From NCBI RefSeq assembly GCF_030268965.1, contig NZ_BSSE01000012.1, positions 1 through 64,000 of the forward strand: a DNA stretch of 64,000 bases. The letters run 5' to 3'. The notes beneath the pieces were generated by a model. That model was given only the letters and a program-made list of their open reading frames with translations, made no database searches and was not told the DNA's origin. Position 1 is the first letter of the stretch. Each line of letters starts with the position of its first letter. Source of the DNA: Microtetraspora sp. NBRC 16547 (GTDB taxonomy: Bacteria > Actinomycetota > Actinomycetes > Streptosporangiales > Streptosporangiaceae). A program made the translations under genes and the position numbers. Shown in pieces: positions 1-64,000 of this stretch.

Positions 1-2
1 TC

Positions 3-164
3 GACTCTGTCCGATACAGAGATCGGAACACGGGGGAACGCTGCTTCAACCTGCTGAAACAGTGCCGTGCCGTCGCGACCCGCTACGACAAGCGCGACTT
101 CATGTATCTCGGCACCATAGATGTCGCTTCGATACGGATCTGGCTCCGCAATCCCGTCTCGTGA
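3..164 (+). pseudogene. IS5-family transposase, C-terminal fragment
   Basis: The open frame runs in from the window edge and ends in TGA at 162-164. It reads like the last ~53 residues of an IS5-group DDE transposase: an N-x-G-E-R-C-F-N-x-L-K segment followed by A-T-R-Y-D-K-R-D. In the family the Glu of the E-R-C-F-N motif is the third catalytic acidic residue. The rest of the gene lies outside the window, so the copy could still be whole to the left. An unrelated N-terminal piece of the same transposase type sits at 48971-49084. Confidence 0.75.
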
Positions 165-300
165 TCTACAAAACACGACCTAGTTGAACGCTCATCCAGA
201 AGCTCGCGTGACCGGGTGTGAGATCGCCCGGACGTGAGGGCGTTGACACGGGACCCGCCGGGGGGATCGAGGTTGCACAACGTCCGTCCGGCGAGGTCGT

Positions 301-555
301 GGTGCCGCCAACGCCGCGGCTTGCTGGCTGTTCATCACCGGCGTGCTGGCACTGCCACCATGGCTGACGGCAGCCTTCCACGCCTGGGCGGCGGTGGTGG
401 CGGCCGCCGTGGTAGCACTCGGCTATCACTGGCCCTCCGACGCGATCGCCGGATGGGCGCTGGGCATCGTGCTGGGCAGCCTTGGCCGTCTGCTGGCGCA
501 CCGGCTCGCCCGTGACTCACCCGCTCGCGCAGGTCAGTGCGGAGGCCCGCAATGA
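301..555 (+). pseudogene. PAP2-type phosphatase, C-terminal remnant
   Basis: The reading frame to 555 contains two hydrophobic helices and the sequence G-Y-H-W-P-S-D-A-I-A-G-W, which matches the last conserved motif of PAP2 (lipid phosphatase/haloperoxidase) proteins, where the His is the nucleophile. The expected preceding P-S-G-H motif is only partly present and in another frame (P-S-G at 284-292), so a frameshift or junction lies near 290-300. The N-terminal half is missing. This looks like a decayed gene beside the transposase fragment at 3-164. Confidence 0.5.
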
Positions 556-663
556 CCTGGGCGCACTCATCCGGTGCGTTCCAAGGAGCGGACAGACCGG
601 GCCGCGCCTGAAATGGTCCAGGCGCGGTCTGTCCCGTGTGCGCGAATGTCGCGCACGTCCCTG

Positions 664-1416
664 TTACGGATTGGAGAGACGGTTGCGAGTGGCCATGGCT
701 CGGGCTGCGGGGATGCTGCCGATCACGAGCAGGGTCAGCGCGACATAACCCAGGACAAGGGGGCGGCCCGGTACCACGAAGACGGCGACCGTCAGGGGGC
801 TGCTGGCCAGCATGGACCAGGCCGCCCATCTCGGGATGACTCCGGCTCGGCGCAGCGCGACAGCGAGCAGCACGTACGCCACCAGATGCCCGACGACGTA
901 GACGAGCAGGTAGCCGCCCATCACCGCGTCGTTCGCGAACCGGTCCAACAGCGTGGCGTAGGAATCGCTGTCTGGGAGCTGCGCCATGGCCATCATTAGG
1001 TCGTCCAGGGCGGTCAGGGCCGAGAACGGCAGCCAGCCCACCACCGCGAGCAGCCCACCGATCGTGGCCAGCCACGGCACGCGGGCATAGGCGAGCTGCG
1101 CGAGGCCGACCGCTCCGATGGGGAGCAGGAAAGAGGCGAGGACGTACGCGACCAGGTGCACGGCGTTGGTGATCAGGTTCGCGGCGGCGTTCGCCGCGAT
1201 GCTCGTCGATCCGTTCTCGTGGACGGTCGAATTGAGTGCGCTACCGACGCAGTATCCGAGCGGTCCGCCGACGATCGCCACCGCCAGGACACGCCGCCAT
1301 AGCCGCTCGTATCCGGGCATCTTCTCGGAAGAATTCTCATCGGGGATGGATGAATCTAATGTGTGCTCATTCAGGGTTACTGGGCGGGATGAGCGCCTGG
1401 ACGCGGAAAGAATCAT
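664..1416 (-). CDS. Multi-pass membrane protein of unknown function
   Basis: A 250-residue protein. The start at 1416 is chosen because a perfect AGGAGG (complement of 1425-1430) sits 8 nt upstream; a longer frame to 1500 has no ribosome binding site. The first ~35 residues are polar, then about six hydrophobic segments follow (begins around the R-V-L-A-V-A-I-V-G-G stretch), with loops rich in Asp and Arg. No catalytic motif is recognised. It resembles DUF4386-like actinobacterial membrane proteins only in general architecture. It converges on the PAP2 relic and diverges from the NarL relic and kinase to its right. Confidence 0.75.
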   Translation of the reverse strand: MILSASRRSSRPVTLNEHTLDSSIPDENSSEKMPGYERLWRRVLAVAIVGGPLGYCVGSALNSTVHENGSTSIAANAAANLITNAVHLVAYVLASFLLPIGAVGLAQLAYARVPWLATIGGLLAVVGWLPFSALTALDDLMMAMAQLPDSDSYATLLDRFANDAVMGGYLLVYVVGHLVAYVLLAVALRRAGVIPRWAAWSMLASSPLTVAVFVVPGRPLVLGYVALTLLVIGSIPAARAMATRNRLSNP

Positions 1417-1604
1417 TTCGGGTACCTCCTGGGAAACCGCTGACGTCTCGATGGGGGAGCTCGCCGTCACGCTGCTGCCTGTAGCTTCCCGCTCGGACAT
1501 GGGCCGCGTCGTCGGCCGCCCAGCGGCACTTCATTTACGTGCGCCCGGGTATCCGGGGATCCCGTCGTACGTCGCTGAACGTATCCAGGAGGGAACCGCG
1601 CAGG

Positions 1605-1722
1605 TCAGCTGGTGCCGCCGGGGTGGACGAGGCCGGATTCGCCGGCGGAGACGACGTAGTTGCACGCGATCGCGGGCGGCGAGTCTGACCATTGCCCGCG
1701 AGACGTGGGTTGCGGACTGACA
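1605..1722 (-). pseudogene. NarL-type response regulator, C-terminal HTH remnant
   Basis: On the minus strand the translation A-T-H-V-S-R-A-M-V-R-L-A-A-R-D-R-V-Q-L matches the end of the LuxR-type helix-turn-helix of the intact regulator at 2908-3582. A one-base slip then moves the match to another frame, which gives V-V-S-A-G-E-S-G-L-V-H-P-G-G and a stop at 1605-1607. Only about 40 residues remain. It lies just upstream of an intact NarL-type system on the opposite strand, so it is probably the residue of an old duplicate or rearranged two-component operon. Confidence 0.65.
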
Positions 1723-1819
1723 ACCCAAGGGAAGTCCTCCTGGGCGTGCGCATTTGCCCGAGTTACGCAGACGACGGCGAGGGTGTCCTCCGGAGGAGCG
1801 GAAGATCTATTCTTCTGCT

Positions 1820-2911
1820 ATGCGTGTGCCCGCCTGGGATGTGGCCGCGGCGGTGATGCTGTCCGCATTCATGGTCGCGGTGTCGGCCGCGGCGCGTGTG
1901 GTCCAGCCCGAGGCCCGGCCGGTAACCACTCTCGGAGTGGCGCTGCTGGTGCTCTCCGGGGCCGCGCTCGCCGTACGGCGGGTGGCGCCGTTGGTGTCCT
2001 TCACGCTCGCGGTGGGTGCCGCGGCGGCCTACCTGGGGATGCGGTTCGCCGGCTGGCCGGTGTACCTGGGCGCGTTCGCCGGTCTGCTGGTATTGGTCTC
2101 GGAGGTCGGCAGGACGAGGTTGTGGGTTCCGCTCGCCGCGGTCGGCGGTGCGGCGATAGCAGTCGTTACGGGGCCGCCGGAGGGCTGGGACCCGGTCAGG
2201 ATGCTCACTGTGGCGGCGGTGTGGGCGGTTGTGGCGGTAGTCGCCGCACGGTTCGCACACACCCGCCGACGGCTCATGGAACGGGAGGCCGCGGCTCGGG
2301 TCGTGCAGGAACGGCTGCGGATCGCCCGGGAGCTGCATGACGTGCTGTCCCACAGCCTGGCCTCGATCAGCCTGCAGGCCGGCGTCGGGCTGCATCTGGT
2401 GGACCGGCAGCCGGAGCAGGCGCGTGAAGCGTTGCGAGGGATCCGGCAGATCAGCACCGACGCTCTGGCGCAGGCCCGGGCCGCGCTGGCCGTGGTCCGG
2501 ACGCCGGGCGAGGAGACCGCACCGGGCCTGGCTGACCTGGAGGAGTTGATCGCGACTGTGCGGGGAAGCGGCTTGAGCGTTGAAGCGGACATCGATCTCG
2601 ATGACCGGGCGGTTCCCGAGGTGATCGGTTCCACCGCCTATCGGGTGGTGCAGGAGGCGTTGACCAATGTGATGCGCCATGCGGGGGACGGTGCTCACGC
2701 TCGGGCCCGTCTCAGGTGTGTCGACGGCTGGCTGGAGATCGATGTGAGGGACGACGGCGTGAGTGCCGCGGGGCCGGCCGGCCCTCCTGGTCACGGGTTG
2801 CGGGGAATGGCCGAGCGCGTCAGCGCGGTGGGCGGTGAGATGCGTGCGGGAGCGACGCCGGGTACCGGGTTCACCCTCCATGCCCGTCTGCCGCTGAGGG
2901 GGACGGGGTGA
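1820..2911 (+). CDS. Two-component sensor histidine kinase, NarL-type (HisKA_3)
   Basis: A 363-residue sensor kinase. Residues ~8-145 contain about four to five membrane helices. The dimerisation/phosphoacceptor segment follows, with E-L-H-D-V-L-S-H-S and predicted phospho-His at about residue 173. A HATPase domain follows (N-box region Q-E-A-L-T-N-V-M-R-H, then G-H-G-L-R-G-M). This is the usual layout of kinases that phosphorylate LuxR-type regulators at the membrane. ATG 1820 is preferred; the frame runs back to 1754 but without a canonical start. The gene overlaps the regulator by 4 bp (GTGA at 2908-2911), so the two are almost certainly co-translated. The signal sensed is unknown. Confidence 0.92.
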   Translation: MRVPAWDVAAAVMLSAFMVAVSAAARVVQPEARPVTTLGVALLVLSGAALAVRRVAPLVSFTLAVGAAAAYLGMRFAGWPVYLGAFAGLLVLVSEVGRTRLWVPLAAVGGAAIAVVTGPPEGWDPVRMLTVAAVWAVVAVVAARFAHTRRRLMEREAAARVVQERLRIARELHDVLSHSLASISLQAGVGLHLVDRQPEQAREALRGIRQISTDALAQARAALAVVRTPGEETAPGLADLEELIATVRGSGLSVEADIDLDDRAVPEVIGSTAYRVVQEALTNVMRHAGDGAHARARLRCVDGWLEIDVRDDGVSAAGPAGPPGHGLRGMAERVSAVGGEMRAGATPGTGFTLHARLPLRGTG

Positions 2912-3582
2912 GCGTGCTGCGGGTCGTGCTCGCCGACGACCAGGTCATGATCCGCGCCGGGCTGCGCGCGCTGCTGACGGCCGAGCAGGATCTGGAGGTG
3001 GTCGCCGAGGCCGGGGACGGGTGGCAGGCGGTTGCCGCCGCTCGCGCCCAGCGTCCTGACGTGATCGTGATGGACATCCAGATGCCGGTGATGGACGGGC
3101 TGGAGGCCACTCGAGCGATTGCGGCGGACCCGAACATGTCCGGCGTGCGGGTGCTTGTGCTCACCACATACGACGAGGACGAGTTGGTCTTTGAGGCGAT
3201 CAAGGCGGGCGCGGCTGGGTTCCTGCTCAAGGACGCAGAACCAGCCGAGCTGCTGCGCGGGATCCGGGTGGCCGCGGCCGGGGACAGCCTTCTCGCCCCG
3301 CAAGCCGCGCGCAGGTTGGTCGCGGCATTCGCGTCCGGCCCGTCGCCGACGGGGCCTGCCGCGCGAGCCTTGGGCCTGCTCACTGGCAGAGAACGGGAGA
3401 TCGTCGCGTTGGTCGGCCGAGGCTTGTCCAACGATGAGATCGCCGAGCGGCTGGTGATCAGTCCGGCGACCGCCCGCACGCATGTCTCCCGGGCCATGGT
3501 GAAGCTCACCGCGCGCGACCGCGCGCAGTTGGTCGTCTTTGCCTACGAGTCCGGCTTGGTCCGCCCCGGGCGCGCCGGTTGA
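2908..3582 (+). CDS. Response regulator, NarL/FixJ family
   Basis: A 224-residue cytoplasmic DNA-binding regulator, partner of the upstream kinase. The N-terminal receiver has the acidic pair A-D-D near residue 10, the phosphoacceptor Asp at about residue 56 in V-M-D-I-Q-M-P, the switch Thr in L-T-T-Y and the Lys of F-L-L-K-D. A LuxR-type helix-turn-helix occupies about residues 155-210 (L-T-G-R-E-R-E-I through T-H-V-S-R-A-M-V). The start is a GTG that overlaps the kinase stop. A decayed homologous C-terminus lies at 1605-1722. The gene at 3735 follows on the same strand after 150 bp and may be a target. Confidence 0.93.
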   Translation: MSVLRVVLADDQVMIRAGLRALLTAEQDLEVVAEAGDGWQAVAAARAQRPDVIVMDIQMPVMDGLEATRAIAADPNMSGVRVLVLTTYDEDELVFEAIKAGAAGFLLKDAEPAELLRGIRVAAAGDSLLAPQAARRLVAAFASGPSPTGPAARALGLLTGREREIVALVGRGLSNDEIAERLVISPATARTHVSRAMVKLTARDRAQLVVFAYESGLVRPGRAG

Positions 3583-3734
3583 CGCCTACGTTCTGCTGCG
3601 TATGCGGCTGCTGGCGCATACAGCGGAACGCGTAAGTGGGGTGCCGCCCTCGGACCGGCGACGTGATCGGGCCCGACCGCCAAGCTGCTGGCATCGGATC
3701 CAGACTCCCCATCGCCCCAAGGAGGCGACCAAAG

Positions 3735-4439
3735 ATGATGTCGACGGCCCCTATCGAGACCCGCCAGCCCACTCTCCGCCTCGGCGCCCTCACGACCATC
3801 ATCGGTGCGCTGATGATCGCAGGCTTTCGGTTCGCCCACGGCGACCTGCCCGCCGCCGACCCGGCTGCCGCGCTGCACTTCATCGCCCATCACGCGTTCT
3901 ACGCCGGCGTCCACCTCGGCACCGTGCTCGGCGTCCTGCTGTGGACCGCCGGCATCCTCAACCTGACCCGCACGTTCACGCACCCGATCGCAGTTGTACT
4001 CGGCCGCCTCGCGCTGGTCGCCGCCCTGGTCGGCGCGGCCGTCTTCATCACCGACTTCACCATCGACGGCGTCACCGGCCAGGACCTCGCCCACGCCTAC
4101 GCCACCGCCGCACCAGCCGACCAGCCCCACATCGAACGCGCCGCGCAGACCGCCTTCAGCATGCTGCGCGGCACCTCCCTCGTCTCGATCGTCATCCTGT
4201 GGGCCATCCCGCTGATGCTGCTCGCCCCCGCCCTGCGCCGCGACGGCTACTCGTCCTGGCTGGCCTGGACCGGCCTGCTCGCCGGCGCCACCAGCTTCCT
4301 GGCCGCCGTCGCGCTGCTGTTCCAGCCCGAACTCTTCCCGGGTGTCCTGCTGTACGGGCTGCTCGCCTCCATCGTGATGCCCCTGTGGAGCATTGCCCTT
4401 GGCCTCACCATGTGGCGTCATGCCCGCACGGTGTCATAG
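3735..4439 (+). CDS. Hypothetical integral membrane protein
   Basis: A 234-residue protein with about six hydrophobic helices. The start at 3735 (a second ATG follows at 3738) is set by AAGGAGG at 3719-3725. A periplasmic-looking loop after the first helix has the His-rich H-F-I-A-H-H-A-F-Y-A-G-V-H, followed by T-D-F-T-I-D-G-V. No family is recognised with confidence. It is co-directional with the two-component pair at 1820-3582, so regulation by that pair is possible but unproven. Confidence 0.75.
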   Translation: MMSTAPIETRQPTLRLGALTTIIGALMIAGFRFAHGDLPAADPAAALHFIAHHAFYAGVHLGTVLGVLLWTAGILNLTRTFTHPIAVVLGRLALVAALVGAAVFITDFTIDGVTGQDLAHAYATAAPADQPHIERAAQTAFSMLRGTSLVSIVILWAIPLMLLAPALRRDGYSSWLAWTGLLAGATSFLAAVALLFQPELFPGVLLYGLLASIVMPLWSIALGLTMWRHARTVS

Positions 4440-4689
4440 CGGAGCCTCGCATGTGATGGGTGGGCGGCGTTTCGCAACTTGGCCCAATACGGTGCGAATG
4501 ACAGACGGTACGTGTCCTCCGTGCTTGCACCGCACTCAGAGGAATATCTCCGATAAGTGATCTTGCTAACGCTGTTGCTAACGACAGCTCTGGACGGCCA
4601 TGGACGGTCATGGAATCGCCGCACCCCGGTACCCCTTCTGAACAGGGGCTCATGTCGACGATGGACGTTTGTGGACATCTCCGATCTTG

Positions 4690-4733
4690 CTACGGATCAG
4701 AAGGTTAGGGGTTCGAGTCCTCTCGGCCGCGCA
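4690..4733 (+). other. 3' half of tRNA-Arg(ACG): attachment-site scar
   Basis: The 44 bases read as the anticodon loop CTACGGA, the 3' anticodon stem TCAGA, a variable loop, a T-arm with GGTTCGAGTCC and the 3' acceptor strand of a tRNA-Arg(ACG). The 5' half that should precede it is absent: the flanking bases do not form the anticodon, D or acceptor stems. Tyrosine integrases of actinobacterial elements recombine in the 3' half of tRNA genes, so this is best read as an att junction. Short direct repeats (TTGCTAACG at about 4563-4582; GGACGG-CATGG at about 4592-4613) lie just to the left and could be integrase arm sites. Confidence 0.75.
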
Positions 4734-4741
4734 GCAGGTGA

Positions 4742-4773
4742 GAGGCCCTCTGGGATCACCCCGGAGGGCCCTT
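4742..4773 (+). terminator. Hairpin after the tRNA half
   Basis: GGCCCTC (4744-4750) pairs with GAGGGCC (4764-4770) around a 13-base loop, directly downstream of the tRNA 3' end. This is where a tRNA terminator is expected, so it was probably carried along with the tRNA fragment. Confidence 0.65.
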
Positions 4774-4963
4774 CGCATGTCTGCGCAGCGGCGAAATACA
4801 GCAACCGCCCCTCACAGACGTTCTTGCGGTGGCTGCGAGTCCATAGCTGGCCTCGGTCGCACAGCAGGAACGGTGAGCGGCTGCGGGCATGCGCTTGCGT
4901 CGGCACGGCGGGGGTCACTGCCAGGGCGGCGAGTCGCGACACCTATGGGACGGCCGACATTGC

Positions 4964-5749
4964 TCAGGCACCGCCGAGGTCATCCCGAAGACGGCGAACC
5001 CAGTCCGCAGGGAAGACCTGCTCAAGCCGCTCTCTGCTGGTCTCCAGGAGCCCCTCTTTCGCCAACGGGAGGAGCGCGTCGTTCTGTACAGCCGCATGAT
5101 CTTCAGGAGCCGGGCATATCAGGACAGCGAGGATCCAACACGCCCGCTGCAATGCCTCGATCCCGGCGGTGTCGATCATCTTCTTGATGGACTCCCACGC
5201 CGTCCGCACGGCAAGAGCTATCAGCGGGTCGAGAAGAGGGACGCGGGGCTCGGTCTTCCGGGACGCGATAATAGCTGCCGTCACATATTCCGGTATTTGA
5301 TCGAGGGCGTCCGAGAACTCTTTTATACCATCGGCTACGGCGACAAGGAGATCACACCAGAAGTGATCGGTAAGGATTCTTCTGGCTTTTCTCGGCTCGC
5401 CACCACCGAACTTCTTTTCTAGTTCACCGATCACAGAGCCAGTGAGGATATCGCCGACTTTCTGTATGTCTTCGATGGTTTTCGGGTTCTCCGACAGCCA
5501 GTCGATGAGATCGACTGTTGCGCTGTCGGTAGCGGCTGCCTGTCTACGCTTGGACGGGGCTCGTCGTCCCTGGGGAGGCCAAGTTGCTGCCCACTCGGCG
5601 TCAATGCGGTCTCGCTCCGCCTGGCGTGCGGCGGCAGAGGAGTCACGCGCCAGGGTGAGACCGTAGGGCCAGCCGTGCTGTGCTCCGCCGCAGTTGGAAC
5701 ATCGGCACTGATGCCGCTGTGCGCGCTCACAGCTCACGGGATGCGTCAT
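4964..5749 (-). CDS. Unknown protein with N-terminal Cys cluster
   Basis: A 261-residue protein. The start at 5749 has GGAGG 5 nt upstream. The N-terminus has a compact cysteine group (C-E-R-A-Q-R-H-Q-C-R-C-S-N-C-G-G-A-Q-H-G), which looks like a small zinc-binding knuckle. A charged, probably coiled region follows (residues ~35-75), then a helical domain rich in Leu, Asp and Trp. No catalytic signature is seen. Similar Cys-led proteins occur, as far as I recall, in actinobacterial accessory islands, but I cannot name a function. It lies between the tRNA scar and the dead integrase, so it is probably cargo of the former element. Confidence 0.7.
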   Translation of the reverse strand: MTHPVSCERAQRHQCRCSNCGGAQHGWPYGLTLARDSSAAARQAERDRIDAEWAATWPPQGRRAPSKRRQAAATDSATVDLIDWLSENPKTIEDIQKVGDILTGSVIGELEKKFGGGEPRKARRILTDHFWCDLLVAVADGIKEFSDALDQIPEYVTAAIIASRKTEPRVPLLDPLIALAVRTAWESIKKMIDTAGIEALQRACWILAVLICPAPEDHAAVQNDALLPLAKEGLLETSRERLEQVFPADWVRRLRDDLGGA

Positions 5750-5900
5750 TCACCCTCCATGGCGTCCAGCGTCGAGGCGAACTCTGGATTGTCGTTGAAC
5801 CCATTCCTTTAAATCACAGAAAATGAATATAAGAATCCTCGCGGTCGCCAGGTGGATGTGCCTCTCGGGTTAGCATGACGAACTCTTGCATGCGCACATA

Positions 5901-5930
5901 GGGCCCTTTGGGTTGGCCCCAAAGGGCCTT
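5901..5930. terminator. Strong GC-rich hairpin between accessory genes
   Basis: GGCCCTTTGGG (5902-5912) pairs with the complementary CCCCAAAGGGCC (5917-5928) across a 4-base loop. It sits between the Cys-cluster gene and the end of the integrase relic, both on the minus strand, and could terminate the integrase transcript. The stretch 5750-5956 holds no gene I can support. Confidence 0.6.
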
Positions 5931-5956
5931 ATCGGAAAGGGAGAGGAGCTTACGAT

Positions 5957-6352
5957 TCACTCAGGGTTGTCGAGACTCTGGTTGAGCCGGCCGAGTGCCT
6001 TGCGCGTCTCCGGTGATGCGACTTGCGTGCAGACATCCATGGTCATCCAGATCTGTGCGTGCCTCAGGATGCGCATCGCGACTCGGGAATGGAGTCGAGT
6101 GCGGCCAGAAGCGAGGAGCAGGTGTGGAATGCGGATCTTGGGCACGCCCGCCTTACGGCAGTGAGCCTCAAAGGCTCGGTTGAAGTTGCGGGGTTCGATC
6201 GGCGTCCCGTTCGAGGTCGTCTCCCGGTGGAGAAGTTGACGGCCACGCGGGTGAGCCGGCGCAAGAGCCACCGCTGCTCTCCCCTTGGATGTAGTCAGAA
6301 CCCGGAAAGCCAAGCGGAGGCGTCGGGCGTTGGCTGAGTGGGCTGAGCACAT
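5957..6352 (-). pseudogene. Tyrosine integrase, decayed C-terminal part
   Basis: The translation contains G-T-P-I-E-P-R-N-F-N-R-A-F and K-A-G-V-P-K-I-R-I, then in a second frame H-T-C-S-S-L-L-A-A-L-D, then back in the first frame R-V-A-M-R-I-L-R-H-A-Q. Together these are the catalytic half of an actinobacterial element integrase, with at least two frameshifts. The position of the nucleophilic Tyr (normally V-Y-T-Q-V) reads D-V-C-T-Q-V, so it is replaced by Cys. The N-terminal arm-binding domain is absent. This relic and the tRNA-Arg scar at 4690 mark the former right and left parts of one integration module. Confidence 0.8.
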
Positions 6353-6635
6353 GGGGCTGCCCTTCCCTGATGATCTGCGTGGGGTTGAGGTCTACGACCA
6401 GCCGGTCGCGTACCTCGACTTCTGCATGGCAGGCCCTCTGACCAGCTACGTAGGAAGCCAGCGCGGCGTGCTGAAGGCGAATCAATTCCGCATCGTGAGG
6501 GAGTCCGCCCGCGATCTGCGGGCGCTCCTGCCGCGTCTTCGCCGACGGGAAGGGCGTACCTATGTCGCGCGCCTGGTCCGAATCGCCGACCTGATCCTCA
6601 GCGATGCGCCCCAGATGACCAGCCACGCAGAGTAA
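6285..6635 (+). CDS. Hypothetical protein, possibly element cargo
   Basis: A 116-residue frame (or 94 residues from the in-frame ATG at 6351) with normal amino-acid composition: an Arg/Lys-rich start, then acidic P-D-D-L-R-G-V-E-V-Y-D and a Leu/Arg-rich C-terminus. The opposite-strand frame is of low quality, so the + strand is preferred. Its first bases overlap the head of the dead integrase. I do not recognise the family. Confidence 0.45.
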   Translation: MDVVRTRKAKRRRRALAEWAEHMGLPFPDDLRGVEVYDQPVAYLDFCMAGPLTSYVGSQRGVLKANQFRIVRESARDLRALLPRLRRREGRTYVARLVRIADLILSDAPQMTSHAE

Positions 6636-6639
6636 TTGC

Positions 6640-6691
6640 GGCGAGGGCCTTCATTACAAGGTCAAGGCGACCCGCCTGCGGCGGCTCGCGG
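6640..6691. repeat. 52-bp interspersed repeat, copy 1
   Basis: This segment, centred on TCATTACAAGGTCAAGGCGA, matches 29080-29131 at about 47 of 52 positions. Both copies lie in accessory DNA just beyond a gene end and continue into CG-rich sequence. I see no coding signal. A shorter related motif is at 43519-43541. Confidence 0.7.
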
Positions 6692-6837
6692 CCCCGCGCC
6701 CGCTCGACGGCGGGGCATGCGGACTGGGGGCCGGTCCCGGCCGTCGGCAGCTCGGGCCGCCGCGGCAACAGGGCACTCGGCGTACCTGGCCCACTCGCCG
6801 ACCTTACGGTGCACCACCGGAGCCGTACGCTGCCTGA

Positions 6838-7062
6838 ATGGACGCGGTCGTAATGCTCGAATGGCTCTTGGAGCACGACGTCAACGCTCTGCTCAGGGTC
6901 GACGCTGAGCGCAGAGGCGTGCGGCCGTGGACCTTCCACGCCAGTGGTGGAGGCCAGAGCCAGGGCAGATGGGCTATTCGAGTCGACGCAGGCTCTGCGG
7001 AAGAATGTGTTCATCGAGCTCGTAACGCGCTCAAGGCTCATGGCCTCGATCTGCCCGAGTAA
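6838..7062 (+). CDS. Small hypothetical protein
   Basis: A 74-residue acidic protein: a hydrophobic/acidic first third (M-L-E-W-L-L-E-H-D), a basic middle, and an alpha-helical end rich in Ala, Arg and Leu. The sequence looks protein-like and third codon positions are mostly G or C. No ribosome binding site is obvious, so a leaderless start is possible. Family not recognised; located in the accessory island. Confidence 0.55.
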   Translation: MDAVVMLEWLLEHDVNALLRVDAERRGVRPWTFHASGGGQSQGRWAIRVDAGSAEECVHRARNALKAHGLDLPE

Positions 7063-7317
7063 GACACGGTTGCTAAGGTCAACCCCGTCCGACATCGCCC
7101 TTACGATCGCCTGGTGACGGCTGGTCTTCGTACGGGGCTGAGGGCGATCGCCGAGTCGGGACTTCGTTCCTCAGCTCCCGACTCACCGAATAGGGCACCG
7201 CTGGCCACTCCCCACCGCCTACCAGTGATCAGTAAATGTCGCTCCCGCCTGCTTGGATCCATCTCGGGAACATGCTGGTCGATTCAATGAATCACGGACT
7301 ACAAAGGACCGACTGCG

Positions 7318-7616
7318 TTGGGAGAGCTAGCTTCGTACCTCGTGGAGGAGGCCTACGACGAGGCCGGGACCTGGATGGTGGTCGACGAAACCGTAGCCAC
7401 CGGCAAGGAGACCGTCCAGGCGTGGGGCGAGATCCGAGCCGACCTGACGTGCATGCCGAGACGGTGGCGTTCGATCTGTCTATCTCCACGCACGACGCGG
7501 AGGTTCCAGCGATTGCACGGGAGATGGCTGGTGCTTTCGCCGATCTGACCGCTGAGAAGAGCCGAGAGATCGCCGCCGTCAGGGCCGGCCTCCGGCGAGG
7601 ACTCAGCCCCGGGTGA
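7318..7616 (+). pseudogene. Frameshifted small hypothetical gene
   Basis: A TTG start at 7318 follows AAAGGA by about 9 nt and opens an acidic frame (G-E-L-A-S-Y-L-V-E-E-A-Y-D-E-A). That frame loses its protein character near 7455. From there another frame continues naturally (V-H-A-E-T-V-A-F-D-L-S-I through A-E-K-S-R-E-I-A-A-V-R-A-G-L-R-R) to the stop at 7614-7616. A single-base indel at about 7450-7460 would restore one ~98-residue protein. Function unknown. The interval 7063-7317 before it shows no gene. Confidence 0.5.
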
Positions 7617-7656
7617 TCATGGCGAGCAAGAGCGCGGTCGTGAGTGGCCGAGATGG

Positions 7657-7701
7657 CCCGATCTTCCCGTCCGCCTTGACACGGCAGGCGGGATGATCGG
7701 G
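7657..7701. terminator. Interrupted inverted repeat
   Basis: CCCGATC (7657-7663) and GATCGGG (7695-7701) enclose a second complementary pair, CCCG-CCGCC against GGC-GGCGGG, around TTGACAC. It lies 17 bp before the start of the lipoprotein gene at 7719 and just after the broken gene, so it could be a terminator or an operator. Confidence 0.5.
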
Positions 7702-7718
7702 TCGGAGGTGGTTTTGAA

Positions 7719-8111
7719 GTGAGCATCCCGATCGTTCCGTGGAGGGCATGCAGGCGAGGAGTGGCGACGTTGCTCGTGGGCGTCGCGCTGGCAGGCATGG
7801 GGTCGTGCGGAATCTCCAACGAGGAACGCTTTCAGCGATCCGTCGAGAGCATGGAGGAGGTGGCCAGGACAACAGGACCCGGTGACCGGACAAAGGAAAC
7901 GCCCCGAGAGATCGGGTTGTTTGTCTTCGAGGACGTTTTTCGTGACGGGGACCGCGTGTACTTCAAGCTGGGTGCCGATATGGCTGGTACTGACCCCTAC
8001 GGCTATGTCTGGAGTCCGAAGAGCCCGCCGACCGATGATCCGGAAGACGCGGCGGCATCGTCATTCGAACACGTACATGGCCCGTGGTACCGCTGGAGCG
8101 ATAGCTATTGA
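7719..8111 (+). CDS. Small secreted lipoprotein, unknown
   Basis: A 130-residue protein that starts with GTG at 7719; GGAGG lies upstream. Residues 1-30 form a signal peptide with Arg residues, a hydrophobic core (V-A-T-L-L-V-G-V-A-L) and a lipobox-like L-A-G-M-G-S-C, so the mature protein is probably lipidated by Lgt. The mature part is acidic and contains E-D-V-F-R-D-G-D-R-V-Y-F-K-L and Y-G-Y-V-W-S-P. No known domain is recognised. It stands alone between inverted repeats. Confidence 0.7.
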   Translation: MSIPIVPWRACRRGVATLLVGVALAGMGSCGISNEERFQRSVESMEEVARTTGPGDRTKETPREIGLFVFEDVFRDGDRVYFKLGADMAGTDPYGYVWSPKSPPTDDPEDAAASSFEHVHGPWYRWSDSY

Positions 8112-8318
8112 GAGCATCGACGAGGCCCGGATTGCGCGTCAGCGCGGAGTCGGCAAGACCAGCCGTGCGGGTATCCGCCAAAGGATGATGCTGGCCCCCT
8201 GTTCCCGCTCCTCATTGTTCGTGGCCGCTACGGCGGGTTGGAGAGCGCGGCGGCGCGGACTCCGGATCACTCTTCCCCAGGGATGGGAGTCATCAGCGCC
8301 GCCGCGCCCGTCAGTGAC

Positions 8319-8368
8319 GCGACGGTACGGGGCCTGAACGGGGGCGTCAGGACAGCCCGTACCGTCGC
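8319..8368 (-). terminator. 13-bp-stem hairpin downstream of the 8383-8960 operon
   Basis: GCGACGGTACGGG (8319-8331) is the exact complement of CCCGTACCGTCGC (8356-8368). CCTGA/TCAGG pair inside the loop and extend the structure. It lies 15 bp beyond the stop of the minus-strand gene 8383-8622, so transcription termination there is the simplest reading. The rest of 8112-8382 holds no gene I can support. Confidence 0.7.
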
Positions 8369-8382
8369 GCCGGTCTGGAAAC

Positions 8383-8622
8383 TCAGGACACCGGCCGCAA
8401 CCGAAGGCGTGCCGAATCCTTCTCTTCGCCCCGTTTCTCCTCGGCCAGGTGTCGGGCCAGTTCTTCAAGATCTCCACCGCAGCGGACGTTGGACAGCCCG
8501 CGTGCCACCTTCTGCGGTGCGAGGTTCGTGCGACGGACGGCGCACCAGCCGCCTCCGGCCGCGTCGGTGGTGGTCCACTGCTTGCCGTACTCGGCTTCCA
8601 GGCTGCGTAGGGTCACGGTCAT
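8383..8622 (-). CDS. Small hypothetical protein, second gene of a pair
   Basis: A 79-residue protein, start ATG 8622. Its start overlaps the stop of the upstream gene by 4 bp (ATGA), so it is translationally coupled to 8619-8960. It is basic, with W-T-T-T-D-A-A-G-G-G-W-C-A-V-R-R early and an acidic, helical C-terminus (D-L-E-E-L-A-R-H-L-A-E-E-K-R). Pairs of this size commonly lie opposite XRE/TPR regulators such as the one at 9076. Function unknown. Confidence 0.65.
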   Translation of the reverse strand: MTVTLRSLEAEYGKQWTTTDAAGGGWCAVRRTNLAPQKVARGLSNVRCGGDLEELARHLAEEKRGEEKDSARLRLRPVS

Positions 8623-8960
8623 ACAGGCAGCCCCATTCGCCTTGAGGGGATCTCCGAAAGCACCTCGCGGATCAGTTCCGACAGCGGGTGCTCGTCTCGC
8701 AGCTCGGCGTACCGGTCGGCGATACGGCGAGCGGCCGTCACCGGGTCGTCGGCCGGACAGTAGGCGTGCTCCCGCAGTCCGGTCCGCTGAGAGATCCGCC
8801 CCGACCACCAGGAGAAGGACGCGCCGTCAGTCCAGACCACAAGATCCACCCAGACTGATACGAGCGCGATCCCGTAGCCCTCGTGAACGTCAGCCGCGAT
8901 GCCGAGATCTTCCAGCACTGTCAGTAATCGGTTGGCTGCCCGGAGTGGTAAGCGATGCAT
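8619..8960 (-). CDS. Small hypothetical protein, first gene of a pair
   Basis: A 113-residue soluble protein with an ATG start at 8960. It alternates hydrophobic beta-like segments (G-I-A-L-V-S-V-W-V-D-L-V-V-W) with S-F-S-W-W-S-G, then a C-terminal helix (A-A-R-R-I-A-D-R-Y-A-E-L). It is divergent from the XRE/TPR regulator at 9076, with a 17-bp palindrome between them, so it is probably under that regulator. Biochemical role unknown. Confidence 0.65.
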   Translation of the reverse strand: MHRLPLRAANRLLTVLEDLGIAADVHEGYGIALVSVWVDLVVWTDGASFSWWSGRISQRTGLREHAYCPADDPVTAARRIADRYAELRDEHPLSELIREVLSEIPSRRMGLPV

Positions 8961-9022
8961 GCCGCGATCATCACGAAGGACAGCACACGCGCTGAACAGC
9001 CCAGCACTGTCGGTAGTGGCTC

Positions 9023-9039
9023 TATTCGTGTCACGAATA
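9023..9039. promoter_or_regulatory. 17-bp perfect palindrome between divergent genes
   Basis: TATTCGTGTCACGAATA is symmetric about the central T at 9031. It lies between the small-gene pair (start 8960, minus) and the XRE/TPR regulator (start 9076, plus). This is a good candidate for that regulator's own operator. TAACCT at 9064-9069 would place a transcript start on the regulator's ATG (leaderless). Confidence 0.6.
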
Positions 9040-9075
9040 CGGCCGCGCTGAGGTGATCCGGCTTAACCTAGCGTC

Positions 9076-10329
9076 ATGGATCGAGCGAGCGGCAGCTTGC
9101 CGCCCCAGTTCTGGTCTTCCCCTCGTGTGGCGTCCGCGCTCGCGGAGTGCGACATCCCCACCATCCTTGCCGAAGCCATGCGAACGCACGGATGGACGCA
9201 GGGACAGCTCGCCGAGGCGGTGGGCTACTCCCAGAGCTGGGTCTCCAAGGTGCTCCGGCATCGGCAGCCGCTCACCATTGATCAAGTTCGGGAGATATCA
9301 GGCCGACTCGGAGTTCCTCTCCATCTGCTCCGGTTCGGCTATCGGGGAGATGACGATCCGACGAAACGGCGAGATTTCGGCAAGGCGGTGGCTCTCGCGG
9401 CGCTCACCGTCGCCCCGACTCCGAAACGCGCCGAGGCCGACGAGACCACGGCGCCCACTCTCACCGCGATCACCGGCGCACAACGCCGTCTTGAGGCCAC
9501 CACTCCCGCCCGTGAGCTGGCGCGTGGGGCGGTCGCTCACGTGGAGATGGCCAATCGGACCCTTGGCCGCGCCGCACTGTCCGCGCACGCCGCAGAGATC
9601 TGCGCCGCCGTCAGCGAGGCGGCCGGGTTCGCGGCCTGGCTGCACGCCGACATGCACGACACCGGCACGGCACGTACCTACTACCGCCTTTCCATCGACA
9701 CAGCCCGGCGGGCGCAGCACAACCTCCTCAGCAGCTACATGATCGGCAGCCTGGCCTCATTCGAGATCGACGCTGAGGATCCTGCTCTCGGCCTGGCGCT
9801 GCTCGCGGAAGCGCGACGCCAGCTCGGTGATCGGCCACCCGCGACCGCGCACGCATGGTTGTCGAGCATCGAGGCGCTCGGATACGCCACCGCCCACAAC
9901 GCCACGGCAGCCCTGACCGCATTGCAGACCGCGGAGAAGGCCGTCACCGCGAGCGAACACGCGGCCGCCCCACCGTGGCCATGGGTCTTCCCGTTCGACC
10001 ACGCCAAGCTCGCGGGCTACCGCGCTCTGGTCATGGTGCGCCTGGAACGGCCCGAGGAGGCCGTGAACGCGTTCGCCGAGTCCCTTTCCTCGACGCAACC
10101 AGCGGTCAAGCAACGAGGCGTACTGATGACCGAGGTCGCCACCGCCAAGAGCATGACCGGGGAGATCGACGAGGCGTTCCACCTGGCGGGCGAGGCCCTC
10201 CGGATCGGGATGAACCACGGATCCGACCGGGTCATCCACCGCGTGCGGCGCTTCCGCAGGAACTACACCGGACCGATCATCAGCGGCGTTCGTGCCTTCG
10301 ACGACAGGCTTCGCGCCACCCACCTGTAG
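9076..10329 (+). CDS. XRE-family HTH regulator with TPR-like C-terminus
   Basis: A 417-residue protein. An XRE-type helix-turn-helix lies at about residues 25-85 (W-T-Q-G-Q-L-A-E-A-V-G-Y-S-Q-S-W-V-S-K-V-L). A long alpha-helical region follows with repeated Ala-rich helices of TPR type, as in actinobacterial Spo0A-binding-like/Rgg-like XRE proteins. The family usually senses a small molecule or peptide through the TPRs. The gene ends 11 bp before the SLOG-like gene at 10341, so they form an operon. The upstream palindrome at 9023 may be its operator. Confidence 0.85.
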   Translation: MDRASGSLPPQFWSSPRVASALAECDIPTILAEAMRTHGWTQGQLAEAVGYSQSWVSKVLRHRQPLTIDQVREISGRLGVPLHLLRFGYRGDDDPTKRRDFGKAVALAALTVAPTPKRAEADETTAPTLTAITGAQRRLEATTPARELARGAVAHVEMANRTLGRAALSAHAAEICAAVSEAAGFAAWLHADMHDTGTARTYYRLSIDTARRAQHNLLSSYMIGSLASFEIDAEDPALGLALLAEARRQLGDRPPATAHAWLSSIEALGYATAHNATAALTALQTAEKAVTASEHAAAPPWPWVFPFDHAKLAGYRALVMVRLERPEEAVNAFAESLSSTQPAVKQRGVLMTEVATAKSMTGEIDEAFHLAGEALRIGMNHGSDRVIHRVRRFRRNYTGPIISGVRAFDDRLRATHL

Positions 10330-10340
10330 AGATGAGGACC

Positions 10341-10814
10341 ATGCCTCGTATCGCCATCTCCGGCCACCGCGGACTGCCTCAGGCCACCGCTGCTCGCATC
10401 GAAGCCGAGCTGAAGAGAGCCCTTGACGACGCAACAGACGTGATCGGCCTGTCCTGCCTGGCGGATGGTGCTGATCAGATCTTCGCCCGAGCGGTCGTGG
10501 AGGCGGGGGGCGGATTGGAGGTCGTTGTTCCCGCGCAGAAGTACCGGGAGGGACTGCCCTCGGAGGCATGGAGTGCGTACGACGCGCTGATCAGTAAGGC
10601 CGACATGGTTCACCAACTTGATTTCGTCGAGTCGACCTCTGAGGCGCACATGGCCGCCAGCGTGTTCATGCTCGACCAGGCGGACCAGCTCTTCGCCGTA
10701 TGGGACGGCAAGCCCGCCCGAGGGTTCGGCGGCACCGCCGACGTCGTCGCCGAGGCTCGTGGCCGAGGCATGGCCGTACGAGTGATCTGGCCGGAAGGGG
10801 CAGAGCGCGACTGA
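10341..10814 (+). CDS. SLOG-superfamily Rossmann-fold protein
   Basis: A 157-residue protein that begins R-I-A-I-S-G-H-R-G-L-P, then D-V-I-G-L-S-C-L-A-D-G-A-D-Q and D-Q-L-F-A-V-W-D-G-K-P, and ends in G-G-T-A-D-V-V-A-E-A-R. This is the pattern of YpsA/LOG-like (SLOG) nucleotide-binding folds, which bind or process nucleotide-derived ligands in the cytoplasm. ATG 10332 is an alternative start. It is in an operon with the XRE/TPR regulator, and SLOG proteins are often sensors or effectors in conflict systems, but here no effector partner is seen. Ligand unknown. Confidence 0.7.
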   Translation: MPRIAISGHRGLPQATAARIEAELKRALDDATDVIGLSCLADGADQIFARAVVEAGGGLEVVVPAQKYREGLPSEAWSAYDALISKADMVHQLDFVESTSEAHMAASVFMLDQADQLFAVWDGKPARGFGGTADVVAEARGRGMAVRVIWPEGAERD

Positions 10815-10929
10815 AGCGGAGCAGTGACGCGGCCGCCGTGGCGCCGCCGGCCGAACTCGCTTTGCTCGCCCTTCGGGTGCCTTCGGCATTCCGCCGGCCG
10901 CACCACTCGCGTACGTGACCAGGCAGCCC

Positions 10930-11388
10930 TTATGCCGGGTCCCGCCGTTCCCACTCACGGGCGATCCGGCGAGCGGTGGCGATGCGTTGCCGGGCGTACT
11001 CGGCCCAGAAGTGCTCCCCGTGCCGATGGCCACTCCCGGCGTAACGCCACTCTTGATGCGTCACTGTCTCCCGCTCCACCACGGCCGGGGGACCGAGCAG
11101 TTCGCATGCTTCCTTGGCGCGATGATCGGCCCGCGTCTGTCGCAGATCGCCGAGCGTGACGGAGTAAAGGCGGCTTTTCGTCGAGAAGTGGCCCCGGTAG
11201 CCGAGCATGTGAGCCCACTGCCGCAACGGCAGGTCCCGATACTGAGGAAGGTCGCCGAGGCCGAAGCAGGTGTAGATCATGCGCCGGGCGTGCTCGGTCA
11301 CCTCCAGCCGGGAGATCTCCCAGGCGTGGCGGATCGGGCGGTCTACGGTTCCCGCCGACTCGGCTTCCTTGGTGGCGTACTTAGCCAC
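10930..11388 (-). pseudogene. RepSA-type replication initiator, C-terminal fragment
   Basis: The 152-residue frame begins V-A-K-Y-A-T-K-E-A-E and continues through R-Q-W-A-H-M-L-G-Y-R-G-H-F-S-T-K-S-R-x-Y-S-V-T-L-G-D-L-R-Q, the conserved end of pSAM2-like replication initiators of actinomycete integrative elements. The family is about 450 residues, so roughly two thirds of the N-terminus is gone. GTG 11388 is probably not a true start. A further remnant of the same family is at 34105-34221. Confidence 0.8.
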
Positions 11389-11392
11389 ATGG

Positions 11393-11632
11393 ATGCGGCA
11401 AGAAGCGGGCAGATGGAAAGATTTGCAACAGCCTCCTCCGGGTCAGTCGCCAGAGGCTCCTGATCTGGAGCAGCGCATAGGACGCCTGCGCGGTGAGGCG
11501 CAGAGCTTCACAGCGGCCGTCGAACGCCGTACGAAGCGAGCCACCGCCGATGCGGCCGAGATCCGGCAGCGCTGGTACCTCCCGGAGGAAGACGGCGGAT
11601 TGCCGCTGTCCACGAAGCGCCGTCGAGCATGA
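11393..11632 (+). CDS. Small hypothetical, low confidence
   Basis: A 79-residue frame: Pro/Gln-rich start, then a charged helical section (L-E-Q-R-I-G-R-L-R-G-E-A and R-T-K-R-A-T-A-D-A-A-E-I-R-Q-R) and a Trp/Tyr/Pro turn. It may be the end of a longer coiled-coil protein cut by rearrangement, since nothing upstream looks like its beginning. No ribosome binding site is convincing. Confidence 0.35.
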   Translation: MRQEAGRWKDLQQPPPGQSPEAPDLEQRIGRLRGEAQSFTAAVERRTKRATADAAEIRQRWYLPEEDGGLPLSTKRRRA

Positions 11633-11766
11633 TTCACATAACCGTCGACTGTCTGCGACGGAACCTGCGACCGGCGGCGTCAGGAGCCGACGCGTGACAC
11701 AGGTCATGGGTCTCGCTGCTTGCGTTTATTTCGTTCGTTGCGGATACTGCGAGAGGAGGTACTGCG

Positions 11767-12222
11767 ATGACAGACGTGCAGGCCAAGCGGGTTCAGCCCG
11801 GGAGCATCGATGCCGAGATGGCCGGTCGAGCCGTGCGCCGCATCAAGGATTACCTCATGCGGTCTCGCGAACAGCCGACGATCCGTGTCGTCGGCGAGCA
11901 TGGCGCTGAGGACCCATTGATCTTGCCCAGGGAGGCCGTAAGTCTGCTCGCCTTCATACTTGCCCATGCGGCTGAGGGGCGGGGAGTGACGGTTATTCCC
12001 TCCCACGCCGAGCTGACGACCCAACAGGCAGCGGACATGCTGAACGTCTCGCGTCCCTATCTGATCAAGCTTCTGGAGGAAGGGGAGATCCCCTTCCGCT
12101 TGGTCGGCAAGCACAGGCGTGTTACATACGAAGACCTTCAGGAGTACAAGCGCCGCGATGATGCCAAGCGCCGTACGGCCGCCGATCAACTTGCTGCCCT
12201 AGGCCAAGAGCTGGGCATCTAA
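11767..12222 (+). CDS. Excisionase-type HTH antitoxin of a PIN toxin
   Basis: A 151-residue protein; GAGAGGAGG at 11752-11760 sets the ATG. The N-terminal half is mixed alpha/beta. At residues ~78-130 there is an excisionase/MerR-like helix-turn-helix (L-T-T-Q-Q-A-A-D-M-L-N-V-S-R-P-Y-L-I-K-L-L) with the wing R-L-V-G-K-H-R-R-V. The PIN gene starts 3 bp after its stop. In such pairs the HTH protein binds the promoter and neutralises the PIN ribonuclease. GATACT near 11745 is a possible -10 box. Confidence 0.85.
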   Translation: MTDVQAKRVQPGSIDAEMAGRAVRRIKDYLMRSREQPTIRVVGEHGAEDPLILPREAVSLLAFILAHAAEGRGVTVIPSHAELTTQQAADMLNVSRPYLIKLLEEGEIPFRLVGKHRRVTYEDLQEYKRRDDAKRRTAADQLAALGQELGI

Positions 12223-12224
12223 GC

Positions 12225-12779
12225 ATGTGCTTTGTGGTGGTCTATGACGCCAACGTGCTCTATGGCAACACGCTCCGCGATCTACTCATTCGCTTGGCCA
12301 TGACGGGACGGCTCCAGGCCAAATGGACCAGCAGGATTCTCGACGAAATGCAGCGCAACCTCGCTGCCAATCGCCCAGACATTCCGGAAGGGAAGCTGGG
12401 CAAGCTTCGCCTGCTCATGAACTCTGCTGTCCGAGACTGCGTGGTCGAAGGGTACGAGCCTATTGTCGAGGGGCTGAAACTGCCCGACGCGGATGACCGA
12501 CACGTGCTTGCTGCGGCGATCAAGGCGGGAGCGCAGGTCATCGTCACATTGAATCTCAGAGACTTTCCTTCGGAGCACTTGACGCCCTGGGGGATTGAGG
12601 CGAAGTCTCCCGACGATTTCGTACTCGACCAGATCGATCTCGACGGGCGAGTGGTTTGGGCCTGCGTTCAGCAGATCGCGGACTCACGAGTGAACCCGCC
12701 GGAGACTGTAGACGACGTGCTCGACGCTTTGGAGAAAGCAGGCCTTGTCGAGTCGGTCGCTGCCCTTCGGGCTGGTTAG
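12225..12779 (+). CDS. PIN-domain ribonuclease toxin (VapC-like)
   Basis: A 184-residue protein. The first conserved Asp is in V-V-Y-D-A-N-V-L-Y. The second acidic patch is D-A-D-D-R-H-V-L-A-A-A-I, and V-T-L-N-L-R-D-F-P follows, as in PIN domains that cleave RNA with Mg2+. A ~50-residue C-terminal helical extension follows the domain. It is translated with the HTH antitoxin at 11767. The [10 protein letters not shown] peptide frame begins 48 bp after its stop and in the same reading frame. Target RNA unknown. Confidence 0.88.
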   Translation: MCFVVVYDANVLYGNTLRDLLIRLAMTGRLQAKWTSRILDEMQRNLAANRPDIPEGKLGKLRLLMNSAVRDCVVEGYEPIVEGLKLPDADDRHVLAAAIKAGAQVIVTLNLRDFPSEHLTPWGIEAKSPDDFVLDQIDLDGRVVWACVQQIADSRVNPPETVDDVLDALEKAGLVESVAALRAG

Positions 12780-12827
12780 CCGGTCGCTCTGGGCCGGAGG
12801 CGTGGCGAGCATGATCTATTGCCTGAA

Positions 12828-12959
12828 GTGAACCTCTACCACCAGCAGTACCTGTACAAGAACCCGGGCGGCTACTGCGGCATCGGCGGTACGGGTGTCA
12901 ACGCAGGTGACCCTTCGGCTTGGTGCCCGACTGGGCTGACGACCTCTACGGATGAGTAG
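12828..12959 (+). CDS. [10 protein letters not shown]-family micropeptide, copy 1
   Basis: A 43-residue frame from GTG 12828 (TTG 12819 is also in frame): polar/aromatic leader [10 protein letters not shown], core [16 protein letters not shown], then [12 protein letters not shown] and stop. Copy 5 (28860-29003) has the same leader and core with many silent codon differences. Upstream of the GTG, Asp-Leu-Leu-Pro is shared too, but the ATG seen in copy 5 reads GAG here. GGAGG at 12796-12800 is far from either start. Two Cys and many Gly suggest a modified, disulfide or metal-binding peptide; function is unknown. It lies directly behind the PIN toxin. Confidence 0.6.
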
Positions 12960-13009
12960 CCGAGATTGCTGAGACCCCCGAGCGGCGGTTAGGCCTGCTC
13001 GGAGGTCTC
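12870..13009. repeat. 140-bp duplicated segment, copy A
   Basis: From the Gly-Tyr-Cys codons of peptide copy 1 to the end of the GntR gene, this segment is homologous to 19337-19477. Both contain the peptide C-terminus, its stop, the string ATTGCTGAGACC and then GGTTAGGCCTGCTCGGAGGT. Similarity stops at both edges. The GntR gene is whole here but only its last codons exist in copy B, so copy A is probably closer to the ancestral order. Confidence 0.75.
12971..13009. terminator. Bidirectional hairpin
   Basis: GAGACCCCCGAGC (12971-12983) pairs with GCTCGGAGGTCTC (12997-13009) with one mismatch. The right arm encodes the end of the GntR protein (…T-S-E-Q-A), so it serves the peptide from one side and GntR from the other. 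Confidence 0.65.
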
Positions 13010-13207
13010 GTTCTTGTCCTGGGCGACGAAGGAACCCATGTCCAGGGTGGTGACGACGAGGCCGACTTCGCGGAGCTTGGCGGTCACCTTGCGGATGGTC
13101 ACGCGGGCGACGCCGAACTCGCCTTCCATCTGGACCTCGGAAATGAGGTAACGAGGCGGGTACTCGCCCGACTCGATGCGTGCGCGTACGACCTCGTAGA
13201 TCTGCAC
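12989..13207 (-). CDS. Short GntR-type winged-helix protein
   Basis: A 72-residue protein (GTG 13207) that is just the GntR DNA-binding domain: I-Y-E-V-V-R-A-R-I-E-S-G-E-Y-P-P-R, L-I-S-E-V, G-V-A-R-V-T-I-R-K-V and wing-like V-V-T-T-L-D-M-G-S-F-V. No ligand domain follows, unlike typical GntR proteins of ~240 residues. It lies 14 bp after the stop of lgt on the same strand. The frame upstream of the GTG reads K-W-V-Q-I, like longer relatives, so the real start may be non-canonical. Its last codons are duplicated at 19457-19477. Confidence 0.75.
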   Translation of the reverse strand: MQIYEVVRARIESGEYPPRYLISEVQMEGEFGVARVTIRKVTAKLREVGLVVTTLDMGSFVAQDKNETSEQA

Positions 13208-13221
13208 CCACTTGGGTTGCG

Positions 13222-14118
13222 TCAGGTGCTCTCGATCGGATCGGAGGCCTGCCCGCCGTTCTCCTCATGCGAGGCATTGTGTTGTGAGGCCGGCACCATG
13301 ATCTGTTCGGTGTCCTTGGTACGAGTCACCCAGAGATAGACCAGCGCGCCGATGAACAGCGCGATCGAAGTCCACTGGTTGATCCGCATCCCGAGGAGCG
13401 TCACCGCGTGGTCTACCCCGCCGACCGGGTCGATCCGCAGCCCCTCGATCCAGAACCGCCCGAACGTGTAGCCGGCGACGTAGAGGGCGAACAGGCGGCC
13501 ATGGCGCAGCGTGAACCGCCTGCCGGCCAGGATCAGTCCGAAACCGAGCGCCGCGTCCCACAGCGACTCGTACAGGAACGTCGGCTGGTAGAGCACGCCT
13601 GCCTCGCCGCCGTGCGCGAGGTCGATCTCCAGGCCCCACGGCAACGTGGTTGGACTGCCGTACAGCTCCTGGTTGAACCAGTTGCCCCAGCGGGCGATCG
13701 CCTGCCCGAACGCGATGCTGGGCGCGATCGCGTCGGCCACGGCGCCCAGGGACAGCCCTCGGCGGCGGCAGGCCAGCCACACGCCCACGCCTCCCAGGGC
13801 GACCGCGCCCCAGATGCTGAGCCCGCCTTCCCAGATGAACAGCGCTCGGTAGGGCTTCTTGATCGCGTGCGGGCCGAAGTAGGTCTGCCAGTCGGTGATG
13901 ACGTGGTAGAGGCGAGCGCCGATCAGGCCGAAGATCACTGCGGGGACCGCGATGTCGCTGATCGTGCCCTTCTCGCCGCCGCGGGCGCGCCAGCGGCGCT
14001 CGCTCAGCCAGATGCCGAAGCCAATCGCGATGATCATGCACAATGCGTAGGCCCGGATCGGGATGAATCCGAGATACCAGACCCCTTCGGGAGGGCTGGG
14101 AATCGAGGCAAGGAGCAT
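13222..14118 (-). CDS. lgt: Prolipoprotein diacylglyceryl transferase
   Basis: A 298-residue membrane enzyme that moves a diacylglyceryl group from phosphatidylglycerol to the lipobox Cys of prolipoproteins. About seven membrane helices are seen. Diagnostic motifs are G-A-R-L-Y-H-V-I-T-D-W and G-Q-A-I-A-R-W-G-N-W-F-N-Q-E-L-Y-G, which include the Lgt signature Arg and the conserved Asn-Gln-Glu. ATG 14118 is used because the frame beyond it is Arg-rich and not protein-like. Likely substrates in this window are the lipoproteins at 7719, 16875 and 19564. A short GntR gene follows it. Confidence 0.95.
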   Translation of the reverse strand: MLLASIPSPPEGVWYLGFIPIRAYALCMIIAIGFGIWLSERRWRARGGEKGTISDIAVPAVIFGLIGARLYHVITDWQTYFGPHAIKKPYRALFIWEGGLSIWGAVALGGVGVWLACRRRGLSLGAVADAIAPSIAFGQAIARWGNWFNQELYGSPTTLPWGLEIDLAHGGEAGVLYQPTFLYESLWDAALGFGLILAGRRFTLRHGRLFALYVAGYTFGRFWIEGLRIDPVGGVDHAVTLLGMRINQWTSIALFIGALVYLWVTRTKDTEQIMVPASQHNASHEENGGQASDPIEST

Positions 14119-14307
14119 GCCGGTGAGGCTAGTCAACGCGAGGCCACCTGGCCGCCTTCGTGACCTGATCGCGAACCTTCTGCGGCGTGACGTGGCGTAG
14201 CCGAACCGGTGCGGACGTCGCCGCTCTTCATCTCGAGAAGGCGGTTGACCTGTGGGCAGAGTTCCGGTCGAGCTCGCGCTAGCCAAGATCCATAGCACGG
14301 CGGGCCA

Positions 14308-16101
14308 CTACGACGGAAGACGCAGGGTGAACGTCGTGCGGACACCTGGCACGCTGGCGACCGCGGCTGTGCCACCGTGCGCCTCAGCCAGGTTGCGCAC
14401 GATGGCGAGCCCGAGCCCGCTGCCGCCGGTCTGGCGGTTGCGGGACTTCTCCGCCCGCCAGAACCGGTCGAAGACATGGGGAAGGTACTCGGCGCGGATC
14501 CCGATCCCCGTATCGGACACCTCGACGACGACCTGGTCGCCATCCTGGTGGGCGCTCAGCGTGATGTGCCCGCCGCGGGGCGTGTAGCGCAGGGAGTTGG
14601 TCACCAGGTTGCCGATGGCCTGGCGGAGCCGTACCGGATCCGCGGTCAGCGGGGGGTCATTGGTAACCACGGTGGTCAGCGTGAGCCCTGCGGCTTCGGC
14701 CCTGCTTCGGTGGGCGATGGTCACCTGGTCGAGAAGGTCGCCGAGGTGGACGGGTTCGACGTGCAGACGGAGCTTGCCCGCGTCGGCGAGGGCGAGCTCC
14801 TGAAGGTCGTCGACGATGTGCTGCAGCAGCAGGATCTCCTCGACCAGCGAGGCGATCAGCGCGGGGTCCAACTCGGCGACGCCGTCCTGGGCAGCCTCCA
14901 GCCAGCCCCTGAGGTTGCTCAGCGGTGTGCGCAGCTCGTGGGAGACGTCGCTGACCATGGCCTTGCGCTGCTCTTCCATGCGCTGGAGGTGTTCCGACAT
15001 CTCGTTGAACGCCGCGGCGAGCTCGCTGATCTCGCCGGTGGTCCTGATCGTGACGCGGGCGGAGCTGTCCCCGTCGCGCATCCGCTGCGCGGCGTGGGTG
15101 AGCGCGTTGACGGGCCTGACCAGGCGCCTGGCCGCCATGACGCTCACGCCCACGGTCAGCATGAGCACGAGGAGGGCGGCACCGGCGATCGAGGGCAGTG
15201 GGATGCGCTGGCCGGTGGCCTCGGCAGGGGAGTCGATGTACAGGTACGCCGCGGGGGCGACGTAGGGATCGAGTTGTTCTTTGCGGGCGGTGACGATGCA
15301 GGAGGAGATCACCTGATCGGGTTCGGCGACCGGCGGCATCGGCTGTTTCTCCTTGGAGACCCAGGTGAAGTCGAGGCCGACCGAGCCCCTTCCCGCGCCC
15401 TTGCCCTTGAGGCACCTGCTGACCAGGAGGTTGAGTTGTTTCAACGCGGCTTTCTCGGTGCGCGTCGGCGTGCTGAAGGTGGTGGCGTCGCAGCCGACGA
15501 CCACGACGGGGGCCGTGGTCGGTATCGGCCTCGGCATCGGGCTCGGCTCCTGACCGACCCTCTGGCTGAGCGTCGTGACGAGGGGCCTGCCGGTGTTCGA
15601 GACGGTCACCTGTACGGCCTGCCCGGTGCGGCCCGCACAGGCGGCGTAGGCGTCGGCGGCCTTCCTCAGCCGGGCGCGATCGCGGTCGGACAGCAGGAAG
15701 GGACCCACCGCGCGTGGATCGATACGGTCCCTGGCCGCCCCCGGCACCAGGGTCACGTCCACGGCCAGGGGGTCGACGACGGCCGACACCTTGGCGGGCA
15801 GTGGGGTCCCGGCGGTCGCCGAGTCCGCGATGAGGGTGCCGTTCTCGGTGGTCAGCGCGATGCGGCGGCTGTTCTGGGCGGCGAGATCGCGCAGGGGGGC
15901 GGCGACGCCCGACCAGTCCGAGTGGCGGGAGGCGTAGCCGAGCAGGCTGTTGTTGATCCGGGCGTCGCTGGCCAGCGTCTGGCCCTGCTCCCGCTGGATG
16001 GCGCCGGAGGTGCTGCTGGCAGCCAGCCACGCGGTCGCTGTGATCGAGCAGACCGCCACGACAGCCGAACTCGTGAGCAACCTGACAAACAACGACCTCA
16101 T
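14308..16101 (-). CDS. Two-component sensor kinase with HAMP domain
   Basis: A 597-residue membrane kinase. A first membrane helix lies at residues ~10-30, then a large extracytoplasmic sensor (to ~300) with four Cys, two within the …C-D-A-T and R-C-L-K-G-K segments. A second helix spans ~303-324, followed by a HAMP domain and H-boxes S-D-V-S-H-E-L-R-T-P-L with phospho-His at about 388. The ATPase has N-L-V-T-N-S-L-R-Y-T and D-T-G-I-G-I, then G-S-G-L-G-L-A-I-V. It overlaps the regulator gene by 4 bp (16098-16101). The divergent L,D-transpeptidase suggests, without proof, an envelope-stress role. Confidence 0.93.
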   Translation of the reverse strand: MRSLFVRLLTSSAVVAVCSITATAWLAASSTSGAIQREQGQTLASDARINNSLLGYASRHSDWSGVAAPLRDLAAQNSRRIALTTENGTLIADSATAGTPLPAKVSAVVDPLAVDVTLVPGAARDRIDPRAVGPFLLSDRDRARLRKAADAYAACAGRTGQAVQVTVSNTGRPLVTTLSQRVGQEPSPMPRPIPTTAPVVVVGCDATTFSTPTRTEKAALKQLNLLVSRCLKGKGAGRGSVGLDFTWVSKEKQPMPPVAEPDQVISSCIVTARKEQLDPYVAPAAYLYIDSPAEATGQRIPLPSIAGAALLVLMLTVGVSVMAARRLVRPVNALTHAAQRMRDGDSSARVTIRTTGEISELAAAFNEMSEHLQRMEEQRKAMVSDVSHELRTPLSNLRGWLEAAQDGVAELDPALIASLVEEILLLQHIVDDLQELALADAGKLRLHVEPVHLGDLLDQVTIAHRSRAEAAGLTLTTVVTNDPPLTADPVRLRQAIGNLVTNSLRYTPRGGHITLSAHQDGDQVVVEVSDTGIGIRAEYLPHVFDRFWRAEKSRNRQTGGSGLGLAIVRNLAEAHGGTAAVASVPGVRTTFTLRLPS

Positions 16102-16784
16102 GCGCGGGTCAGTTTGTAGCCGACGCCGTACACGGTCAACAGCCGGACCGGGCGGCGCGGATCAGGCTCGATCTTCTTGCGCAGGTTCATCACGTGCACG
16201 TCGACCGTGCGTTCGGTGATGAACCCGTCAAAGCCGTGGATGCGCTCCAGTAACTGCTTCCTGGTGAACACCCGTTCCGGCTCGGCGGCCAGCGTCTCGA
16301 TGATCCGGAACTCCGCGAGCGTGCAGACCACCGGCGTGTCCGCCGCGGTGACGGTGTGTCTGATCGGGTCCACGAGGAGATCGCCCGCCTGGAACACCTG
16401 CCGATCGGTGTCCCGGGACTTCCCGGTACGGCGCAGCAGGGTCCGCACACGGGCCATCAGCTCACGCGGGCTGTACGGCTTGGCGACATAATCGTCAGCA
16501 CCGAGGTCGAGCCCCAACAACAGATCGTCCTCGGTGGACCTGGCGGTCAGCATCAGGATCGGCAGGTCGGACTCGGCACGCAGCACCCGGCAGACGTCCA
16601 ACCCGTCAACCTTCGGCATCATCACGTCGAGCACCACGAGGTCGGGATCCGCCCGCCGCGCCTCGTCGATCGCGGAACGCCCGTCGTGCACGACGAGGAC
16701 CTCATGGCCCTCCCGCTCCAGGTACCGCCTGAGCAGTTCGGCCTGCTTGGGATCATCCTCGGCGACCAGCACGTACGCGCACAT
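16098..16784 (-). CDS. OmpR-family response regulator
   Basis: A 228-residue regulator: receiver with acidic pair E-D-D near residue 10, phospho-Asp at about 53 in V-L-D-V-M-M-P, Thr in M-L-T-A-R and Lys in V-A-K-P-Y-S. A winged-helix domain follows from about residue 130 (R-H-T-V-T-A through T-V-D-V-H-V-M-N-L-R-K-K-I). It is the first gene of the operon, with the kinase downstream. A 90-bp gap separates it from the divergent L,D-transpeptidase at 16875, which probably shares the control region. Confidence 0.94.
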   Translation of the reverse strand: MCAYVLVAEDDPKQAELLRRYLEREGHEVLVVHDGRSAIDEARRADPDLVVLDVMMPKVDGLDVCRVLRAESDLPILMLTARSTEDDLLLGLDLGADDYVAKPYSPRELMARVRTLLRRTGKSRDTDRQVFQAGDLLVDPIRHTVTAADTPVVCTLAEFRIIETLAAEPERVFTRKQLLERIHGFDGFITERTVDVHVMNLRKKIEPDPRRPVRLLTVYGVGYKLTRA

Positions 16785-16874
16785 GGGCTGAGGTTATGGC
16801 CATGTCATGGGTGCACATGGGATTCGCATGACAACCAAACAGGTTTCACACATTCTGTCGCCAGGCTGCGGCAG

Positions 16875-17669
16875 GTGAGAACCAACCTGCTTCGTACGGC
16901 TGCTGCGGCGACACTCGCCTTCCTGCTGACCGGCTGTGCGAGCAGCGCGAGCAGCGCCGTACGGCCCGAGCCGACGACCGGCGCCAGTTCCGCGAGCAGA
17001 GCCGTACGGCACGAGCCGACGACCGGCGCCAGTTCCGCGAGCAGAGCCGTACGGCACGAGCCGACGACCGGCGCCAGTTCGAAGATCGCGACCGTCAAGG
17101 GATCTCGGATCACGGTCTACGGAAACAAGGAGGGGACGGCACAGAGGACGATCACGAGCCCCAACGACTACGGCGCGGCGCGTGTCTTCCTGGTGGAACG
17201 TGACGAGGGCGAGTGGCTCCAGGTGCTCCTGCCGATCCGGCCGAACGGCAGCAAGGGCTGGATCAAAGCCACCGACGTGACGCTCGCGGAGACCGCCTAC
17301 CGGGTGGAGATCGATCGCGGGGCGTTCAGGTTCACGGTCTATGACGGCGACAGGGCCGTCAGGACGGGCAAGGTCGCGACGGGCGAAGCGGGTACGCCGA
17401 CACCTCCAGGTCGTTACTTCTTCACCGAACTGGTGAAGCCCGTCGACCAGGGCGGCGCTTACGGCGCCTACGCCTTCGGGCTGAGCGGCTTCTCACCGGT
17501 GCTGAAGAGCTTCGCCGGCGGCCCAGGCCAGCTGGCGATCCACGGGACGAACAATCCCTCCGCCATCGGCACGCGGGCCAGCCACGGCTGCGTCCGGATC
17601 AGCAACGACGACATCACCTGGATGGCGAAGAACCTGGCGATCGGTACTCCGGTCGTCGTACAGGGCTGA
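16875..17669 (+). CDS. L,D-transpeptidase lipoprotein (YkuD domain)
   Basis: A 264-residue envelope protein that forms or remodels 3-3 crosslinks in peptidoglycan. Signal peptide with lipobox L-L-T-G-C near residue 25, then three 15-residue tandem repeats (encoded at 16956-17087), a small SH3-like region (~75-130) and a YkuD domain. The catalytic signature is I-H-G-T-N … A-S-H-G-C-V-R-I, with the Cys as nucleophile. GTG 16875 is in frame directly before the signal peptide. It is divergent from the OmpR-type operon. Confidence 0.9.
   Translation: MRTNLLRTAAAATLAFLLTGCASSASSAVRPEPTTGASSASRAVRHEPTTGASSASRAVRHEPTTGASSKIATVKGSRITVYGNKEGTAQRTITSPNDYGAARVFLVERDEGEWLQVLLPIRPNGSKGWIKATDVTLAETAYRVEIDRGAFRFTVYDGDRAVRTGKVATGEAGTPTPPGRYFFTELVKPVDQGGAYGAYAFGLSGFSPVLKSFAGGPGQLAIHGTNNPSAIGTRASHGCVRISNDDITWMAKNLAIGTPVVVQG
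16956..17087 (+). repeat. Three 45-bp tandem repeats in the transpeptidase gene
   Basis: The unit begins GCCGTACGGCACGAGCCGAC and recurs at 16956, 17001 and 17046; the third is incomplete at its end. It encodes S-x-A-V-R-H-E-P-T-T-G-A-S-S-A, a flexible Thr/Ser/Ala linker between lipid anchor and enzyme domain. The near identity of the units implies recent slippage, so length variation between strains is likely. Confidence 0.85.
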
Positions 17670-17698
17670 GGCCCGACGTGAAAGAACAGGGGAACCTT

Positions 17699-17899
17699 AT
17701 GAAGATCAAAGCCACGCTCATCGGCATCAGCGCGGTGCTGGCCCTGACCGCGGGCCTCGCAGGCTTCTCGGGCACGGCCGCGGCCGATCCCAAGCCGTCT
17801 GTCACGTCCGCCCCGGCGCCGGCCGACCAGCGGCCCACGGTCAAGGCGACGGCGGGTCCGAAGGAGCCCGTCGTCGTCAGGCCGGCCTATACCGGCTGA
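17699..17899 (+). CDS. Small secreted Pro-rich peptide
   Basis: A 66-residue protein with a classical signal peptide (M-K-I-K-A-T-L-I-G then a hydrophobic core, ending T-A-A-A-D). The mature ~35 residues are rich in Pro, Ala and Val. GTG 17678 in the same frame gives 7 more residues, but AGGGG at about 17689-17693 fits ATG 17699. It follows the transpeptidase after 29 bp and could be co-transcribed with it. No domain recognised. Confidence 0.65.
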   Translation: MKIKATLIGISAVLALTAGLAGFSGTAAADPKPSVTSAPAPADQRPTVKATAGPKEPVVVRPAYTG

Positions 17900-18345
17900 T
17901 CGTGGTGCGGCGCCGCAACCCCCGGGTCTGCGGCGCCGCACCTTGGCGCCCGCGGTCTCGCCGCGAGCGCGACGAGGGCGAGGGGCTGACCGCCCCCGAG
18001 GAGAGCACGGACGCGGGCGACGGGCTCACCACGATGATCCCGGCCGGCGCCAGGCCCGAGACGAGCGCGGCGATGCCGCCGTAGAGCACGCCGGCCAGCT
18101 GTACCAGGCGCGGCCGCACCTCCTCTCCTGCCCGCGGTCGCGTCAGCGACCAGGCCATCGCGGGCAGGAGCAGGACCTCGTGCGTCAACACCGCGTGCGC
18201 GGACTTGCCGGAACATGAAGAGACGCCGCCTCCGCTGGAACCCTGCGGCGACCCGGATGTCCTTCGTTCCCGAGGTGACCAGTGCGCCGAGCCGGAGCTT
18301 CACGGGCCCGTACGCCGGGAGGGGAGCGGTGGGCACGGCCGTTTT
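17900..18345. other. Gene-poor stretch with a possible decayed membrane gene
   Basis: No intact gene is supported here. On the minus strand around 17944-18191 one frame reads like part of a membrane protein (H-E-V-L-L-L-P-A-M-A-W-S-L-T-R, then two hydrophobic helices), but it has no matching start and loses sense on both sides, so it may be a relic. The right end runs into peptide copy 2. Confidence 0.3.
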
Positions 18346-18396
18346 GGCTACTGCGGCGTCGGTGGGACCGGCGTCAAGCTATGTGACCCTTCAGGT
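18346..18396 (+). pseudogene. [10 protein letters not shown]-family micropeptide, decayed copy 2
   Basis: The codons read G-Y-C-G-V-G-G-T-G-V-K-L-C-D-P-S-G. The conserved C-P-T-G-L-T tail and the Y-H-Q-Q-Y-L-Y leader are missing, and the frame then runs through the antitoxin promoter. It resembles copy 3 (shared V-K-L-x-D-P-S) more than copies 1 and 5. It stands just upstream of the Phd/RelE genes while copy 3 stands just downstream, so the two bracket that module as direct repeats. Confidence 0.6.
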
Positions 18397-18423
18397 CGGT
18401 ACTCGAGACGCACGGCCGATCAC

Positions 18424-18451
18424 TTGTTCTTCTGTATATCTATCTATACAG
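18424..18451 (+). promoter_or_regulatory. Promoter and operator of the Phd/RelE operon
   Basis: CTGTATA (18432-18438) and TATACAG (18445-18451) form an inverted repeat around a 6-bp centre. TATACA at 18445-18450 can act as -10, with TTGTTC at 18424-18429 as a -35. The ATG is at 18459 with no ribosome binding site, so a leaderless transcript is likely. The palindrome over the promoter is where a Phd-type antitoxin would repress its own operon. Confidence 0.6.
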
Positions 18452-18458
18452 TTCTTGT

Positions 18459-18770
18459 ATGACTGTTCTCCATGACGCGACTGAGCTCACGGTCACCGAG
18501 GCCGCGCAGCGTGGTGTGGCACGTCTGGTGGCTGACGCGGAGCAGGGTGCGGATCTGGTGGTGACCCGCCGGCACCAACCGATCGCAGCCGTCGTGAGCA
18601 TGCGACGTCTCAACGAACTGGAAGAAGCCGCAGCAGATCTGCGGGATCTGGCCTTGGTTCTCGTCAGGGCTGCCACGGACACGGGGCGGCGGACGTCGTT
18701 GGACGAGGTCCTGTCCGCCTTCGGGCATACGCGTGAGTCGCTGGGTGCGCTCCCGGATGAAGACGAGTAG
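18459..18770 (+). CDS. Phd/YefM-type antitoxin
   Basis: A 103-residue protein. Residues 1-55 match the Phd/YefM fold: V-T-E-A-A-Q-R-G-V-A-R-L-V-A-D-A-E-Q-G, then V-V-T-R-R-H-Q-P-I-A-A-V-V-S. The acidic C-terminus is the part that usually wraps the toxin. It overlies its own promoter palindrome at 18432-18451 and precedes the RelE-like toxin by 2 bp. Confidence 0.88.
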   Translation: MTVLHDATELTVTEAAQRGVARLVADAEQGADLVVTRRHQPIAAVVSMRRLNELEEAAADLRDLALVLVRAATDTGRRTSLDEVLSAFGHTRESLGALPDEDE

Positions 18771-18772
18771 CA

Positions 18773-19291
18773 GTGTCCGACGTCGTATTTACTGACGCGG
18801 CCATTGATGATCTCCGCAGAATCGGCCCGGATGCCGTACCCAAGGTCCTTAAGAAGATCCTCCTTCTGCTGGAGAACTCTGAAGCGGGCTACCCCCTGGG
18901 CGGTGAGCTGACCGGGTTCCGCAAGCTCGTTGTGGGGCGGAACACGTGGAGGATTGTTTACCGGATCACTGAGGACAAGACGGTTGAGATCTGTGAGATC
19001 TGGGCGGTCGGGGAGAGGGCCGACGCCGAGGTCTACGCCGAAGCCCAGGCGCGAGTCCGCGCGGCCGGAGGTTCACGGCCCGACGTCGTCCGCCTCGGTG
19101 AAGTCATCGACCGTCTGGGTGCTTTCACCGATCACATCCTCATCGATGAGATGCCGGTGCGCGAGCCGGTGCCCGACTGGCTTGCCAATCGATTGATCTA
19201 CACAGTCGGCATGGCTCGGGAGGATGTGGCGGCACTCGACCTGGAAGAGGCCGTCGATCTTTGGGCGGAGTACCGCTCAAAGTCCCGCTAG
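18773..19291 (+). CDS. RelE/ParE-fold toxin with C-terminal extension
   Basis: A 172-residue protein that starts with GTG 18773. Residues 1-90 have the RelE/ParE pattern: V-V-F-T-D-A-A-I-D-D-L-R-R-I-G, L-T-G-F-R-K-L-V-V-G, W-R-I-V-Y-R-I and V-E-I-C-E-I-W-A-V-G-E-R. RelE relatives cleave mRNA on the ribosome. Typical members have ~85-100 residues; this one carries ~80 more (R-L-G-E-V-I-D-R-L onward) of unknown role, perhaps binding the antitoxin. Micropeptide copy 3 starts 28 bp after its stop. Confidence 0.85.
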   Translation: MSDVVFTDAAIDDLRRIGPDAVPKVLKKILLLLENSEAGYPLGGELTGFRKLVVGRNTWRIVYRITEDKTVEICEIWAVGERADAEVYAEAQARVRAAGGSRPDVVRLGEVIDRLGAFTDHILIDEMPVREPVPDWLANRLIYTVGMAREDVAALDLEEAVDLWAEYRSKSR

Positions 19292-19318
19292 CCCCTCGTC
19301 GGCGTTCACGGCTGAAAC

Positions 19319-19426
19319 GTGCGCCGTCCGGTAAAGGGCTACTGCGGGATCGGTGGCACCAGCGTCAAGCTAAGTGACCCTTCGGCATGTCCCCCGACGG
19401 GGCTGACGACCTCTTCGGAGGAGTAG
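19319..19426 (+). CDS. [10 protein letters not shown]-family micropeptide, copy 3
   Basis: A 35-residue frame from GTG 19319: a short basic start (R-R-P-V-K), then [29 protein letters not shown]. The core and the C-P…G-L-T-T-S tail match copy 1, but the aromatic Y-H-Q-Q-Y-L-Y leader is replaced. No ribosome binding site is clear. It follows the RelE-like toxin, as copy 1 follows the PIN toxin and copy 5 the toxin at 28511. Expression and function are unknown. Confidence 0.5.
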   Translation: MRRPVKGYCGIGGTSVKLSDPSACPPTGLTTSSEE

Positions 19427-19477
19427 CGGGGGATTGCTGAGACCTGCGGGCGGTGGTTAGGCCTGCTCGGAGGTCTC
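19337..19477. repeat. 140-bp duplicated segment, copy B
   Basis: Homologous to 12870-13009. It ends in GGTTAGGCCTGCTCGGAGGT-CTC, which on the minus strand encodes only the last residues (E-T-S-E-Q-A, stop) of the GntR protein found whole at 12989. The rest of that gene is missing here, so this copy was pasted in and broke off inside the GntR 3' end. Confidence 0.75.
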
Positions 19478-19563
19478 CTGCGATGAGATTCAGCACGTAT
19501 TTGGCACAGCAGGTGGCTGGAGTGACAGTTGACCTCACCGTTGGTGTTCTGCGGCGCAGGGTC

Positions 19564-20712
19564 TCAGGAGGGACCGCAGGTCGCGGGGCAGAACTTGACC
19601 TCGGGGTACCGCGATGACGGTCCGTCCAGAAGGGGCTGCCGCTGCGCCTTCAGATGCTGGTCGAGGAAGGCGGCCACGTAGGTGCGGGTGAGTTCGGCGG
19701 AGCGCGCCGCGGCCAGGGCGCCGGGCAGGGGCTTGATGGCGAGGGCGCCCGATACCAGCGGCCTGTCGGTGAAGGACTCGTGATCCGCGCCCGTCAGGAC
19801 GATCCAGCGCTTCCAGCCGGTCAGCAGCTTCCAGTCGCGGTCCCAGGAGTTGTCGCGCCCGCCGGGAACATGCTGCTTCGTCCCCATGAACAGGAACGGC
19901 TTGGAGATTCCGGTCGTGGGGATGCGGGCGTAGGTGGTGCCGTCCAGGTCGATTCCGGCACGTATCCGGGGGTCCTTCACCATGGCCGCCAGGGCGCTGC
20001 CCCCGCCGATCGACTGGCCTGCCATCGCGATCCTGGACTGGTCGATCAGGCCGGAACCGTCCCACGCCGACGGCAGCTCGTCGAGCACGAAGGAGACGTC
20101 GGCCGCCCGGTTCTGGACCGCCCCCGCGCCGAAGCCCGGGTCGGAGTCGCTGTCGCAGGCGAGGCATTCGGCCACCCGCCCGTCGGAGAGGGTGGTGGCG
20201 TAGCTCTCGTAGGTGTGGTCGATGCCGGCCACGACGTAACCCCGGCTGGCCAGGTCCTCGGCAAGGGACGTGAGGGTGCTCATCGGCCTGGTGAAGCCGG
20301 GTGAGAGCGCCACCAGTGGAAGCTTTCGTCCCGAGGGGGCGGCGTCTTGGATGGCGTTCGTGCGGGTCTTGCTCAGCGTGTCGTACGGCGCGCTCGCGAT
20401 CCCGGTGCCTTTCAGGAAGAGCTCCGACTCCTTCGGCGTCATGTATGGCGCCCGCTGTCCGTCCCGCTGCTCGGTCGGGTACCACAGGGTGACCTTGAGC
20501 TCCCGGGAGCCGACGTCGGGGTCCCAGGGGTCGGGGCGGGAGGTGTCCTTCAGGTGCAGGACGGTGGTGCCGACCGGATGGGGGCCGGTGGGGGCGGGCA
20601 GGACGGCGAGACCGGCCGGGGGGACGGACGCGTCGGATCGGGGCGGTGCGGGGGCGGAGCAGGCGGACACCAGGACGACCAGTCCCGCGGCGACGGCCAG
20701 GATCTGTCTCAT
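19564..20712 (-). CDS. Lipoprotein alpha/beta hydrolase (PAF-acetylhydrolase-like)
   Basis: A 382-residue exported esterase/lipase. Signal peptide with lipobox V-S-A-C at about residue 18. The nucleophile elbow is G-Q-S-I-G-G-G-S (Ser near 240), the acid is probably in D-L-D-G-T-T-Y and the base His in G-A-D-H-E-S-F. Overall order fits the PAF-acetylhydrolase/cutinase-like group, so short acyl esters or polyesters are likely substrates. Several Cys (e.g. C-L-A-C-D and the C-terminal C-P-A-T-C) suggest disulfides. Last gene of the ABC/S41 operon, 12 bp after the protease. Confidence 0.85.
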   Translation of the reverse strand: MRQILAVAAGLVVLVSACSAPAPPRSDASVPPAGLAVLPAPTGPHPVGTTVLHLKDTSRPDPWDPDVGSRELKVTLWYPTEQRDGQRAPYMTPKESELFLKGTGIASAPYDTLSKTRTNAIQDAAPSGRKLPLVALSPGFTRPMSTLTSLAEDLASRGYVVAGIDHTYESYATTLSDGRVAECLACDSDSDPGFGAGAVQNRAADVSFVLDELPSAWDGSGLIDQSRIAMAGQSIGGGSALAAMVKDPRIRAGIDLDGTTYARIPTTGISKPFLFMGTKQHVPGGRDNSWDRDWKLLTGWKRWIVLTGADHESFTDRPLVSGALAIKPLPGALAAARSAELTRTYVAAFLDQHLKAQRQPLLDGPSSRYPEVKFCPATCGPS

Positions 20713-20724
20713 AGGGAGGTCCGT

Positions 20725-22146
20725 TCACTTGTGCAGCAGGGTCAGGGCCTTGGCCAATGCGGGGTCGCGTTCTGCGGCCGCGTCTTCGGGGGTGAGGGGC
20801 ACGTACTGGTCGGGTGGCACGCCGATCCGGTCGATGACCTCGTGATCGGGCCCCAGGTGGTGTCTGTCGGGGAAGCTCAGGAGGGTGTTGTTGCTCAGCA
20901 GGTACGACTGCGCGGGGCCGGAGATGATGCCGGCGGTTCTGGTGCCGACCAGCTGGCCGATGCGCAGGTCCTTGACCGCGGAGCTGAAGTGCTCGCACGC
21001 CGAGGCGCAGCCGTGGTCGACGAGCACGACCAGCGGCAGGTTGAGCAGCTCGACGGTGTCGTCGGTCGACGACTTCGCACACCTGCCGTCCACGGTGCAC
21101 TGGTAGGCGGTGACCTTGCCGTGGACGAACGCGCTCACCAGCCGGGCCACCTCGACGGGGCTGCCGCCGCCGTTGCCGCGCAGGTCCAGCATGACGCCGG
21201 CCAGCGTCCGGCCGGTGCGCAGCCCGTTGATCGCCTTGAGCACACGGTTCGCGGAGTCGGGAGCGAATCCGGTCATCCGTACGTAGGCGATGTCGTCGTC
21301 CAGCAGCTTCGACTGCACGACCCGCAGGGCGGCCGGATCACGCGGGTATATGCCGGGCTTGAGCGTCACGCTCCAGCGGCGGCTTGTACTCTGCCGCAGC
21401 AGCCGCAGTTCGACCGGGCGCGCGTCAGGGTATTCCGGGTAAAGGGCGGCGATCGCGGGACTGGCCTTGCCGTTGATGAATGGGGCCGATCCGTTGACCG
21501 CTTCGATGACGTCCCCCGGGCGCAGTCCGGCGGCCTGCGCCGCGCCGCCCTCCACGGTGGTGATGAACAGTGGGGCGAGGGCGACCCGGGGAGTGCTGCC
21601 GTCCACCTGCGAGCCGCTGACGTTCGCCTGGAGACCCAGGCCGTAGCCGTCACCGTCGTAGTAGTCGGGCGGATGCTTGACATCGCGCGCCCAGCGGGCG
21701 TGGTTGTCGCCGAGGGCGGCCACCATGGCCTCGAGGGTGACGACGGCCAGCGTGTCGCGCAGATCTGGGGCCTGATCGGCGATCCTCCGGTACGCGGCCT
21801 CGAAGGCGGTCCAGTCGGCTTTCCGGTCGCCGGTCAGCGCCGGCATGGACGCCTCGGGCACGTCGCGCCCGTTGCGGTTGAGCTCCTGCGTCAGGGCGAC
21901 GAATCCGGCGGTCAGCAGCGCGCGGGTGTCCAGCGTGGCGCCGCTGTAGTAGTTGCCGAGGATGCAGAAGTACGCCTGCTCGATGACGTCGATCGTGGTG
22001 GCCGTCTCCACCCCCAGGGGGGCCTGCGGATGCGCGCAAGCCGTACTGGCTGCCGTGCTCGCCTGGCTGCGCGGCGGCGTCGGTGCCGTGCAGGCCGCCG
22101 CCAGGAGGAGGGCAAGCCCGGCGGCCGCGGTCCTGATGATGGTCAT
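20725..22146 (-). CDS. S41-family (C-terminal processing-type) peptidase lipoprotein
   Basis: A 473-residue protein with a lipoprotein signal (L-L-L-A-A-A-C-T). A PDZ-like segment has G-G-A-A-Q-A-A-G-L-R-P-G-D-V-I-E-A-V-N-G. The S41 core has L-D-L-R-G-N-G-G-G and D-H-G-C-A-S-A-C-E-H-F, where Ser is the expected nucleophile, and a Lys further on (A-V-K-D). It acts on the outer face of the membrane; substrate unknown. The start overlaps the permease stop by 4 bp, so it is translated with the transporter. Confidence 0.87.
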   Translation of the reverse strand: MTIIRTAAAGLALLLAAACTAPTPPRSQASTAASTACAHPQAPLGVETATTIDVIEQAYFCILGNYYSGATLDTRALLTAGFVALTQELNRNGRDVPEASMPALTGDRKADWTAFEAAYRRIADQAPDLRDTLAVVTLEAMVAALGDNHARWARDVKHPPDYYDGDGYGLGLQANVSGSQVDGSTPRVALAPLFITTVEGGAAQAAGLRPGDVIEAVNGSAPFINGKASPAIAALYPEYPDARPVELRLLRQSTSRRWSVTLKPGIYPRDPAALRVVQSKLLDDDIAYVRMTGFAPDSANRVLKAINGLRTGRTLAGVMLDLRGNGGGSPVEVARLVSAFVHGKVTAYQCTVDGRCAKSSTDDTVELLNLPLVVLVDHGCASACEHFSSAVKDLRIGQLVGTRTAGIISGPAQSYLLSNNTLLSFPDRHHLGPDHEVIDRIGVPPDQYVPLTPEDAAAERDPALAKALTLLHK

Positions 22147-23198
22147 GAAAGGCGTCTCCGGACCCACCAGAAGGACAACCACGTGAGGCCGAGGGTGAGC
22201 AGGGCGTAGATCCCGGTCTCGATCCACTGGAAGGGCCAGAAGCGGTCGAGGGGCTGGTAGGTCGCCTGCTGCCGGTAGCCGAGCCGGTTGATCTCGGCCC
22301 AGCACGCGTCCAAGCCGTGTGGTCCCGCCTCCTGCGGCGCGCAGGGTCCCGACGTCACGGAGACGGGGACGGGCGCTTCTTCGCCGGTGCCGGCGATCGT
22401 ACGTCCGGACGGATCGAGGAGGTCGCTGGACAGGACCCAGGCGCCCGCGTTGCCGGGAACGGCCGCCCGCAAGGAGAGGTACACAGGTCCGCCCCCCTGC
22501 CCCTGTACGTGGATGCCGCGCCCGTTCACGTTGCCGATCTCGAAGGTCGACGTGACCGGGGGCATCAGGTGGGGCCGGACCAGCATCGGCATCGCGATCT
22601 GGATCGCGGCGAACGCGGCCAGGGTGAGGGCCATGGCGGGCAGTGTGCGGCGCACCAGCATGCCCACGGCGACGCCCAGGACGAAGGCGAAGGCCGCATA
22701 CCCCATCGGGACGATGCCACGCGCGCCGAACACCGGGGGAGCCATCTGGGCCAAGTCTGGAAAGGCCGACTTGTCCAGGGGGTCGGACCACCAGGTCACC
22801 GCGAGGCCGCACACGCAGGCGGCGGCAATGGCCGCCAGGCCGGTGAGCCCGAGCTTGACCGCCAGCCAGCGGCCGCGGGTGACGCTCTGGTTCCACACCA
22901 GCAGGTGCGTGCCCGCCTCCAGCTCGCGGGTGATCAACGGGGCTCCCCAGAAGAGCCCGACCAGAGCGGGCAGGGCCAGCACGACAAGGCTGACGGCCAG
23001 GAAGGGGAGCTGATTTCCGTCGAAGAAGCGGTCGAAGAACTGGTCGCAGGTGTTGTCCGGGGTGCAGTCGGCGATCCCGGCGGCGTATTGGGAGGCCAGG
23101 TCCGGGCCGGTGAGGGCGAGCACGACGGTGAGGATGGCGAGTACGGCGGCCGTCATCACGGCCGAGCCGCGGAACTGCCGCCAGGTGAGCCAGATCAT
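22143..23198 (-). CDS. ABC transporter permease
   Basis: A 351-residue membrane protein with about six helices: one near residue 15, one at ~65-85, three between ~115 and 205, and the last at ~325-345, with a long extracytoplasmic domain (residues ~215-320) that contains several Pro/Gly. This layout fits ABC-2-type permeases of actinobacteria paired with a single ATPase. It overlaps both neighbours by 4 bp (ATGA), so ATPase, permease and S41 protease are made together. Substrate unknown. Confidence 0.85.
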   Translation of the reverse strand: MIWLTWRQFRGSAVMTAAVLAILTVVLALTGPDLASQYAAGIADCTPDNTCDQFFDRFFDGNQLPFLAVSLVVLALPALVGLFWGAPLITRELEAGTHLLVWNQSVTRGRWLAVKLGLTGLAAIAAACVCGLAVTWWSDPLDKSAFPDLAQMAPPVFGARGIVPMGYAAFAFVLGVAVGMLVRRTLPAMALTLAAFAAIQIAMPMLVRPHLMPPVTSTFEIGNVNGRGIHVQGQGGGPVYLSLRAAVPGNAGAWVLSSDLLDPSGRTIAGTGEEAPVPVSVTSGPCAPQEAGPHGLDACWAEINRLGYRQQATYQPLDRFWPFQWIETGIYALLTLGLTWLSFWWVRRRLS

Positions 23199-24082
23199 CG
23201 CTGCACCTCCACGGCGGCCCGCCGGTTCTCCGCGGGCTTTTCCATGTAGGCGAGGACGAGGTCTTCCAGACTGAGCCGGCTGACCGTCCAGGCGGGATCG
23301 TGGATCGGGGCCTCGGTACGGACCACGAACGTGCTCTGCCGATCGGTGTGCGACGCGAAGACCACATGCTGGTCGGTGGGGAGCCGATCGGGATCGCGGC
23401 GCGGACCGGTGAGGCGGTGATGGGTGGCCAGCAGCCTGTCGACCTTCCCGGCCATCCGGACGCGGGAGTCGACGAGGACGATCAGGTAGTCGCTGACCTT
23501 TTCCAGGTCGGAGACCAGGTGGGAGGAGAGCACCACGCTGAGCTCGTGCGTGATGACGGCTTCCGTCAGCCCCTGCAGGAAATCCCGGCGGGCCAGAGGG
23601 TCGAGTGAGGCCACCGGCTCGTCCGTGATCAGCAGTTCGGGCCGCTTGGCCAGGCCCAGGGTGAGGGCGAGCTGGGCGCGCTGGCCGCCCGACAGCTTGC
23701 CCGCGCGGTGCGCGAGGTCGAGGCCGAGCTGCGTGATGCGCTCCCGTGCAAGCGCGGCGTCCCAGCGGGGGTTGAGCCGGGCGCCTAATCGCAGGTGTTC
23801 GGCGACGGTCAGTGCCGCGTAGAGCGGGGTGTCCTGGGCGACGAACCCGACCCTGGCCAGTTGCGCGGGCGTGCTCCCGGGCCGCTCGCCGAGCACCGTG
23901 ATGCCGCCCGTCGTCGGTTGGAGCTGACCGCCGGCCAGCTTCAGCAGTGTGGTCTTGCCAGCGCCGTTGGGGCCCACCAGCCCGACGACGTGGCCGGCCG
24001 GGATGTCGATGGTGCAGTCGCTCAGCGCCCAGCGTTTGCCGTACCTCTTGCCCAGTGCCTGGGCCTGCAGGACAGAAGTCAC
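23195..24082 (-). CDS. ABC transporter ATP-binding protein
   Basis: A 295-residue ATPase: Walker A G-P-N-G-A-G-K-T-T near residue 40, Q-loop F-V-A-Q-D-T-P, signature L-S-G-G-Q-R-A-Q, Walker B L-L-I-T-D-E-P (the catalytic Glu) and switch His in L-S-S-H-L-V-S-D. The ~80-residue C-terminal part resembles the extension of ABC-2 exporters of the antibiotic-resistance/lantibiotic-immunity type. First gene of a four-gene operon: ATPase, permease, S41 protease, esterase. No dedicated regulator gene is attached. Confidence 0.93.
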   Translation of the reverse strand: MTSVLQAQALGKRYGKRWALSDCTIDIPAGHVVGLVGPNGAGKTTLLKLAGGQLQPTTGGITVLGERPGSTPAQLARVGFVAQDTPLYAALTVAEHLRLGARLNPRWDAALARERITQLGLDLAHRAGKLSGGQRAQLALTLGLAKRPELLITDEPVASLDPLARRDFLQGLTEAVITHELSVVLSSHLVSDLEKVSDYLIVLVDSRVRMAGKVDRLLATHHRLTGPRRDPDRLPTDQHVVFASHTDRQSTFVVRTEAPIHDPAWTVSRLSLEDLVLAYMEKPAENRRAAVEVQR

Positions 24083-24344
24083 GCTGCGTCCTCCTGAGAG
24101 GTGGTCCGAAAGGTGGTCTGAACAGCGCCGCGATGCTTTCGTCGAGGTCGAGGGTGCGACTCCCGAGCGGCGTGGTGCTGGAACGAAACTAGGCGCTGCC
24201 CTTGCCGGTGCGCGTCGGCCGCCATACCGAGATCGCGTACCTCCTGCGGACGAAGGGTCGCCAGGTCATCCCTGCGATGTACTCCCGAAGACCGTGAGCC
24301 CCGTCACAACGGCCGATGCGGGGCGGACAGGCAGGCGTGACAAT

Positions 24345-25826
24345 GTGCCGGTGGAAACCGGTGAACGACTGCCGTGGTGGCGGCATGTGCTCGACCTGGA
24401 CAGCCGGCTGGATGAGGACTACCCGGACCGGCGGGGCGTCCGGGACACGCCGGGGCTGAGTGGCGAGGGACCTCCAAGGCTGTCTCGCAGAGCACTCGCC
24501 GCCGACGTGGTGGTCGCGATCGTCCTGACGGTCATCGCGGTGACCGTATCGGTGAAATATCCAGTGAGCGGCCCTATCGCGGATCAGCCCGCAGTGATCG
24601 AGTACTTGCGGCTCCCACCTGCCCCCTCGCCCCCACCGCCGGTTCCTGATCGCCCGCCGGTTCCTGATCGCCCGCCGGCTCCTGATCCCCCAATCGGCTA
24701 CCCACCACCTCCTGGCGTCCTGTCCAACGGCCCACTCCCACCCTCTGGCGACCCGTCCGGCAACGCGCCTGCCAAGCCTCAGCCCTACGACCCGCCCGCG
24801 TTCCTTGTGGCGCTGACGGCGCTGCCGCTGGCGGCGCGGCGCCGGTACCCTCTCACCACCTTCTGGGTGGTGCTGGCCGCGGCGCTGGCCACCCACGCGG
24901 CTGCCACCTGGATCACCGTGCTGACCTGCGCCGTCGCCGCGTACGGTGCCGTCGCCTACAGCCGCAACCGGTTCCTGGCCATGGGTGGTCTCGTGCTCGC
25001 GGCCGGGCTCGCCGGTGGCGCCTTCCGGGATGTGGCGCCTGGGCTGCCGAACTGGATGGGGCCGTTCGTCGTCCTGCTGAGCGTCGGCGTCTTCGGGAGC
25101 TTCGTCCGTTTCTGGCGGCGACAGCTGGGAGCCAACCGGCATCGGCTCGCCGAGTTGCAGCAGGCGCAGGCGGACGCCATGCGCAGGGCTGTCGCGGAGG
25201 AGCGCTCCCGGATCGCGGCCGAACTCCACGATGTGGTGACCCACAATGTCAGCGTGATGGTGATCCAGGCCGGCGCGGCCCGGAAGGTCATGGACGTGGA
25301 GCCGGAGCAGTCGAAGCAGGCTCTGCTCGCGATCGAGTCCGGCGGCCGGGCCGCCATGGCCGAACTGCGCCATGTCATGGGCCTGCTCGCCGGCCCGGGC
25401 GGTGAGCTTCTCGACGGGCCATCCGACGGGCTCGAACCCCAACCCGGGCTCGACCAGCTCGACGCCCTGGTGGAACGGGTCCGCGCCGCCGGTGTGCCGG
25501 TGACCGTCGAGGTGTCGCCGCCAGAGCCGCTGCCTCCGGGCGTCGACCTCGCCGCGTATCGCGTCGTGCAGGAGGCCCTCACCAACACGATCAAGCACGC
25601 AGCTGGGGCCGCCGTGTTCGTGACGATCGGTCATGACGGCGACTGGCTGGAGATCGAGGTGACTGACACCGGCGGCGCACGGAGCGCCGGGACGCGGACC
25701 GGCGACGGCAGGGGGCTGATCGGATTGCGTGAGCGGCTCGCCGTCTACGGCGGGACTCTGGACGCCGGACGGACGGCCGAGGGCGGATTCCGGATCAAGG
25801 CCAGTGTCCCGTGGAGGACGACATGA
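24345..25826 (+). CDS. Two-component sensor histidine kinase, NarL-type, Pro-rich loop
   Basis: A 493-residue kinase. First membrane helix at ~52-72, then an extracytoplasmic Pro-rich loop (~90-152) built from repeats of P-P-V-P-D-R, then helices at ~152-255. The phosphoacceptor segment A-E-L-H-D-V-V-T-H-N has its His near 295. The HATPase has Q-E-A-L-T-N-T-I-K-H and G-R-G-L-I-G-L-R-E-R. GTG 24345 follows AGGCAGG; GTG 24351 is also possible. ATGA overlap with the regulator. The divergent ABC operon (start 24082) may be its target. Confidence 0.9.
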   Translation: MPVETGERLPWWRHVLDLDSRLDEDYPDRRGVRDTPGLSGEGPPRLSRRALAADVVVAIVLTVIAVTVSVKYPVSGPIADQPAVIEYLRLPPAPSPPPPVPDRPPVPDRPPAPDPPIGYPPPPGVLSNGPLPPSGDPSGNAPAKPQPYDPPAFLVALTALPLAARRRYPLTTFWVVLAAALATHAAATWITVLTCAVAAYGAVAYSRNRFLAMGGLVLAAGLAGGAFRDVAPGLPNWMGPFVVLLSVGVFGSFVRFWRRQLGANRHRLAELQQAQADAMRRAVAEERSRIAAELHDVVTHNVSVMVIQAGAARKVMDVEPEQSKQALLAIESGGRAAMAELRHVMGLLAGPGGELLDGPSDGLEPQPGLDQLDALVERVRAAGVPVTVEVSPPEPLPPGVDLAAYRVVQEALTNTIKHAAGAAVFVTIGHDGDWLEIEVTDTGGARSAGTRTGDGRGLIGLRERLAVYGGTLDAGRTAEGGFRIKASVPWRTT

Positions 25827-26494
25827 TCGAGCGGTTGCGCGCCGTCATCGCCGACGACCAGGCATTGGTACGCACGGGATTCCGCATGATCCTCGCCGCC
25901 GACGGCATCGAAGTGGCGGCCGAGGCCGCCAACGGGGACGAAGCCGTCGCCGCAGTCCGCCGCACCAGGCCCGACGTCGTGCTCATGGACATCCGGATGC
26001 CGCAGATGGACGGCCTTGAAGCCACTCGGCGGATCCTCGCGGGCGGTGCCGAGGACACCCGCGTGCTGATCCTGACCACCTACGACCTCGACCACTACGT
26101 GTACGCCGCGCTCGCAGCGGGGGCAAGCGGGTTCCTGCTCAAGGACGTCACACCCGAACACCTGGTGGCCGCGGTACGCATGGTGCGCTCCGGCGACGCC
26201 CTGCTCGCGCCCACCATCACCCGCCGCCTAGTCGAACGTTTCGCCCGCCGCGACAACGTGAAGCCCGCCCTCCACCGCGATCTGTCCCAGCTGACGCCAC
26301 GGGAACTGGACGTGCTGCGCCTGCTCGCCACCGGCCTGAGCAACGCCGAACTCGCCGACCAGCTGACCCTCAGCGTGGCCACGGTGAAGACCCACGTCGC
26401 GCGCATCCTGTCCAAGCTCGGCCTGCGTGACCGTGTCCAAGCCGTGGTGGTCGCCTACGAGACCGGCCTGATCTCCCCCGGCGGCACCGGTTGA
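25823..26494 (+). CDS. Response regulator, NarL/FixJ family
   Basis: A 223-residue regulator. Receiver: A-D-D near 10, phospho-Asp at about 56 in L-M-D-I-R-M-P, switch Thr in L-T-T-Y-D and Lys in F-L-L-K-D. LuxR-type HTH at ~155-210 (L-T-P-R-E-L-D-V-L-R-L-L-A-T-G-L-S-N-A-E through T-V-K-T-H-V-A-R-I). ATG 25823 has GGAGG 5 nt before it and overlaps the kinase stop; GTG 25811 is less likely. Confidence 0.93.
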   Translation: MIERLRAVIADDQALVRTGFRMILAADGIEVAAEAANGDEAVAAVRRTRPDVVLMDIRMPQMDGLEATRRILAGGAEDTRVLILTTYDLDHYVYAALAAGASGFLLKDVTPEHLVAAVRMVRSGDALLAPTITRRLVERFARRDNVKPALHRDLSQLTPRELDVLRLLATGLSNAELADQLTLSVATVKTHVARILSKLGLRDRVQAVVVAYETGLISPGGTG

Positions 26495-26577
26495 CCTGAA
26501 TCCACTGGACAACACATGGCGAGTGGTGGCCCTCCATCCGCACCTTCCCGGCTCATCTCCTAGGAGGGCCGGGGTGC

Positions 26578-26604
26578 AGGGGGCGGAGCCCCCTTGCGGC
26601 TTTT
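26578..26604 (+). terminator. GC hairpin with T-rich tail after the NarL pair
   Basis: GGGGGC and GCCCCC pair around GGA, followed by TTTTCTTTT at 26600-26609, a good intrinsic terminator for the regulator operon. The rest of 26495-26885 contains several further GC-rich inverted repeats (for example around the GGCCGGGACCGGCC-type stretch near 26694) and no gene I can support. Confidence 0.7.
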
Positions 26605-26885
26605 CTTTTGGGCGCTTCGGCGAGTTGGACCGCGGCGCCCTGGTCGTCGTCCTGGTCCGGGCCTCGGTGGCTGGAGCGCGCGGGCGGCGCTGGCCGGGAC
26701 CGGCCGAAGAGCCGCAGCCCGGTCGGCTGGCCGACCGGCGCGCGAGGTGGGCCGCCATAGGCGGGCCGCCCTTGATAGCGAGAAGAAAAGTTGCTTTCGA
26801 TCTTGGGTTGTAGGCATGGGTTCAGCGGCAGCAGTCATCAGAGGCCGGCTGCTTCGCTGATCGCGGAGTCCGTACGCTACGGCCC

Positions 26886-27428
26886 ATGTCTACTGATGGT
26901 CCGGGTTGTCGATGCGTCCTCTGCCATGACTACGGGGACCGCGATGAGTGGGATGCCATGGATCGGCACACCGTTGAGCACGTCCGGAGTCGTGGCTGGA
27001 GCGTGAAGATGATTCCCGAGGACGATCAGGGGCCCGGCTTCGCCTACACCGTCGGCCTGTGGCATACCTATCGATCGCCTGAGCTGGCCATGTTCGGTCT
27101 GGACGTCCATCTCATGCACGAGCTGCTGAACCGCCTCGGAGATGGTGTCGCTAGGGGGGAGCCTGTCGAGGCAGAGCAGGAGCGGCACGACCTCATCGCA
27201 CGGCACCCCGTTGTCCTCAAGCAGGTCGACTTGATGTGGTATCGAGAGTTCTTCGGGCAGGCGATCGCCTTCTATCGGCGTCCCCCATTTCCGGTGCTGC
27301 AAGTTGTGTGGCCTGACCTCGATGGCCGGTTCCCCTGGCACCCGGACTACGCCGAGCAGTATCGGCAGCTACAGCCTTCGCTGTGGCTCTGGCCCGGTGA
27401 GCAGCGGGACCGGAGCCCCGATCAGTGA
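26886..27428 (+). CDS. DUF4262 domain protein
   Basis: A 180-residue soluble protein. An N-terminal Cys pair (C-R-C-V-L-C-H-D-Y) is followed by the DUF4262 signature G-W-S-V-K-M-I-P-E-D-D-Q-G-P-G-F-A-Y-T-V-G-L and by E-L-A-M-F-G-L. The C-terminus has F-P-W-H-P-D-Y. The function of the family is not known. It opens the second accessory patch of the window, before the recombinase tail and the toxin-antitoxin cassette. Confidence 0.85.
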   Translation: MSTDGPGCRCVLCHDYGDRDEWDAMDRHTVEHVRSRGWSVKMIPEDDQGPGFAYTVGLWHTYRSPELAMFGLDVHLMHELLNRLGDGVARGEPVEAEQERHDLIARHPVVLKQVDLMWYREFFGQAIAFYRRPPFPVLQVVWPDLDGRFPWHPDYAEQYRQLQPSLWLWPGEQRDRSPDQ

Positions 27429-27657
27429 AGGTAAGACGCCACGCTGGGGGACGGCTTGCTCCAGACAGGGATTTCTAGGACGTCTTGACGACGTTCCAAC
27501 GGGTGGTCCCCTTGACCCTGCTACTGGCTGCACCCTTGAGCATGTCCATCGACAGAAAGGAGTACGAAGGGAGGCAGCGTATGCAGCGAGGGGAGGACCC
27601 GGTAGAGCGGTGCCGCATGGTGGCGGCGTGCGGGCGATCGCTCACCGGTCGGGGTGA

Positions 27658-27810
27658 GTGAATGACGAGATGCGAGCGCGGGTGGCCGCATCTCGGGCGG
27701 CTCAGGGACTTCCGCCAGTAGTTGAGGATCTGGCGGTGTTGGAACGGGTGGCATCGGTGTTCCGGCTCGTCGGTGAGGATGGGCCGGAACACCTGCACCA
27801 GGTGGCCTAA
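27658..27810 (+). CDS. Small element-type protein
   Basis: A 50-residue frame from GTG 27658: N-D-E-M-R-A-R-V-A-A-S-R-A-A-Q-G-L-P-P-V-V-E-D, then a Leu/Val helix. Small proteins with this R-A-R-V-A-A-x-R-A-A-Q-G-L-P-P pattern are, from memory, common in actinomycete integrative elements. It ends inside the tail of the serine-recombinase relic on the other strand. Function unknown. The interval 27429-27657 holds no other frame I trust. Confidence 0.5.
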   Translation: MNDEMRARVAASRAAQGLPPVVEDLAVLERVASVFRLVGEDGPEHLHQVA

Positions 27811-27926
27811 GCGATCCAGTCGAAGGTGAACCGGTCGGGGTCCCACTTCTTGTGCGGGTCGGCGGGCGCGACGGTGATAGTGCGGATGACCGCGGCGACG
27901 ATGGCGCGTCGTTGGGAGACGTTCAT
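27807..27926 (-). pseudogene. Large serine recombinase, C-terminal remnant
   Basis: About 39 residues: R-R-A-I-V-A-A-V-I-R-T-I-T-V-A-P-A-D-P, then W-D-P-D-R-F-T-F-D-W-I-A and stop. This resembles the very end of phiC31-type large serine recombinases (R-A-V-I-x-A-L-V … F-D-P-D-R-x-x-x-x-W). Nothing to the right continues the protein; similarity stops shortly before the 43-bp direct repeat at 27935. A truncated integration gene next to a repeat-bounded cassette fits a rearranged element end. Confidence 0.6.
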
Positions 27927-27934
27927 GGCCTCCC

Positions 27935-27977
27935 GACCTGCGGTAACTGATCGATCCTGGCCGTTGGTCGCCCGGCT
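27935..27977. repeat. 43-bp direct repeat, left copy of toxin-antitoxin cassette
   Basis: The sequence beginning GACCTGCGGTAACTGATCGA matches 29003-29045 at 40 of 43 positions, in the same orientation. The two copies enclose about 1 kb with the antitoxin, the toxin and micropeptide copy 5. They could be recombination ends of a cassette. Confidence 0.8.
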
Positions 27978-28014
27978 CAGTGCGGTTGGCCGTCTCCGGC
28001 GGGTCGGATGTATA

Positions 28015-28037
28015 TCAGAATGCGTTCTGACTATGAT
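28015..28037 (+). promoter_or_regulatory. Antitoxin promoter with operator palindrome
   Basis: TCAGAA (28015-28020) and TTCTGA (28025-28030) form a perfect inverted repeat around TGCG. TATGAT at 28032-28037 fits a -10 box, and the ATG is only 7 nt further at 28044, without ribosome binding site, so translation is probably leaderless. Binding at the palindrome would block the promoter. Confidence 0.6.
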
Positions 28038-28043
28038 TGAGAT

Positions 28044-28514
28044 ATGAGCGCGAGCCATGCAGAGTCGGTGACGTTCTCGGACTTGTCGAGGAACCCTCGA
28101 GCGGTCGCGGAGCGTGCGACACGTCTGGGTCGGGTGCGTGTCACTCATCGGGATGCACCGGACTTCTATCTGACGGCTGCGGATCGCGAGGAGCAGCGAG
28201 ACCGGACGCTCGCGACGGCGTCCCGCTTGTTCCTTGCGCTCCTCAAACATGATCCGACAGCCAGGACGTTGGCTATCGCGATGCCTGAGGTTTTCCCATG
28301 GGTCCGCCACCTCGCCACGGACGAACTACGGAACTTTACGTTCGAACTGGTCGAGGCTCTGTCCGACGCTGCAGAGTTGGACTTGGACAACAGAGCCGAA
28401 GAAGTGATCGTGGGCTGGCGGGCGACGGCTCGGATCAAGGCGGACCCGGCGGAGTACGCAGACGCGCGTAAGGCTACGAGCGGAGATTTCGGACAGGTTG
28501 AGGTCTCTGTATGA
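28044..28514 (+). CDS. Antitoxin-like protein
   Basis: A 156-residue protein. The first ~50 residues resemble a Phd-like antitoxin DNA-binding part (V-T-F-S-D-L-S-R-N-P-R-A-V-A-E-R-A, then V-R-V-T-H-R-D-A-P-D-F-Y-L). A longer helical, acidic C-terminal region follows. It sits on a palindromic promoter and overlaps the toxin gene by 4 bp (ATGA at 28511-28514). Longer than ordinary Phd proteins (~80-100). Confidence 0.75.
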   Translation: MSASHAESVTFSDLSRNPRAVAERATRLGRVRVTHRDAPDFYLTAADREEQRDRTLATASRLFLALLKHDPTARTLAIAMPEVFPWVRHLATDELRNFTFELVEALSDAAELDLDNRAEEVIVGWRATARIKADPAEYADARKATSGDFGQVEVSV

Positions 28515-28867
28515 GTCCCAAGCGCGGGGACCGTGTCACCGTTCCCCCTCTTGACGATGAGTGGGACGTTCGCTTTGCCACCAGTGATGCGGCAAGGGGA
28601 TGGGAGGAACTGTGCAGGCACGTCCTGGCCAACGCACGGCGCTGTCTCGAAGCCTTGCGCAGGGATCCGCGCTCGTGCTCAGATCACGAGCGCCAGCATC
28701 GTCTCCGAGGTGACCTCGCGGTTCACCGCCACAACGGCAAGGATCTTGAGTAGTGGGAGTTCGAGGTCACAAGTGGAGGTCGCGTCCGGTACGTCATCGA
28801 CGACGGGATGCACACTGTGTGGTTGATCTACGCTTCGCCCCGCCATCCGAAAGACACGGATGCATGA
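28511..28867 (+). pseudogene. RelE-type toxin interrupted by an in-frame TAG
   Basis: The frame starts M-S-P-K-R-G-D-R-V and runs D-E-W-D-V-R-F-A … W-E-E-L-C … H-R-H-N-G-K-D-L-E to a TAG at 28751-28753, then continues in the same frame with W-E-F-E-V-T-S-G-G-R-V-R-Y-V-I-D-D and [11 protein letters not shown] to TGA at 28865-28867. The two halves together make a normal ~117-residue RelE-like toxin, so the TAG looks like a point change (for example from CAG, Gln). The C-terminal catalytic strand would be lost. The peptide gene overlaps its end. Confidence 0.75.
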
Positions 28868-29003
28868 TCCGTTGCTTGCCGATCTATTGCCCAAAGTGAA
28901 TCGCTACCACCAGCAGTACTTGTACCGGAACCGGGGCGGCTACTGCGGCATAGGTGGCACTGGTGTCTCCTGCCCGGTCGGCCTCACGTCCGGCGAGGCG
29001 TAG
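28860..29003 (+). CDS. [10 protein letters not shown]-family micropeptide, copy 5 (best preserved)
   Basis: A 47-residue frame with an ATG at 28860: [14 protein letters not shown], then [10 protein letters not shown], then [22 protein letters not shown]. Compared with copy 1 it lacks the eight residues N-A-G-D-P-S-A-W before the second Cys. Its ATG overlaps the toxin stop (ATGCATGA), so translation may be coupled to the toxin frame. An acidic/hydrophobic leader plus Gly/Cys core resembles a precursor peptide or small metal/disulfide peptide; no modifying enzyme is certain nearby. Confidence 0.6.
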
Positions 29004-29045
29004 ACCTGCGGCAACTGATCGATCCTGGCCCTTGGTCGTCCGGCT
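29003..29045. repeat. 43-bp direct repeat, right copy
   Basis: Partner of 27935-27977. It begins on the last base of the peptide's stop codon, so the cassette boundary coincides with the gene end. Confidence 0.8.
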
Positions 29046-29079
29046 TGCCCGGTGACGATCAAGGGCCAGAGCCGTTTTC

Positions 29080-29131
29080 GGCGAGGAGTTTCATTACAGG
29101 GTCAAGGCGACCCGCGTGCGGCGGCTCGCGG
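29080..29131. repeat. 52-bp interspersed repeat, copy 2
   Basis: Partner of 6640-6691. It is preceded by GCCGTTTTCGGCGAGGAG (29071-29088), which recurs at 43519. The remaining 29046-29203 has no gene. Confidence 0.7.
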
Positions 29132-29203
29132 CGCTCCGGGCATGCGGCTCTCCTGCCGGTCCCGCCTCGCGGGACTACGAGACGGCCCGAGGAAGGGAAA
29201 GCC

Positions 29204-31078
29204 TCAGCGGCCATCGGGCCGGAAACCGGGCACGGGGATGTGCAGAGGCGGGAGATCGGGAGGGGCAGGAGAGGCGAAGGCGTCCGTCAGCATCACCGAG
29301 ACCGTGTACAGGTGCCAGAGGACGTCCATCCGAGATTCCGGCAGCCGCATCACGCCGGCCGCGTCGACGATGCGCTCGAGCCCGTCTGCCCTCAGTGCTC
29401 CACGCGCGTCGGCGATGTCCGCGTGCATCAGGCCGGTCAGTTCCCGTGAGGGCTTCGTGCGCCAGTTCCAGGGCTTGTTGGCGGGGCCGAAGGCGATGGC
29501 CTGCGACGCGACGGCCTCCGAAGGGCGGCCGAGGTTGGGCAACCGGAGCCGGAGCCGGTCCAGCAGGGTGCGGTCGGAGGATTCGGCCGTGAACCGCCAT
29601 GGGCGGCCCTCGATGGGGATGTCACGCAACTGGGGCGCGAAAGCGCCGATCACGCCGTGGATGAGCGCTTCGGAGCGCCGCCACAGCGGGTCCACGCTGA
29701 GAGCGGTCCGGACGACCAGGTTGTCGAGGAACGGCGGGACGGGGTTTTGGCCGCGCAGCAACGATGCACGGGACGCGGCATGCCAGCGGCCCACGCGGTA
29801 CGCCAGATACAAGTGGTCGAGGGCTCCCGCGCCGTCCCCCCGGCAGCGTTCTCGCCACGGGGACGCCAGGGCATGGGCATGCTCCTTGGCCTCCTTGGTC
29901 AGCAGGTCGGCGTTCTTACCGAAAAGGCCGTCGACCCGGCGCATGATGGCCTTGGCGTCCAGGTCGGCCTGGTTGTGCAGGAAGCCGCCACGCAGGATCT
30001 CCCCGCCGTGGCCGGACATTCGCGGCGTGGGGTCGAACCGTCCGCTGCCGGGGGTGTTCTCGTAGGCCGACATCATGCCTTCGCAGGCGAACAGCACGTT
30101 GTGGCTGCGAACGCGGGGGTGCGGGACGATCAGCTCCGCGCCGCTCTCGGACCGTTTCGGCCGGGCGACGTTGTGCCGGACGCCGAGGGCCTCCGCGACA
30201 CGCCCGGCGAGCACCACGTCGGGGTTGTCGTCGTGCCCCGAGGTCGCCGTCACGAACGGGATGTCCGCCTTGTACAGCAGCGCGGCGAGGAGACGGCTGT
30301 CGCGCCCGCCGGTGAGCGACAGCCGTACCGGCTCTGCGGTGTTCCGCAGCGGTCGTACCGCGGCGACCAGCGCGTCGGCGAGCTCGTCGATCTGGGCGCG
30401 CGTCCCGCGCCTGGAGGTCGGCGTCGCGCGCGCCTCCGGAAGCGGGGTCGCGGTGATGACACGGCGGCCGGCGGTGATCTTGATCTCGGCGGCCGGTGGC
30501 AATGCGCTGACCCCGTGAAACGGTGTCTCGTCGGAGAGGAAGTACCCGGCCCGCACCATCGACTCCAGGGCGGGAAGGTCCCAGACGATCTCGGGTCGGC
30601 TCGATGACGTCCCGGCCGCCCTGGCGACGAGGTGGACGAGCAGCGCGCGGCTGCCGACGACGTGGACGTTCGAGGTCTCGGCGTAGAAGACGGGGCATGC
30701 CCGGGTGAGCCCCGTGGCCGCGCTCACCTCTTCCTCGCCGGCGCGGAAGATCGAGAAGACACCGCCGGTGCGAGCGGCGGTCTCTCCCAGCCGGGGAGCG
30801 GCGAGCAGCCGATCCACCTCGGCCGGTTCGGCCAGATGCCCGGTAAGGCCCGCCACCCGGCCGCTGCCCGAGCACATGATCGGTGACCCGTGCCCCTCTG
30901 GTTCGTTGGACCAGGAGAGCAGCGCCGTGTCACCGGCGGTGGACCGCCATTCGCGTGCGGTCACGGTCGCGGCCGGCACCGGGAAGGCGCGCGGGATCGT
31001 CCGGCGTGCCGCGTCGAGCGCCACGAGCGGCAGCGGGACACCCGCGCGCTTGGCCGTGATCACCAGGTGAACGCGCAA
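29204..31078 (-). CDS. Asparagine-synthetase-like amidotransferase domain protein, orphan
   Basis: A 624-residue protein (TTG start 31078). The N-terminal ~170 residues have the fold pattern of a class-II glutaminase domain (G-G-V-F-S-I-F, then R-A-C-P-V-F-Y-A-E) but no catalytic Cys at position 2, so it probably cannot use glutamine. The PPi-loop reads S-L-T-G-G-R-D-S-R near residue 255 in place of S-G-G-x-D-S, then S-G-H-D-D-N-P-D. It should adenylate a carboxylate and form an amide. Size and missing Cys recall lactam/lasso-type cyclases, but no precursor, protease or PqqD-like gene is seen beside it. Substrate unknown. Confidence 0.8.
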   Translation of the reverse strand: MRVHLVITAKRAGVPLPLVALDAARRTIPRAFPVPAATVTAREWRSTAGDTALLSWSNEPEGHGSPIMCSGSGRVAGLTGHLAEPAEVDRLLAAPRLGETAARTGGVFSIFRAGEEEVSAATGLTRACPVFYAETSNVHVVGSRALLVHLVARAAGTSSSRPEIVWDLPALESMVRAGYFLSDETPFHGVSALPPAAEIKITAGRRVITATPLPEARATPTSRRGTRAQIDELADALVAAVRPLRNTAEPVRLSLTGGRDSRLLAALLYKADIPFVTATSGHDDNPDVVLAGRVAEALGVRHNVARPKRSESGAELIVPHPRVRSHNVLFACEGMMSAYENTPGSGRFDPTPRMSGHGGEILRGGFLHNQADLDAKAIMRRVDGLFGKNADLLTKEAKEHAHALASPWRERCRGDGAGALDHLYLAYRVGRWHAASRASLLRGQNPVPPFLDNLVVRTALSVDPLWRRSEALIHGVIGAFAPQLRDIPIEGRPWRFTAESSDRTLLDRLRLRLPNLGRPSEAVASQAIAFGPANKPWNWRTKPSRELTGLMHADIADARGALRADGLERIVDAAGVMRLPESRMDVLWHLYTVSVMLTDAFASPAPPDLPPLHIPVPGFRPDGR

Positions 31079-31388
31079 CGCGACCTCCCCACCCGGTGGG
31101 TCCGTCCGTAGGCATGCGGGGCGGCTGCGTTCGGTGGGGCGGTCATACGGTGGGTGTCCCTTCGATGGCTTACACCTCTACTCCGCCGATGCCCGCGTTT
31201 GTTTTCACGGTGTGAGGACGAACGGGGGCAGAACGAAGGAGATGACGATGCCGCCACCGGCCGGCGTGAACGCCCACCAGACCAGCGCATCCGCCTGGAC
31301 CGTCGGCTAGGACCGTGATCAGTGGCCTGAGAACGGTGTCCCAGCGGCGGGTGTGAAAGCAGAATGCCCCATCGGTTGAGTAAGGGGT
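31079..31388. other. Divergent control region, no clear gene
   Basis: This ~310-bp gap lies between the asparagine-synthetase-like gene (minus) and the ECF sigma gene (plus). It contains only very short frames, for example a 28-codon minus frame that overlaps the head of 31078 and a 20-codon plus frame from ATG 31246 with AAGGAG upstream. None has support beyond its start signals. Confidence 0.4.
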
Positions 31389-32006
31389 GTGACTGCCAAT
31401 ATGACCGCTCCAGATCTCACCGATCCAACGGAGGCGATCAGCGACGCGGCCCTGCTGGCGTTGTCGCGCCGAAGACCCGAGCGATTCGGGGAGATCTATG
31501 ACCGGTATGTGAGCGAGATCCACGCGTACCTGGGACGGCGGCTCGACCGGCAGGCCGCCGACGATCTCACTGCGGAGGTGTTCCTCGCCGCGTTCAGGAA
31601 GCGCGAGACGTTCGATCCCGAGCGCGGTGAGGTCCGTCCGTGGCTGTACGGCATCGCCACCAACCTGATCTCGTCGCACCGGCGTACCGAGACCAGACGG
31701 CTGGCTGCTCTGCAGCGCAGCGCCACCGCGCACGACGGCGCGGAGCACAGCCACGAGGAACGCGTGGTCACCCGCATCGACGCCGCGAGCGCACAGGGGC
31801 GGCTCGCGGCCGAGTTGCGCGCCCTGCCCGACGGCGACAGGGACGTGCTGCTGCTGAGCGCGCTGGGCGAGCTGAGTCATGAGGAGGTGGCCATGGCGCT
31901 GGACATCCCGTACGGCACCGTCGGATCCCGCCTGTGGCGGGTGCGCAGGAAGCTCCGTGCCGCTCTGGGCGGCATCAACCCCATGCTCGGAGGCTCTGAT
32001 GGATGA
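31389..32006 (+). CDS. ECF-type RNA polymerase sigma factor
   Basis: A 205-residue sigma-70-like factor. Region 2: F-G-E-I-Y-D-R-Y-V-S-E-I-H-A-Y-L and D-D-L-T-A-E-V-F-L-A-A-F, with R-P-W-L-Y-G-I-A-T-N-L. Region 4: L-G-E-L-S-H-E-E-V-A-M-A-L-D-I-P-Y-G-T-V-G-S-R. The start is GTG 31389 (ATG 31401 is possible). It overlaps the next gene by 8 bp, and the downstream membrane protein probably acts as its anti-sigma-like partner. Confidence 0.92.
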   Translation: MTANMTAPDLTDPTEAISDAALLALSRRRPERFGEIYDRYVSEIHAYLGRRLDRQAADDLTAEVFLAAFRKRETFDPERGEVRPWLYGIATNLISSHRRTETRRLAALQRSATAHDGAEHSHEERVVTRIDAASAQGRLAAELRALPDGDRDVLLLSALGELSHEEVAMALDIPYGTVGSRLWRVRRKLRAALGGINPMLGGSDG

Positions 32007-33042
32007 TTACCGGGCGGTGCGGGAACTGCTACCCGCGCCTCCGCTGTCGCCCGAGGTCGAGCGGGCCGGGCGCGAGCGGCTCGCCGCCGCGTTCGCCCAG
32101 GAGCGGGTACGGCGGAGCCGCAGGGCCGTCAGGTGGGGCGGGTTGGGGCTCGGCCTGGCGGGGGTCGCGACCGCGGCGGCGGCCTTCGTGATCGCGCCGA
32201 CGGTGTTCCCGAGGGCGCCTGCCACCTCTGGCACGGGCGCTCAGGCGGATGGCAAGCGGTTCCTGCTGGTCGCGGCGGACTCGGTGGCCTCCATGCCCGA
32301 CGAGGGCACGTGGTGGGGCACCACGGAGGTCCACGGCTGGCAATTCCACGAGCCCGGCAGCCGGTACGTCCTGCGTGAGAGCGAGTCGATCGAGACCTGG
32401 ATCCCCGCGAATCCCGAAGGACGCACCTGGTACCGCCAGGCCCCTCAGGGGATCAAGCCCGCGACGCCTCAGGACGAGACGGCCTGGCGCGCCGACGGCT
32501 CACCGACGTCATGGACATATGACAAGCCCTCAGAGAAGGGACACTCCGGTGTCGTACGGGCGGAGCCTGGCGAGCAGCGGACCTGGTCGACCGAGGACTG
32601 GGATTTCCGCATCCTCACGGCGGGCAAGCCGCTGACCAAGATGAGCGAGGTGCCCGACACCCCCGAGGGGCTCAAGGCGCTCTTTGACGCCGATTACCGC
32701 ACGACCATCGACACCGCGGCGCGGCTGCTGTTCTTCGCGCCGGTGACGAGCGAGACCAGGGCCGCCGCGTACCGGCTGCTCGCTTCGACGCCCGGGGTCG
32801 CCGCCGTCGGGCAGGTGACCGACGTGCTGGGCCGTGTCGGGCAGGCGATCGAGTACGAGTCCGGGGAGTTCGCCCCGCCGAACTACGCGGGGGCGACCAG
32901 GACCCGGCTGGTGATCGACCCCGCCTCCGGCAGACCGCTTTCCATCGAAACCCGTTCCGCCGCGGACGGCCTGCTCCTGACGTACACCGCGATCCAGGAC
33001 AGCCGCTGGGCGGACGACAACCCGTTGAAGGAGACGAAATGA
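31999..33042 (+). CDS. CU044_5270-family membrane protein, sigma partner
   Basis: A 347-residue protein. A cytoplasmic N-terminus of ~50 residues is followed by one membrane helix (~52-75, G-G-L-G-L-G-L-A-G-V-A) and a large extracytoplasmic domain with W-W-G-T-T-E-V-H-G-W-Q and A-W-R-A-D-G-S-P-T-S-W. Proteins of this type are regularly encoded behind ECF sigma factors, which suggests control of the sigma across the membrane. Overlaps both neighbours, so all three genes form one operon. Confidence 0.82.
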   Translation: MDDYRAVRELLPAPPLSPEVERAGRERLAAAFAQERVRRSRRAVRWGGLGLGLAGVATAAAAFVIAPTVFPRAPATSGTGAQADGKRFLLVAADSVASMPDEGTWWGTTEVHGWQFHEPGSRYVLRESESIETWIPANPEGRTWYRQAPQGIKPATPQDETAWRADGSPTSWTYDKPSEKGHSGVVRAEPGEQRTWSTEDWDFRILTAGKPLTKMSEVPDTPEGLKALFDADYRTTIDTAARLLFFAPVTSETRAAAYRLLASTPGVAAVGQVTDVLGRVGQAIEYESGEFAPPNYAGATRTRLVIDPASGRPLSIETRSAADGLLLTYTAIQDSRWADDNPLKETK

Positions 33043-33932
33043 GATTCACCCTCGCCGTTGCCGCTGGGCTGATCTTCGCCGGTACGGCCGCCGTCCCCGC
33101 GTCCGCCGACGCGCCGAAGGGGGCATACTGGCGGGTCGAGACGATCTTCACCAGGACCCATGACCACGCCGTCGGCAGCGGCTACTACCTGACCCAGCGC
33201 AGCGTCGACACCGAGTGGCTGTCGCCCAAGGGCACGGGCTGGTTCGGCTTCCGGGAGCTGGGCGCCAAGCCCGCGACCGCGAAGGACGAGGCGGCCTGGC
33301 GCGCCGACGGTTCGCCGGCCACGTGGGAGTACCGCACGGAGGGCATGAAGTTCCGCCTGTCCGTCAAGCCGGGCAAGGGCACCATCGGGGTGCTCAAGAA
33401 GCCTGACGGGTTCCTGCTGGGTGAGAAGTACGTGACCTACCAGCGACTCCAGTCGCTGCCCACGGATGCCGAGGCGCTCAGGAAGCACCTTTTCGCGGAC
33501 GTCAACGCCTGGATCGACGAGGCCGCGGAGGAGGCCAAGACCACCAGCCCGAAGTCCAAGAAGGAGGACTGGCTGGTCGACCTCGACTGGTACGTGGCCA
33601 AGCGGGCGTGCGAGCTGCTGTACGCGAACCCGGTACCGGACAAGGTCAGGGCCGCCGCCTATCAGGTGCTGAAGACGACCAAGGGCGTCAGCGATCTCGG
33701 CCGGGCCAAGGATCCGCTGGGCCGCTCCGGCCGGAAGCTGGCCCTGCCCGTCTCCTCCAGCGGGGGCTCGGTGCTCAAGCAGCAGTTCCTGGTGGACACC
33801 CAGGCCATGACGCTGCTGGCCGAATACGTCGACCTGAAGTACGACGGAAAGGAGATGCTCGGCGCGTCCGGCGTGAAGACGTTCAGAGCCGGTTGGACGA
33901 ACGACAAGCCCGCCGCTCCGGGCGTGAGCTGA
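33039..33932 (+). CDS. Secreted paralogue of the CU044_5270-like domain
   Basis: A 297-residue protein with AAGGAG before ATG 33039, a 4-bp overlap and a cleavable signal peptide ending A-S-A-D-A. The mature protein repeats the features of the previous gene: Y-W-R-V-E-T, A-A-W-R-A-D-G-S-P-A-T-W, and a distal V-R-A-A-A-Y-Q-V-L region. It lacks the cytoplasmic part and membrane helix, so it is a soluble, exported form that arose by duplication. Possible ligand-binding partner of the upstream protein. Confidence 0.8.
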   Translation: MRFTLAVAAGLIFAGTAAVPASADAPKGAYWRVETIFTRTHDHAVGSGYYLTQRSVDTEWLSPKGTGWFGFRELGAKPATAKDEAAWRADGSPATWEYRTEGMKFRLSVKPGKGTIGVLKKPDGFLLGEKYVTYQRLQSLPTDAEALRKHLFADVNAWIDEAAEEAKTTSPKSKKEDWLVDLDWYVAKRACELLYANPVPDKVRAAAYQVLKTTKGVSDLGRAKDPLGRSGRKLALPVSSSGGSVLKQQFLVDTQAMTLLAEYVDLKYDGKEMLGASGVKTFRAGWTNDKPAAPGVS

Positions 33933-34733
33933 CCTTTCGCCTTCCATGCCGCGCCGCCCAGAGGTCCAGAACGGCTTCACGACAACGGATCGGCGCGGCC
34001 AGCCGCGTTCGCGGACGAGGTGGGCACGCACCGCCTGGCAGGTGCGAGCCTCGCCTGCGAGATAAGCGATGCCTAGCGCGCTGGGAAGCTCCAGAGCATG
34101 GACCGCCGGCGTAACGCCACTCCTGATGTGTCACGGTCTCCCGCTCCACGGCGGCCGGGAGATCGGGCAGCTCATGTGCTTCTTTGGTGCGGTGATCGGC
34201 GCGCGCCTGCCGCAGGTCGCTGCCTCCAGCGGGCCCTCGGGGCGGCCGACGGAGACGAGGCGGTCGTGCTGCACGAAGTACAGGCGGGTGCCCTGGGTGA
34301 AGCGGCTCTCCGGCGCCGACCACGCCGGTGGGGCCGACTCCAGGCTGCCAGGAGCAGGGCGAGGGGCCAGGTTCTCACGGGCGGTTCCCTGGTGGGTTGG
34401 TTCTGACGGGCGGTTCCTCGGCAGGGTGAGGGTGAAGACAGCTCCGGGGCCGGGGGCGAAGGTCAGGTCGCTGCGCCTCCCTGCAGCCGCCCGCGCCGTA
34501 CGAGGAGAACTAGCCACCCGCGCGCTCTCGCCAGGCCATGCCTTTCCCTCTGGGGACGAGGGGAGGGGGGCGGGAACACGGGCCGGTCCCGACTCCTTGC
34601 GTAGCCCGGGCTGTCGGGGAGCGTCGCGCGATGTTAATCTCCACGCTCTTCGGCGTTCAAGGAGATCACCTTTGGAGCCTCTAACTTCGCATTTGCCATG
34701 TTTCAGGCGATAAACGAAAGATGGAGGACTCCC
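33933..34733. other. Relic-rich 800-bp gap
   Basis: No intact gene is seen. Besides the RepSA remnant (34105-34221), the minus strand around 34420-34480 reads F-A-P-G-P-G-A-V-F-T-L-T-L-P-R, like the last strand of a histidine-kinase ATPase domain, so a kinase tail may also be buried here. The right end, from about 34630, is the promoter region of the PhoX-like gene. Confidence 0.4.
34105..34221 (-). pseudogene. RepSA-type replication initiator, second remnant
   Basis: About 39 residues: D-L-R-Q-A-R-A-D-H-R-T-K-E-A-H-E-L … V-E-R-E-T-V-T-H-Q-E-W-R-Y-A-G. They align without gaps to the segment D-L-R-Q-T-R-A-D-H-R-A-K-E-A-C-E-L of the larger relic at 10930-11388. Surrounding frames show nothing of the protein, so only a shard of a second element copy remains. 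Confidence 0.75.
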
Positions 34734-36302
34734 ATGCTGTCTCCCAGACTGCGCACCACGTTCGTGGGTGCGACGGCTGTCGCGGCCTCACTGCTTGCTT
34801 CGGGTGTCGCGGCGGCCGATCCCGCCTCTACGGTGTCGACCGGGCCGAGCACCACGGTCGCTCCCTACGTGTTGCCGGTCGCCAACGGAGTCAGCGTCAC
34901 CTCCCTGCTCACCGTGGGTGACAAGCCCGCGGACAACGGCTACCGGATGGTCGGGATCCCCGACGGTATCGGCGCGTACCGCGACGGCAAGGACCTCGTT
35001 CTCTACATGAACCAGGAGCTGGGCGCCACCTCGGGCCTGGTGCGTGCGCACGGGCAGAAGGGCTCCTTCGTCTCCAAGCTCGTGATCGACCAGCGGACCG
35101 GAGCCGTCAAGAACGGCTCCGACCTGATCACCTCCGTGCGCTACTGGGACTACGTCAAGCAGACGTGGGGCCCCGCTCCCGTGGCGCCGGAGGGTGCGGC
35201 GTCGGGCACGCACGTGGCCGCCTTCAACCGCTTCTGCTCGGGCGATCTCGTCCCGGCGGGCCGGTTCCTCAACAAGAGCACTGGCAAGGGCTACGACGGC
35301 CGTGTCTACTTCGCCAACGAGGAGGGCGGCGACGAGAGCCGGGTCTTCGGCGTCACCGATGACGGCATCACCACGCAGCTTCCGCGCCTCGGTCTGTTCT
35401 CCATGGAGAACACCCTGGCGGCGGCCAACAAGAGCGACACCACGCTCGTGGTCGGGACCGAGGACGGCGGCGTGGGCCAGCTCCGCGTGTACTCCGGGCG
35501 CAAGCAGGCCTCCGGCTCTCCGATGGAGAAGGCGGGCCTGACCAACGGCACGCTCGGCGTGGTGGACGTGGTCGGTCACGCCGTGGCCACCGACGCCGAG
35601 TTCCGGGCCAAGTACGGCAAGGACACCCCGGTCAAGGTCACGTTCAACCCTCTCGACTGGAAGGTGAACGGCAAGCAGCAGAACATCGACGCGGAGAAGG
35701 CGGGTCTCACCCTCAACCGCATCGAGGACGGCGCCTTCGACCCGGTGCACCCGAACGACTTCTACTTCGTCACCACCTCGGGCGGGGACACCACGCGTTC
35801 TCCCGAGCAGCCCAACGCTCCTCGTGACGGCGGCGGCCTCTGGCGCATGCGGTTCGCCGATATCGAGCACCCCGAGCGGGGCGGCACACTCACCCTCCTG
35901 CTCGACGGCAGCGAGGCGCCGTACCTGAACATGCCCGACAACATCACGATCGACGGCCAGGGCAACCTGCTCATCCAGGAGGACCCGGGCAACAACCCCC
36001 ACGTCGCACGGATCCTGGCCTACCGGATCTCCGACGGCGCCCGTGGCGTGCTCGCGCAGTTCGACCCCAAGCAGTTCGGCCTGGTCACCGAGCCCACCTT
36101 CATGACCCAGGACGAGGAGTCCAGCGGCATCATCCCCGACCCGTTCACTCCGAACTCGTTCTACTTCGACGCCCAGATCCACACCAGCAAGGGCCTGCCG
36201 CCCGGCACCGGCCCGGGCACCGTGCAGGAGTACGTGGAGCGCGGCCAGCTGCTGCGGCTCACCGTGCAGGCGTGGGGCCAGGTCTACAGCATCAAGGGCT
36301 GA
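34734..36302 (+). CDS. PhoX-like (DUF839) secreted phosphatase
   Basis: A 522-residue secreted protein; GGAGG 6 nt before ATG 34734, signal peptide ending A-A-A-D-P. The body has the repeated beta-propeller pattern of PhoX/DUF839 enzymes: G-I-P-D-G-I-G-A-Y-R-D-G, Y-M-N-Q-E-L-G, F-A-N-E-E-G-G-D-E-S-R, E-D-G-A-F-D-P and Q-E-D-P-G-N-N. PhoX enzymes are Ca2+/Fe3+ alkaline phosphatases that release phosphate outside the cell. The neighbouring GDPD gene supports a phosphate-scavenging role. Active-site residues cannot all be assigned by eye, so the enzymatic call is probable, not sure. Confidence 0.82.
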   Translation: MLSPRLRTTFVGATAVAASLLASGVAAADPASTVSTGPSTTVAPYVLPVANGVSVTSLLTVGDKPADNGYRMVGIPDGIGAYRDGKDLVLYMNQELGATSGLVRAHGQKGSFVSKLVIDQRTGAVKNGSDLITSVRYWDYVKQTWGPAPVAPEGAASGTHVAAFNRFCSGDLVPAGRFLNKSTGKGYDGRVYFANEEGGDESRVFGVTDDGITTQLPRLGLFSMENTLAAANKSDTTLVVGTEDGGVGQLRVYSGRKQASGSPMEKAGLTNGTLGVVDVVGHAVATDAEFRAKYGKDTPVKVTFNPLDWKVNGKQQNIDAEKAGLTLNRIEDGAFDPVHPNDFYFVTTSGGDTTRSPEQPNAPRDGGGLWRMRFADIEHPERGGTLTLLLDGSEAPYLNMPDNITIDGQGNLLIQEDPGNNPHVARILAYRISDGARGVLAQFDPKQFGLVTEPTFMTQDEESSGIIPDPFTPNSFYFDAQIHTSKGLPPGTGPGTVQEYVERGQLLRLTVQAWGQVYSIKG

Positions 36303-36318
36303 CCTACGCACTGGCTCA

Positions 36319-36351
36319 CGGCCCTTCCCGGCACCGCCGGGGAGGGCCGTT
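36319..36351 (+). terminator. Long hairpin after the PhoX-like gene
   Basis: ACGGCCCTTCCCGGC (36319-36333) pairs with GCCGGGGAGGGCCGT (36337-36351) across a 3-base loop, 16 bp after the stop codon. Confidence 0.8.
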
Positions 36352-36438
36352 CCGCTGCCCGCGGTAAAGACGAGGCCGTGATGGTGTTGACCTCAGGGCG
36401 CGATACGGCGACGAGGAGCCACCCCCAGCGGTGCCAAG

Positions 36439-36460
36439 CGTTCCGTGAACGTTCACGACC
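36439..36460 (+). promoter_or_regulatory. PHO-box-like direct repeat before the GDPD gene
   Basis: Two adjacent 11-bp units, CGTTCCGTGAA and CGTTCACGACC, resemble the GTTCA-type direct repeat units bound by PhoP in streptomycetes. The sequence also contains the palindrome GTGAACGTTCAC (36446-36457). It lies 85-105 bp upstream of a glycerophosphodiesterase and near a PhoX-like gene, both typical Pho-regulon members. Confidence 0.55.
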
Positions 36461-36544
36461 CCAACACGCCATGGCCGTAACCGGGGTCGGCCGACGATCT
36501 AGCGTCCTCAAGGTCAGATAGGCCTAACGGAGCGGAGCCCCCCC

Positions 36545-37612
36545 TTGAACCTTCGTCATGTCATGGTGAGCTTGGCCTTTGTGCCCGCACTCGCCGTGCC
36601 GGTAGCCGCCCACGCATCGACGGCCAAAGGTCCCGGTGTGCTGCCCCAGAAGACCCACTTCGACCTGCAGGCCCACCGCGGCGGCATCGGCATGACGACC
36701 GAGGAGTCGCTGGAGGGTTTCGCCAAAGCCCTGCGCCTCGGAGTCAGCACCCTGGAGCTGGACACCCACGTCACCAAAGATGAGAAGGTCGTCGTCAACC
36801 ACGACCGCCAGATCAGCGCCCAGAAGTGCCGCGACACCGAGCCGGTCACGCCCGGCGACCCGATGTACCCGTACGTCGGCAAGTACGTCAAGGACCTGAC
36901 CCTGGCCCAGATCAAGACCATGGACTGCGGATACCAGCAGCTGCCTGGTTTCCCCGAGCAGGAGGTGATCCACGGCTTCCGGATGGTCGAGCTCAAGGAC
37001 GTGTTGAACCTCGTCAAGAGCTACCACGCCAACCAGGTCAAGCTGAACATCGAGACCAAGGTCGAAGCGGGCGCTCCGGAGCAGACCGCGCCGCGGGAGC
37101 TGTTCGTCCGCCGGGTGTACGAGGAGATCCACGCTTCGGGGATTGAGGACCAGGTCACCATCCAGTCCTTCGACTGGGGCGCGTTGATGGAAATGCACCG
37201 CCTCGCGCCGACCTGGCCGCTGGTGGCGCTGACCAACTACGACTTCCTCCAGGTGGGTCGGCCCGGCGCCTCGCCGTGGCTCGGGGGGCTCGACGCCGAC
37301 GACTTCGGCGGCGACTTCGTGAAGGTCGCCGCCGCCATCCCGGGCGTCACGGCGCTGTCTCCGGTGTACGGCTTCCCGCAGAACGGAAAGATCGGCGACC
37401 CGGGCTTCCGCTTCTATGTCGATGAGGCGATGGTGTCGGAGGCGCACGCGCGTGGCCTGAAGGTCATCCCGTGGACCTGCGACGACCCCGCCACCATCGA
37501 GGCCCTCATGGACATGGGCATCGACGGCATCATCACTGACTACCCGAACAGCGTCCGGCAGATCATGGCCGACCGCGGCATGCGACTGCCGAAGGCCTAC
37601 GCGCCGCGCTGA
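36545..37612 (+). CDS. Secreted glycerophosphodiester phosphodiesterase
   Basis: A 355-residue exported enzyme (TTG 36545; ATG 36563 alternative) that hydrolyses glycerophosphodiesters to glycerol-3-phosphate and alcohol. The signal peptide ends about A-H-A-S-T. Catalytic core: Q-A-H-R-G-G, E-L-D-T-H-V-T-K-D and V-N-H-D, then N-I-E-T-K; the two His and the Glu/Asp metal ligands of the GDPD family are all present. The C-terminal I-I-T-D-Y-P closes the TIM barrel. With PhoX and a PHO-box-like site it suggests a phosphorus-starvation cluster. Confidence 0.93.
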   Translation: MNLRHVMVSLAFVPALAVPVAAHASTAKGPGVLPQKTHFDLQAHRGGIGMTTEESLEGFAKALRLGVSTLELDTHVTKDEKVVVNHDRQISAQKCRDTEPVTPGDPMYPYVGKYVKDLTLAQIKTMDCGYQQLPGFPEQEVIHGFRMVELKDVLNLVKSYHANQVKLNIETKVEAGAPEQTAPRELFVRRVYEEIHASGIEDQVTIQSFDWGALMEMHRLAPTWPLVALTNYDFLQVGRPGASPWLGGLDADDFGGDFVKVAAAIPGVTALSPVYGFPQNGKIGDPGFRFYVDEAMVSEAHARGLKVIPWTCDDPATIEALMDMGIDGIITDYPNSVRQIMADRGMRLPKAYAPR

Positions 37613-37737
37613 CTCCCTCTGCCGATGTCGGCCTGACGCGCCCAGTTCCGGATCGTCTGTCAGAAGGCTCGAACCCGCGAGCCAGCTCTTCTGGCGTCCG
37701 TCAAGGCTCGCGTCTCCGCCTGATCTGGAAGATCAGA

Positions 37738-37768
37738 GAGGCCGGTCCCGCTGGGCGGAACCGGCCTC
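37738..37768. terminator. Hairpin between convergent genes
   Basis: GAGGCCGGT (37738-37746) pairs with ACCGGCCTC (37760-37768). It lies between the GDPD gene and the end of the minus-strand gene at 37814 and can serve both. Confidence 0.75.
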
Positions 37769-37813
37769 ACCGATCGTTCCCCGCATATACGCCAGGCGCA
37801 GATGGCAGATGTG

Positions 37814-38791
37814 TCAAGGGATGGGGATCAAGTCGTACGGCGGGGACGCGTTGTGAAGTTCGGCTGTGTCCGCTGCGTTGTGGCGTCGCAGGACCTGGGA
37901 GATAAGCGACAATCCGTGAGACAGATCGTCGCGAATGAGTACGTCGACCGAGGTTGAGACGCTGACATAGCTTCCATCTGCTCCTTGGCGGGCCATTCCA
38001 CCGGCTATCTCTGCCCGGCCTAACCCTGCCTGTTTCAGGGTGTCGTTCACGTCGGAGGTGAGGATGCGATCGTGGTCTGCCGGACGGCTCTCGGTGGCAA
38101 GCGTCAGACGTAGTTCCCATGACCGGGCGGTGGCCAGCGGACTTGGTCCGAACCACCGCTTCACCAAGGAGCCTTGCGGAAGCCCGGCCAGCACTTCCAC
38201 GGCCCAGCAGGACTCTGCCCTGCTCACTGGTTCGGCCAGGGCACGTAGGAGGACAGGGTGGGCCGCGTCCGCGGTGCGCAACGCCTCGACGAGCGAGGCG
38301 AGGTGAGTATGGCCTTCGCCAGTGGTGCAGCGGTTCAGGGCGGCGCGGATGGCAGGGTCATGCAGGGATGCGTCGGTCGTGGCAGTGGCGAGGACCCGCC
38401 TTGCCCGGTCGAGAAGTGCAGCCCAGGCGGTGAAGGGAAAATCTTCGGAATCGGGGGTGCGTAGCGAGTAGAGCTCCCGTGGAGCCGAGTCGCGATCGAG
38501 TTGCTCCACTGCTAAGTGGCCGTTATCTCCGACCCTCCAGCACAGGCCGCTGCCTCGCAGGTCACGCAGTTCGAACCAGTCCCGGGTCTCGGGTCGCAGG
38601 CCATCGAGGGGATTGGGGCGCATCACTCGGAAGGCCGCGTCCATCAGCGGGGTGATGGCATCCGGGTCGTCCGGCTCGCCCAGGACGACGAAGCGGGCCA
38701 GTAGCGCGAGCACTGGCCCAGGATGGCGGAGCTGGGGATCCTGCAGCGCCAAAGCCCGGGCAAGGAGGTCCAGTTCGCTCCAGCGCATCAC
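37814..38791 (-). CDS. Hypothetical protein, start uncertain
   Basis: A 325-residue soluble protein from GTG/ATG 38791/38788, rich in Leu, Arg and Asp, with no catalytic motif seen. The same frame stays open and protein-like well upstream: codons 38792-38908 read E-R-H-D-L-D-V-N-N-G-Y-F-N-F-A-L-S-A-P-E-L and so on, but without ATG, GTG or TTG. So the natural start may have been lost (a GTC at 38906-38908 stands where an ATG would fit) or is non-standard. That upstream part overlaps the tail of the MerR gene in another frame. Confidence 0.65.
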   Translation of the reverse strand: MMRWSELDLLARALALQDPQLRHPGPVLALLARFVVLGEPDDPDAITPLMDAAFRVMRPNPLDGLRPETRDWFELRDLRGSGLCWRVGDNGHLAVEQLDRDSAPRELYSLRTPDSEDFPFTAWAALLDRARRVLATATTDASLHDPAIRAALNRCTTGEGHTHLASLVEALRTADAAHPVLLRALAEPVSRAESCWAVEVLAGLPQGSLVKRWFGPSPLATARSWELRLTLATESRPADHDRILTSDVNDTLKQAGLGRAEIAGGMARQGADGSYVSVSTSVDVLIRDDLSHGLSLISQVLRRHNAADTAELHNASPPYDLIPIP

Positions 38792-39303
38792 GTGGGGATG
38801 GAAATGTGCCTGGTCGTCCCAGCCGAGGTCGGCGGGTTCGGGCAGCTCGGGGGCCGAAAGAGCAAAGTTGAAGTACCCGTTGTTGACGTCGAGATCGTGG
38901 CGTTCGACTCGGATCGGGCGTTCCGCACGGCTCGCTTGAAGTCGGGACAGTCGGTCAGCGGCTCGTGATCACAGGTCACGGCGTGGTTAAGAGCGTTGCG
39001 CAACCGGATCAACTGGGCGATGCGCTGGTTCAACTCCCTGGCTTTAACCGCCATCTGTTCGCGAATCTCTTGGTCGCCGGGCCGTGATCGCAGGAATGAG
39101 TCGATTTCGGCGATTCCGAAGCCGGCGCTGCGGGCACAGAGGATCAGCCCGAGACGCTCCAGCACCTCTGGTCGGTAGGCGCGGCGCAGGCCGTTGCGGG
39201 CTGTGCTGGAAATGAGGCCTTTGCGTTCATAGAACCGCAGCGCCGAGGGGGCCAGCCCGGTGCGCTCGGCTACCTCGCCGATATCCAGCAGCGTCTCGTC
39301 CAC
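38788..39303 (-). CDS. MerR-family transcriptional regulator
   Basis: A 171-residue regulator. AAGGAGG 8 nt upstream sets GTG 39303. The HTH/wing is I-G-E-V-A-E-R-T-G-L-A-P-S-A-L-R-F-Y-E-R-K-G-L and R-R-A-Y-R-P-E-V-L, followed by the antiparallel dimer helix (M-A-V-K-A-R-E-L-N-Q-R-I-A-Q-L). Then come C-D-H-E-P-L-T-D-C-P, which may bind metal or sense redox. The last ~25 residues are Ser/Thr-rich, unlike the family, and lie over the other gene's upstream frame, so a frameshift near 38930 is possible. It probably controls the divergent MBL-fold gene. Confidence 0.85.
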   Translation of the reverse strand: MDETLLDIGEVAERTGLAPSALRFYERKGLISSTARNGLRRAYRPEVLERLGLILCARSAGFGIAEIDSFLRSRPGDQEIREQMAVKARELNQRIAQLIRLRNALNHAVTCDHEPLTDCPDFKRAVRNARSESNATISTSTTGTSTLLFRPPSCPNPPTSAGTTRHISIPT

Positions 39304-39327
39304 CCCGACTGCCTCCTTGTCTCCTTG

Positions 39328-39347
39328 ACTTGAACCGCGGTTCAAGT
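39328..39347. promoter_or_regulatory. MerR-type operator in a stretched promoter
   Basis: ACTTGAACCGCGGTTCAAGT is a perfect 20-bp palindrome between the divergent MerR (start 39303) and MBL-fold (start 39363) genes. TTGACT at 39325-39330 overlaps its left edge, and a 19-bp spacer to about 39350 fits MerR-activated promoters, where the regulator untwists over-long spacing. Confidence 0.75.
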
Positions 39348-39362
39348 CGCAGTCTAGGGCGC

Positions 39363-40169
39363 ATGAAGATCCACCACATGAACGTCGGGTCGCTGCGGAA
39401 GATCGAGCCGACCTACAGCGCCCTCACTCCCATGCCCATCGTGTGTCACGCTCTGCTGGTCGAAACCGATGAGGCCGGCCTCGTGCTGGTGGAGACCGGC
39501 CTCGGCCTGGACGATGTCCGGCGGCCCGAGGAGTCGCTGGCCGCCGACTGGATCGCGCTGGCTGAACCGCTTCTGGACCCAGCTGAGACCGCCGTGCGCC
39601 AGATCGTTCGTCTGGGTCATGATCCCGCCGACGTTCGCCACATTGTGGTGACGCACCTGGATGTGGACCACTCCGGCGGGCTGCCTGACTTCCCGCAGGC
39701 GCGGGTTCATCTGCTGGAAGCCGAATACCGGGCCGCACTGGCCGAGGCCCCGAGCCGCCGCTACCGCCCCGCCCACTGGGCGCACGGTCCGCACTGGATC
39801 ACCTATGGCAGCGACGGCGGTCAGGACTGGTTCGGGTTCCCCGGGGCCCGTCCATTGGAGGGGCTGTCGTCGGAGATCCTGCTGGTGCCACTCGGCGGTC
39901 ACAGCGCCGGTCATGTCGGAGTGGCGGTCCGGGACGATGACCGGTGGCTGCTGCACGCGGGCGACGCCTACTACTACCACCGGGAACTGGACGCCGACAC
40001 CCCGCACGGGCATCCGCTCATGGACGTCGTGCAGTGCGAGGCCCAGGTCCACCAAGCAGCCCGCCTCGCCACCCAAGTCCGGCTGCGCGCGCTCGTGCGC
40101 GAACACGGGGATCAGGTGACCATCGTGTCCGCACATGACCCCTGGGAGTTCGACCGCGTCCGATCATAA
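39363..40169 (+). CDS. MBL-fold metallo-hydrolase
   Basis: A 268-residue hydrolase with the zinc signature T-H-L-D-V-D-H-S-G-G near residue 100, later G-G-H-S-A-G-H-V-G, L-H-A-G-D-A-Y-Y and S-A-H-D-P. This is the dinuclear zinc metallo-beta-lactamase fold, closest in look to lactonase-like members. It is transcribed from the MerR-controlled divergent promoter, so it may remove the small molecule sensed by the MerR protein. Decayed peptide copy 4 follows directly. Confidence 0.9.
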   Translation: MKIHHMNVGSLRKIEPTYSALTPMPIVCHALLVETDEAGLVLVETGLGLDDVRRPEESLAADWIALAEPLLDPAETAVRQIVRLGHDPADVRHIVVTHLDVDHSGGLPDFPQARVHLLEAEYRAALAEAPSRRYRPAHWAHGPHWITYGSDGGQDWFGFPGARPLEGLSSEILLVPLGGHSAGHVGVAVRDDDRWLLHAGDAYYYHRELDADTPHGHPLMDVVQCEAQVHQAARLATQVRLRALVREHGDQVTIVSAHDPWEFDRVRS

Positions 40170-40188
40170 GCTTCGCGCACATCCAGAT

Positions 40189-40260
40189 GGCGGCTACTGC
40201 GGCACCGGCAGCACCAACGTCAAGCTGGGTGAATGCGCGCGAGGTTCCGGGACTTGTGCT
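40189..40260 (+). pseudogene. [10 protein letters not shown]-family micropeptide, decayed copy 4
   Basis: Codons read G-G-Y-C-G-T-G-S-T-N-V-K-L-G-E-C-A-R-G-S-G-T-C. The G-Y-C-G and V-K-L parts are kept, but the rest has diverged and the usual stop is gone; the frame runs on to 40368. It lies 20 bp beyond the MBL-fold gene, not behind a toxin. Confidence 0.5.
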
Positions 40261-40262
40261 GA

Positions 40263-40321
40263 TGGCAGATCTGCCGAAATATCGACGGCAGGTTTGCCGC
40301 ATCTACCGTGGCAGGTCTGCC
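40263..40321. repeat. Three palindromic 13-mers spaced exactly 23 bp
   Basis: GGCAGATCTGCCG (40263-40275), GGCAGGTTTGCCG (40286-40298) and GGCAGGTCTGCCG (40309-40321) are direct repeats, each with near-perfect GGCA…TGCC symmetry, separated by unrelated 10-bp spacers. A 23-bp period puts the sites about two helix turns apart. They look like an array of binding sites for a dimeric protein. They sit between two convergent genes, so their role as a promoter operator is not obvious. Confidence 0.7.
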
Positions 40322-40377
40322 GTACCAACACAACGCGCCGACCAGGCCGGAGAGGCCGTCGGAGGTGAGGATGTCCT

Positions 40378-41328
40378 TCAGCGGTCTTGAAATGTGGCCA
40401 GCGTGCGGGCTGCGGGCGTGAGCGCGGCGGCCAGGCGTTGGCGGTCGGGCTCGGGCAGACCGCCGAGGTCGTCATCGAGGTCGGCGAGTAGGTCGGTCAC
40501 CACCTCGGCGGCCACCTCGGCGGTGTCAGTGGCTGGGCCGAGCTTGCTGCGGGCCGCGTCTACTCGCGGCGGGGTGAGCCGCTCTACTGCGGCCGCCAGC
40601 AGCCAGGCCGGCACTCCCGTCACTCCGCCGGGCGGCGGCACGAACGGCCGGGCGCCGTTGTAGCGGGCGTCCTCGGCGAAGTCGGGGTGCTTGACCTTCA
40701 CTACCGGCCGTGGTCCGCGTTCGCCTGTATCCCAGGATCCGGCGGGCTTGAGGACGTAGCCTTCGGCGCGGTTGTCGGGCAGTTCCGGAAGGCCCAGTGT
40801 GCCGGGCACGAGCGTCGGGAAGTCCGCCGTCAGCTCTCCTAGCTTCTGCCGATGGCCTTGCCCCACCAGCGGCACGCACTCCAAGCCCACACCGGCCACC
40901 AGCTCCGCCAGCTCGGCGCGGCTCATCCAGCGTGGTCCCGACGGTGTGCTGACGGCACCGTCGAACGCCAGCCATACCAGGTCAGGGCTGTACCACACGC
41001 CGGTCTGCACCGGGCTGATGTCCTCGACCGGCGGTACCTGCGGGTGCGGATAGCCTCCACCGGCCAGTTCCCCGTACAAGATCACGTCCTGTCCGGCAGT
41101 CCGGGCTGCTGCTGCCGCCGCTGTCGCCAGTACCGGCCACAGTCGCGTCAGCCCGAAGAATGTCTCAAGCCGATCCTCGTCCAACAGCCCGCGCCGCCCG
41201 GCGGCCCGCGCCGTCCGGCCGTCGCTGACCAGCGCGAGATGCGCGCCGTGCACTTTCTCCTCGGCCACCCAGCTCCCGCCGGGCAACGGCCCGTCGCCGA
41301 ACCGCTGCGGGATTTTCGGGTACCACAC
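40378..41328 (-). CDS. RNA ligase family protein (Rnl2-like)
   Basis: A 316-residue protein from GTG 41328, which has GGAGGT about 9 nt upstream (the frame is open to an ATG at 41454). The nucleotidyl-transferase motif I is E-E-K-V-H-G-A-H, with Lys as AMP acceptor. Further motifs are Y-G-E-L-A-G-G-G, L-V-W-L-A-F-D, E-G-Y-V-L-K-P and V-K-V-K-H. Such enzymes seal RNA nicks through a Lys-AMP intermediate. The last ~80 residues are helical and Asp/Ala-rich. No kinase/phosphatase partner lies next to it, so its repair substrate is unknown. Confidence 0.83.
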   Translation of the reverse strand: MWYPKIPQRFGDGPLPGGSWVAEEKVHGAHLALVSDGRTARAAGRRGLLDEDRLETFFGLTRLWPVLATAAAAAARTAGQDVILYGELAGGGYPHPQVPPVEDISPVQTGVWYSPDLVWLAFDGAVSTPSGPRWMSRAELAELVAGVGLECVPLVGQGHRQKLGELTADFPTLVPGTLGLPELPDNRAEGYVLKPAGSWDTGERGPRPVVKVKHPDFAEDARYNGARPFVPPPGGVTGVPAWLLAAAVERLTPPRVDAARSKLGPATDTAEVAAEVVTDLLADLDDDLGGLPEPDRQRLAAALTPAARTLATFQDR

Positions 41329-41572
41329 GGTTCTGACCTCCGTTCCGTGCCCGGGCGCCCTGCTGCCCGGCCGGGACACTCCGGCGGGCAGCTTCTCTGA
41401 CGCCCACCTGAAGATCAACTCATTTTCCAGTCCCGCAGGAAACCGCGACTTCAAACGTCCAGTTCAGAGGCTCCAGCGTTGTGGACGGGCGTGAATCGGC
41501 CCGCGCGGCGGGCCGTGACCGGCACTGGGAACATCCAACTTGAGCCCTTGGCGAGCTCTGCCGTCAGGATGA

Positions 41573-42199
41573 ATGAGAACTATCGTGACCACCATGGAAA
41601 ATCCCCCTCAGCGTAGGGACTCCCAGATGTCACACCTGCGCGCCTCGGACAGCAATAGGGAGCAGGTCTCCGCCCTGCTTGGTGAAGCCCTGAGCACCGG
41701 TCAGCTGAGTCACGAGGAGTACTCCGATCGCCTGGACCGGCTCTACCAGGCCAAGACCGTGGGAGAGCTCGAGATCCTCACCGACGACCTACAGGTCGAG
41801 CAGCACCGTCCGACCGCGAGCCCGGTGTCCTACGTGCAGGGTGGGAGCTCCGAGCCCGAGAACATCGTCGCCATCTTCAGTGGCGCCCAGCGCAAGGGCC
41901 GCTGGCGGGTACGGCGGCGGACCAGAGCGCTGGCCATGTTCGGCGGCCTCCAGTTTGATCTGACCGACGCCGAGTTCGAGGCGAAAGAGGTTGAGATCAC
42001 GATCAACGCGATCTTCGGTGGGGCCGAGATCATCGTGCCTGAGGGGATGGAGGTGCGCTGCCACGGCGTCGGCATCTTCGGCGGCTACGATGTGCACGGC
42101 AGCGCAGACGTCGACCCGTCGGCGCCGGTGGTTGTGGTGAAGGGCCTGGCGCTGTTCGGCGGCGTGGGCGGCAAGATCCGGCGCCGGCGCGAGCGTTGA
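41573..42199 (+). CDS. DUF1707 / LiaF-like cell-envelope protein
   Basis: A 208-residue protein. Residues ~20-70 are the DUF1707 motif (L-R-A-S-D-S-N-R-E-Q-V-S-A-L-L-G-E-A … G-Q-L-S-H-E-E-Y-S-D-R-L). After a linker, the beta-helical C-terminal half has repeated A-M-F-G-G, A-I-F-G-G-A, G-I-F-G-G-Y and A-L-F-G-G-V, as in cell-wall-active antibiotic response (LiaF/DUF2154) domains. No membrane helix is present. ATG 41594 is an alternative start. Upstream of and nearly overlapping the MFS gene. Confidence 0.85.
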   Translation: MRTIVTTMENPPQRRDSQMSHLRASDSNREQVSALLGEALSTGQLSHEEYSDRLDRLYQAKTVGELEILTDDLQVEQHRPTASPVSYVQGGSSEPENIVAIFSGAQRKGRWRVRRRTRALAMFGGLQFDLTDAEFEAKEVEITINAIFGGAEIIVPEGMEVRCHGVGIFGGYDVHGSADVDPSAPVVVVKGLALFGGVGGKIRRRRER

Positions 42200-42300
42200 G
42201 CGATGTGCCTGGCGGACCTCGCGACAGCCGACTCGGCCCACGACATCATCCACACGCACTCGCGGAAAGAGACACCGGACGAGACAGCTATGAGGATCGC

Positions 42301-43506
42301 GTGACGGGCTACCTGAGCCTGCTGCGCGGCCCCTACGTGACCCGGCTGTTGGTGGGAACACTGATCGGGCGCCTACCCAGTGCGATGGCGGCCCTGGCGA
42401 TCCCGTTGGTGCTCAGACAGTCAGGCGCGACCTACGGACTCATCGGCTTGGTGGTCGGCAGCTTCGCCATCGCCGCGGCAGTGGGCGGCCCTCTGCTCGG
42501 CCGTCTGGTGGACAGGGTGGGCCAGGCTCCCGTCCTCGTGCCGGCCGCCGCCGTGGCCGGTGTCGGCCTGATCGCCATCGCGGTCGCGCCCTCCGAGCCG
42601 ACGATCGTCTTTGGGGGCGCGGTGCTCGCGGGGGCGGCGACCCCGCCACTGGAGCCCTGCTTACGGGCGCTGTGGCCGCACATTGTCGCCCCCGGCCGGC
42701 TGGAGTCGGCCTATGCCCTGGACTCGGCATCGCAGGAACTGGTGTTCGTCGGCGGCCCCCTGGTCGTGGCCGGATGCGTGGCCGCCGGGTCACCCATCGG
42801 CGCCCTGTGGGTCGGGGCGTTGTTGGGCGCATTAGGAGTGCTCGTGGTCGTAACCGCGCCGCCCACCCGAAGCTGGAGAGCGCCGGTCCGGTCCACCGAC
42901 TGGCTCGGGCCACTGCGCAGCCGAGGTCTGGTCCTCCTACTGGGGAGCCTCACTGGGGTCGGCGTTGCCATCGGCACGCTCAATGTCCTCGTGGTCTCCT
43001 ACGCGGAACAGCACCGAGTGCTGGGCGGGGCGCCCACCCTGCTGGCTCTGAACGCCGGGGGAGCCCTGATCGGAGGTCTGGGCTACGGAGTTGTGCGCTG
43101 GTCGTCCTCGCTTCCCCGACGGACGCTGCTGCTGACCGTCGGCTTGGCGGTTGGCTACGCGCTGCTGTGCATCGTGCCGTCCCCGCCGTACATGGCCGGC
43201 CTGATGATCGTCACGGGACTTTTTCTCGCACCCGTGTTGACGGCCACCTTCGTCCTGGTGGGGGATCTCGCACCGCCGGGAACCGTCACCGAGGCCTTCG
43301 CCTGGCTGGTCACTCTGATGACCGCTGGAATGGCTTTGGGATCCACCGCTGTGGGTACCGTCCTCGAACACGCCTCCCAGTCCTGGGCGGCCTCCTGCGG
43401 GGTTCTGGGAGTCGCCGTGAGCGTTTTCGCCCTGCTCGTCGGGCAGGGACGCCTCTCCGCGGAGAGCATCGGGCGCGCAGACCCACCGGCGAGCGCCCCT
43501 GCATGA
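42301..43506 (+). CDS. MFS transporter
   Basis: A 401-residue membrane protein with about 12 helices; G-R-L-V-D-R-V-G in the loop between helices 2 and 3 is the MFS signature. GTG 42301 with GAGGAT upstream is preferred. The frame continues back to TTG 42196, overlapping the DUF1707 stop, but those 35 residues are His/Arg/Asp-rich and unlike a transporter. Proton-driven efflux is the likely role; substrate unknown. Confidence 0.85.
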   Translation: MTGYLSLLRGPYVTRLLVGTLIGRLPSAMAALAIPLVLRQSGATYGLIGLVVGSFAIAAAVGGPLLGRLVDRVGQAPVLVPAAAVAGVGLIAIAVAPSEPTIVFGGAVLAGAATPPLEPCLRALWPHIVAPGRLESAYALDSASQELVFVGGPLVVAGCVAAGSPIGALWVGALLGALGVLVVVTAPPTRSWRAPVRSTDWLGPLRSRGLVLLLGSLTGVGVAIGTLNVLVVSYAEQHRVLGGAPTLLALNAGGALIGGLGYGVVRWSSSLPRRTLLLTVGLAVGYALLCIVPSPPYMAGLMIVTGLFLAPVLTATFVLVGDLAPPGTVTEAFAWLVTLMTAGMALGSTAVGTVLEHASQSWAASCGVLGVAVSVFALLVGQGRLSAESIGRADPPASAPA

Positions 43507-43518
43507 CCCGGGCGGTCT

Positions 43519-43541
43519 GCCGTTTTCGGCGAGGAGTCTCA
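43519..43541. repeat. Short copy of the accessory repeat motif
   Basis: GCCGTTTTCGGCGAGGAGTC-TCA matches 29071-29093 at 22 of 23 positions, then diverges. GCCG/CGGC around TTTT is a small stem-loop. It lies between the MFS stop and the broken MccF gene. Confidence 0.6.
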
Positions 43542-43571
43542 CGGTCGACGGAGGTTGTCTCGTCGACGTGA

Positions 43572-44559
43572 TCAGTGGTGCCGCAGTGTCAGGCTCGCCT
43601 TGTCGGCGGCGATGGCCAGCTGGGCTTCGCCCCCGATCGGGAAGGTCGCCAAGGGATAGGTGTGGCCGATGTCGATGTTGGCAAGTACCGGGATGCCTGC
43701 CAGAGACGGCTGAGTATCGATGATCTGTTCCAGCAGCGAGCGAGTCATGTGGCTCTGCTTCTGGAAGCGTCCGATCGCCAATCCTTGGATGGCAGAGGCG
43801 TCGGGAAGCTGAAGCAGGGATGTCAGGTCTCGCGCGAAGGTCGCAGGGTGTGATTCGACATCGTCTTCCACGATCACTATCGCGCCGTCAAGAGACGGCA
43901 TATAAGGGGTGCCTTGCAGCAGATTGAGTGTGCAAAGGTTCCCGCCTACGATCCGCCCCTGGGCTGTGCCGGGGCGGATCGGCCACCATCCTTCGTTCGG
44001 GATCAGTTCGCGCTTGTCTTGGTCGAGGAACCAAAGATCATCGCTCCAGGTCGCCGGGGGTGAGGGCGATCGGAGCGGTGTCGAACATGACAGCAGAGAA
44101 CCATCGCAGGATCTGCTCGAAGTGGTCGCGCATCCCGAACGTCGACCAGTGCGGCCCTGAATAGGTGACAAGACCGGTTCGGGCCAGGATGGCGTTCTGC
44201 AGGGCCGTGATGTCGGAGTAGCCACACAAGATCTTCGGGTTGTCGCGGATGAGCCCCCAGTCCAGAAAAGGCAGGAGGTCATTGCAGTTGTAGCCGCCGA
44301 TAACCGTCAGGATCGCGGACACCGAGGGGTCCGCGAAAGCGTCATGAAGATCGGCGACTCGTGAGGCGATGCTGGAGGAGTCGAATGGGTCCCGCTCATC
44401 GACGTGGCGGCCCTAGGACAGAGTCAGGCCGAGATCGGCGAATCGGCCTTCGATGATGTCGGTGTGGTCATGCTCCACCACCATCGCGCGGGATAGGGCG
44501 GGCGCCACCACTCGTATGGTGTCGCCTTTGTGCAGCTTGGGAGGGAAGATCGTATCCAT
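43572..44559 (-). pseudogene. S66 LD-carboxypeptidase (MccF-like), two lesions
   Basis: From ATG 44559 the protein reads F-P-P-K-L-H-K-G-D-T-I-R-V-V-A-P, then meets an in-frame TAG at 44413-44415 between L-T-L-S and G-R-H-V-D-E-R-D (a Tyr codon is expected). It continues with I-G-G-Y-N-C-N-D-L-L-P and the nucleophile motif G-Y-S-D-I-T-A-L. Near 44045 one base is missing, and the rest follows in another frame: R-I-V-G-G-N-L-C-T-L, V-I-V-E-D-D-V-E and I-D-I-G-H-T-Y-P. MccF enzymes cleave peptide-nucleotide antibiotics of the microcin C type or muropeptides. The gene is dead as read. Confidence 0.85.
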
Positions 44560-44741
44560 CGCCCGAGCGTACGGGGTGAAACTGGGGATGTTGTGGCCCC
44601 AGCCATGGGAGAGGTCCTGTACAGGTCGAGATCGGAGCCGGTAGGTCCAGTACAGGGTGGAGCGGTCGGCGACACCCGCGACGAGGTGTCTCGTTCCGGC
44701 TCGGACGACCACGCCGGCCCCGTTCGTCCCTCGCGCGCCGA

Positions 44742-44792
44742 TGTATCGGCGGAATCGGTGGCGCCGGGACCGGCGTCAACGCGGGCGACCCC
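44742..44792 (+). pseudogene. [10 protein letters not shown]-family micropeptide, vestigial copy 6
   Basis: Codons read [17 protein letters not shown], close to the core and V-N-A-G-D-P of copy 1, with no leader and no tail. The DNA over the last part overlaps the end of the LuxR-type gene on the other strand. Similarity is short, so chance cannot be ruled out. Confidence 0.35.
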
Positions 44793-47496
44793 CACTTTGC
44801 GGGAGCACGTCCGCCGTGTCTGTGGTCCCTGCTATGACGGCGGCCAACTGGGAACGGGAAGTGATACCCAGCTTGGGGAACGCCTTGTAGAGGTGATAGC
44901 CGACGGTCCGCGGGCTGAGGAAGAGCTGGGCGGCGACGTCGCGGTTGGAGGCGCCATTGGCGGCGAGCCGTACGATTTCGCGTTCCCTGGGGGTGAGCAC
45001 GCTGAGCGGGTCGTCGGCCTTACGCGGTGCCGCCGGCACATCTCCGGTGGCGCGCAGCTCCGCCCGGGCGCGCTCGGCCCACAGCTCCGCGCCGAGCCGG
45101 TCGAAGATCTCCAGCGCGTCGCGCAGTTGCGTGCGGGCATCCGCTCGCCGCCGTGCCCGTCGCAGCCACTCGCCGTAGGCGAGCCGCGTCCTCGCCTGCT
45201 CGTACGGCTGATCGCCTTCCTCGTGGCGGCGTACGGCATGTGCGAAGTGCGCCTCGCTCTCCTCGATGAGGGCACGGCAGCGCAGGGCGATCGCGTCCGA
45301 TGCCGGCTGCCGTACGTGCCGCGCCCAGGCCAGGTATCGGGCGAGCGGCTCCTTCGCTCGCTCCGGCCGCCCGCCACGGATGGCCGCCTCGACCTGGTCG
45401 GCGGCGGAGAGGACGGCGATGCCCGTCGGCGGGATGGCCTCCAACCGCCGGAGGGCGGCGTCCGGGCGGCCCAGGGCGAGTTCGAGCAGGCCGAGTGCCC
45501 AGTTCCCGATGGCGGCCGCAAGGATCAGTCCTCGCTCGACGGCTCTCGCTACGCCTTCCTCGCCCTTCGCGCGACACTCCTCCACCTCCCCTTGGTGAGC
45601 GAGCACCCAGGCGAGAGAGCACATGAGATGGCTGACCCGGTGCTCGTGACCCAGGTCCGCCGCCAACCGCAGCCCTGCGTTCAGGGTCGCTTTGGCCTCG
45701 CCGTACCGGCCGAGCCACCCCTGCGCGAGACCATGATCCTGGAGCGCGACGGCGAGCCAGCCGATCATTCCGCTCTTCTGGCATTCCGCCACCACCTGTC
45801 CGCTGATCTCTTCGTAGCGGGCGGCGCGGCCCAGGGGGAGGCACAGAGAGGCGGTGAAGGTCAGCCCAGGCACCCCCAGGCCGGCGAGCGTATGGCCGTC
45901 GACCGCCTCACCCATGAGCTCGGTCCCACCTCCGATGTCACCGCTCAGCAGGCGGGCCAGTCCGTCCGCGCCGCTGACCAGCGGCGAGCCGATCTCGGGA
46001 AGTACGCGCAGGCTTGCGGCGGCCTTCTCGGCCAGTCGCGCGTCTCCGGCGAACCAGGCGCAGCGGATGGCCTCCACCGACAGCCAGGTGGCCCACTCGG
46101 AGGAGCGGGCCGCCACACGAGGAACGCCGTCCATGATGATCCGGCCCGCGGCAGCCGGTGTGCCCAGCTCGAATTCGCGATGGGCTCGTACCTGGATCAG
46201 CGCGGCGATCACGTCAGGGTCGGCCACGTCGGACGTGACGCTGTCAGCGAGCGCGGCGGCGCGGCCCATCAACCCGGCGTCGCTCGCCGCCAACGCGGCG
46301 GCGGCCAGTAGTCCGGATCGTCGCGCCGGATCGGCGGTGAGCTCGGCGGCTCGCTCGTAAGCGGCCGCGCTCGCGGCGTGGCCACGGCGCGTACGTGCCC
46401 GCTCCGCGGCTTCCTCCAACTCCCGCGCGGCCCCCTCGTCGGAGCCGAGCACCGCGGAGGCCAGGTGCCACGCCCGTCGGTCGGCCGCATCGATGGCGGC
46501 CGAGCCGGCGAGGGCGTCGGCGAGGGCTCGGTGGACGGCGAGGCGCTGCGTGACCGGCGCACTCTGGTACGCGGCGGCCCTGATCAGGGGATGGCGGAAA
46601 GCGATGGTCGTCCCTCTGATCTCGATCAGGCGGCTCCGCTCGGCCAGTTCGAGACCGGAGAGGGAAGCACCCGCGCCCACGACCGTTTCAAGATCGCTGG
46701 ATCCGTCCGCAGCCGCGATCAGCAGCGCAATCCGCGCCGGCTCGGGAAGTGCGGTGATCTGTCGTTGGAAGGCCTCTTGGACCCGCTCGGCGACGGGCAT
46801 CGCACCCACCGGTGCCAATCGTCCCGCCCGCTGTTCGGCGGTGAGCGCGGCGGGCAGTTCGATGAGCGCCAGGGGGTTGCCGTCCGACTCCTCGATGAGA
46901 CGTTCTCGCACCTGCGGCGGAAGATCGGCGGGCAGCAGGGCCGCCGCCGCCGCACCGTCCAGCCCACCCAGTTGGAGCTCGGGCAGCCCGGCGGCGTGGA
47001 AACCCGCGCGCGCGGCGAAGACCATGGCGACACCTTCGGCGTCGAGGCGGCGGGCGGCGAACACCAACGCGTCGATGGACGCCTGATCGCACCACTGAGC
47101 GTCGTCGATGAGGCAGAGCAGCCCACCGTCCTCCGCGAGATCGGAGAGAAGACTCAGCGTGGCCAGCCCGACGAGGAATCGGCTCTCCGGAGCGACGTCG
47201 CCCAGGCCCAGGGCCCCGCTGAGCGCGGTGGCCTGCGCGTCGGGCAGAGCGCGAATCCGGTCGAACTCGGTACGAAGCAGCAGATGGAGCGCGGCGAAGG
47301 GCAACTCGGCCTCGGATTCGATGCCGATGCCGCGTACCACTCGCATGCCCCCTGCTCGCCCGGCGGCATAGTGCAGGAGCGCCGACTTACCGATCCCCGC
47401 CTGGCCTCGAATGACGAGGGTCCCGCTCTGACCCGCCCTGGCCTCCGTCAGGAGGCGTTCGATCTCCGCTTCTTCCCTGGATCGCCCGTACAGCAC
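44776..47496 (-). CDS. Large LuxR-family regulator with ATPase domain
   Basis: A 906-residue regulator from GTG 47496 (GTG 47562 gives 22 more residues). It begins Y-G-R-S-R-E-E-A-E-I, then Walker A I-R-G-Q-A-G-I-G-K-S and Walker B-like L-L-C-L-I-D-D-A-Q-W. A long helical TPR-like middle follows. The C-terminal LuxR HTH reads L-T-P-R-E-R-E-I-V-R-L-A-A-N-G-A-S-N through P-R-T-V-G-Y-H-L-Y-K. LAL-type proteins of this kind activate transcription on ATP/inducer binding. It is divergent from the small membrane protein at 47594. Confidence 0.92.
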   Translation of the reverse strand: MLYGRSREEAEIERLLTEARAGQSGTLVIRGQAGIGKSALLHYAAGRAGGMRVVRGIGIESEAELPFAALHLLLRTEFDRIRALPDAQATALSGALGLGDVAPESRFLVGLATLSLLSDLAEDGGLLCLIDDAQWCDQASIDALVFAARRLDAEGVAMVFAARAGFHAAGLPELQLGGLDGAAAAALLPADLPPQVRERLIEESDGNPLALIELPAALTAEQRAGRLAPVGAMPVAERVQEAFQRQITALPEPARIALLIAAADGSSDLETVVGAGASLSGLELAERSRLIEIRGTTIAFRHPLIRAAAYQSAPVTQRLAVHRALADALAGSAAIDAADRRAWHLASAVLGSDEGAARELEEAAERARTRRGHAASAAAYERAAELTADPARRSGLLAAAALAASDAGLMGRAAALADSVTSDVADPDVIAALIQVRAHREFELGTPAAAGRIIMDGVPRVAARSSEWATWLSVEAIRCAWFAGDARLAEKAAASLRVLPEIGSPLVSGADGLARLLSGDIGGGTELMGEAVDGHTLAGLGVPGLTFTASLCLPLGRAARYEEISGQVVAECQKSGMIGWLAVALQDHGLAQGWLGRYGEAKATLNAGLRLAADLGHEHRVSHLMCSLAWVLAHQGEVEECRAKGEEGVARAVERGLILAAAIGNWALGLLELALGRPDAALRRLEAIPPTGIAVLSAADQVEAAIRGGRPERAKEPLARYLAWARHVRQPASDAIALRCRALIEESEAHFAHAVRRHEEGDQPYEQARTRLAYGEWLRRARRRADARTQLRDALEIFDRLGAELWAERARAELRATGDVPAAPRKADDPLSVLTPREREIVRLAANGASNRDVAAQLFLSPRTVGYHLYKAFPKLGITSRSQLAAVIAGTTDTADVLPQSGGRPR

Positions 47497-47593
47497 GGTC
47501 AGGAACCTACCGTCACGATGACTGATTCGGGTTTGTGTGGATCTGCGTAGCTTCGTGGTCACACGCAGGTCAGCACGACGAAGGGATCTTCAA

Positions 47594-48004
47594 ATGGCCA
47601 CCGTCGCCAAAACTGTCAGCACCGCCGCCGACGCCAAGCTGCTCCGCTTCGCCCTCAAGCAGGATGCGATGGGCTCGGGCGCCTTCGGAGTCGTGGGCGT
47701 TGTCGCCGCGGCGATCTTCGGTGAGATGTTCGGCCTCCCCGCCGCCTTCCTCTTCCCGGTGGGTGCGTTCCTGGTCGTCTGGGCGGCCGCCCTGTTCTTC
47801 CTCGCCGCACGCCCGACCGTGGGCAAGGCCGCCGTGGGGGTCGTGATGGCGATCAACATCGCGTGGGTGGCCGCGAGCGCGGAGCTGCTCATCGCAGGTT
47901 GGTTCCCACTGACCAGTCTCGGCACCGCACTGGTGATCGTGCAGGCGGTCGTGGTCGCCGGCTTCACCGGTCTGCAGTTCGCCGGTCTTCGCAAGACCGC
48001 GTGA
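47594..48004 (+). CDS. Small four-helix membrane protein
   Basis: A 136-residue protein; the N-terminal ~25 residues are polar (A-K-T-V-S-T-A-A-D-A-K-L-L-R), then four hydrophobic helices with short loops (F-G-V-V-G-V-V-A-A-A-I-F through V-V-V-A-G-F-T-G-L). No motif is recognised. It diverges from the large LuxR regulator with a 97-bp gap, which makes it a likely target of that regulator. Confidence 0.8.
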   Translation: MATVAKTVSTAADAKLLRFALKQDAMGSGAFGVVGVVAAAIFGEMFGLPAAFLFPVGAFLVVWAAALFFLAARPTVGKAAVGVVMAINIAWVAASAELLIAGWFPLTSLGTALVIVQAVVVAGFTGLQFAGLRKTA

Positions 48005-48544
48005 ACCCGCCGCGATCCGCCGGGAACGGCGACAACGAGATCTCCGTGACGATCTGGGCCGGGGCGGCCCCTCGATCAGACGTCGCCGGTCGGCTTAAGC
48101 AGTGATCGGACGGGCCTTCGTCCTCGTCTGGCCGTTCGATCGCGCGAAGGTGTTCCCGATTCCCGACACGTTCGCCCAGCCGGCGTTGAACGTCGCCGCG
48201 GGGATCGCGGCTTCACCGCTGTCGGCGGGTTTGGCAGGAACAGCGCCGCTGCTGCTGTGGCGCCGTCGGGCCGTACGGGGTCGGGGCCCTTGTAACCGGG
48301 CCGAGGCCAGCGCCTACCGGGCCCGAGCCCGCTCTGGCGAGACGGTCACCATCGGCCGGGCAGGGAGGTATCAGGGCGTGGCAAAGTCTCGGGGGGGGGC
48401 GGGGGCGACGCGGTAGACCCTGGTGATACGCGCTGACGAGACTGCAGTGGTGGCGGCGCGTCCGGCACGGGACGGATGGACGGATGGACGGAAGGACGTG
48501 GCGGGCGAGTTCACCGGCCGTCACGCGGATCCGTGGAGGTCGCC
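48005..48544. other. 540-bp stretch without a supported gene
   Basis: A 104-codon frame from GTG 48102 has a Pro/Ala/Arg composition and loses sense after ~60 residues; I do not accept it. The stretch contains a run of nine G near 48391-48399 and a GGATGGAC-type tandem repeat at about 48474-48492. GGAGG before 48545 belongs to the haemoglobin relic. Confidence 0.5.
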
Positions 48545-48950
48545 ATGCAACCCGACCAGCGCCCGTCGCTGTATGACCGCCTCGGTGGCGTCTACAACAT
48601 CGCCACGGTGGTCGACGACTTCATCGACCGGATCATGGTTGAGGCCCGGCTGAACAAGAATCCGGCGGTGGACGACGCGCACCACAGGGTGTCCCCGCCT
48701 GGATTCAAGTACCTCGTCACCGAAATGGTGTGCTGGGCCCGCCGGTGGCCCGCAGCAGTATTCGGGGCGGTCGATGGGCGACTCGCACCGGGCCCTCAGC
48801 ATCACCGAGGACGAGTGGGACGCGTTCATGGACGACCTGCACCAGTCGCTGACGAAGTTCCACGTGCCGGTCGAGGAAGAGCGGGACCTCGTCGCCATCG
48901 TCGAGGGCACGAAGGAAACCATCGTCGTCACTCCGTTGCGGACCTACTAA
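48545..48950 (+). pseudogene. Truncated haemoglobin, frameshifted
   Basis: With GGAGG upstream, ATG 48545 opens S-L-Y-D-R-L-G-G-V-Y-N-I-A-T-V-V-D-D-F-I-D-R, the start of a group I truncated globin, then D-D-A-H-H-R-V-S-P-P-G-F-K-Y-L-V-T-E. Near 48735 the frame slips: A-G-G-P-Q-Q-Y-S-G-R-S-M, S-H-R-A-L-S-I-T-E-D-E-W-D-A-F and the rest to TAA 48950 are in another frame. A one-base change would restore a ~134-residue protein that binds haem and O2/NO. Sequencing error is possible. Confidence 0.75.
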
Positions 48951-48970
48951 GGCCTGAACGGGTTGAGATC

Positions 48971-49084
48971 ATGATGTTGCGGATTCGCCTGCACGGAGGC
49001 CGCCGGCACTGGCGCGACCTCACCGATGATGAGTGGTCCTTGATCGAGCCCCGCCTGCCCTCGGGGACACCGTTGGCGAAGTAG
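48971..49084 (+). pseudogene. IS5-family transposase, N-terminal fragment
   Basis: About 37 residues with R-D-L-T-D-D-E-W-S-L-I-E-P-R-L-P-S-G, the N-terminal domain that precedes the catalytic part of IS5/IS1112-like transposases. It stops at TAG 49082-49084 and nothing of the DDE domain follows. It lies directly behind the frameshifted haemoglobin. Confidence 0.7.
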
Positions 49085-49122
49085 ATCAAAAGCACACTTC
49101 AGGTCGCCCCACCCGCGGCATG

Positions 49123-50022
49123 TCACTCGACCGCGACCAACTCCTCGGCCGTGGTCGGGCGAAACGTCGACAGGACGGCGAGCAGTTCGGCCTCGCACGC
49201 CTCGTAGCTCTCGATCATCACCAGGGCGTCGCCGCGCCTGGCGAACACGCTCCTGCGGGTGGCCTCTGTCCACGCGAAGGCGAGGCGCGCCTTGTCCCAT
49301 GCCTGGACATGGGTCGCTTCGGTACGCACCCAGACGTCGGCGGATATCCGCCGGCACGGTATGGACGACTCGTCGGCCCTGTGAGGGAGTGGCCGCGCGC
49401 ACGCCGCTTCGGGAGTGGCGGAGGTGGCCGGCCTGACATCGATCGAGATCTCCGAGTAGCCGCTGTCGGAGAACTCTCCGTGCTCATATGTGAGCTCGAC
49501 CGACTGCCCGATGTCCATGACGCGCGTGAGCTGATAGCCGGGAATGACCGCTGCGATGAGCGGCACGCCGGAGTTCTTCAGTTGCCGTATCCGCTCCGAT
49601 TCGCGTATCGCGTCCCCCGCCAGCGGAACCGCGACGTAGGAGAGGAGCATCGCGCCGGCCGCGAAGACGCGCGGCACCCAGCTTCCCTCAGTGAACAGCC
49701 AGGCCGTGACGAGAAAACCGGCCGTTGCACTGACGAAAATGGCGCCGACCCACCACCGGTCGTCGGCGGGGAAAACGGGAATCATCGCGACGGAGACGAA
49801 TGCGAACATCGCGAATGGCGCGAAGATTCCCACGAATCCCCAGAGTCGCAGCCTGGCCGCCCGGCCCAGCAGCAGCCCCAGCGGGAACGGCACGACGGCC
49901 ATCGCCAGCAGGGCCCACAGCGCGGATTCTTCGTCCGGTATGAGCCGCGCGCCGACGAGGATGAGAATCTCCACCACCCCAATCGCGGTCCCCACCAGTG
50001 CGGCTCGGCTCAATATCCTCAT
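49123..50022 (-). CDS. Membrane protein with extracytoplasmic C-terminal domain
   Basis: A 299-residue protein from ATG 50022. Five hydrophobic helices lie within the first ~145 residues (A-L-V-G-T-A-I-G-V-V-E-I-L-I-L … V-F-A-A-G-A-M-L-L-S-Y-V). A mixed alpha/beta domain follows with paired Cys (A-C-A-R-P … I-P-C-R-R and S-Y-E-A-C-E). No family recognised. It is transcribed away from the LLM oxidoreductase; the ~280-bp gap between them (50023-50305) has AT-rich patches near 50025-50050 suited to a promoter. Confidence 0.75.
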   Translation of the reverse strand: MRILSRAALVGTAIGVVEILILVGARLIPDEESALWALLAMAVVPFPLGLLLGRAARLRLWGFVGIFAPFAMFAFVSVAMIPVFPADDRWWVGAIFVSATAGFLVTAWLFTEGSWVPRVFAAGAMLLSYVAVPLAGDAIRESERIRQLKNSGVPLIAAVIPGYQLTRVMDIGQSVELTYEHGEFSDSGYSEISIDVRPATSATPEAACARPLPHRADESSIPCRRISADVWVRTEATHVQAWDKARLAFAWTEATRRSVFARRGDALVMIESYEACEAELLAVLSTFRPTTAEELVAVE

Positions 50023-50305
50023 ATTCCATATTTTTCGGGATAGATCGTCTGTGTGGTAGAGGATCGTATTTTCCGAGGTCGAGTGATTCGGCGATCGCCG
50101 TACCGCTCCTGGGCACCCGCACCGGCTCCCGGGCGTTGGGACGGGGGGCCGGTGCGGGGAGGAGGTGGTGAGGTGATCGCCTGGATGAGCGGCTCTCACT
50201 GCTACGCTGCCGAACTCACTGCGGGCATGGCGGCCCCGCGGAGCTATGGGCGTCGTGCGTGCTATCCCGGGCGGCCCGCCGCCCTTCGCTATGTGGGGGT
50301 TGAAC

Positions 50306-51178
50306 ATGAAGCTCGGCCTGCACTACTGGAACTACTCGATGCCCGCCGATCCCGCGCTGATCGCGCCGACGCTCGCCGAAACGGCACGCATCGCCGAGCA
50401 GGCGGGCGTCTCCTCGTTCACCCTGATGGACCACTACTTCCAGATGAAGACGCGAGGCACCACCGCCGACGAGCCCATGTTGGAGGGATACACGACGCTC
50501 GGCTACGTTGCCGCCACGACCGAGCGGATGACGCTCGGCCTGATGGTCACCGGCGTGATGTACCGGCACCCCGGCCTGCTCGCCAAGATCGTCACCACGC
50601 TCGACGTGCTCTCCGGCGGCCGGGCCTGTCTCGGCCTCGGCGCCTCCTGGTACGAGCGGGAGCAGCGCGGCCTCGGCGTGCCGGTGGTCCCGATGGGCGA
50701 GCGGTTCGAGCGGCTGGAGGAGACGATCCAGATCTGCCTCCAGATGTGGAGCGACGACAACGGTCCCTACGAGGGGCGGCACTCCCGGCTGGCCGAGACG
50801 TTGTGCGTACCGTCGCCGCTCGGGGACCGTCGCCCGCCGATCATGGTCGGCGGCGGTGGTGAGAAGAAGACCCTGCTGCTGGTCGCACGGTACGCGGACG
50901 CCTGCAACCTGTTCGCGACCAGCGTGGAGGAGGTGGCCCGCAAGCTCGATGTGCTGCGCGGGCACTGTGCCGCCGAGGGACGCGACTACGACGCCATCGA
51001 GAAGACCGTGATGTTCAGCCGCCCCGTGCTGGACGAGACCGAGTCGTTCCTCGCCGACGCCGAGGAGTACGCGAAGCTGGGCGTCAGCGAGATCCAGGTG
51101 CTGCCGGACAGGCATCCGGTCACCTTCGTCGAACAGGTCGCCGAGCGCATCGCCCCCCTGGTGGCCGCGATCGGCTGA
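50306..51178 (+). CDS. LLM-class flavin (probably F420) oxidoreductase
   Basis: A 290-residue TIM-barrel enzyme. Key segments: G-L-H-Y-W-N-Y-S at the start, L-M-D-H-Y-F-Q, the G-V-M-Y-R-H-P-G-L-L-A-K loop, L-D-V-L-S-G-G-R-A-C-L-G-L-G-A-S-W and P-P-I-M-V-G-G-G-G-E-K-K-T-L. This set is typical of actinobacterial LLM proteins that use F420, but FMN cannot be excluded. ATG 50291 is an alternative. Substrate unknown; single-gene unit. Confidence 0.9.
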   Translation: MKLGLHYWNYSMPADPALIAPTLAETARIAEQAGVSSFTLMDHYFQMKTRGTTADEPMLEGYTTLGYVAATTERMTLGLMVTGVMYRHPGLLAKIVTTLDVLSGGRACLGLGASWYEREQRGLGVPVVPMGERFERLEETIQICLQMWSDDNGPYEGRHSRLAETLCVPSPLGDRRPPIMVGGGGEKKTLLLVARYADACNLFATSVEEVARKLDVLRGHCAAEGRDYDAIEKTVMFSRPVLDETESFLADAEEYAKLGVSEIQVLPDRHPVTFVEQVAERIAPLVAAIG

Positions 51179-51362
51179 TCCACGGTGTTCCGCACGCCGG
51201 CTCCGGCGGTGGGGAGCCGGCGAGTGCGACACGTGTGGTGGCGGCAAGACGCGCGATATGTCCTACGTGATGTCCTACGTGGTCAGGCACCATGTCGTGA
51301 AGGGCGGCGACAAGGCATGGCTTATCGTCGCGAAGCGGGTTAGATGGGCCAGAATCGACCTC

Positions 51363-54300
51363 GTGCAGTTTGGCATCCTGGGGCCGTTGGAGGTCCTTAC
51401 GGTCACGGGCGAATCGATCTCCATCGGAGGACGCCGGCCGCGCGCGCTTCTCGCGTTGCTCCTGCTCGACGCCGGTCGGCTGGTCGGCGTGGACCGCCTG
51501 ATCGACGGCCAGTACGGCGACGACCCACCGGCCGGGGCGGCGAACGCGATCCAGGCCCACGTGTCCCGGCTTCGCCGTGCTCTGCCTCCCGATCTGATCG
51601 AATTCCATGGTGCCGGGTATCGGCTCGCGGTGGACCCCGAGGACGTGGACGTCCACCGTTTCGAGCGGCTCGCCCGCGAGGGCCACCGGTTCCTGACCGC
51701 TGGGCACCACGAACGCGCCGCGAGATCACTCAAGGACGCGCTGGACCTGTGGCGGGGTCCCGCGCTGGCGGACGTGGCCGACGCGCCGTTCGCGTCGTCG
51801 CAGGTGACCCGCCTGGAAGAGGTACGGCTGGCGGCGCGGGAAGACCTCGTCGAGGCCGAGATGGCTCTCCCCGAGGGCACGTCGACGGCCGCGCTGCGGC
51901 AACTGGTGGCCGCGAACCCGCTGCGCGAACGGCTGCGCGGCCAGCTCATGCGGGCGCTGCACGCCGCCGGACAGCAGGCGGCGGCGCTGGCCGTGTACGA
52001 CGAGGGCAGGCGACTGCTCGCCGACGAGCTGGGCGCCGACCCGTCGCCCGAGCTGGCGGCCCTTCACCTGGCGATCCTGCGCGGTGAGGAGCCCCGCAAG
52101 CACGCCGCGGGCCGCCGGCTCCCCGCACGGCTCACCAGTTTCGTCGGCCGCGCGGCGGAGCTGGACCGGATCGACTCGCTCCGGGACTCCCGGCTGATCA
52201 CCCTGACCGGTCCCGGCGGCACCGGCAAGACGAGGCTGGCGATCGAGGCGGCCCGTCGGCGGGGGCAGGACGCCTGCTTCGTCGACCTGTCCCCGCTCGA
52301 CGACGGCGCCCAAATCCCGCGGGCCGTGTTGGGCGCGCTCGGACTGCGCGAGACGGGGCTGCAGGGGCCGGCACTCGACCGGCACGACCCCGCCGACCGG
52401 CTCATCGGGGCGCTGGCCGACCAGGATCTCCTGCTCATCCTGGACAACTGCGAGCATCTGATCGCCCCGGCCGCGCACCTCGTCCGGCGGCTGCTCGACG
52501 CCTGCCCCGGGCTGGCCGTCCTGGCGACCAGCCGCGAGCCGCTCGGGCTCACCGGCGAGACGCTCGTCCCGCTGGCGCCGTTGGCTGTGCCGCCGCCCGG
52601 CGCGGACCTCGACGAGGCCCTCACCTACCCGGCCGTACGGCTCTTCGCGGATCGGGCCGCCGCCGTACGGCCGGGCTTCACGATGCGGCCCGAGGTCGTC
52701 GAGATCTGCGCCGCGCTGGAGGGGCTGCCCCTGGCCGTGGAGCTGGCGGCGGCGAGGGTGAGGTCGTTCACCGTGGAGGAGATCGCCGCGCGCCTGAACG
52801 AGCACGGCAGGTTCGCGCTGCTGTCGCGCGGCGACCGTACCGCGGCGGTGCGCCACCAGACGCTGCGCGCGGTGGTGGAGTGGAGCTGGAGCCTGCTCAG
52901 CCCCGGCGAGCGGACGATGGCCCGGCGGTTCTCGGTGTTCTCAGGGGGCGCGTCGCTCGAAGCGGTGGAACGGGTCTGCGGAGCCGGTGAGGTGCTGGCC
53001 GACCTGGTGGACAAGTCCCTCATCGAGTGGGCCGACGGGCGCTACCGGATGTTCGACACGATCCGCCTGTTCTGCGCGGAACAGCTCGCCGAAGCGGGGG
53101 AGGAGGAGCGGCTGCGCGACGCGCACGCCGCCTACTTCCTCGACCTGGCACAGCGCGCCGACCCGTGGTTGCGGCGGGCCGAGCAGCTCGACTGGCTGGG
53201 CCGGCTGTCCGCGGAGGACGGCAACTTCCAGGCCGCGTTGCGCCATGCCGTACAGGCGGATCCGGAGACGGCGCTGCGGCTGATCGCCGCGCTGGGGGCG
53301 TACTGGTGGCTGAGCGGGCGGCGCGGTCAGGCGGCCTCGCCGGCCCTCCGGCTGCTCGGCCGGCTGGGAGCCGGGGCACCCGTGGGGTTGGAGGAGGAGT
53401 ACGTCCTCTGCGTCCTCCAGGCCGTACCGGATGCCCCGCCCGCGCAGTGGGAGCGGGCGGAGGAGATCATGCGGTCGCTGGATCACGAGCTGCGGCACCC
53501 GTTCACGGCGGTCATGTGGGGGATGGTCGCGGGGCCGCCGGATCCGGGTTCGGCCAGGACGCGGCAGTTCGGGTCCGACCCGTGGAGCCGGGCGATGGTG
53601 CCGCTGGGGCGGGGGATGGTGAACCTGCTCGACGGCAGGGTGGCCGACGCGGAGCGGGATCTGGAGGCGTCCCTGGAGGGGTTCCGTTCGGTGGGCGAGC
53701 GCTGGGGCATGGCCCAGGGGTACGAGTGGCTGGGGACGATCTCCAGTTGGCGGGGCGAGTGGGCCCGCGCCCGGCGGATGTGGGAGCAGGGCCTGGACCT
53801 GCACGAGCAGCTCGGCGCACTGGACGAGATGGTGGACGTGCTCTGCCGCAGGGCGAGCGGCCTGCTGCGCGAGGGCGACTTCCCCGCGGCGGGCGCCGAC
53901 CTGCGGCGGGCCGCCGAGCTGGAGCGTAAGACGGGCAGGTCGCACCGGCCCGCCCTGATCGGACTGGGCTGGGGCGAGCTGGCCCGCTTCCACGGCGATC
54001 ACGCCGAGGCCCGCGCGCGTTACACGGAGGCGCTGAGCGCCGTCGGCCCCGGCACCTATGCGGGTGACAGCGTCAGGCTGCTGCTGCTCTCCGCGCTGGG
54101 ACGGCTGGCCCAGGCCGAAGGCGATCTCGCGGAGGCCAGGCTCCGCCACGGCGAGGTGTGCGCGCACGCGCGGGCGATACCGGCGACGGATCTCGCCGAC
54201 GTCGTCGAAGGGCAGGCCGGGCTGGCCCTGCTCGAAGGCTCGGCGGAGCGGGCGGCGTTCCTGCTCGGTGTGGGGGTGGCGCTGCGCGGCATGGCCGTCA

Positions 54301-54428
54301 CCGGCGATCGCGACGTCGCCAGGGTCGCCGCGGGGGCGACGGAGGCCATCGGCGCCGCGGCGTTCGCGACGGCGTTCGCCAAGGGGGCCGCCCTGGATCG
54401 GGATGAGGCGTCGGCGGTCCTGTCCTGA
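51363..54428 (+). CDS. SARP/AfsR-like regulator with BTAD, NB-ARC and TPR parts
   Basis: A 1021-residue regulator from GTG 51363 (Q-F-G-I-L-G-P-L-E-V). Winged-helix DNA-binding domain ~1-90, bacterial transcriptional activation domain ~95-245 (R-L-E-E-V-R-L-A-A-R-E-D-L, Q-Q-A-A-A-L-A-V-Y), NB-ARC ATPase with Walker A G-P-G-G-T-G-K-T-R and L-L-I-L-D-N-C-E-H, then TPR-like helices to the end. Such proteins activate secondary-metabolism or stress genes. The flavin monooxygenase 110 bp downstream is the closest likely target. Confidence 0.93.
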   Translation: MQFGILGPLEVLTVTGESISIGGRRPRALLALLLLDAGRLVGVDRLIDGQYGDDPPAGAANAIQAHVSRLRRALPPDLIEFHGAGYRLAVDPEDVDVHRFERLAREGHRFLTAGHHERAARSLKDALDLWRGPALADVADAPFASSQVTRLEEVRLAAREDLVEAEMALPEGTSTAALRQLVAANPLRERLRGQLMRALHAAGQQAAALAVYDEGRRLLADELGADPSPELAALHLAILRGEEPRKHAAGRRLPARLTSFVGRAAELDRIDSLRDSRLITLTGPGGTGKTRLAIEAARRRGQDACFVDLSPLDDGAQIPRAVLGALGLRETGLQGPALDRHDPADRLIGALADQDLLLILDNCEHLIAPAAHLVRRLLDACPGLAVLATSREPLGLTGETLVPLAPLAVPPPGADLDEALTYPAVRLFADRAAAVRPGFTMRPEVVEICAALEGLPLAVELAAARVRSFTVEEIAARLNEHGRFALLSRGDRTAAVRHQTLRAVVEWSWSLLSPGERTMARRFSVFSGGASLEAVERVCGAGEVLADLVDKSLIEWADGRYRMFDTIRLFCAEQLAEAGEEERLRDAHAAYFLDLAQRADPWLRRAEQLDWLGRLSAEDGNFQAALRHAVQADPETALRLIAALGAYWWLSGRRGQAASPALRLLGRLGAGAPVGLEEEYVLCVLQAVPDAPPAQWERAEEIMRSLDHELRHPFTAVMWGMVAGPPDPGSARTRQFGSDPWSRAMVPLGRGMVNLLDGRVADAERDLEASLEGFRSVGERWGMAQGYEWLGTISSWRGEWARARRMWEQGLDLHEQLGALDEMVDVLCRRASGLLREGDFPAAGADLRRAAELERKTGRSHRPALIGLGWGELARFHGDHAEARARYTEALSAVGPGTYAGDSVRLLLLSALGRLAQAEGDLAEARLRHGEVCAHARAIPATDLADVVEGQAGLALLEGSAERAAFLLGVGVALRGMAVTGDRDVARVAAGATEAIGAAAFATAFAKGAALDRDEASAVLS

Positions 54429-54463
54429 CCGGCCGGAGTACTGGGCCCCTCACGGGATGAGGC

Positions 54464-54520
54464 GAGCGCTGACAGCGCTGTCCGGAGTGTCAGCCGTCGG
54501 TCAATGGGCTGTCAGCGCTC
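54464..54520. promoter_or_regulatory. 13-bp inverted repeat before the flavin monooxygenase
   Basis: GAGCGCTGACAGC (54464-54476) is the exact complement of GCTGTCAGCGCTC (54508-54520), 31 bp apart. A further GTGTCAGCC half-site lies at 54487-54495. The right arm ends 18 bp before ATG 54539. It may bind a dimeric regulator, or fold in the mRNA leader. Confidence 0.65.
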
Positions 54521-54538
54521 CCGGCGAGTCTCGGGGAC

Positions 54539-55702
54539 ATGAACAACACCAACATCCTGATCTCTGGCGCCAGCGTCGGCGGCCCCGCTCTGGCCTACTG
54601 GCTCAACCGTTACGGCTTCAACGTGACCGTGGTCGAGAAGGCTCCCGCCCTGCGTCTCGGCGGCCAGGCCGTCGACTTCAAGGGCGAGACGCACCTCACG
54701 GTGCTGGAGCGCATGGGCATCCTGGAGGACGTACGGCGGCTGCAGACCGGCGGGACCGACCAGGAGATCGTCGACGCGAACGACCGCACGCTGGCGGTGA
54801 TGCCCGGCGAGTTCACCGGTGGCGAGCTGGAGATCGGGCGCGGCGACCTGTCCCGGCTGCTGTACGAGAAGACCCTCGCCGCCGGATGCGAGTACGTCTT
54901 CGGCGACTCGATCACCTCGCTCACCGAGACCGCGAGCGGCGTGCACGTCACGTTCGAGCGCGGCGCCCCGCGGACCTTCGACCTGGTGGTGGGCGCGGAC
55001 GGCATCCACTCCAACGTCCGCCGCCTGGTCTTCGGCCCCGAATCCGACTATGTCAGCTTCCTTGGCTATTACTACGCCCTGGCCGACATCCCGAAGAACT
55101 TCGGGGCGGTCGCGAAGATGTACAACGAGCCCGGCCGACTGGTCTCCACCGGCGGTCCCGCGGCCTCCGCGTTCTTCGCCTTCGCCTCACCCCGCCTCGA
55201 CTATGACCGCTACGACATCGAGGAGATGAAGCGGATCGTCATCGACGCCTACGCGGGGATGGGGTGGCGGACGCCCGCCATCATCGAGGCGGTGCGGCGG
55301 GCGGACAACTTCTACCTGGACTCGATCAGCCAGGTCCGGATCGACCACTACTCCAAGGGCCGCGTGGTGCTGCTCGGCGACTCCGCGTACGGCAACACGC
55401 TGGGCGGCTTCGGCACCGGGCTGGCCATGGTCGGCGCGTACGTGCTGGCCGGCGAGCTCGCGGAGGCTAGCGGAGATCATCGGGTCGCCTTCCAGCGTTA
55501 CGAGGAGGAGTTCCGCGACTACGCCAAGATCGCCAAGAACGGCAACGCGGGCCCCTTCCTCGCTCCGAGAACGCGGCGCGGGATCCGGATGCGCAACTGG
55601 TTGTTCAAGTCCGGCCCCCTCCTCAAGATCATGATGAAGATGACCGACAAGTTCGCCACCAACATCACGCTCAAGGACTATCCGTCGCTGGTGCGCCGCT
55701 GA
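54539..55702 (+). CDS. FAD-dependent monooxygenase (TetX/PHBH-like)
   Basis: A 387-residue flavoprotein. FAD/NADPH-site motifs in order: N-terminal I-S-G-A-S-V-G-G-P-A-L-A (dinucleotide fold) with acidic E-K-A-P at the strand end, then V-V-G-A-D-G-I-H-S-N-V-R (DG motif), then L-L-G-D-S-A-Y-G-N-T (GD motif). The family hydroxylates aromatic compounds or antibiotics. The C-terminal ~40 residues are basic and Met/Lys-rich. Placed right behind the SARP-type regulator, which may control it through the inverted repeat at 54464. Confidence 0.9.
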   Translation: MNNTNILISGASVGGPALAYWLNRYGFNVTVVEKAPALRLGGQAVDFKGETHLTVLERMGILEDVRRLQTGGTDQEIVDANDRTLAVMPGEFTGGELEIGRGDLSRLLYEKTLAAGCEYVFGDSITSLTETASGVHVTFERGAPRTFDLVVGADGIHSNVRRLVFGPESDYVSFLGYYYALADIPKNFGAVAKMYNEPGRLVSTGGPAASAFFAFASPRLDYDRYDIEEMKRIVIDAYAGMGWRTPAIIEAVRRADNFYLDSISQVRIDHYSKGRVVLLGDSAYGNTLGGFGTGLAMVGAYVLAGELAEASGDHRVAFQRYEEEFRDYAKIAKNGNAGPFLAPRTRRGIRMRNWLFKSGPLLKIMMKMTDKFATNITLKDYPSLVRR

Positions 55703-55891
55703 CCGCCGTACGTCCCGGGGAGGCGCGGCGGCGGCGGTGTGGTGGTGGTGTGACGTCGGCGATCGGCGCGTGATCGGGCACCGGGTCACGGGGCATCCCG
55801 TGGGTGGAGGGACCGGAGAGACCGCTGGAATAGGTGAATATTTGCCGAATCGCCTGGACGGGTTGATGGCGGGATGGCAGCCTTACCCCTT

Positions 55892-56860
55892 ATGCGAATG
55901 AAGATCATTACTGTCGGTGTTTGCGGTGCCGTGGTGGCTTTGGGGAGTTCTGGGGTGGCGAGCGCCGCGGCGCGCGTCGCTGCTCCCGGCTTCCAGCTGC
56001 CCTTCCCCTGCGGGGAGACCTGGGTGGGCAGCAGTGGCAGCTACGCGCACACCGGCAACGAGATCGATTTCAACGGCCGCGCGAACGACGGCGACGGGGA
56101 CCTCGGGAGGACCGTCGTGGCCGCGGCGGCCGGCACCGTCGTGACGTCCGCCTACCAGACGAACAACGGCTACGGGAACCTGATCAAGATCCGTCACTCG
56201 GACGGCAGCGCGACCCTCTACGCGCACCTGAACTCGCGCTCGGTCTCGGCGGGGGCGACCGTGGCACAGGGGCAGAAGATCGGCACGGTGGGCAAGAGCT
56301 CGGCCAAGTACAAGGTCGCGGCGCACCTGCACTATGAGCAGCGCTCGCCGTCGGGTGCCATCGTCCCGGCCTCGTTCAACGGTGTCACCTTCAAGTACCC
56401 CGGCCAGAATGTGACGTCCAACAACTGCGGTGGCGGCGCTCCTTCCACCCCGTCCAAGCCCGCCCCCACCCCGTCCAAGCCCGCCCCCACCCCGTCCAAG
56501 CCCGCTCCCAGCCCGTCCAAGCCCGCTCCCAGCAGCCCGAACCCGTACACCGCGGGCCAGGTGTGCGGCGCGGGCTTCAAGGAGATCGACTCGGCGTCGC
56601 TGGCCCCGCGCGGCCGCGTCGTCCTGATGTACTCCGCGACGACCGGAAAGAACTGCGTCGTCACCTTGCGCGCCACCGGCACGGGCAAGGAAAGCGTCAG
56701 CGCCTACCTTGAGGTCAAGGGCAAGAGCCGGCAGAGCGACTCCGGGAGCTACCAGTACTACGCGGGGCCGCTGCGCGCCGCGGCCGCCCGCACCTGCGTG
56801 AAGTGGGGCGGCTCCATCGGGACCGCCCGGTACGACAGCCCGTTCGAGCACTGCCGCTGA
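55892..56860 (+). CDS. Secreted M23-type peptidoglycan endopeptidase
   Basis: A 322-residue exported protein (ATG 55892; 55874 and 55898 also in frame). The signal peptide ends about S-A-A-A-R. The LytM domain carries zinc ligands in H-T-G-N-E-I-D-F-N and H-L-H-Y-E, with G-Y-G-N-L-I-K-I-R-H between them. A linker of four T/S-P-S-K-P-A-P repeats follows, then a ~110-residue C-terminal beta domain with several Cys that is probably a substrate- or wall-binding module. It should cut peptide crossbridges outside the cell. Confidence 0.9.
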   Translation: MRMKIITVGVCGAVVALGSSGVASAAARVAAPGFQLPFPCGETWVGSSGSYAHTGNEIDFNGRANDGDGDLGRTVVAAAAGTVVTSAYQTNNGYGNLIKIRHSDGSATLYAHLNSRSVSAGATVAQGQKIGTVGKSSAKYKVAAHLHYEQRSPSGAIVPASFNGVTFKYPGQNVTSNNCGGGAPSTPSKPAPTPSKPAPTPSKPAPSPSKPAPSSPNPYTAGQVCGAGFKEIDSASLAPRGRVVLMYSATTGKNCVVTLRATGTGKESVSAYLEVKGKSRQSDSGSYQYYAGPLRAAAARTCVKWGGSIGTARYDSPFEHCR

Positions 56861-57035
56861 CGCCGACCGCGTAACAACCTGAGGTCAACCGGCCGATGAA
56901 GGCGGGCGCGGGTGCCCTGTGGCAGCGCGCTCGGCCGTCGTCGGCCGGTTGGCTTTCGTCGGTGCTCAGCCTCGCGCCGGTGGCCGACCGTGACCGGTCG
57001 TCAGTCATGGTCAGTTCAGTCGCTTCGCGTCACGG

Positions 57036-57599
57036 TCAGTCCTCGTCGGCGGGCAGGGCGAAGAGCCGGATGTGCAGGGGACGCGCGTCCGGCGGGGCGT
57101 CCTCCGCCCGATGGCTGTACTTCATCAGCAGCGCGATGTAGGCGTCGAAGAACTCCTGGAACTCGGCCTTGGTCATCCGGCCGAGACCGCGCGATCCCTT
57201 GGCCCAGTCGGGATCGCGCCGGTACGCCTCGGGAAAGCGCTCGAACAGCACGCGATCCTCGTCCATGCCGATCCGGTGGAACTCGGCGAGCACGGGGCGG
57301 TCCTCGGGGGCGAGCTGGTCGGGCGTGGGCAGCCGCATGTCTCTCGGCCCCTCAGCCTTGCGCCACCAGCGTTCCCTGCCGGTCGAGCGCTCGGGGATCT
57401 CCTCGATGAAGCCGTATTTCTCGAGTTGGCGCAAGTGGTAGCTGGTCGTGCCCGTCTTGGCGCCGAGCAGCTCGCCGAGTGTCGTCGATGTCGCGGGGCC
57501 GTGCACGTTGAGGTGGCGCAGCATGAGCCGCCGCATGGGATGGGCCAGCGCCTTGAGTCGCGCCGGGTCGTCGAGGAGGAACGACTCGTCATCCTTCAT
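57036..57599 (-). CDS. ArsR-type HTH regulator
   Basis: A 187-residue regulator from ATG 57599. Winged-helix domain ~8-85: R-L-K-A-L-A-H-P-M-R-R-L-M-L-R, T-T-L-G-E-L-L-G-A-K-T-G-T-T-S-Y-H-L-R-Q-L and wing R-W-W-R-K. The ~100-residue C-terminus is helical and acidic, without metal-binding Cys, so it is the generic ArsR/DUF-type used for small molecules. Divergent from the hydrolase at 57679 over a 17-bp inverted repeat. Confidence 0.88.
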   Translation of the reverse strand: MKDDESFLLDDPARLKALAHPMRRLMLRHLNVHGPATSTTLGELLGAKTGTTSYHLRQLEKYGFIEEIPERSTGRERWWRKAEGPRDMRLPTPDQLAPEDRPVLAEFHRIGMDEDRVLFERFPEAYRRDPDWAKGSRGLGRMTKAEFQEFFDAYIALLMKYSHRAEDAPPDARPLHIRLFALPADED

Positions 57600-57630
57600 G
57601 AGGAGCAGCGTAGTACCGCAGAACGATATC

Positions 57631-57676
57631 TGCCGGTAATTGTCTGCCGACGTTTCTCTGCAGACTATTGTCGGCA
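57631..57676. promoter_or_regulatory. Imperfect 17-bp inverted repeat between ArsR and hydrolase
   Basis: TGCCGGTAATTGTCTGC (57631-57647) and GCAGACTATTGTCGGCA (57660-57676) are complementary at 14 of 17 positions, 12 bp apart. The right arm ends 2 bp before ATG 57679, so binding would cover the promoter and start of the hydrolase. It is the best operator candidate for the ArsR protein, on both genes. Confidence 0.7.
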
Positions 57677-57678
57677 TC

Positions 57679-59103
57679 ATGAAGCGAAGCCTCCTGGCGG
57701 TGGTCACCGCCCTCTGTCTGCTCGCCACTCCCGTGGCCGCCGCGGCGACCGCCGAGACTCCGCCGCCGGTACCGTCCGACCTGAAGGCGACGGAGGTGAG
57801 CTTCCGTGGCGACGAGGGGCTCACCCTGCACGGCACGGTCCTGTCGCCCGCCGCCGCGAAGCCCGCACGGCCCGGCATCGTCCTCGTGCACGGCGCCGGC
57901 ACGGGCACGCCCCGCACGAAGCTGATGTGCGAGGCCGTCGGATTCGCCCGCCAGGGCCTGTCCGTGTTGATCTACGACAAGAGGTCCAAGGGCTATTCGC
58001 TCTTCCAACGGTCGTACTCACAGCTCGCCGACGACGCACTCGGCGCCGTGGAGGCGCTGCGTTCCCAGCCGGGCGTCGATCCGGCGAAGGTCGGCATCTG
58101 GGGGCTCAGCGAGGGCGGGTGGGTGGCTCCGATCGCGGCCTCACGATCGAAGGACATCGCCTTCGTCGTGCTCGTGGGGGCGAACAGCCTGCAACCACTG
58201 CGCCAGCAGACCTGGGCCGTGGCGGCCGGGCTGCGCAAGGCGGGGGTGTCGGGCCCGCTCGTCGATCGCACCGAACTCAACCTGTACCGGACGCTTGCCG
58301 ACGGCGGCATGTTCCCCGAGCCGTATTACGACCCGGCGCCGACCATTGCCGCCGTACATCAGCCGGTGCTCGGTATCTGGGGTGTCCACGATCTGCTGAC
58401 TCCGCCCCAGGAGAGCCCGCCGGGGTTCGCCAAGGCGCTGGAGAAGGGCGGCAACCGGAACTACACGTTCCGCTTCTTCCCCGATGCCGACCACGCCGCG
58501 CACCTGACCCCTGATGGCGGCGTCACCCGGCTGCCCGAGCTCGCCCCCGGTTACGCCGACCTGGTCGGCTCCTGGGTCCAGGACGTCACGGCAGGGCACC
58601 CGCCCATCGCGCAGACGTCCGGACCCGATCCCGTACAGGAGTCCCTGACTGTGCCGGTGGATCCGCCGGCCTGGTGGGAGTCGGCGTCGATGCAGCTCGC
58701 GGCGCTGGTGCTGCTCGTCGTCGCGTTCACTGCCTATCCGGTGATCGCGCTGGTGCGTCGCCTGCGCGGTGGCTCGCGGGCGCCGGTGAGCAGGGCCGCG
58801 CGGCTCGTCAGCGCCGGAGGGCTCACGGCGGTGCTCGGGTCGTTCTCCTACCTTTTCTATCTGCTGATGACCGGCGGCAAGCTGGCCGCTCCCGGCCCCG
58901 TGCTGGCGGGGCGCCCGCTGATCTGGCTCGCGCTGCAGGCCCTCGCGGTGGCTTCCGTGGTCGCCACGGTTCTGACCGCGCTGGCCTGGCGCCGCGCCCG
59001 CCGCTCCGTGCCGCGCGGGGAGAGGGTACGGCTCGGCCTCCTGATCACCGGCGGGCTGGTCTTCATCCCGTGGGGCCTTTACTGGGGCCTGCTGCTTCCG
59101 TGA
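57679..59103 (+). CDS. Exported alpha/beta hydrolase fused to membrane helices
   Basis: A 474-residue protein. Signal peptide (~1-24), then an alpha/beta hydrolase: oxyanion L-V-H-G-A-G-T-G-T, nucleophile elbow W-G-L-S-E-G-G-W (Ser near 155), acid in G-V-H-D-L-L-T and His in D-A-D-H-A-A-H. From ~residue 345, four membrane helices follow (L-V-L-L-V-V-A-F-T-A-Y to the C-terminus), so the enzyme is tethered outside the cell. No ribosome binding site, suggesting a leaderless mRNA. Controlled by the divergent ArsR protein, most likely. Substrate unknown. Confidence 0.87.
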   Translation: MKRSLLAVVTALCLLATPVAAAATAETPPPVPSDLKATEVSFRGDEGLTLHGTVLSPAAAKPARPGIVLVHGAGTGTPRTKLMCEAVGFARQGLSVLIYDKRSKGYSLFQRSYSQLADDALGAVEALRSQPGVDPAKVGIWGLSEGGWVAPIAASRSKDIAFVVLVGANSLQPLRQQTWAVAAGLRKAGVSGPLVDRTELNLYRTLADGGMFPEPYYDPAPTIAAVHQPVLGIWGVHDLLTPPQESPPGFAKALEKGGNRNYTFRFFPDADHAAHLTPDGGVTRLPELAPGYADLVGSWVQDVTAGHPPIAQTSGPDPVQESLTVPVDPPAWWESASMQLAALVLLVVAFTAYPVIALVRRLRGGSRAPVSRAARLVSAGGLTAVLGSFSYLFYLLMTGGKLAAPGPVLAGRPLIWLALQALAVASVVATVLTALAWRRARRSVPRGERVRLGLLITGGLVFIPWGLYWGLLLP

Positions 59104-59274
59104 CAGCCGGTCGGATCTCCGCGGCGTCGCTCATGCCCGGGGCGCGCGCGGACGTCGCGGTTCGCCTGACACCACGAGCCCTGGCCGCCTGACCCCTCCG
59201 GCCTGCCGCCTCGCTGAGACGTCGACCTGCCGAAACAGGTGCTCGGAAAGATCTTGAAAAAACTTCGGCCGGCC

Positions 59275-59301
59275 TGTCGAAACGGCGTGGGCTCGTTCGA
59301 A
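59275..59301 (+). promoter_or_regulatory. ECF42-type promoter
   Basis: TGTCGA (59275-59280), a 17-bp spacer and CGAA (59298-59301) fit the TGTCGA/CGA-type promoter described for ECF42 sigma factors. The DGPF gene starts 126 bp further on and the ECF42-like sigma gene follows, which implies autoregulation. Otherwise 59104-59426 is gene-free. Confidence 0.65.
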
Positions 59302-59426
59302 GCGTAGTCAAAGGGCCGAAACGAACCCGAGAATCAGGCCCCAGACTCGCGAGGTCGCGCGTCACGCCCGTCCACGCCTGAGCCTCGCCACTCACAACCG
59401 AACCCACGAAGAAAGAGAGACCCGCG

Positions 59427-59801
59427 ATGCGGTACCTGTGCACCCTCACCGTCACTACCCAGCCCGCCACCCCGCCGCCCGCCGAACTGATGGAGGCCAT
59501 CGCCAAGCTGGGAGAGGAAGCCACCAAAGCCGGGGTCCTGCTCGACACCGCCGGGCTGGCCCCGAGCGCCCAGGGCGCGCGGATCGAGCTCACCGGAGGA
59601 AAGCTGAGCGTCACGGACGGCCCGTTCGCCGAGGCGAAGGAGCTGATCAGCTACGCCATGTACCAGGTCCGGTCGAAGGAGGAGGCCATCGAGTGGACCT
59701 CCCGCTTCATGAAGATCCACCGCGACCACTGGGAGGGATGGGAGGGCCAGAGCGACATCCTTCGCGTCTTCGGCCCGGAGGATTTCGCCGCTCCCGCGTA
59801 G
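59427..59801 (+). CDS. DGPF/YCII-domain protein, partner of an ECF42 sigma
   Basis: A 124-residue protein with the name-giving D-G-P-F-A-E-A-K-E motif (near residue 70), L-I-S-Y-A-M-Y-Q-V and the early R-Y-L-C-T-L-T-V fold strand. YCII/DGPF proteins are regularly encoded with ECF42 sigma factors; their biochemical role is unknown. It lies downstream of an ECF42-like promoter and 193 bp before the sigma gene. Confidence 0.92.
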   Translation: MRYLCTLTVTTQPATPPPAELMEAIAKLGEEATKAGVLLDTAGLAPSAQGARIELTGGKLSVTDGPFAEAKELISYAMYQVRSKEEAIEWTSRFMKIHRDHWEGWEGQSDILRVFGPEDFAAPA

Positions 59802-59994
59802 CGCTCCAGACCACGCCCCCGGTCCCGGCCCAGTGAAGGGCCGGGCCGGGGCCGCGTGCGTTTCTCCCGCCTTCGCTGTTCCCCGACGTCTGCCTCCTGC
59901 CGGGCCGTACGCGTTCCTGGCGGGTGGCCTCTTCGACCGCATGTCAGCAGGAAAGGGAGCGCTGCGGGGGAGACGAGGTGCTTGGATCGGTCGC

Positions 59995-61344
59995 ATGATG
60001 GTTGGCGACCCTCAAGACGATCCGCGAGGCGACGATCCGCAAGATGCTCACCCTCAGGGCGGCGATCCTCACAAGGTGATCGAGGCGGTATGGCGGATCG
60101 AGTCCGCCCGGGTGATCGCGGGCCTCGCCCGGATGGTCAACGACGTCGGCCTGGCCGAGGAGCTGGCGCAGGACGCCCTGGTCCTCGCGCTTGAGCGGTG
60201 GCCGGAGTCGGGCGTGCCGGACAATCCAGGGGCCTGGCTCATGCTCACCGCCAAGCACCGCGCGATCGACCTGCTGCGCCGCAGGACCCGTTACGAGCAA
60301 AAGCTCGAAGAGGTCGGCCGGGACATGGAGCTCCGCCAGGCGTCGGCCGAGGCCGAGCTGGACGACGCCCTCGACGACCACATCGGCGACGACATGCTGC
60401 GCCTGCTTTTCACGGCCTGCCACCCCGTGCTCTCCACCGAGGGGCGCCTGGCGCTCACCCTCCGCCTGCTCGGAGGCCTTACCACGGGAGAGATCGCGCG
60501 GGCCTTCCTTGTGCCCGAGCCGACCGTCGCGCAACGGATCGTCCGCGCCAAGCGCACCCTCGCCGACCGGCACGTGCGGATCGAGATGCCCGCGCCGGAC
60601 GAGCTCGCCGAGCGGCTCTCGTCGGTCCTGGAGATCATCTATCTCATCTTCAACGAGGGCTACTCCGCGACCGCCGGTGCCGACTGGATGCGCACGTCGC
60701 TCTGCGAGGAGGCGTTGCGCCTGGGCCGGATCCTGGCGGGTCTCATGCCCGAGGAGGCCGAGGTGCACGGCCTCGTCGCGCTGATGGAGATCCAGGTCTC
60801 CCGCATGCGCGCGAGAACCGGCGCGAGCGGCGAGGCCGTCCTTCTGCTCGACCAGGACCGGCGCCTGTGGGACCGGTTGCTCATCCGCCGCGGGCTGGAC
60901 GCGCTCAACCGCGCCGAGGCTCTCGGCACGCTCGGTCCGTACGGCCTGCAGGCCGCGATCGCCGCGTGCCACGCCCGTGCGCTGTCCCCCGAGGACACGG
61001 CCTGGGAGCGGATGGCCGCGCTCTATCGCGTGCTGGCCCATGTCGCCCCCTCTCCCGTCGTCGAGCTGAACCGCGCGGTCGCGGTGAGCATGGCGTACGG
61101 CCCGGCGCGCGGCCTGGAGATCGTGGACGGGCTGGCGGCGGAGCGTGCGCTCAGGGACTATCCGCAGCTGCCCGCTGTACGGGGTGACCTGCTCGCGAAG
61201 CTGGGCCGTCTCGACGAGGCGGGCGAGGAGTTCGAACGCGCCGCCGCGCTCACCCGCAACGAGCGTGAGCGCGCCCTTTTCCTCGCCCGCGTGGACGCCA
61301 TACGGGCGAAGGAAGCAGCGGAAGGCCCGACGGAGACCGAGTGA
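59995..61344 (+). CDS. ECF42-type sigma factor with TPR-like C-terminus
   Basis: A 449-residue sigma factor (ATG 59995; ATG 59941 is possible). Region 2: A-G-L-A-R-M-V-N-D-V-G-L-A-E-E-L-A-Q-D-A and K-H-R-A-I-D-L-L-R-R. Region 4: L-T-T-G-E-I-A-R-A-F-L-V-P-E-P-T-V-A-Q-R-I-V-R. A ~230-residue helical extension follows (I-F-N-E-G-Y-S-A, V-H-G-L-V-A-L-M, C-H-A-R-A), which is the mark of the group and takes the place of a separate anti-sigma. The first ~25 residues are an unusual D/P/Q/G-rich repeat (D-P-Q-D-D-P-R-G-D-D-P-Q-D). Confidence 0.92.
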   Translation: MMVGDPQDDPRGDDPQDAHPQGGDPHKVIEAVWRIESARVIAGLARMVNDVGLAEELAQDALVLALERWPESGVPDNPGAWLMLTAKHRAIDLLRRRTRYEQKLEEVGRDMELRQASAEAELDDALDDHIGDDMLRLLFTACHPVLSTEGRLALTLRLLGGLTTGEIARAFLVPEPTVAQRIVRAKRTLADRHVRIEMPAPDELAERLSSVLEIIYLIFNEGYSATAGADWMRTSLCEEALRLGRILAGLMPEEAEVHGLVALMEIQVSRMRARTGASGEAVLLLDQDRRLWDRLLIRRGLDALNRAEALGTLGPYGLQAAIAACHARALSPEDTAWERMAALYRVLAHVAPSPVVELNRAVAVSMAYGPARGLEIVDGLAAERALRDYPQLPAVRGDLLAKLGRLDEAGEEFERAAALTRNERERALFLARVDAIRAKEAAEGPTETE

Positions 61345-61446
61345 TGTCGGTGCTCAGGAATGGCTCCCGGGCGTGCCGTCTCCCACCTTCCGGAACAGCA
61401 CGTCGAGGCCGGGCGTCGACGCCCGTTTGTTTCCAATGGAGGATGT

Positions 61447-62676
61447 TCATCCCGCGGGCTCTCTATCGGGGACTGCTGCTTCCGCGACAACCGGCCGGTT
61501 CTCCGCCGGACCGCTCGTCTCCGGGGTCCTGACCTCGGGCAGGGCCAGAACCATCAGGTTGACGGCTGCGACGAGCACCGCCACCGCCAGGAGGGGGATC
61601 GCGGTCCCGGCCCAGGCGGCGAGGGGAGCGGCCACGGCCAGGCCAAGCGGCCGGGCGGCGAACGAGATCAGCGCGTCGAACGAACCGACGCGGCCCAGCG
61701 CCTCCTGGGGGATCCGGCGCTGCATCGTGGTCTCCCAGAGCGGGATCAACAGGCCCAGTCCGAGCATGCCGAGGAAGTAGGCGGCCGCGACGGCCACGGT
61801 GGGAGCCTGGATCGCGAAGGCCGCGAGCGGGCACGCGTACAGGGCGCCTCCGATCGCGGTGACGACCAGTGGGCGCCGGATGGGCAGCCTCGGGGCAAGG
61901 GGGATGCCGAGCACCATCGCCACGGTCCCGGCCTGGACGATGACTACCCAGGCCGACTCGCCGCCCAGAGAGCGCACCGCGATGATCGGGCCGAGCGTGA
62001 GAAGGAAGCCCGCGCCGAGGTGCCAGACGCCGTGGCCGGCCAGGCTGGTCAGGAACCACCGATGCCGCCTGGCCTCCGACCAGCCTTCACGGAGATCGGC
62101 GAGGAAGTGTCTGCGCGTCACCGCTCGGGGAGCCGTGACCAGTCCGCCCAGGGTCACGGCGGAGCCCGCGAAGAGAACGCCGGTGATCAGGAAGGACCAC
62201 CCGGCTCCGGCCCACAGGGTCAGCCCTCCGGCGAGCGCGGGCCCCGCCATCTGCATGAGACCGTTGACGACGCCGATCCGGGCGTTGATCCGGAGCCGTT
62301 CCTCGGCGGGGACCACGCTCGTGACCAGGGGTGAGACCGCGGGTACGCCAAAGGCCACGGCGACTCCCGTCAGCCCGGCGAGTCCCGCGAGCTCGCTGAC
62401 GGACGGGTCGCCGAGCAGGAGCCTGACCCCGATCGCGAGCTGGGCGACACATCGTGCCAGGTCGGCCGCCAGGATGACGCGCCTCGGCGGCAGCCTGTCG
62501 GCCAGTACGCCGCCGATCGGGAGCAGCAGGAGCATGGGCAGCATCTCTGCGGCGAGAACGACACCGAGATCGACAGCTGAGCCGGTGCTTCTGATCACTG
62601 CCAGAGTCAGCCCGGTGGGGATGAGCGCCGTGGCGAGGGCGGCGACCGCTCGGCCGATGACGAGTCGGGTAATCAT
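61447..62676 (-). CDS. MFS exporter
   Basis: A 409-residue transporter with 12 predicted helices and the loop motif G-G-V-L-A-D-R-L-P-P-R-R between helices 2 and 3. The C-terminal tail is Pro/Ala/Glu-rich. Divergent from a MarR-type repressor, with two TTCGTCAACGAA boxes over its -35 (TTGACG on the minus strand) and ATG only a few bases after the likely -10 TACTCT. A drug-efflux role is likely. Confidence 0.88.
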   Translation of the reverse strand: MITRLVIGRAVAALATALIPTGLTLAVIRSTGSAVDLGVVLAAEMLPMLLLLPIGGVLADRLPPRRVILAADLARCVAQLAIGVRLLLGDPSVSELAGLAGLTGVAVAFGVPAVSPLVTSVVPAEERLRINARIGVVNGLMQMAGPALAGGLTLWAGAGWSFLITGVLFAGSAVTLGGLVTAPRAVTRRHFLADLREGWSEARRHRWFLTSLAGHGVWHLGAGFLLTLGPIIAVRSLGGESAWVVIVQAGTVAMVLGIPLAPRLPIRRPLVVTAIGGALYACPLAAFAIQAPTVAVAAAYFLGMLGLGLLIPLWETTMQRRIPQEALGRVGSFDALISFAARPLGLAVAAPLAAWAGTAIPLLAVAVLVAAVNLMVLALPEVRTPETSGPAENRPVVAEAAVPDREPAG

Positions 62677-62690
62677 GCTCGCGAGAGTAT

Positions 62691-62717
62691 TTCGTCAACG
62701 AAAGATTCGTCAACGAA
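62691..62717. promoter_or_regulatory. Double MarR-type operator
   Basis: TTCGTCAACGAA, with palindromic ends, occurs at 62691-62702 and again at 62706-62717, 15 bp apart. The boxes overlap the divergent promoters of the MFS gene and the MarR gene; TATAAT at 62731-62736 is a consensus -10 for the latter. Confidence 0.8.
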
Positions 62718-62742
62718 TTATATGCTGGCGTATAATGACGGC

Positions 62743-63246
62743 GTGGATGACTCGGTGGACCGGCACATCGCTCGCTGGCGCGGAAAGGCTCCGTTCGACG
62801 AGCGGGTCGAGGCGGTCGTCACGCGGATGCAGCTCCTGGTGAAGCACGTGTCACAGGCGAAGGACGCCGCGCTGGCCGCCGTCGGTCTGCAGGACTTCGA
62901 GTTCGAGACCCTGCACCGCCTCAGCTCACGAGGCGAGGGAGGGCGGATGACCCCGTCAGAGCTCGCCGCCGAGCTCAAGCTGTCACCCGCGGGCATGACC
63001 GGGCGGCTCGACACATTGGAGAAGGCGGGCCTGGTCCGGCGCGTCCGTGGCGTGGACGACCGGCGGCGGGTGGATGTGGAACTCACCGAGCGGGGACACG
63101 CCGCCTGGCTGAAGGCCATGGGCCTGCGCGGCAAGGTCGAGGACGACATGGTCGGTGTGCTCGGCCGGGACGACCAGGACACTCTCGCCGCGCTGCTCAA
63201 GCGGTTGCTGCTCCATGTGGAGAGCCAGGGCCACCCGAAGAAGTAA
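62743..63246 (+). CDS. MarR-family repressor
   Basis: A 167-residue regulator. Winged helix: M-T-P-S-E-L-A-A-E-L-K-L-S-P-A-G-M-T-G-R-L-D-T-L-E-K-A-G-L and wing D-D-R-R-R-V-D-V-E-L-T. GTG 62743 is preferred to ATG 62722 because the consensus TATAAT at 62731-62736 would start the mRNA at the GTG, which makes it leaderless. It should repress itself and the divergent MFS exporter from the double operator. Confidence 0.88.
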   Translation: MDDSVDRHIARWRGKAPFDERVEAVVTRMQLLVKHVSQAKDAALAAVGLQDFEFETLHRLSSRGEGGRMTPSELAAELKLSPAGMTGRLDTLEKAGLVRRVRGVDDRRRVDVELTERGHAAWLKAMGLRGKVEDDMVGVLGRDDQDTLAALLKRLLLHVESQGHPKK

Positions 63247-63324
63247 GCCCACCACTTCACGGCCGGCGCTCCGCCCGCGGGTCTCGTCTCATGCCGAACG
63301 AGGCCGAGGTGCACGGCTGGGATG

Positions 63325-64000
63325 TCACGCGACGGCAACCGGGTCGTCCCAGGTGATCCGGTAGTCGTGCATCCAGGCCAGCGCGTTCTTCTTGGCCACC
63401 TGCCGCATGATCGTCGGGAGTGCGAGGTCGCGGACGAGTGCGCCGAACGCTCCGGGGGCTTTGCCGTCTCCGTTGCGCTTGCCCTGGGCCACGATGCGCT
63501 CCACCCGCTCGCGCCGCAGGCCCTCGTAGGCGGCGAACGCGTCCGGGATGTCGGGGATGTCGCGCAGGCACTTGGCCAGCACCACCGCGTCCTCGATCGC
63601 CATGGACGCGCCCTGACCCGATGACGGCGAGGTCGCGTGCGCGGCGTCGCCCAGGATCACCATTCGCTCGTTGGACCACTTCGGCACGGTCGGGAAGTCG
63701 TAGGTGTTCCAGCCGCTGATGATGTGCTCGGTGGCGTCGATGATGTCCAGCATCGGCCCGACGTCGTCCGAGAAGAGCGACCTCAGCCGGGCCCGCCACT
63801 GCGCCGGGGTGATCGCCGCGAGCTCCTCCCGGGTCGGCTCCTTGCGGCTCGGCGGGTTGGCGAACCACCACACCTCTCCGTTGGGGTGGACCAGGTAACC
63901 GAAGAAGCACTTCTTCCCGAAGATGAAGTGGTTCGTTCCCGGCTCGCCCGGCACCGTGACGCCGCGCGCGAAGCCGCCCGTGTTCAGCAGCCCGACGTGC
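63325..64000 (-). CDS. FAD-dependent monooxygenase, C-terminal part (cut by window)
   Basis: The frame is open from the window edge to TGA at 63325. It contains V-I-L-G-D-A-A-H-A-T-S-P-S-S-G-Q-G-A-S, the GD motif of FAD monooxygenases, then E-D-A-V-V-L-A-K-C-L and A-Y-E-G-L-R-R-E-R-V. Before that, N-H-F-I-F-G-K-K-C-F-F-G-Y and W-W-F-A-N-P-P. The N-terminal FAD fold lies to the right, outside the window. The gap to the MarR gene (63247-63324) has no gene. Substrate unknown. Confidence 0.88.
   Translation of the reverse strand, partial: HVGLLNTGGFARGVTVPGEPGTNHFIFGKKCFFGYLVHPNGEVWWFANPPSRKEPTREELAAITPAQWRARLRSLFSDDVGPMLDIIDATEHIISGWNTYDFPTVPKWSNERMVILGDAAHATSPSSGQGASMAIEDAVVLAKCLRDIPDIPDAFAAYEGLRRERVERIVAQGKRNGDGKAPGAFGALVRDLALPTIMRQVAKKNALAWMHDYRITWDDPVAVA

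Follow-up and report, generated by a model that had tools for sequence, protein, structure and literature searches.

A stand-alone asparagine synthetase-fold protein of Microtetraspora, probably a glutamine-independent amide ligase, beside a remnant msrA 3'-end copy

Among the products of enzymes built on the asparagine synthetase (AS) fold are beta-lactams, lasso rings, hydroxamates and peptide nitriles. Since the fold hosts so many chemistries, a conserved AS-like clade present in multiple copies may hide yet another way of forming amides. In E. coli AsnB, Lys449 of the WRQK motif has a catalytic role and Asp351 is presumably a metal-binding residue, while in the carbapenam synthetase CarA we take the Tyr of the GYGSD stretch to be the Tyr of the Tyr-Glu dyad. 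PesC is reported to turn the C-terminus of a peptide into a nitrile, a precedent for unexpected chemistry on the AS fold (PMC13060819). SaHAT, a close homologue of the trichostatin-forming hydroxyamidotransferase TsnB9, is reported to activate a free carboxylate with ATP (PMC13418202).

The AS-like gene considered here lies in the window, i.e., the whole stretch of 64,000 nucleotides of Microtetraspora sp. NBRC 16547 that was analysed (Table 1). That it is a real gene, as the first-pass annotation had supposed, follows from its open reading frame, a Pfam Asn_synthase match over residues 232-467 (4.7e-7, 30.2 bits against a cut-off of 21), homologues in other genomes and a dN/dS below 1. The latter amounts to 0.32-0.39 against five close homologues and to 0.60 against a sixth, more distant one, by the Nei-Gojobori method, which is rough for GC-rich genes.

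Table 1. Positions of the AS-like gene, its motifs, its upstream block and the msrA 3'-end copies within the window.
Feature	Position	Strand	Basis
Stand-alone AS-like protein, 624 aa	29204..31078	-	Open reading frame and translation; TTG start, GGGGAGG ribosome-binding site just upstream
PPi-loop motif S-L-T-G-G-R-D-S-R, residues 254-262	30293..30319	-	Aligned to E. coli AsnB SGGLDS (hhalign)
SGHGGE motif, residues 355-360	29999..30016	-	hhalign to AsnB SGEGSDE; HMMER alignment to CarA GYGSD
WRF motif, residues 494-496	29591..29599	-	AsnB/CarA counterpart WR(Q/K)K; alignment weak there
Conserved noncoding block (GGTGTAAGCCATCGAAGGGACACC and flanks)	31143..31235	-	Aligned upstream regions of close homologues
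"Peptide copy 5", an msrA 3'-end copy, MsrA residue 189 to stop	28905..29003	+	tblastn, 91% identity, E 1.35e-16 against own MsrA
msrA 3'-end copy, MsrA residues 189-217	12837-12944	+	72% identity
Shorter msrA 3'-end copy	19337-19411	+	Match to own MsrA
Shorter msrA 3'-end copy	18346-18375	+	Match to own MsrA
Degenerate msrA 3'-end copy; with copy 5 bounds the interval containing the AS-like gene	40189..40221	+	23.1 bits

Residue 2 is Arg in the window protein and in every one of the 77 homologue loci whose start could be read (six of the 83 loci examined have no start at the aligned position), and Tyr in the distant relative L049. The first-pass annotation was therefore right that the N-terminal Cys is absent and that the protein is not an ordinary glutamine-dependent Asn synthetase, all the more so as it reaches 21.7 bits with TIGR01536, the AsnB family, against a cut-off of 267.1. 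Its statement that the PPi loop is altered stands as far as the reading of SLTGGRDSR goes; the change is mild, since TGGRDS differs from the SGGxDS of AsnB by Ser to Thr and seven of the 83 loci carry SGG. The form LTGGRD(S/T)R is found in 75 of the 83 loci, a count biased by the retrieval of 80 of them by patterns of which one is this same loop; the other eight comprise six with LSGGRDSR, L153 with LSGGRDGR and L147 with LTGGRDPR. As some members carry SGG, family and AS cannot be told apart by the loop alone.

In a homologue alignment that holds 20 of the 27 readable homologues (the row of L048 being without its N-terminus), T256, G257, G258, D260, R262 and E360 show no variation in any of the 20 rows. 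By hhalign, E360 falls at the position of AsnB Asp351 and H357 at that of AsnB Glu348. In the HMMER alignment H357 faces the Tyr of CarA GYGSD, and His, Gln or Ser occupies this place across the aligned family. The residue that follows WRF is not Lys in any of the 74 loci showing the motif; nine of the 83 show no visible motif, and the alignment is weak in this region, which hhalign places otherwise. The structure prediction that the first-pass annotation had proposed, computed from the 20-row alignment, gave a mean pLDDT of 88.1 and a pTM of 0.90. The model reproduces the two-domain AS fold, with an Ntn and an ATP-pyrophosphatase domain, and its N-terminal part resembles the Ntn hydrolase EgtC with a Z of 15.8 (VIA-align, run over the candidates of Foldseek).

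We attribute to the gene a stand-alone, glutaminase-dead enzyme of the AS fold that would carry out the ATP- and Mg2+-dependent adenylation of a glycan or small-molecule carboxylate and convert it to an amide, its supposed peptide neighbour being an msrA scar of the surrounding island; we put the probability of this reading at roughly 0.6. Lacking the glutaminase Cys, the protein would not use glutamine in the usual way. It would bind ATP and Mg2+, for which the loop Asp and a carboxylate at the AsnB Asp351 position are retained, adenylate the carboxylate and then join it to ammonia or to an amine. As polysaccharide cassettes harbour several of the closest relatives whose context could be read, we infer that the substrate would be the carboxylate of a surface glycan or of a small molecule and not a ribosomal peptide. 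In terms of function, an ATP-dependent, glutamine-independent amide ligase is the most probable, with both catalytic activity and its chemistry presumed.

The protein could also be inactive or use another chemistry, because the Lys after WR seems to be absent and the AsnB Glu348 position is taken by His, Gln, Ser or similar residues. In its strongest form this would make it a non-catalytic pseudoenzyme, the AS fold being retained for binding or regulation. Arg2 in place of the Cys, the His at the Glu348 position and the consistent lack of Lys after WRF are what such a protein might display, as is the loss of the loop Ser/Thr after the Asp in two members (GGRDPR in L147, GGRDGR in L153). However, the residues on the ATP/Mg side, i.e., TGG.D and E360, are invariant in the 20 rows and a pure binding protein need not keep them, so that we regard a pseudoenzyme as unlikely.

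Of 100 genomes searched, among them that of the window, 25 have a family match with an E of 1e-3 or better, in some cases a short or incomplete one. The genome of the window holds three copies of the family (contigs C12, C6 and C28) and further Asn_synthase genes at three places, two of them with 341 and 317 bits and the third in two pieces of 143 and 123 bits. A named search with three peptide patterns confirmed 104 relatives among 199 matches; the 83 homologue loci comprise the best 80 of these 104, the window and two paralogues from its genome, and a few paralogues share a genome. The relatives belong to Microtetraspora, Nonomuraea, Streptosporangium, Sphaerisporangium, Actinomadura, Nocardiopsis-like and similar genera, which we take to form one order. 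Across the class, 51 of 296 genomes match, nine of them at 390 bits or more; eight of these nine fall in the taxonomic family of the window, and outside that family genome G206 has two copies (399 and 393 bits). Remnants of a family member lie in short pieces at 7303-7827 of L052 (genome G007, contig C11), and the same genome carries a 634-aa copy on contig C26.

Two trees, both of the quick kind, keep the window family apart from ordinary Asn synthetases and from NF033561-type cyclases. In the tree of 55 rows, the family and LTGGxDSR AS-like proteins of other actinobacteria share one side of a branch with an SH-aLRT of 98, a side that also takes in two long-branched rows. The branch that unites the family with its LTGG relatives attains an SH-aLRT of 100 in a tree of 51 rows, from which another four rows (OTH), including long-branched ones, were dropped. 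Loci left out of the 55-row tree were L078-L082, L164, L171, L178-L182 and L187 (partial, lacking a frame that could be read, belonging to the family or not selected) as well as L195-L203, L205, L210-L214 and L217-L223 (already represented, unreadable, too short, or not chosen).

The genes around the family were called by our own script, which misses some genes and called the family gene itself in 79 of the 83 loci (L100, L119, L122 and L158 being missed). In 37 of the 79 the upstream neighbour of the family gene is divergent and the downstream one convergent, and in 34 of these 37 the opposed neighbours are less than 350 nt away upstream and less than 200 nt downstream; a further arrangement, with an upstream gene in the same direction at gaps from 17 nt, is found in 24 of the 79. 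No neighbour is common to the whole family among the 83 loci. The most frequent one is a divergent VWA-domain gene (31 of 83, the window not among them), and a type III PKS gene stands downstream on the opposite strand at 17 loci. Depending on the group, the neighbours of closer homologues include gyrase A, SPFH, S49 peptidase, GlgB, an Lrp/AsnC regulator, an aminotransferase, the VWA protein, the type III PKS and an acyltransferase. The DNA likeness between the window and G002, a genome of the same genus, spans the gene and about 137 bp upstream; matches to other genomes of the genus cover little besides the gene, and the genes to its right do not lie alongside it there. Because the neighbours vary and DNA likeness barely exceeds the gene, the latter mostly behaves as a stand-alone unit. 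Nevertheless, given the 24 same-direction upstream genes and the VWA-domain gene shared by 31 loci, certain subgroups may have partners of their own.

In L097 (6129-7595) and similar loci, the VWA-domain gene that stands before the AS-like gene is YfbK-like. A reading of the locus as a defence system was rejected, the sole PADLOC match around the gene being Cas56g at 0.034.

Among the relatives, L228 adjoins an ACP-like protein, for which no ACP family exceeds its cut-off, as well as a decarboxylase and a ligase that surpass the cut-offs of TIGR03099 and TIGR03098, respectively; by eye, the gene order at L229 is the same. Flippase, glycosyltransferase, aminotransferase or UDP-GlcNAc 2-epimerase genes occur in the stretches around L228, L229, L230 and L048, and no evident polysaccharide cassette was seen by eye at L225, L226 or L227. 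Apart from L048-L050 (L048 and L049 at 31-32% identity), these cassette relatives score just 91-115 bits to the family. No closer homologue was seen in a polysaccharide cassette, and none of the genes called around the window gene belongs to a polysaccharide or exosortase-type cassette. As the cassette relatives are distant, they provide a hint, not a result, as regards the window gene.

The AS-like proteins at L228 (6610-11494) and L229 (4388-9316), from other actinobacteria, have the loop LTGGQDSR and lie beside an exosortase A-type cassette ligase and decarboxylase. At L225 (3533-8086, genome G206), the family member is preceded by four related proteins, each of some 200 aa, that seem to be secreted and share a TWRH.D..GD stretch; the one of the four that was searched has no Pfam match.

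The first-pass annotation had also proposed that the enzyme acts together with a family of small Cys/Gly peptides, one copy of which (copy 5) converges on it about 200 bp from its stop codon. The distance is right, 201 bp separating the copy from the enzyme, and the peptide gene is in fact a copy of the 3' end of msrA, identical at 91% to the MsrA of the same genome. The latter matches Pfam PMSR at 1.3e-63, and the GYCGIGGT motif of the supposed peptides is the C-terminus of a full-length MsrA in 10 of 12 stretches outside the window, 11 of which come from relatives and one from contig C6 of the own genome. Extra copies of the motif follow msrA on the same strand in several of these 12. Within the window, the four best copies score 70.1, 58.9, 27.7 and 26.9 bits against a maximum of 24.3 for shuffled tails (200 trials), and the fifth, the degenerate one, lies within chance at this level; its DNA has a 42-nt match (93%) at a scar in genome G003. 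The DNA likeness of copy 5 extends beyond its stop codon into the 3' flank of msrA in three relatives, not in the own genome. Same-strand 3'-end copies are seen in the window, after msrA on contig C6 of the same strain and in the relatives L233, L234, L236 and L239.

In L233 a serine recombinase with Resolvase and Recombinase domains is encoded some 75 bp away from a copy, in L240 at a distance of about 5 kb, and genes for ParE-type toxins precede copies in L234, L236 and the window. The copies are probably attachment-site scars of serine-recombinase elements that have accreted at a hot spot at the msrA 3' end, a site that the recombinases would use, and the AS-like gene is best read as lying in an msrA-linked island. 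Toxin-antitoxin systems may be a common cargo of the intervals between scars. None of the papers listed in the literature searched dealt with the msrA 3' end as an attB site for a Streptomyces integrase, which is no proof that it is unpublished. A mobile-element scar can thus pose as a family of small peptides, as the repeated msrA 3' end, in frame in its best copies, imitates a conserved Cys/Gly peptide, and the scar array may even be a better lead than the AS-like enzyme.

Several further features accompany the scars in the window. Remnants of a serine recombinase on the plus strand at 11310-11620, which correspond to portions of the L233 recombinase with 96% and 56% identity, lie shortly before the 12837 scar. 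A ParE-type toxin gene (18773-19291) and a gene that resembles Phd/YefM and DUF6247 below the cut-off (28044-28511), both on the plus strand, are likewise found shortly before scars. A direct repeat of 43 nt (93%) at 27935-27977 and 29003-29045 resembles the sequence after the msrA stop codon in relatives; its left copy, which has no msrA coding part, may be a half scar.

Since the neighbouring "peptide gene" is a leftover copy of the msrA end, it is unlikely that the AS-like enzyme and this neighbour work together. No msrA scar was found beside the other 82 homologue loci in the flanks examined, mostly 8 kb a side, and in the nine other genomes that possess both enzyme and motif, the nearest pair is either split between two contigs or separated by no less than 159 kb. 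Among 100 genomes, 10 have both, 15 the enzyme only, 15 the motif only and 60 neither (p 0.044); within the taxonomic family the corresponding numbers are 10, 12, 11 and 28, and the association is not significant (p 0.14). Even this weak association hardly argues for a peptide pathway, the motif being MsrA itself in most stretches examined. The link of the enzyme to the Cys/Gly peptides is accordingly abandoned. As for the observation that the first-pass annotation had named as speaking against it, namely homologues consistently tied to another pathway and without peptide neighbours, peptide neighbours were indeed absent; close homologues are tied to no single pathway, and only some distant ones to polysaccharide cassettes.

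Upstream of the gene, the conserved noncoding block includes a GGTGT/ACACC inverted repeat, is common to several genera and is perhaps a promoter or a 5' leader. Its core is unique in the genome even with up to 3 mismatches allowed. A regulon sharing this element was rejected, the single genomic site being the gene's own, and so was an RNA structure, for which 11 predicted pairs showed no compensatory change. Nor could a conserved small ORF beside the gene be established, the all-against-all search of small ORFs, in limited scans, yielding mainly low-complexity GC-rich matches; the 20-aa upstream ORF MPPPAGVNAHQTSASAWTVG (31248-31310, plus strand) has no counterpart in the small-ORF lists of seven other loci. 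An upstream ORF that overlaps the start of the gene and begins with MTAPP or similar is in the same frame in all eight close loci with an upstream ATG, of nine examined, and in a scan confined to that frame an ATG ORF was present in 13 of 15 loci. Its frame is kept, its sequence is not: the substitutions are mostly non-synonymous and without codon periodicity, for which reason a coding constraint was rejected.

The conserved frame of this ORF is one of the points in favour of another reading, that of a RiPP-type cyclase or isopeptide synthetase similar to those of lasso systems, acting on the neighbouring peptides or on one encoded elsewhere; the first-pass annotation had named lactams and isopeptides as frequent products of such enzymes. 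The best curated match of the protein is the macrolactam cyclase family NF033561, yet with 41.8 bits against a cut-off of 300, and the host genome has one marginal PqqD match (5.5e-4). Moreover, AS-like RiPP enzymes such as PesC, TsrC and ScdTA exist outside lasso clusters (PMC13060819). However, the overlapping ORF has no codon periodicity, the neighbouring copies are msrA scars, and at 34 of 79 loci the spaces beside the gene are tight for a peptide gene, if wide enough for a very short one. A tree joining the family and the NF033561-type cyclases in one clade was rejected (p-AU 4.9e-5, quick tree of 51 rows, with a grouping named only after the first tree), and PF13471 had no match at E 1e-3 or better in the 151 contigs of the host genome. 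We take PF13471 to be the leader peptidase of lasso systems, and its absence together with the tree disfavours a lasso or isopeptide role, which we consider quite improbable.

An ammonia-dependent amidating enzyme of the AS-B fold that yields the simple primary amide of a metabolite would fit the retained fold and ATP site, and PesC, like canonical AS, is reported to accept ammonia instead of glutamine (PMC13060819), but nothing ties the gene to a particular acid and the other Asn_synthase genes of the genome probably cover asparagine synthesis, so that there is little to be said for it.

We return to the glutamine-independent amide ligase as the preferred reading. A bolder version of it, which we offer tentatively and would not bet on, is that the family constitutes a new class centred on the Streptosporangiales: stand-alone ligases of polysaccharide-cassette ancestry, which would have left any operon and multiplied to up to three copies per genome, and that would couple an amine other than ammonia to the carboxylate of a surface glycan or another compound. 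No description of the clade was found among the papers listed in the literature searched, which does not prove that it is unpublished.

Among the known systems, the structure that matches best across both domains is TsnB9 (7ylz), with Z 22.6, 503 aligned residues and an identity of 12%; the likeness is one of fold. TsnB9 is reported to act together with TsnB6 and TsnB7 from one cassette, whereas the window gene stands alone. The fold is likewise similar to beta-lactam synthetase (1jgt, Z 20.4) and to CarA (1q15, Z 19.6), and CarA is matched by the family profile over profile positions 82-362 (E 0.0028). In contrast to CarA, the window protein has H357 where the GYGSD Tyr would be, and the Lys after WR seems to be missing in the loci showing WRF; no antibiotic cluster was recognised around the window gene. 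AsnB (1ct9) shares the two-domain fold (Z 20.4, 431 aligned residues) and has a similar PPi loop, where the window protein has Thr for Ser, and a Glu stands at the position of its Asp351, while the Cys at residue 2 is gone; by sequence, the best PDB profile match is human AS (1.2e-6). The albusnodin/ikarugamycin-type macrolactam cyclases of NF033561, for all that they are the best-scoring NCBIfam family, fall below their cut-off and form a separate clade, and the amidotransferase of XrtA/PEP-CTERM polysaccharide systems (TIGR03108) is more remote still in its score, with 16.1 bits against a cut-off of 816.9. The LTGGxDSR AS-like proteins L228-L230 and L048-L050 differ from the window gene in that they adjoin ligase, decarboxylase, ACP-like, flippase or glycosyltransferase genes; they have the loop LTGG.DSR of the window family, and L228, L229, L230, L048 and L049 (L050 was not placed) lie on the same side of the tree.
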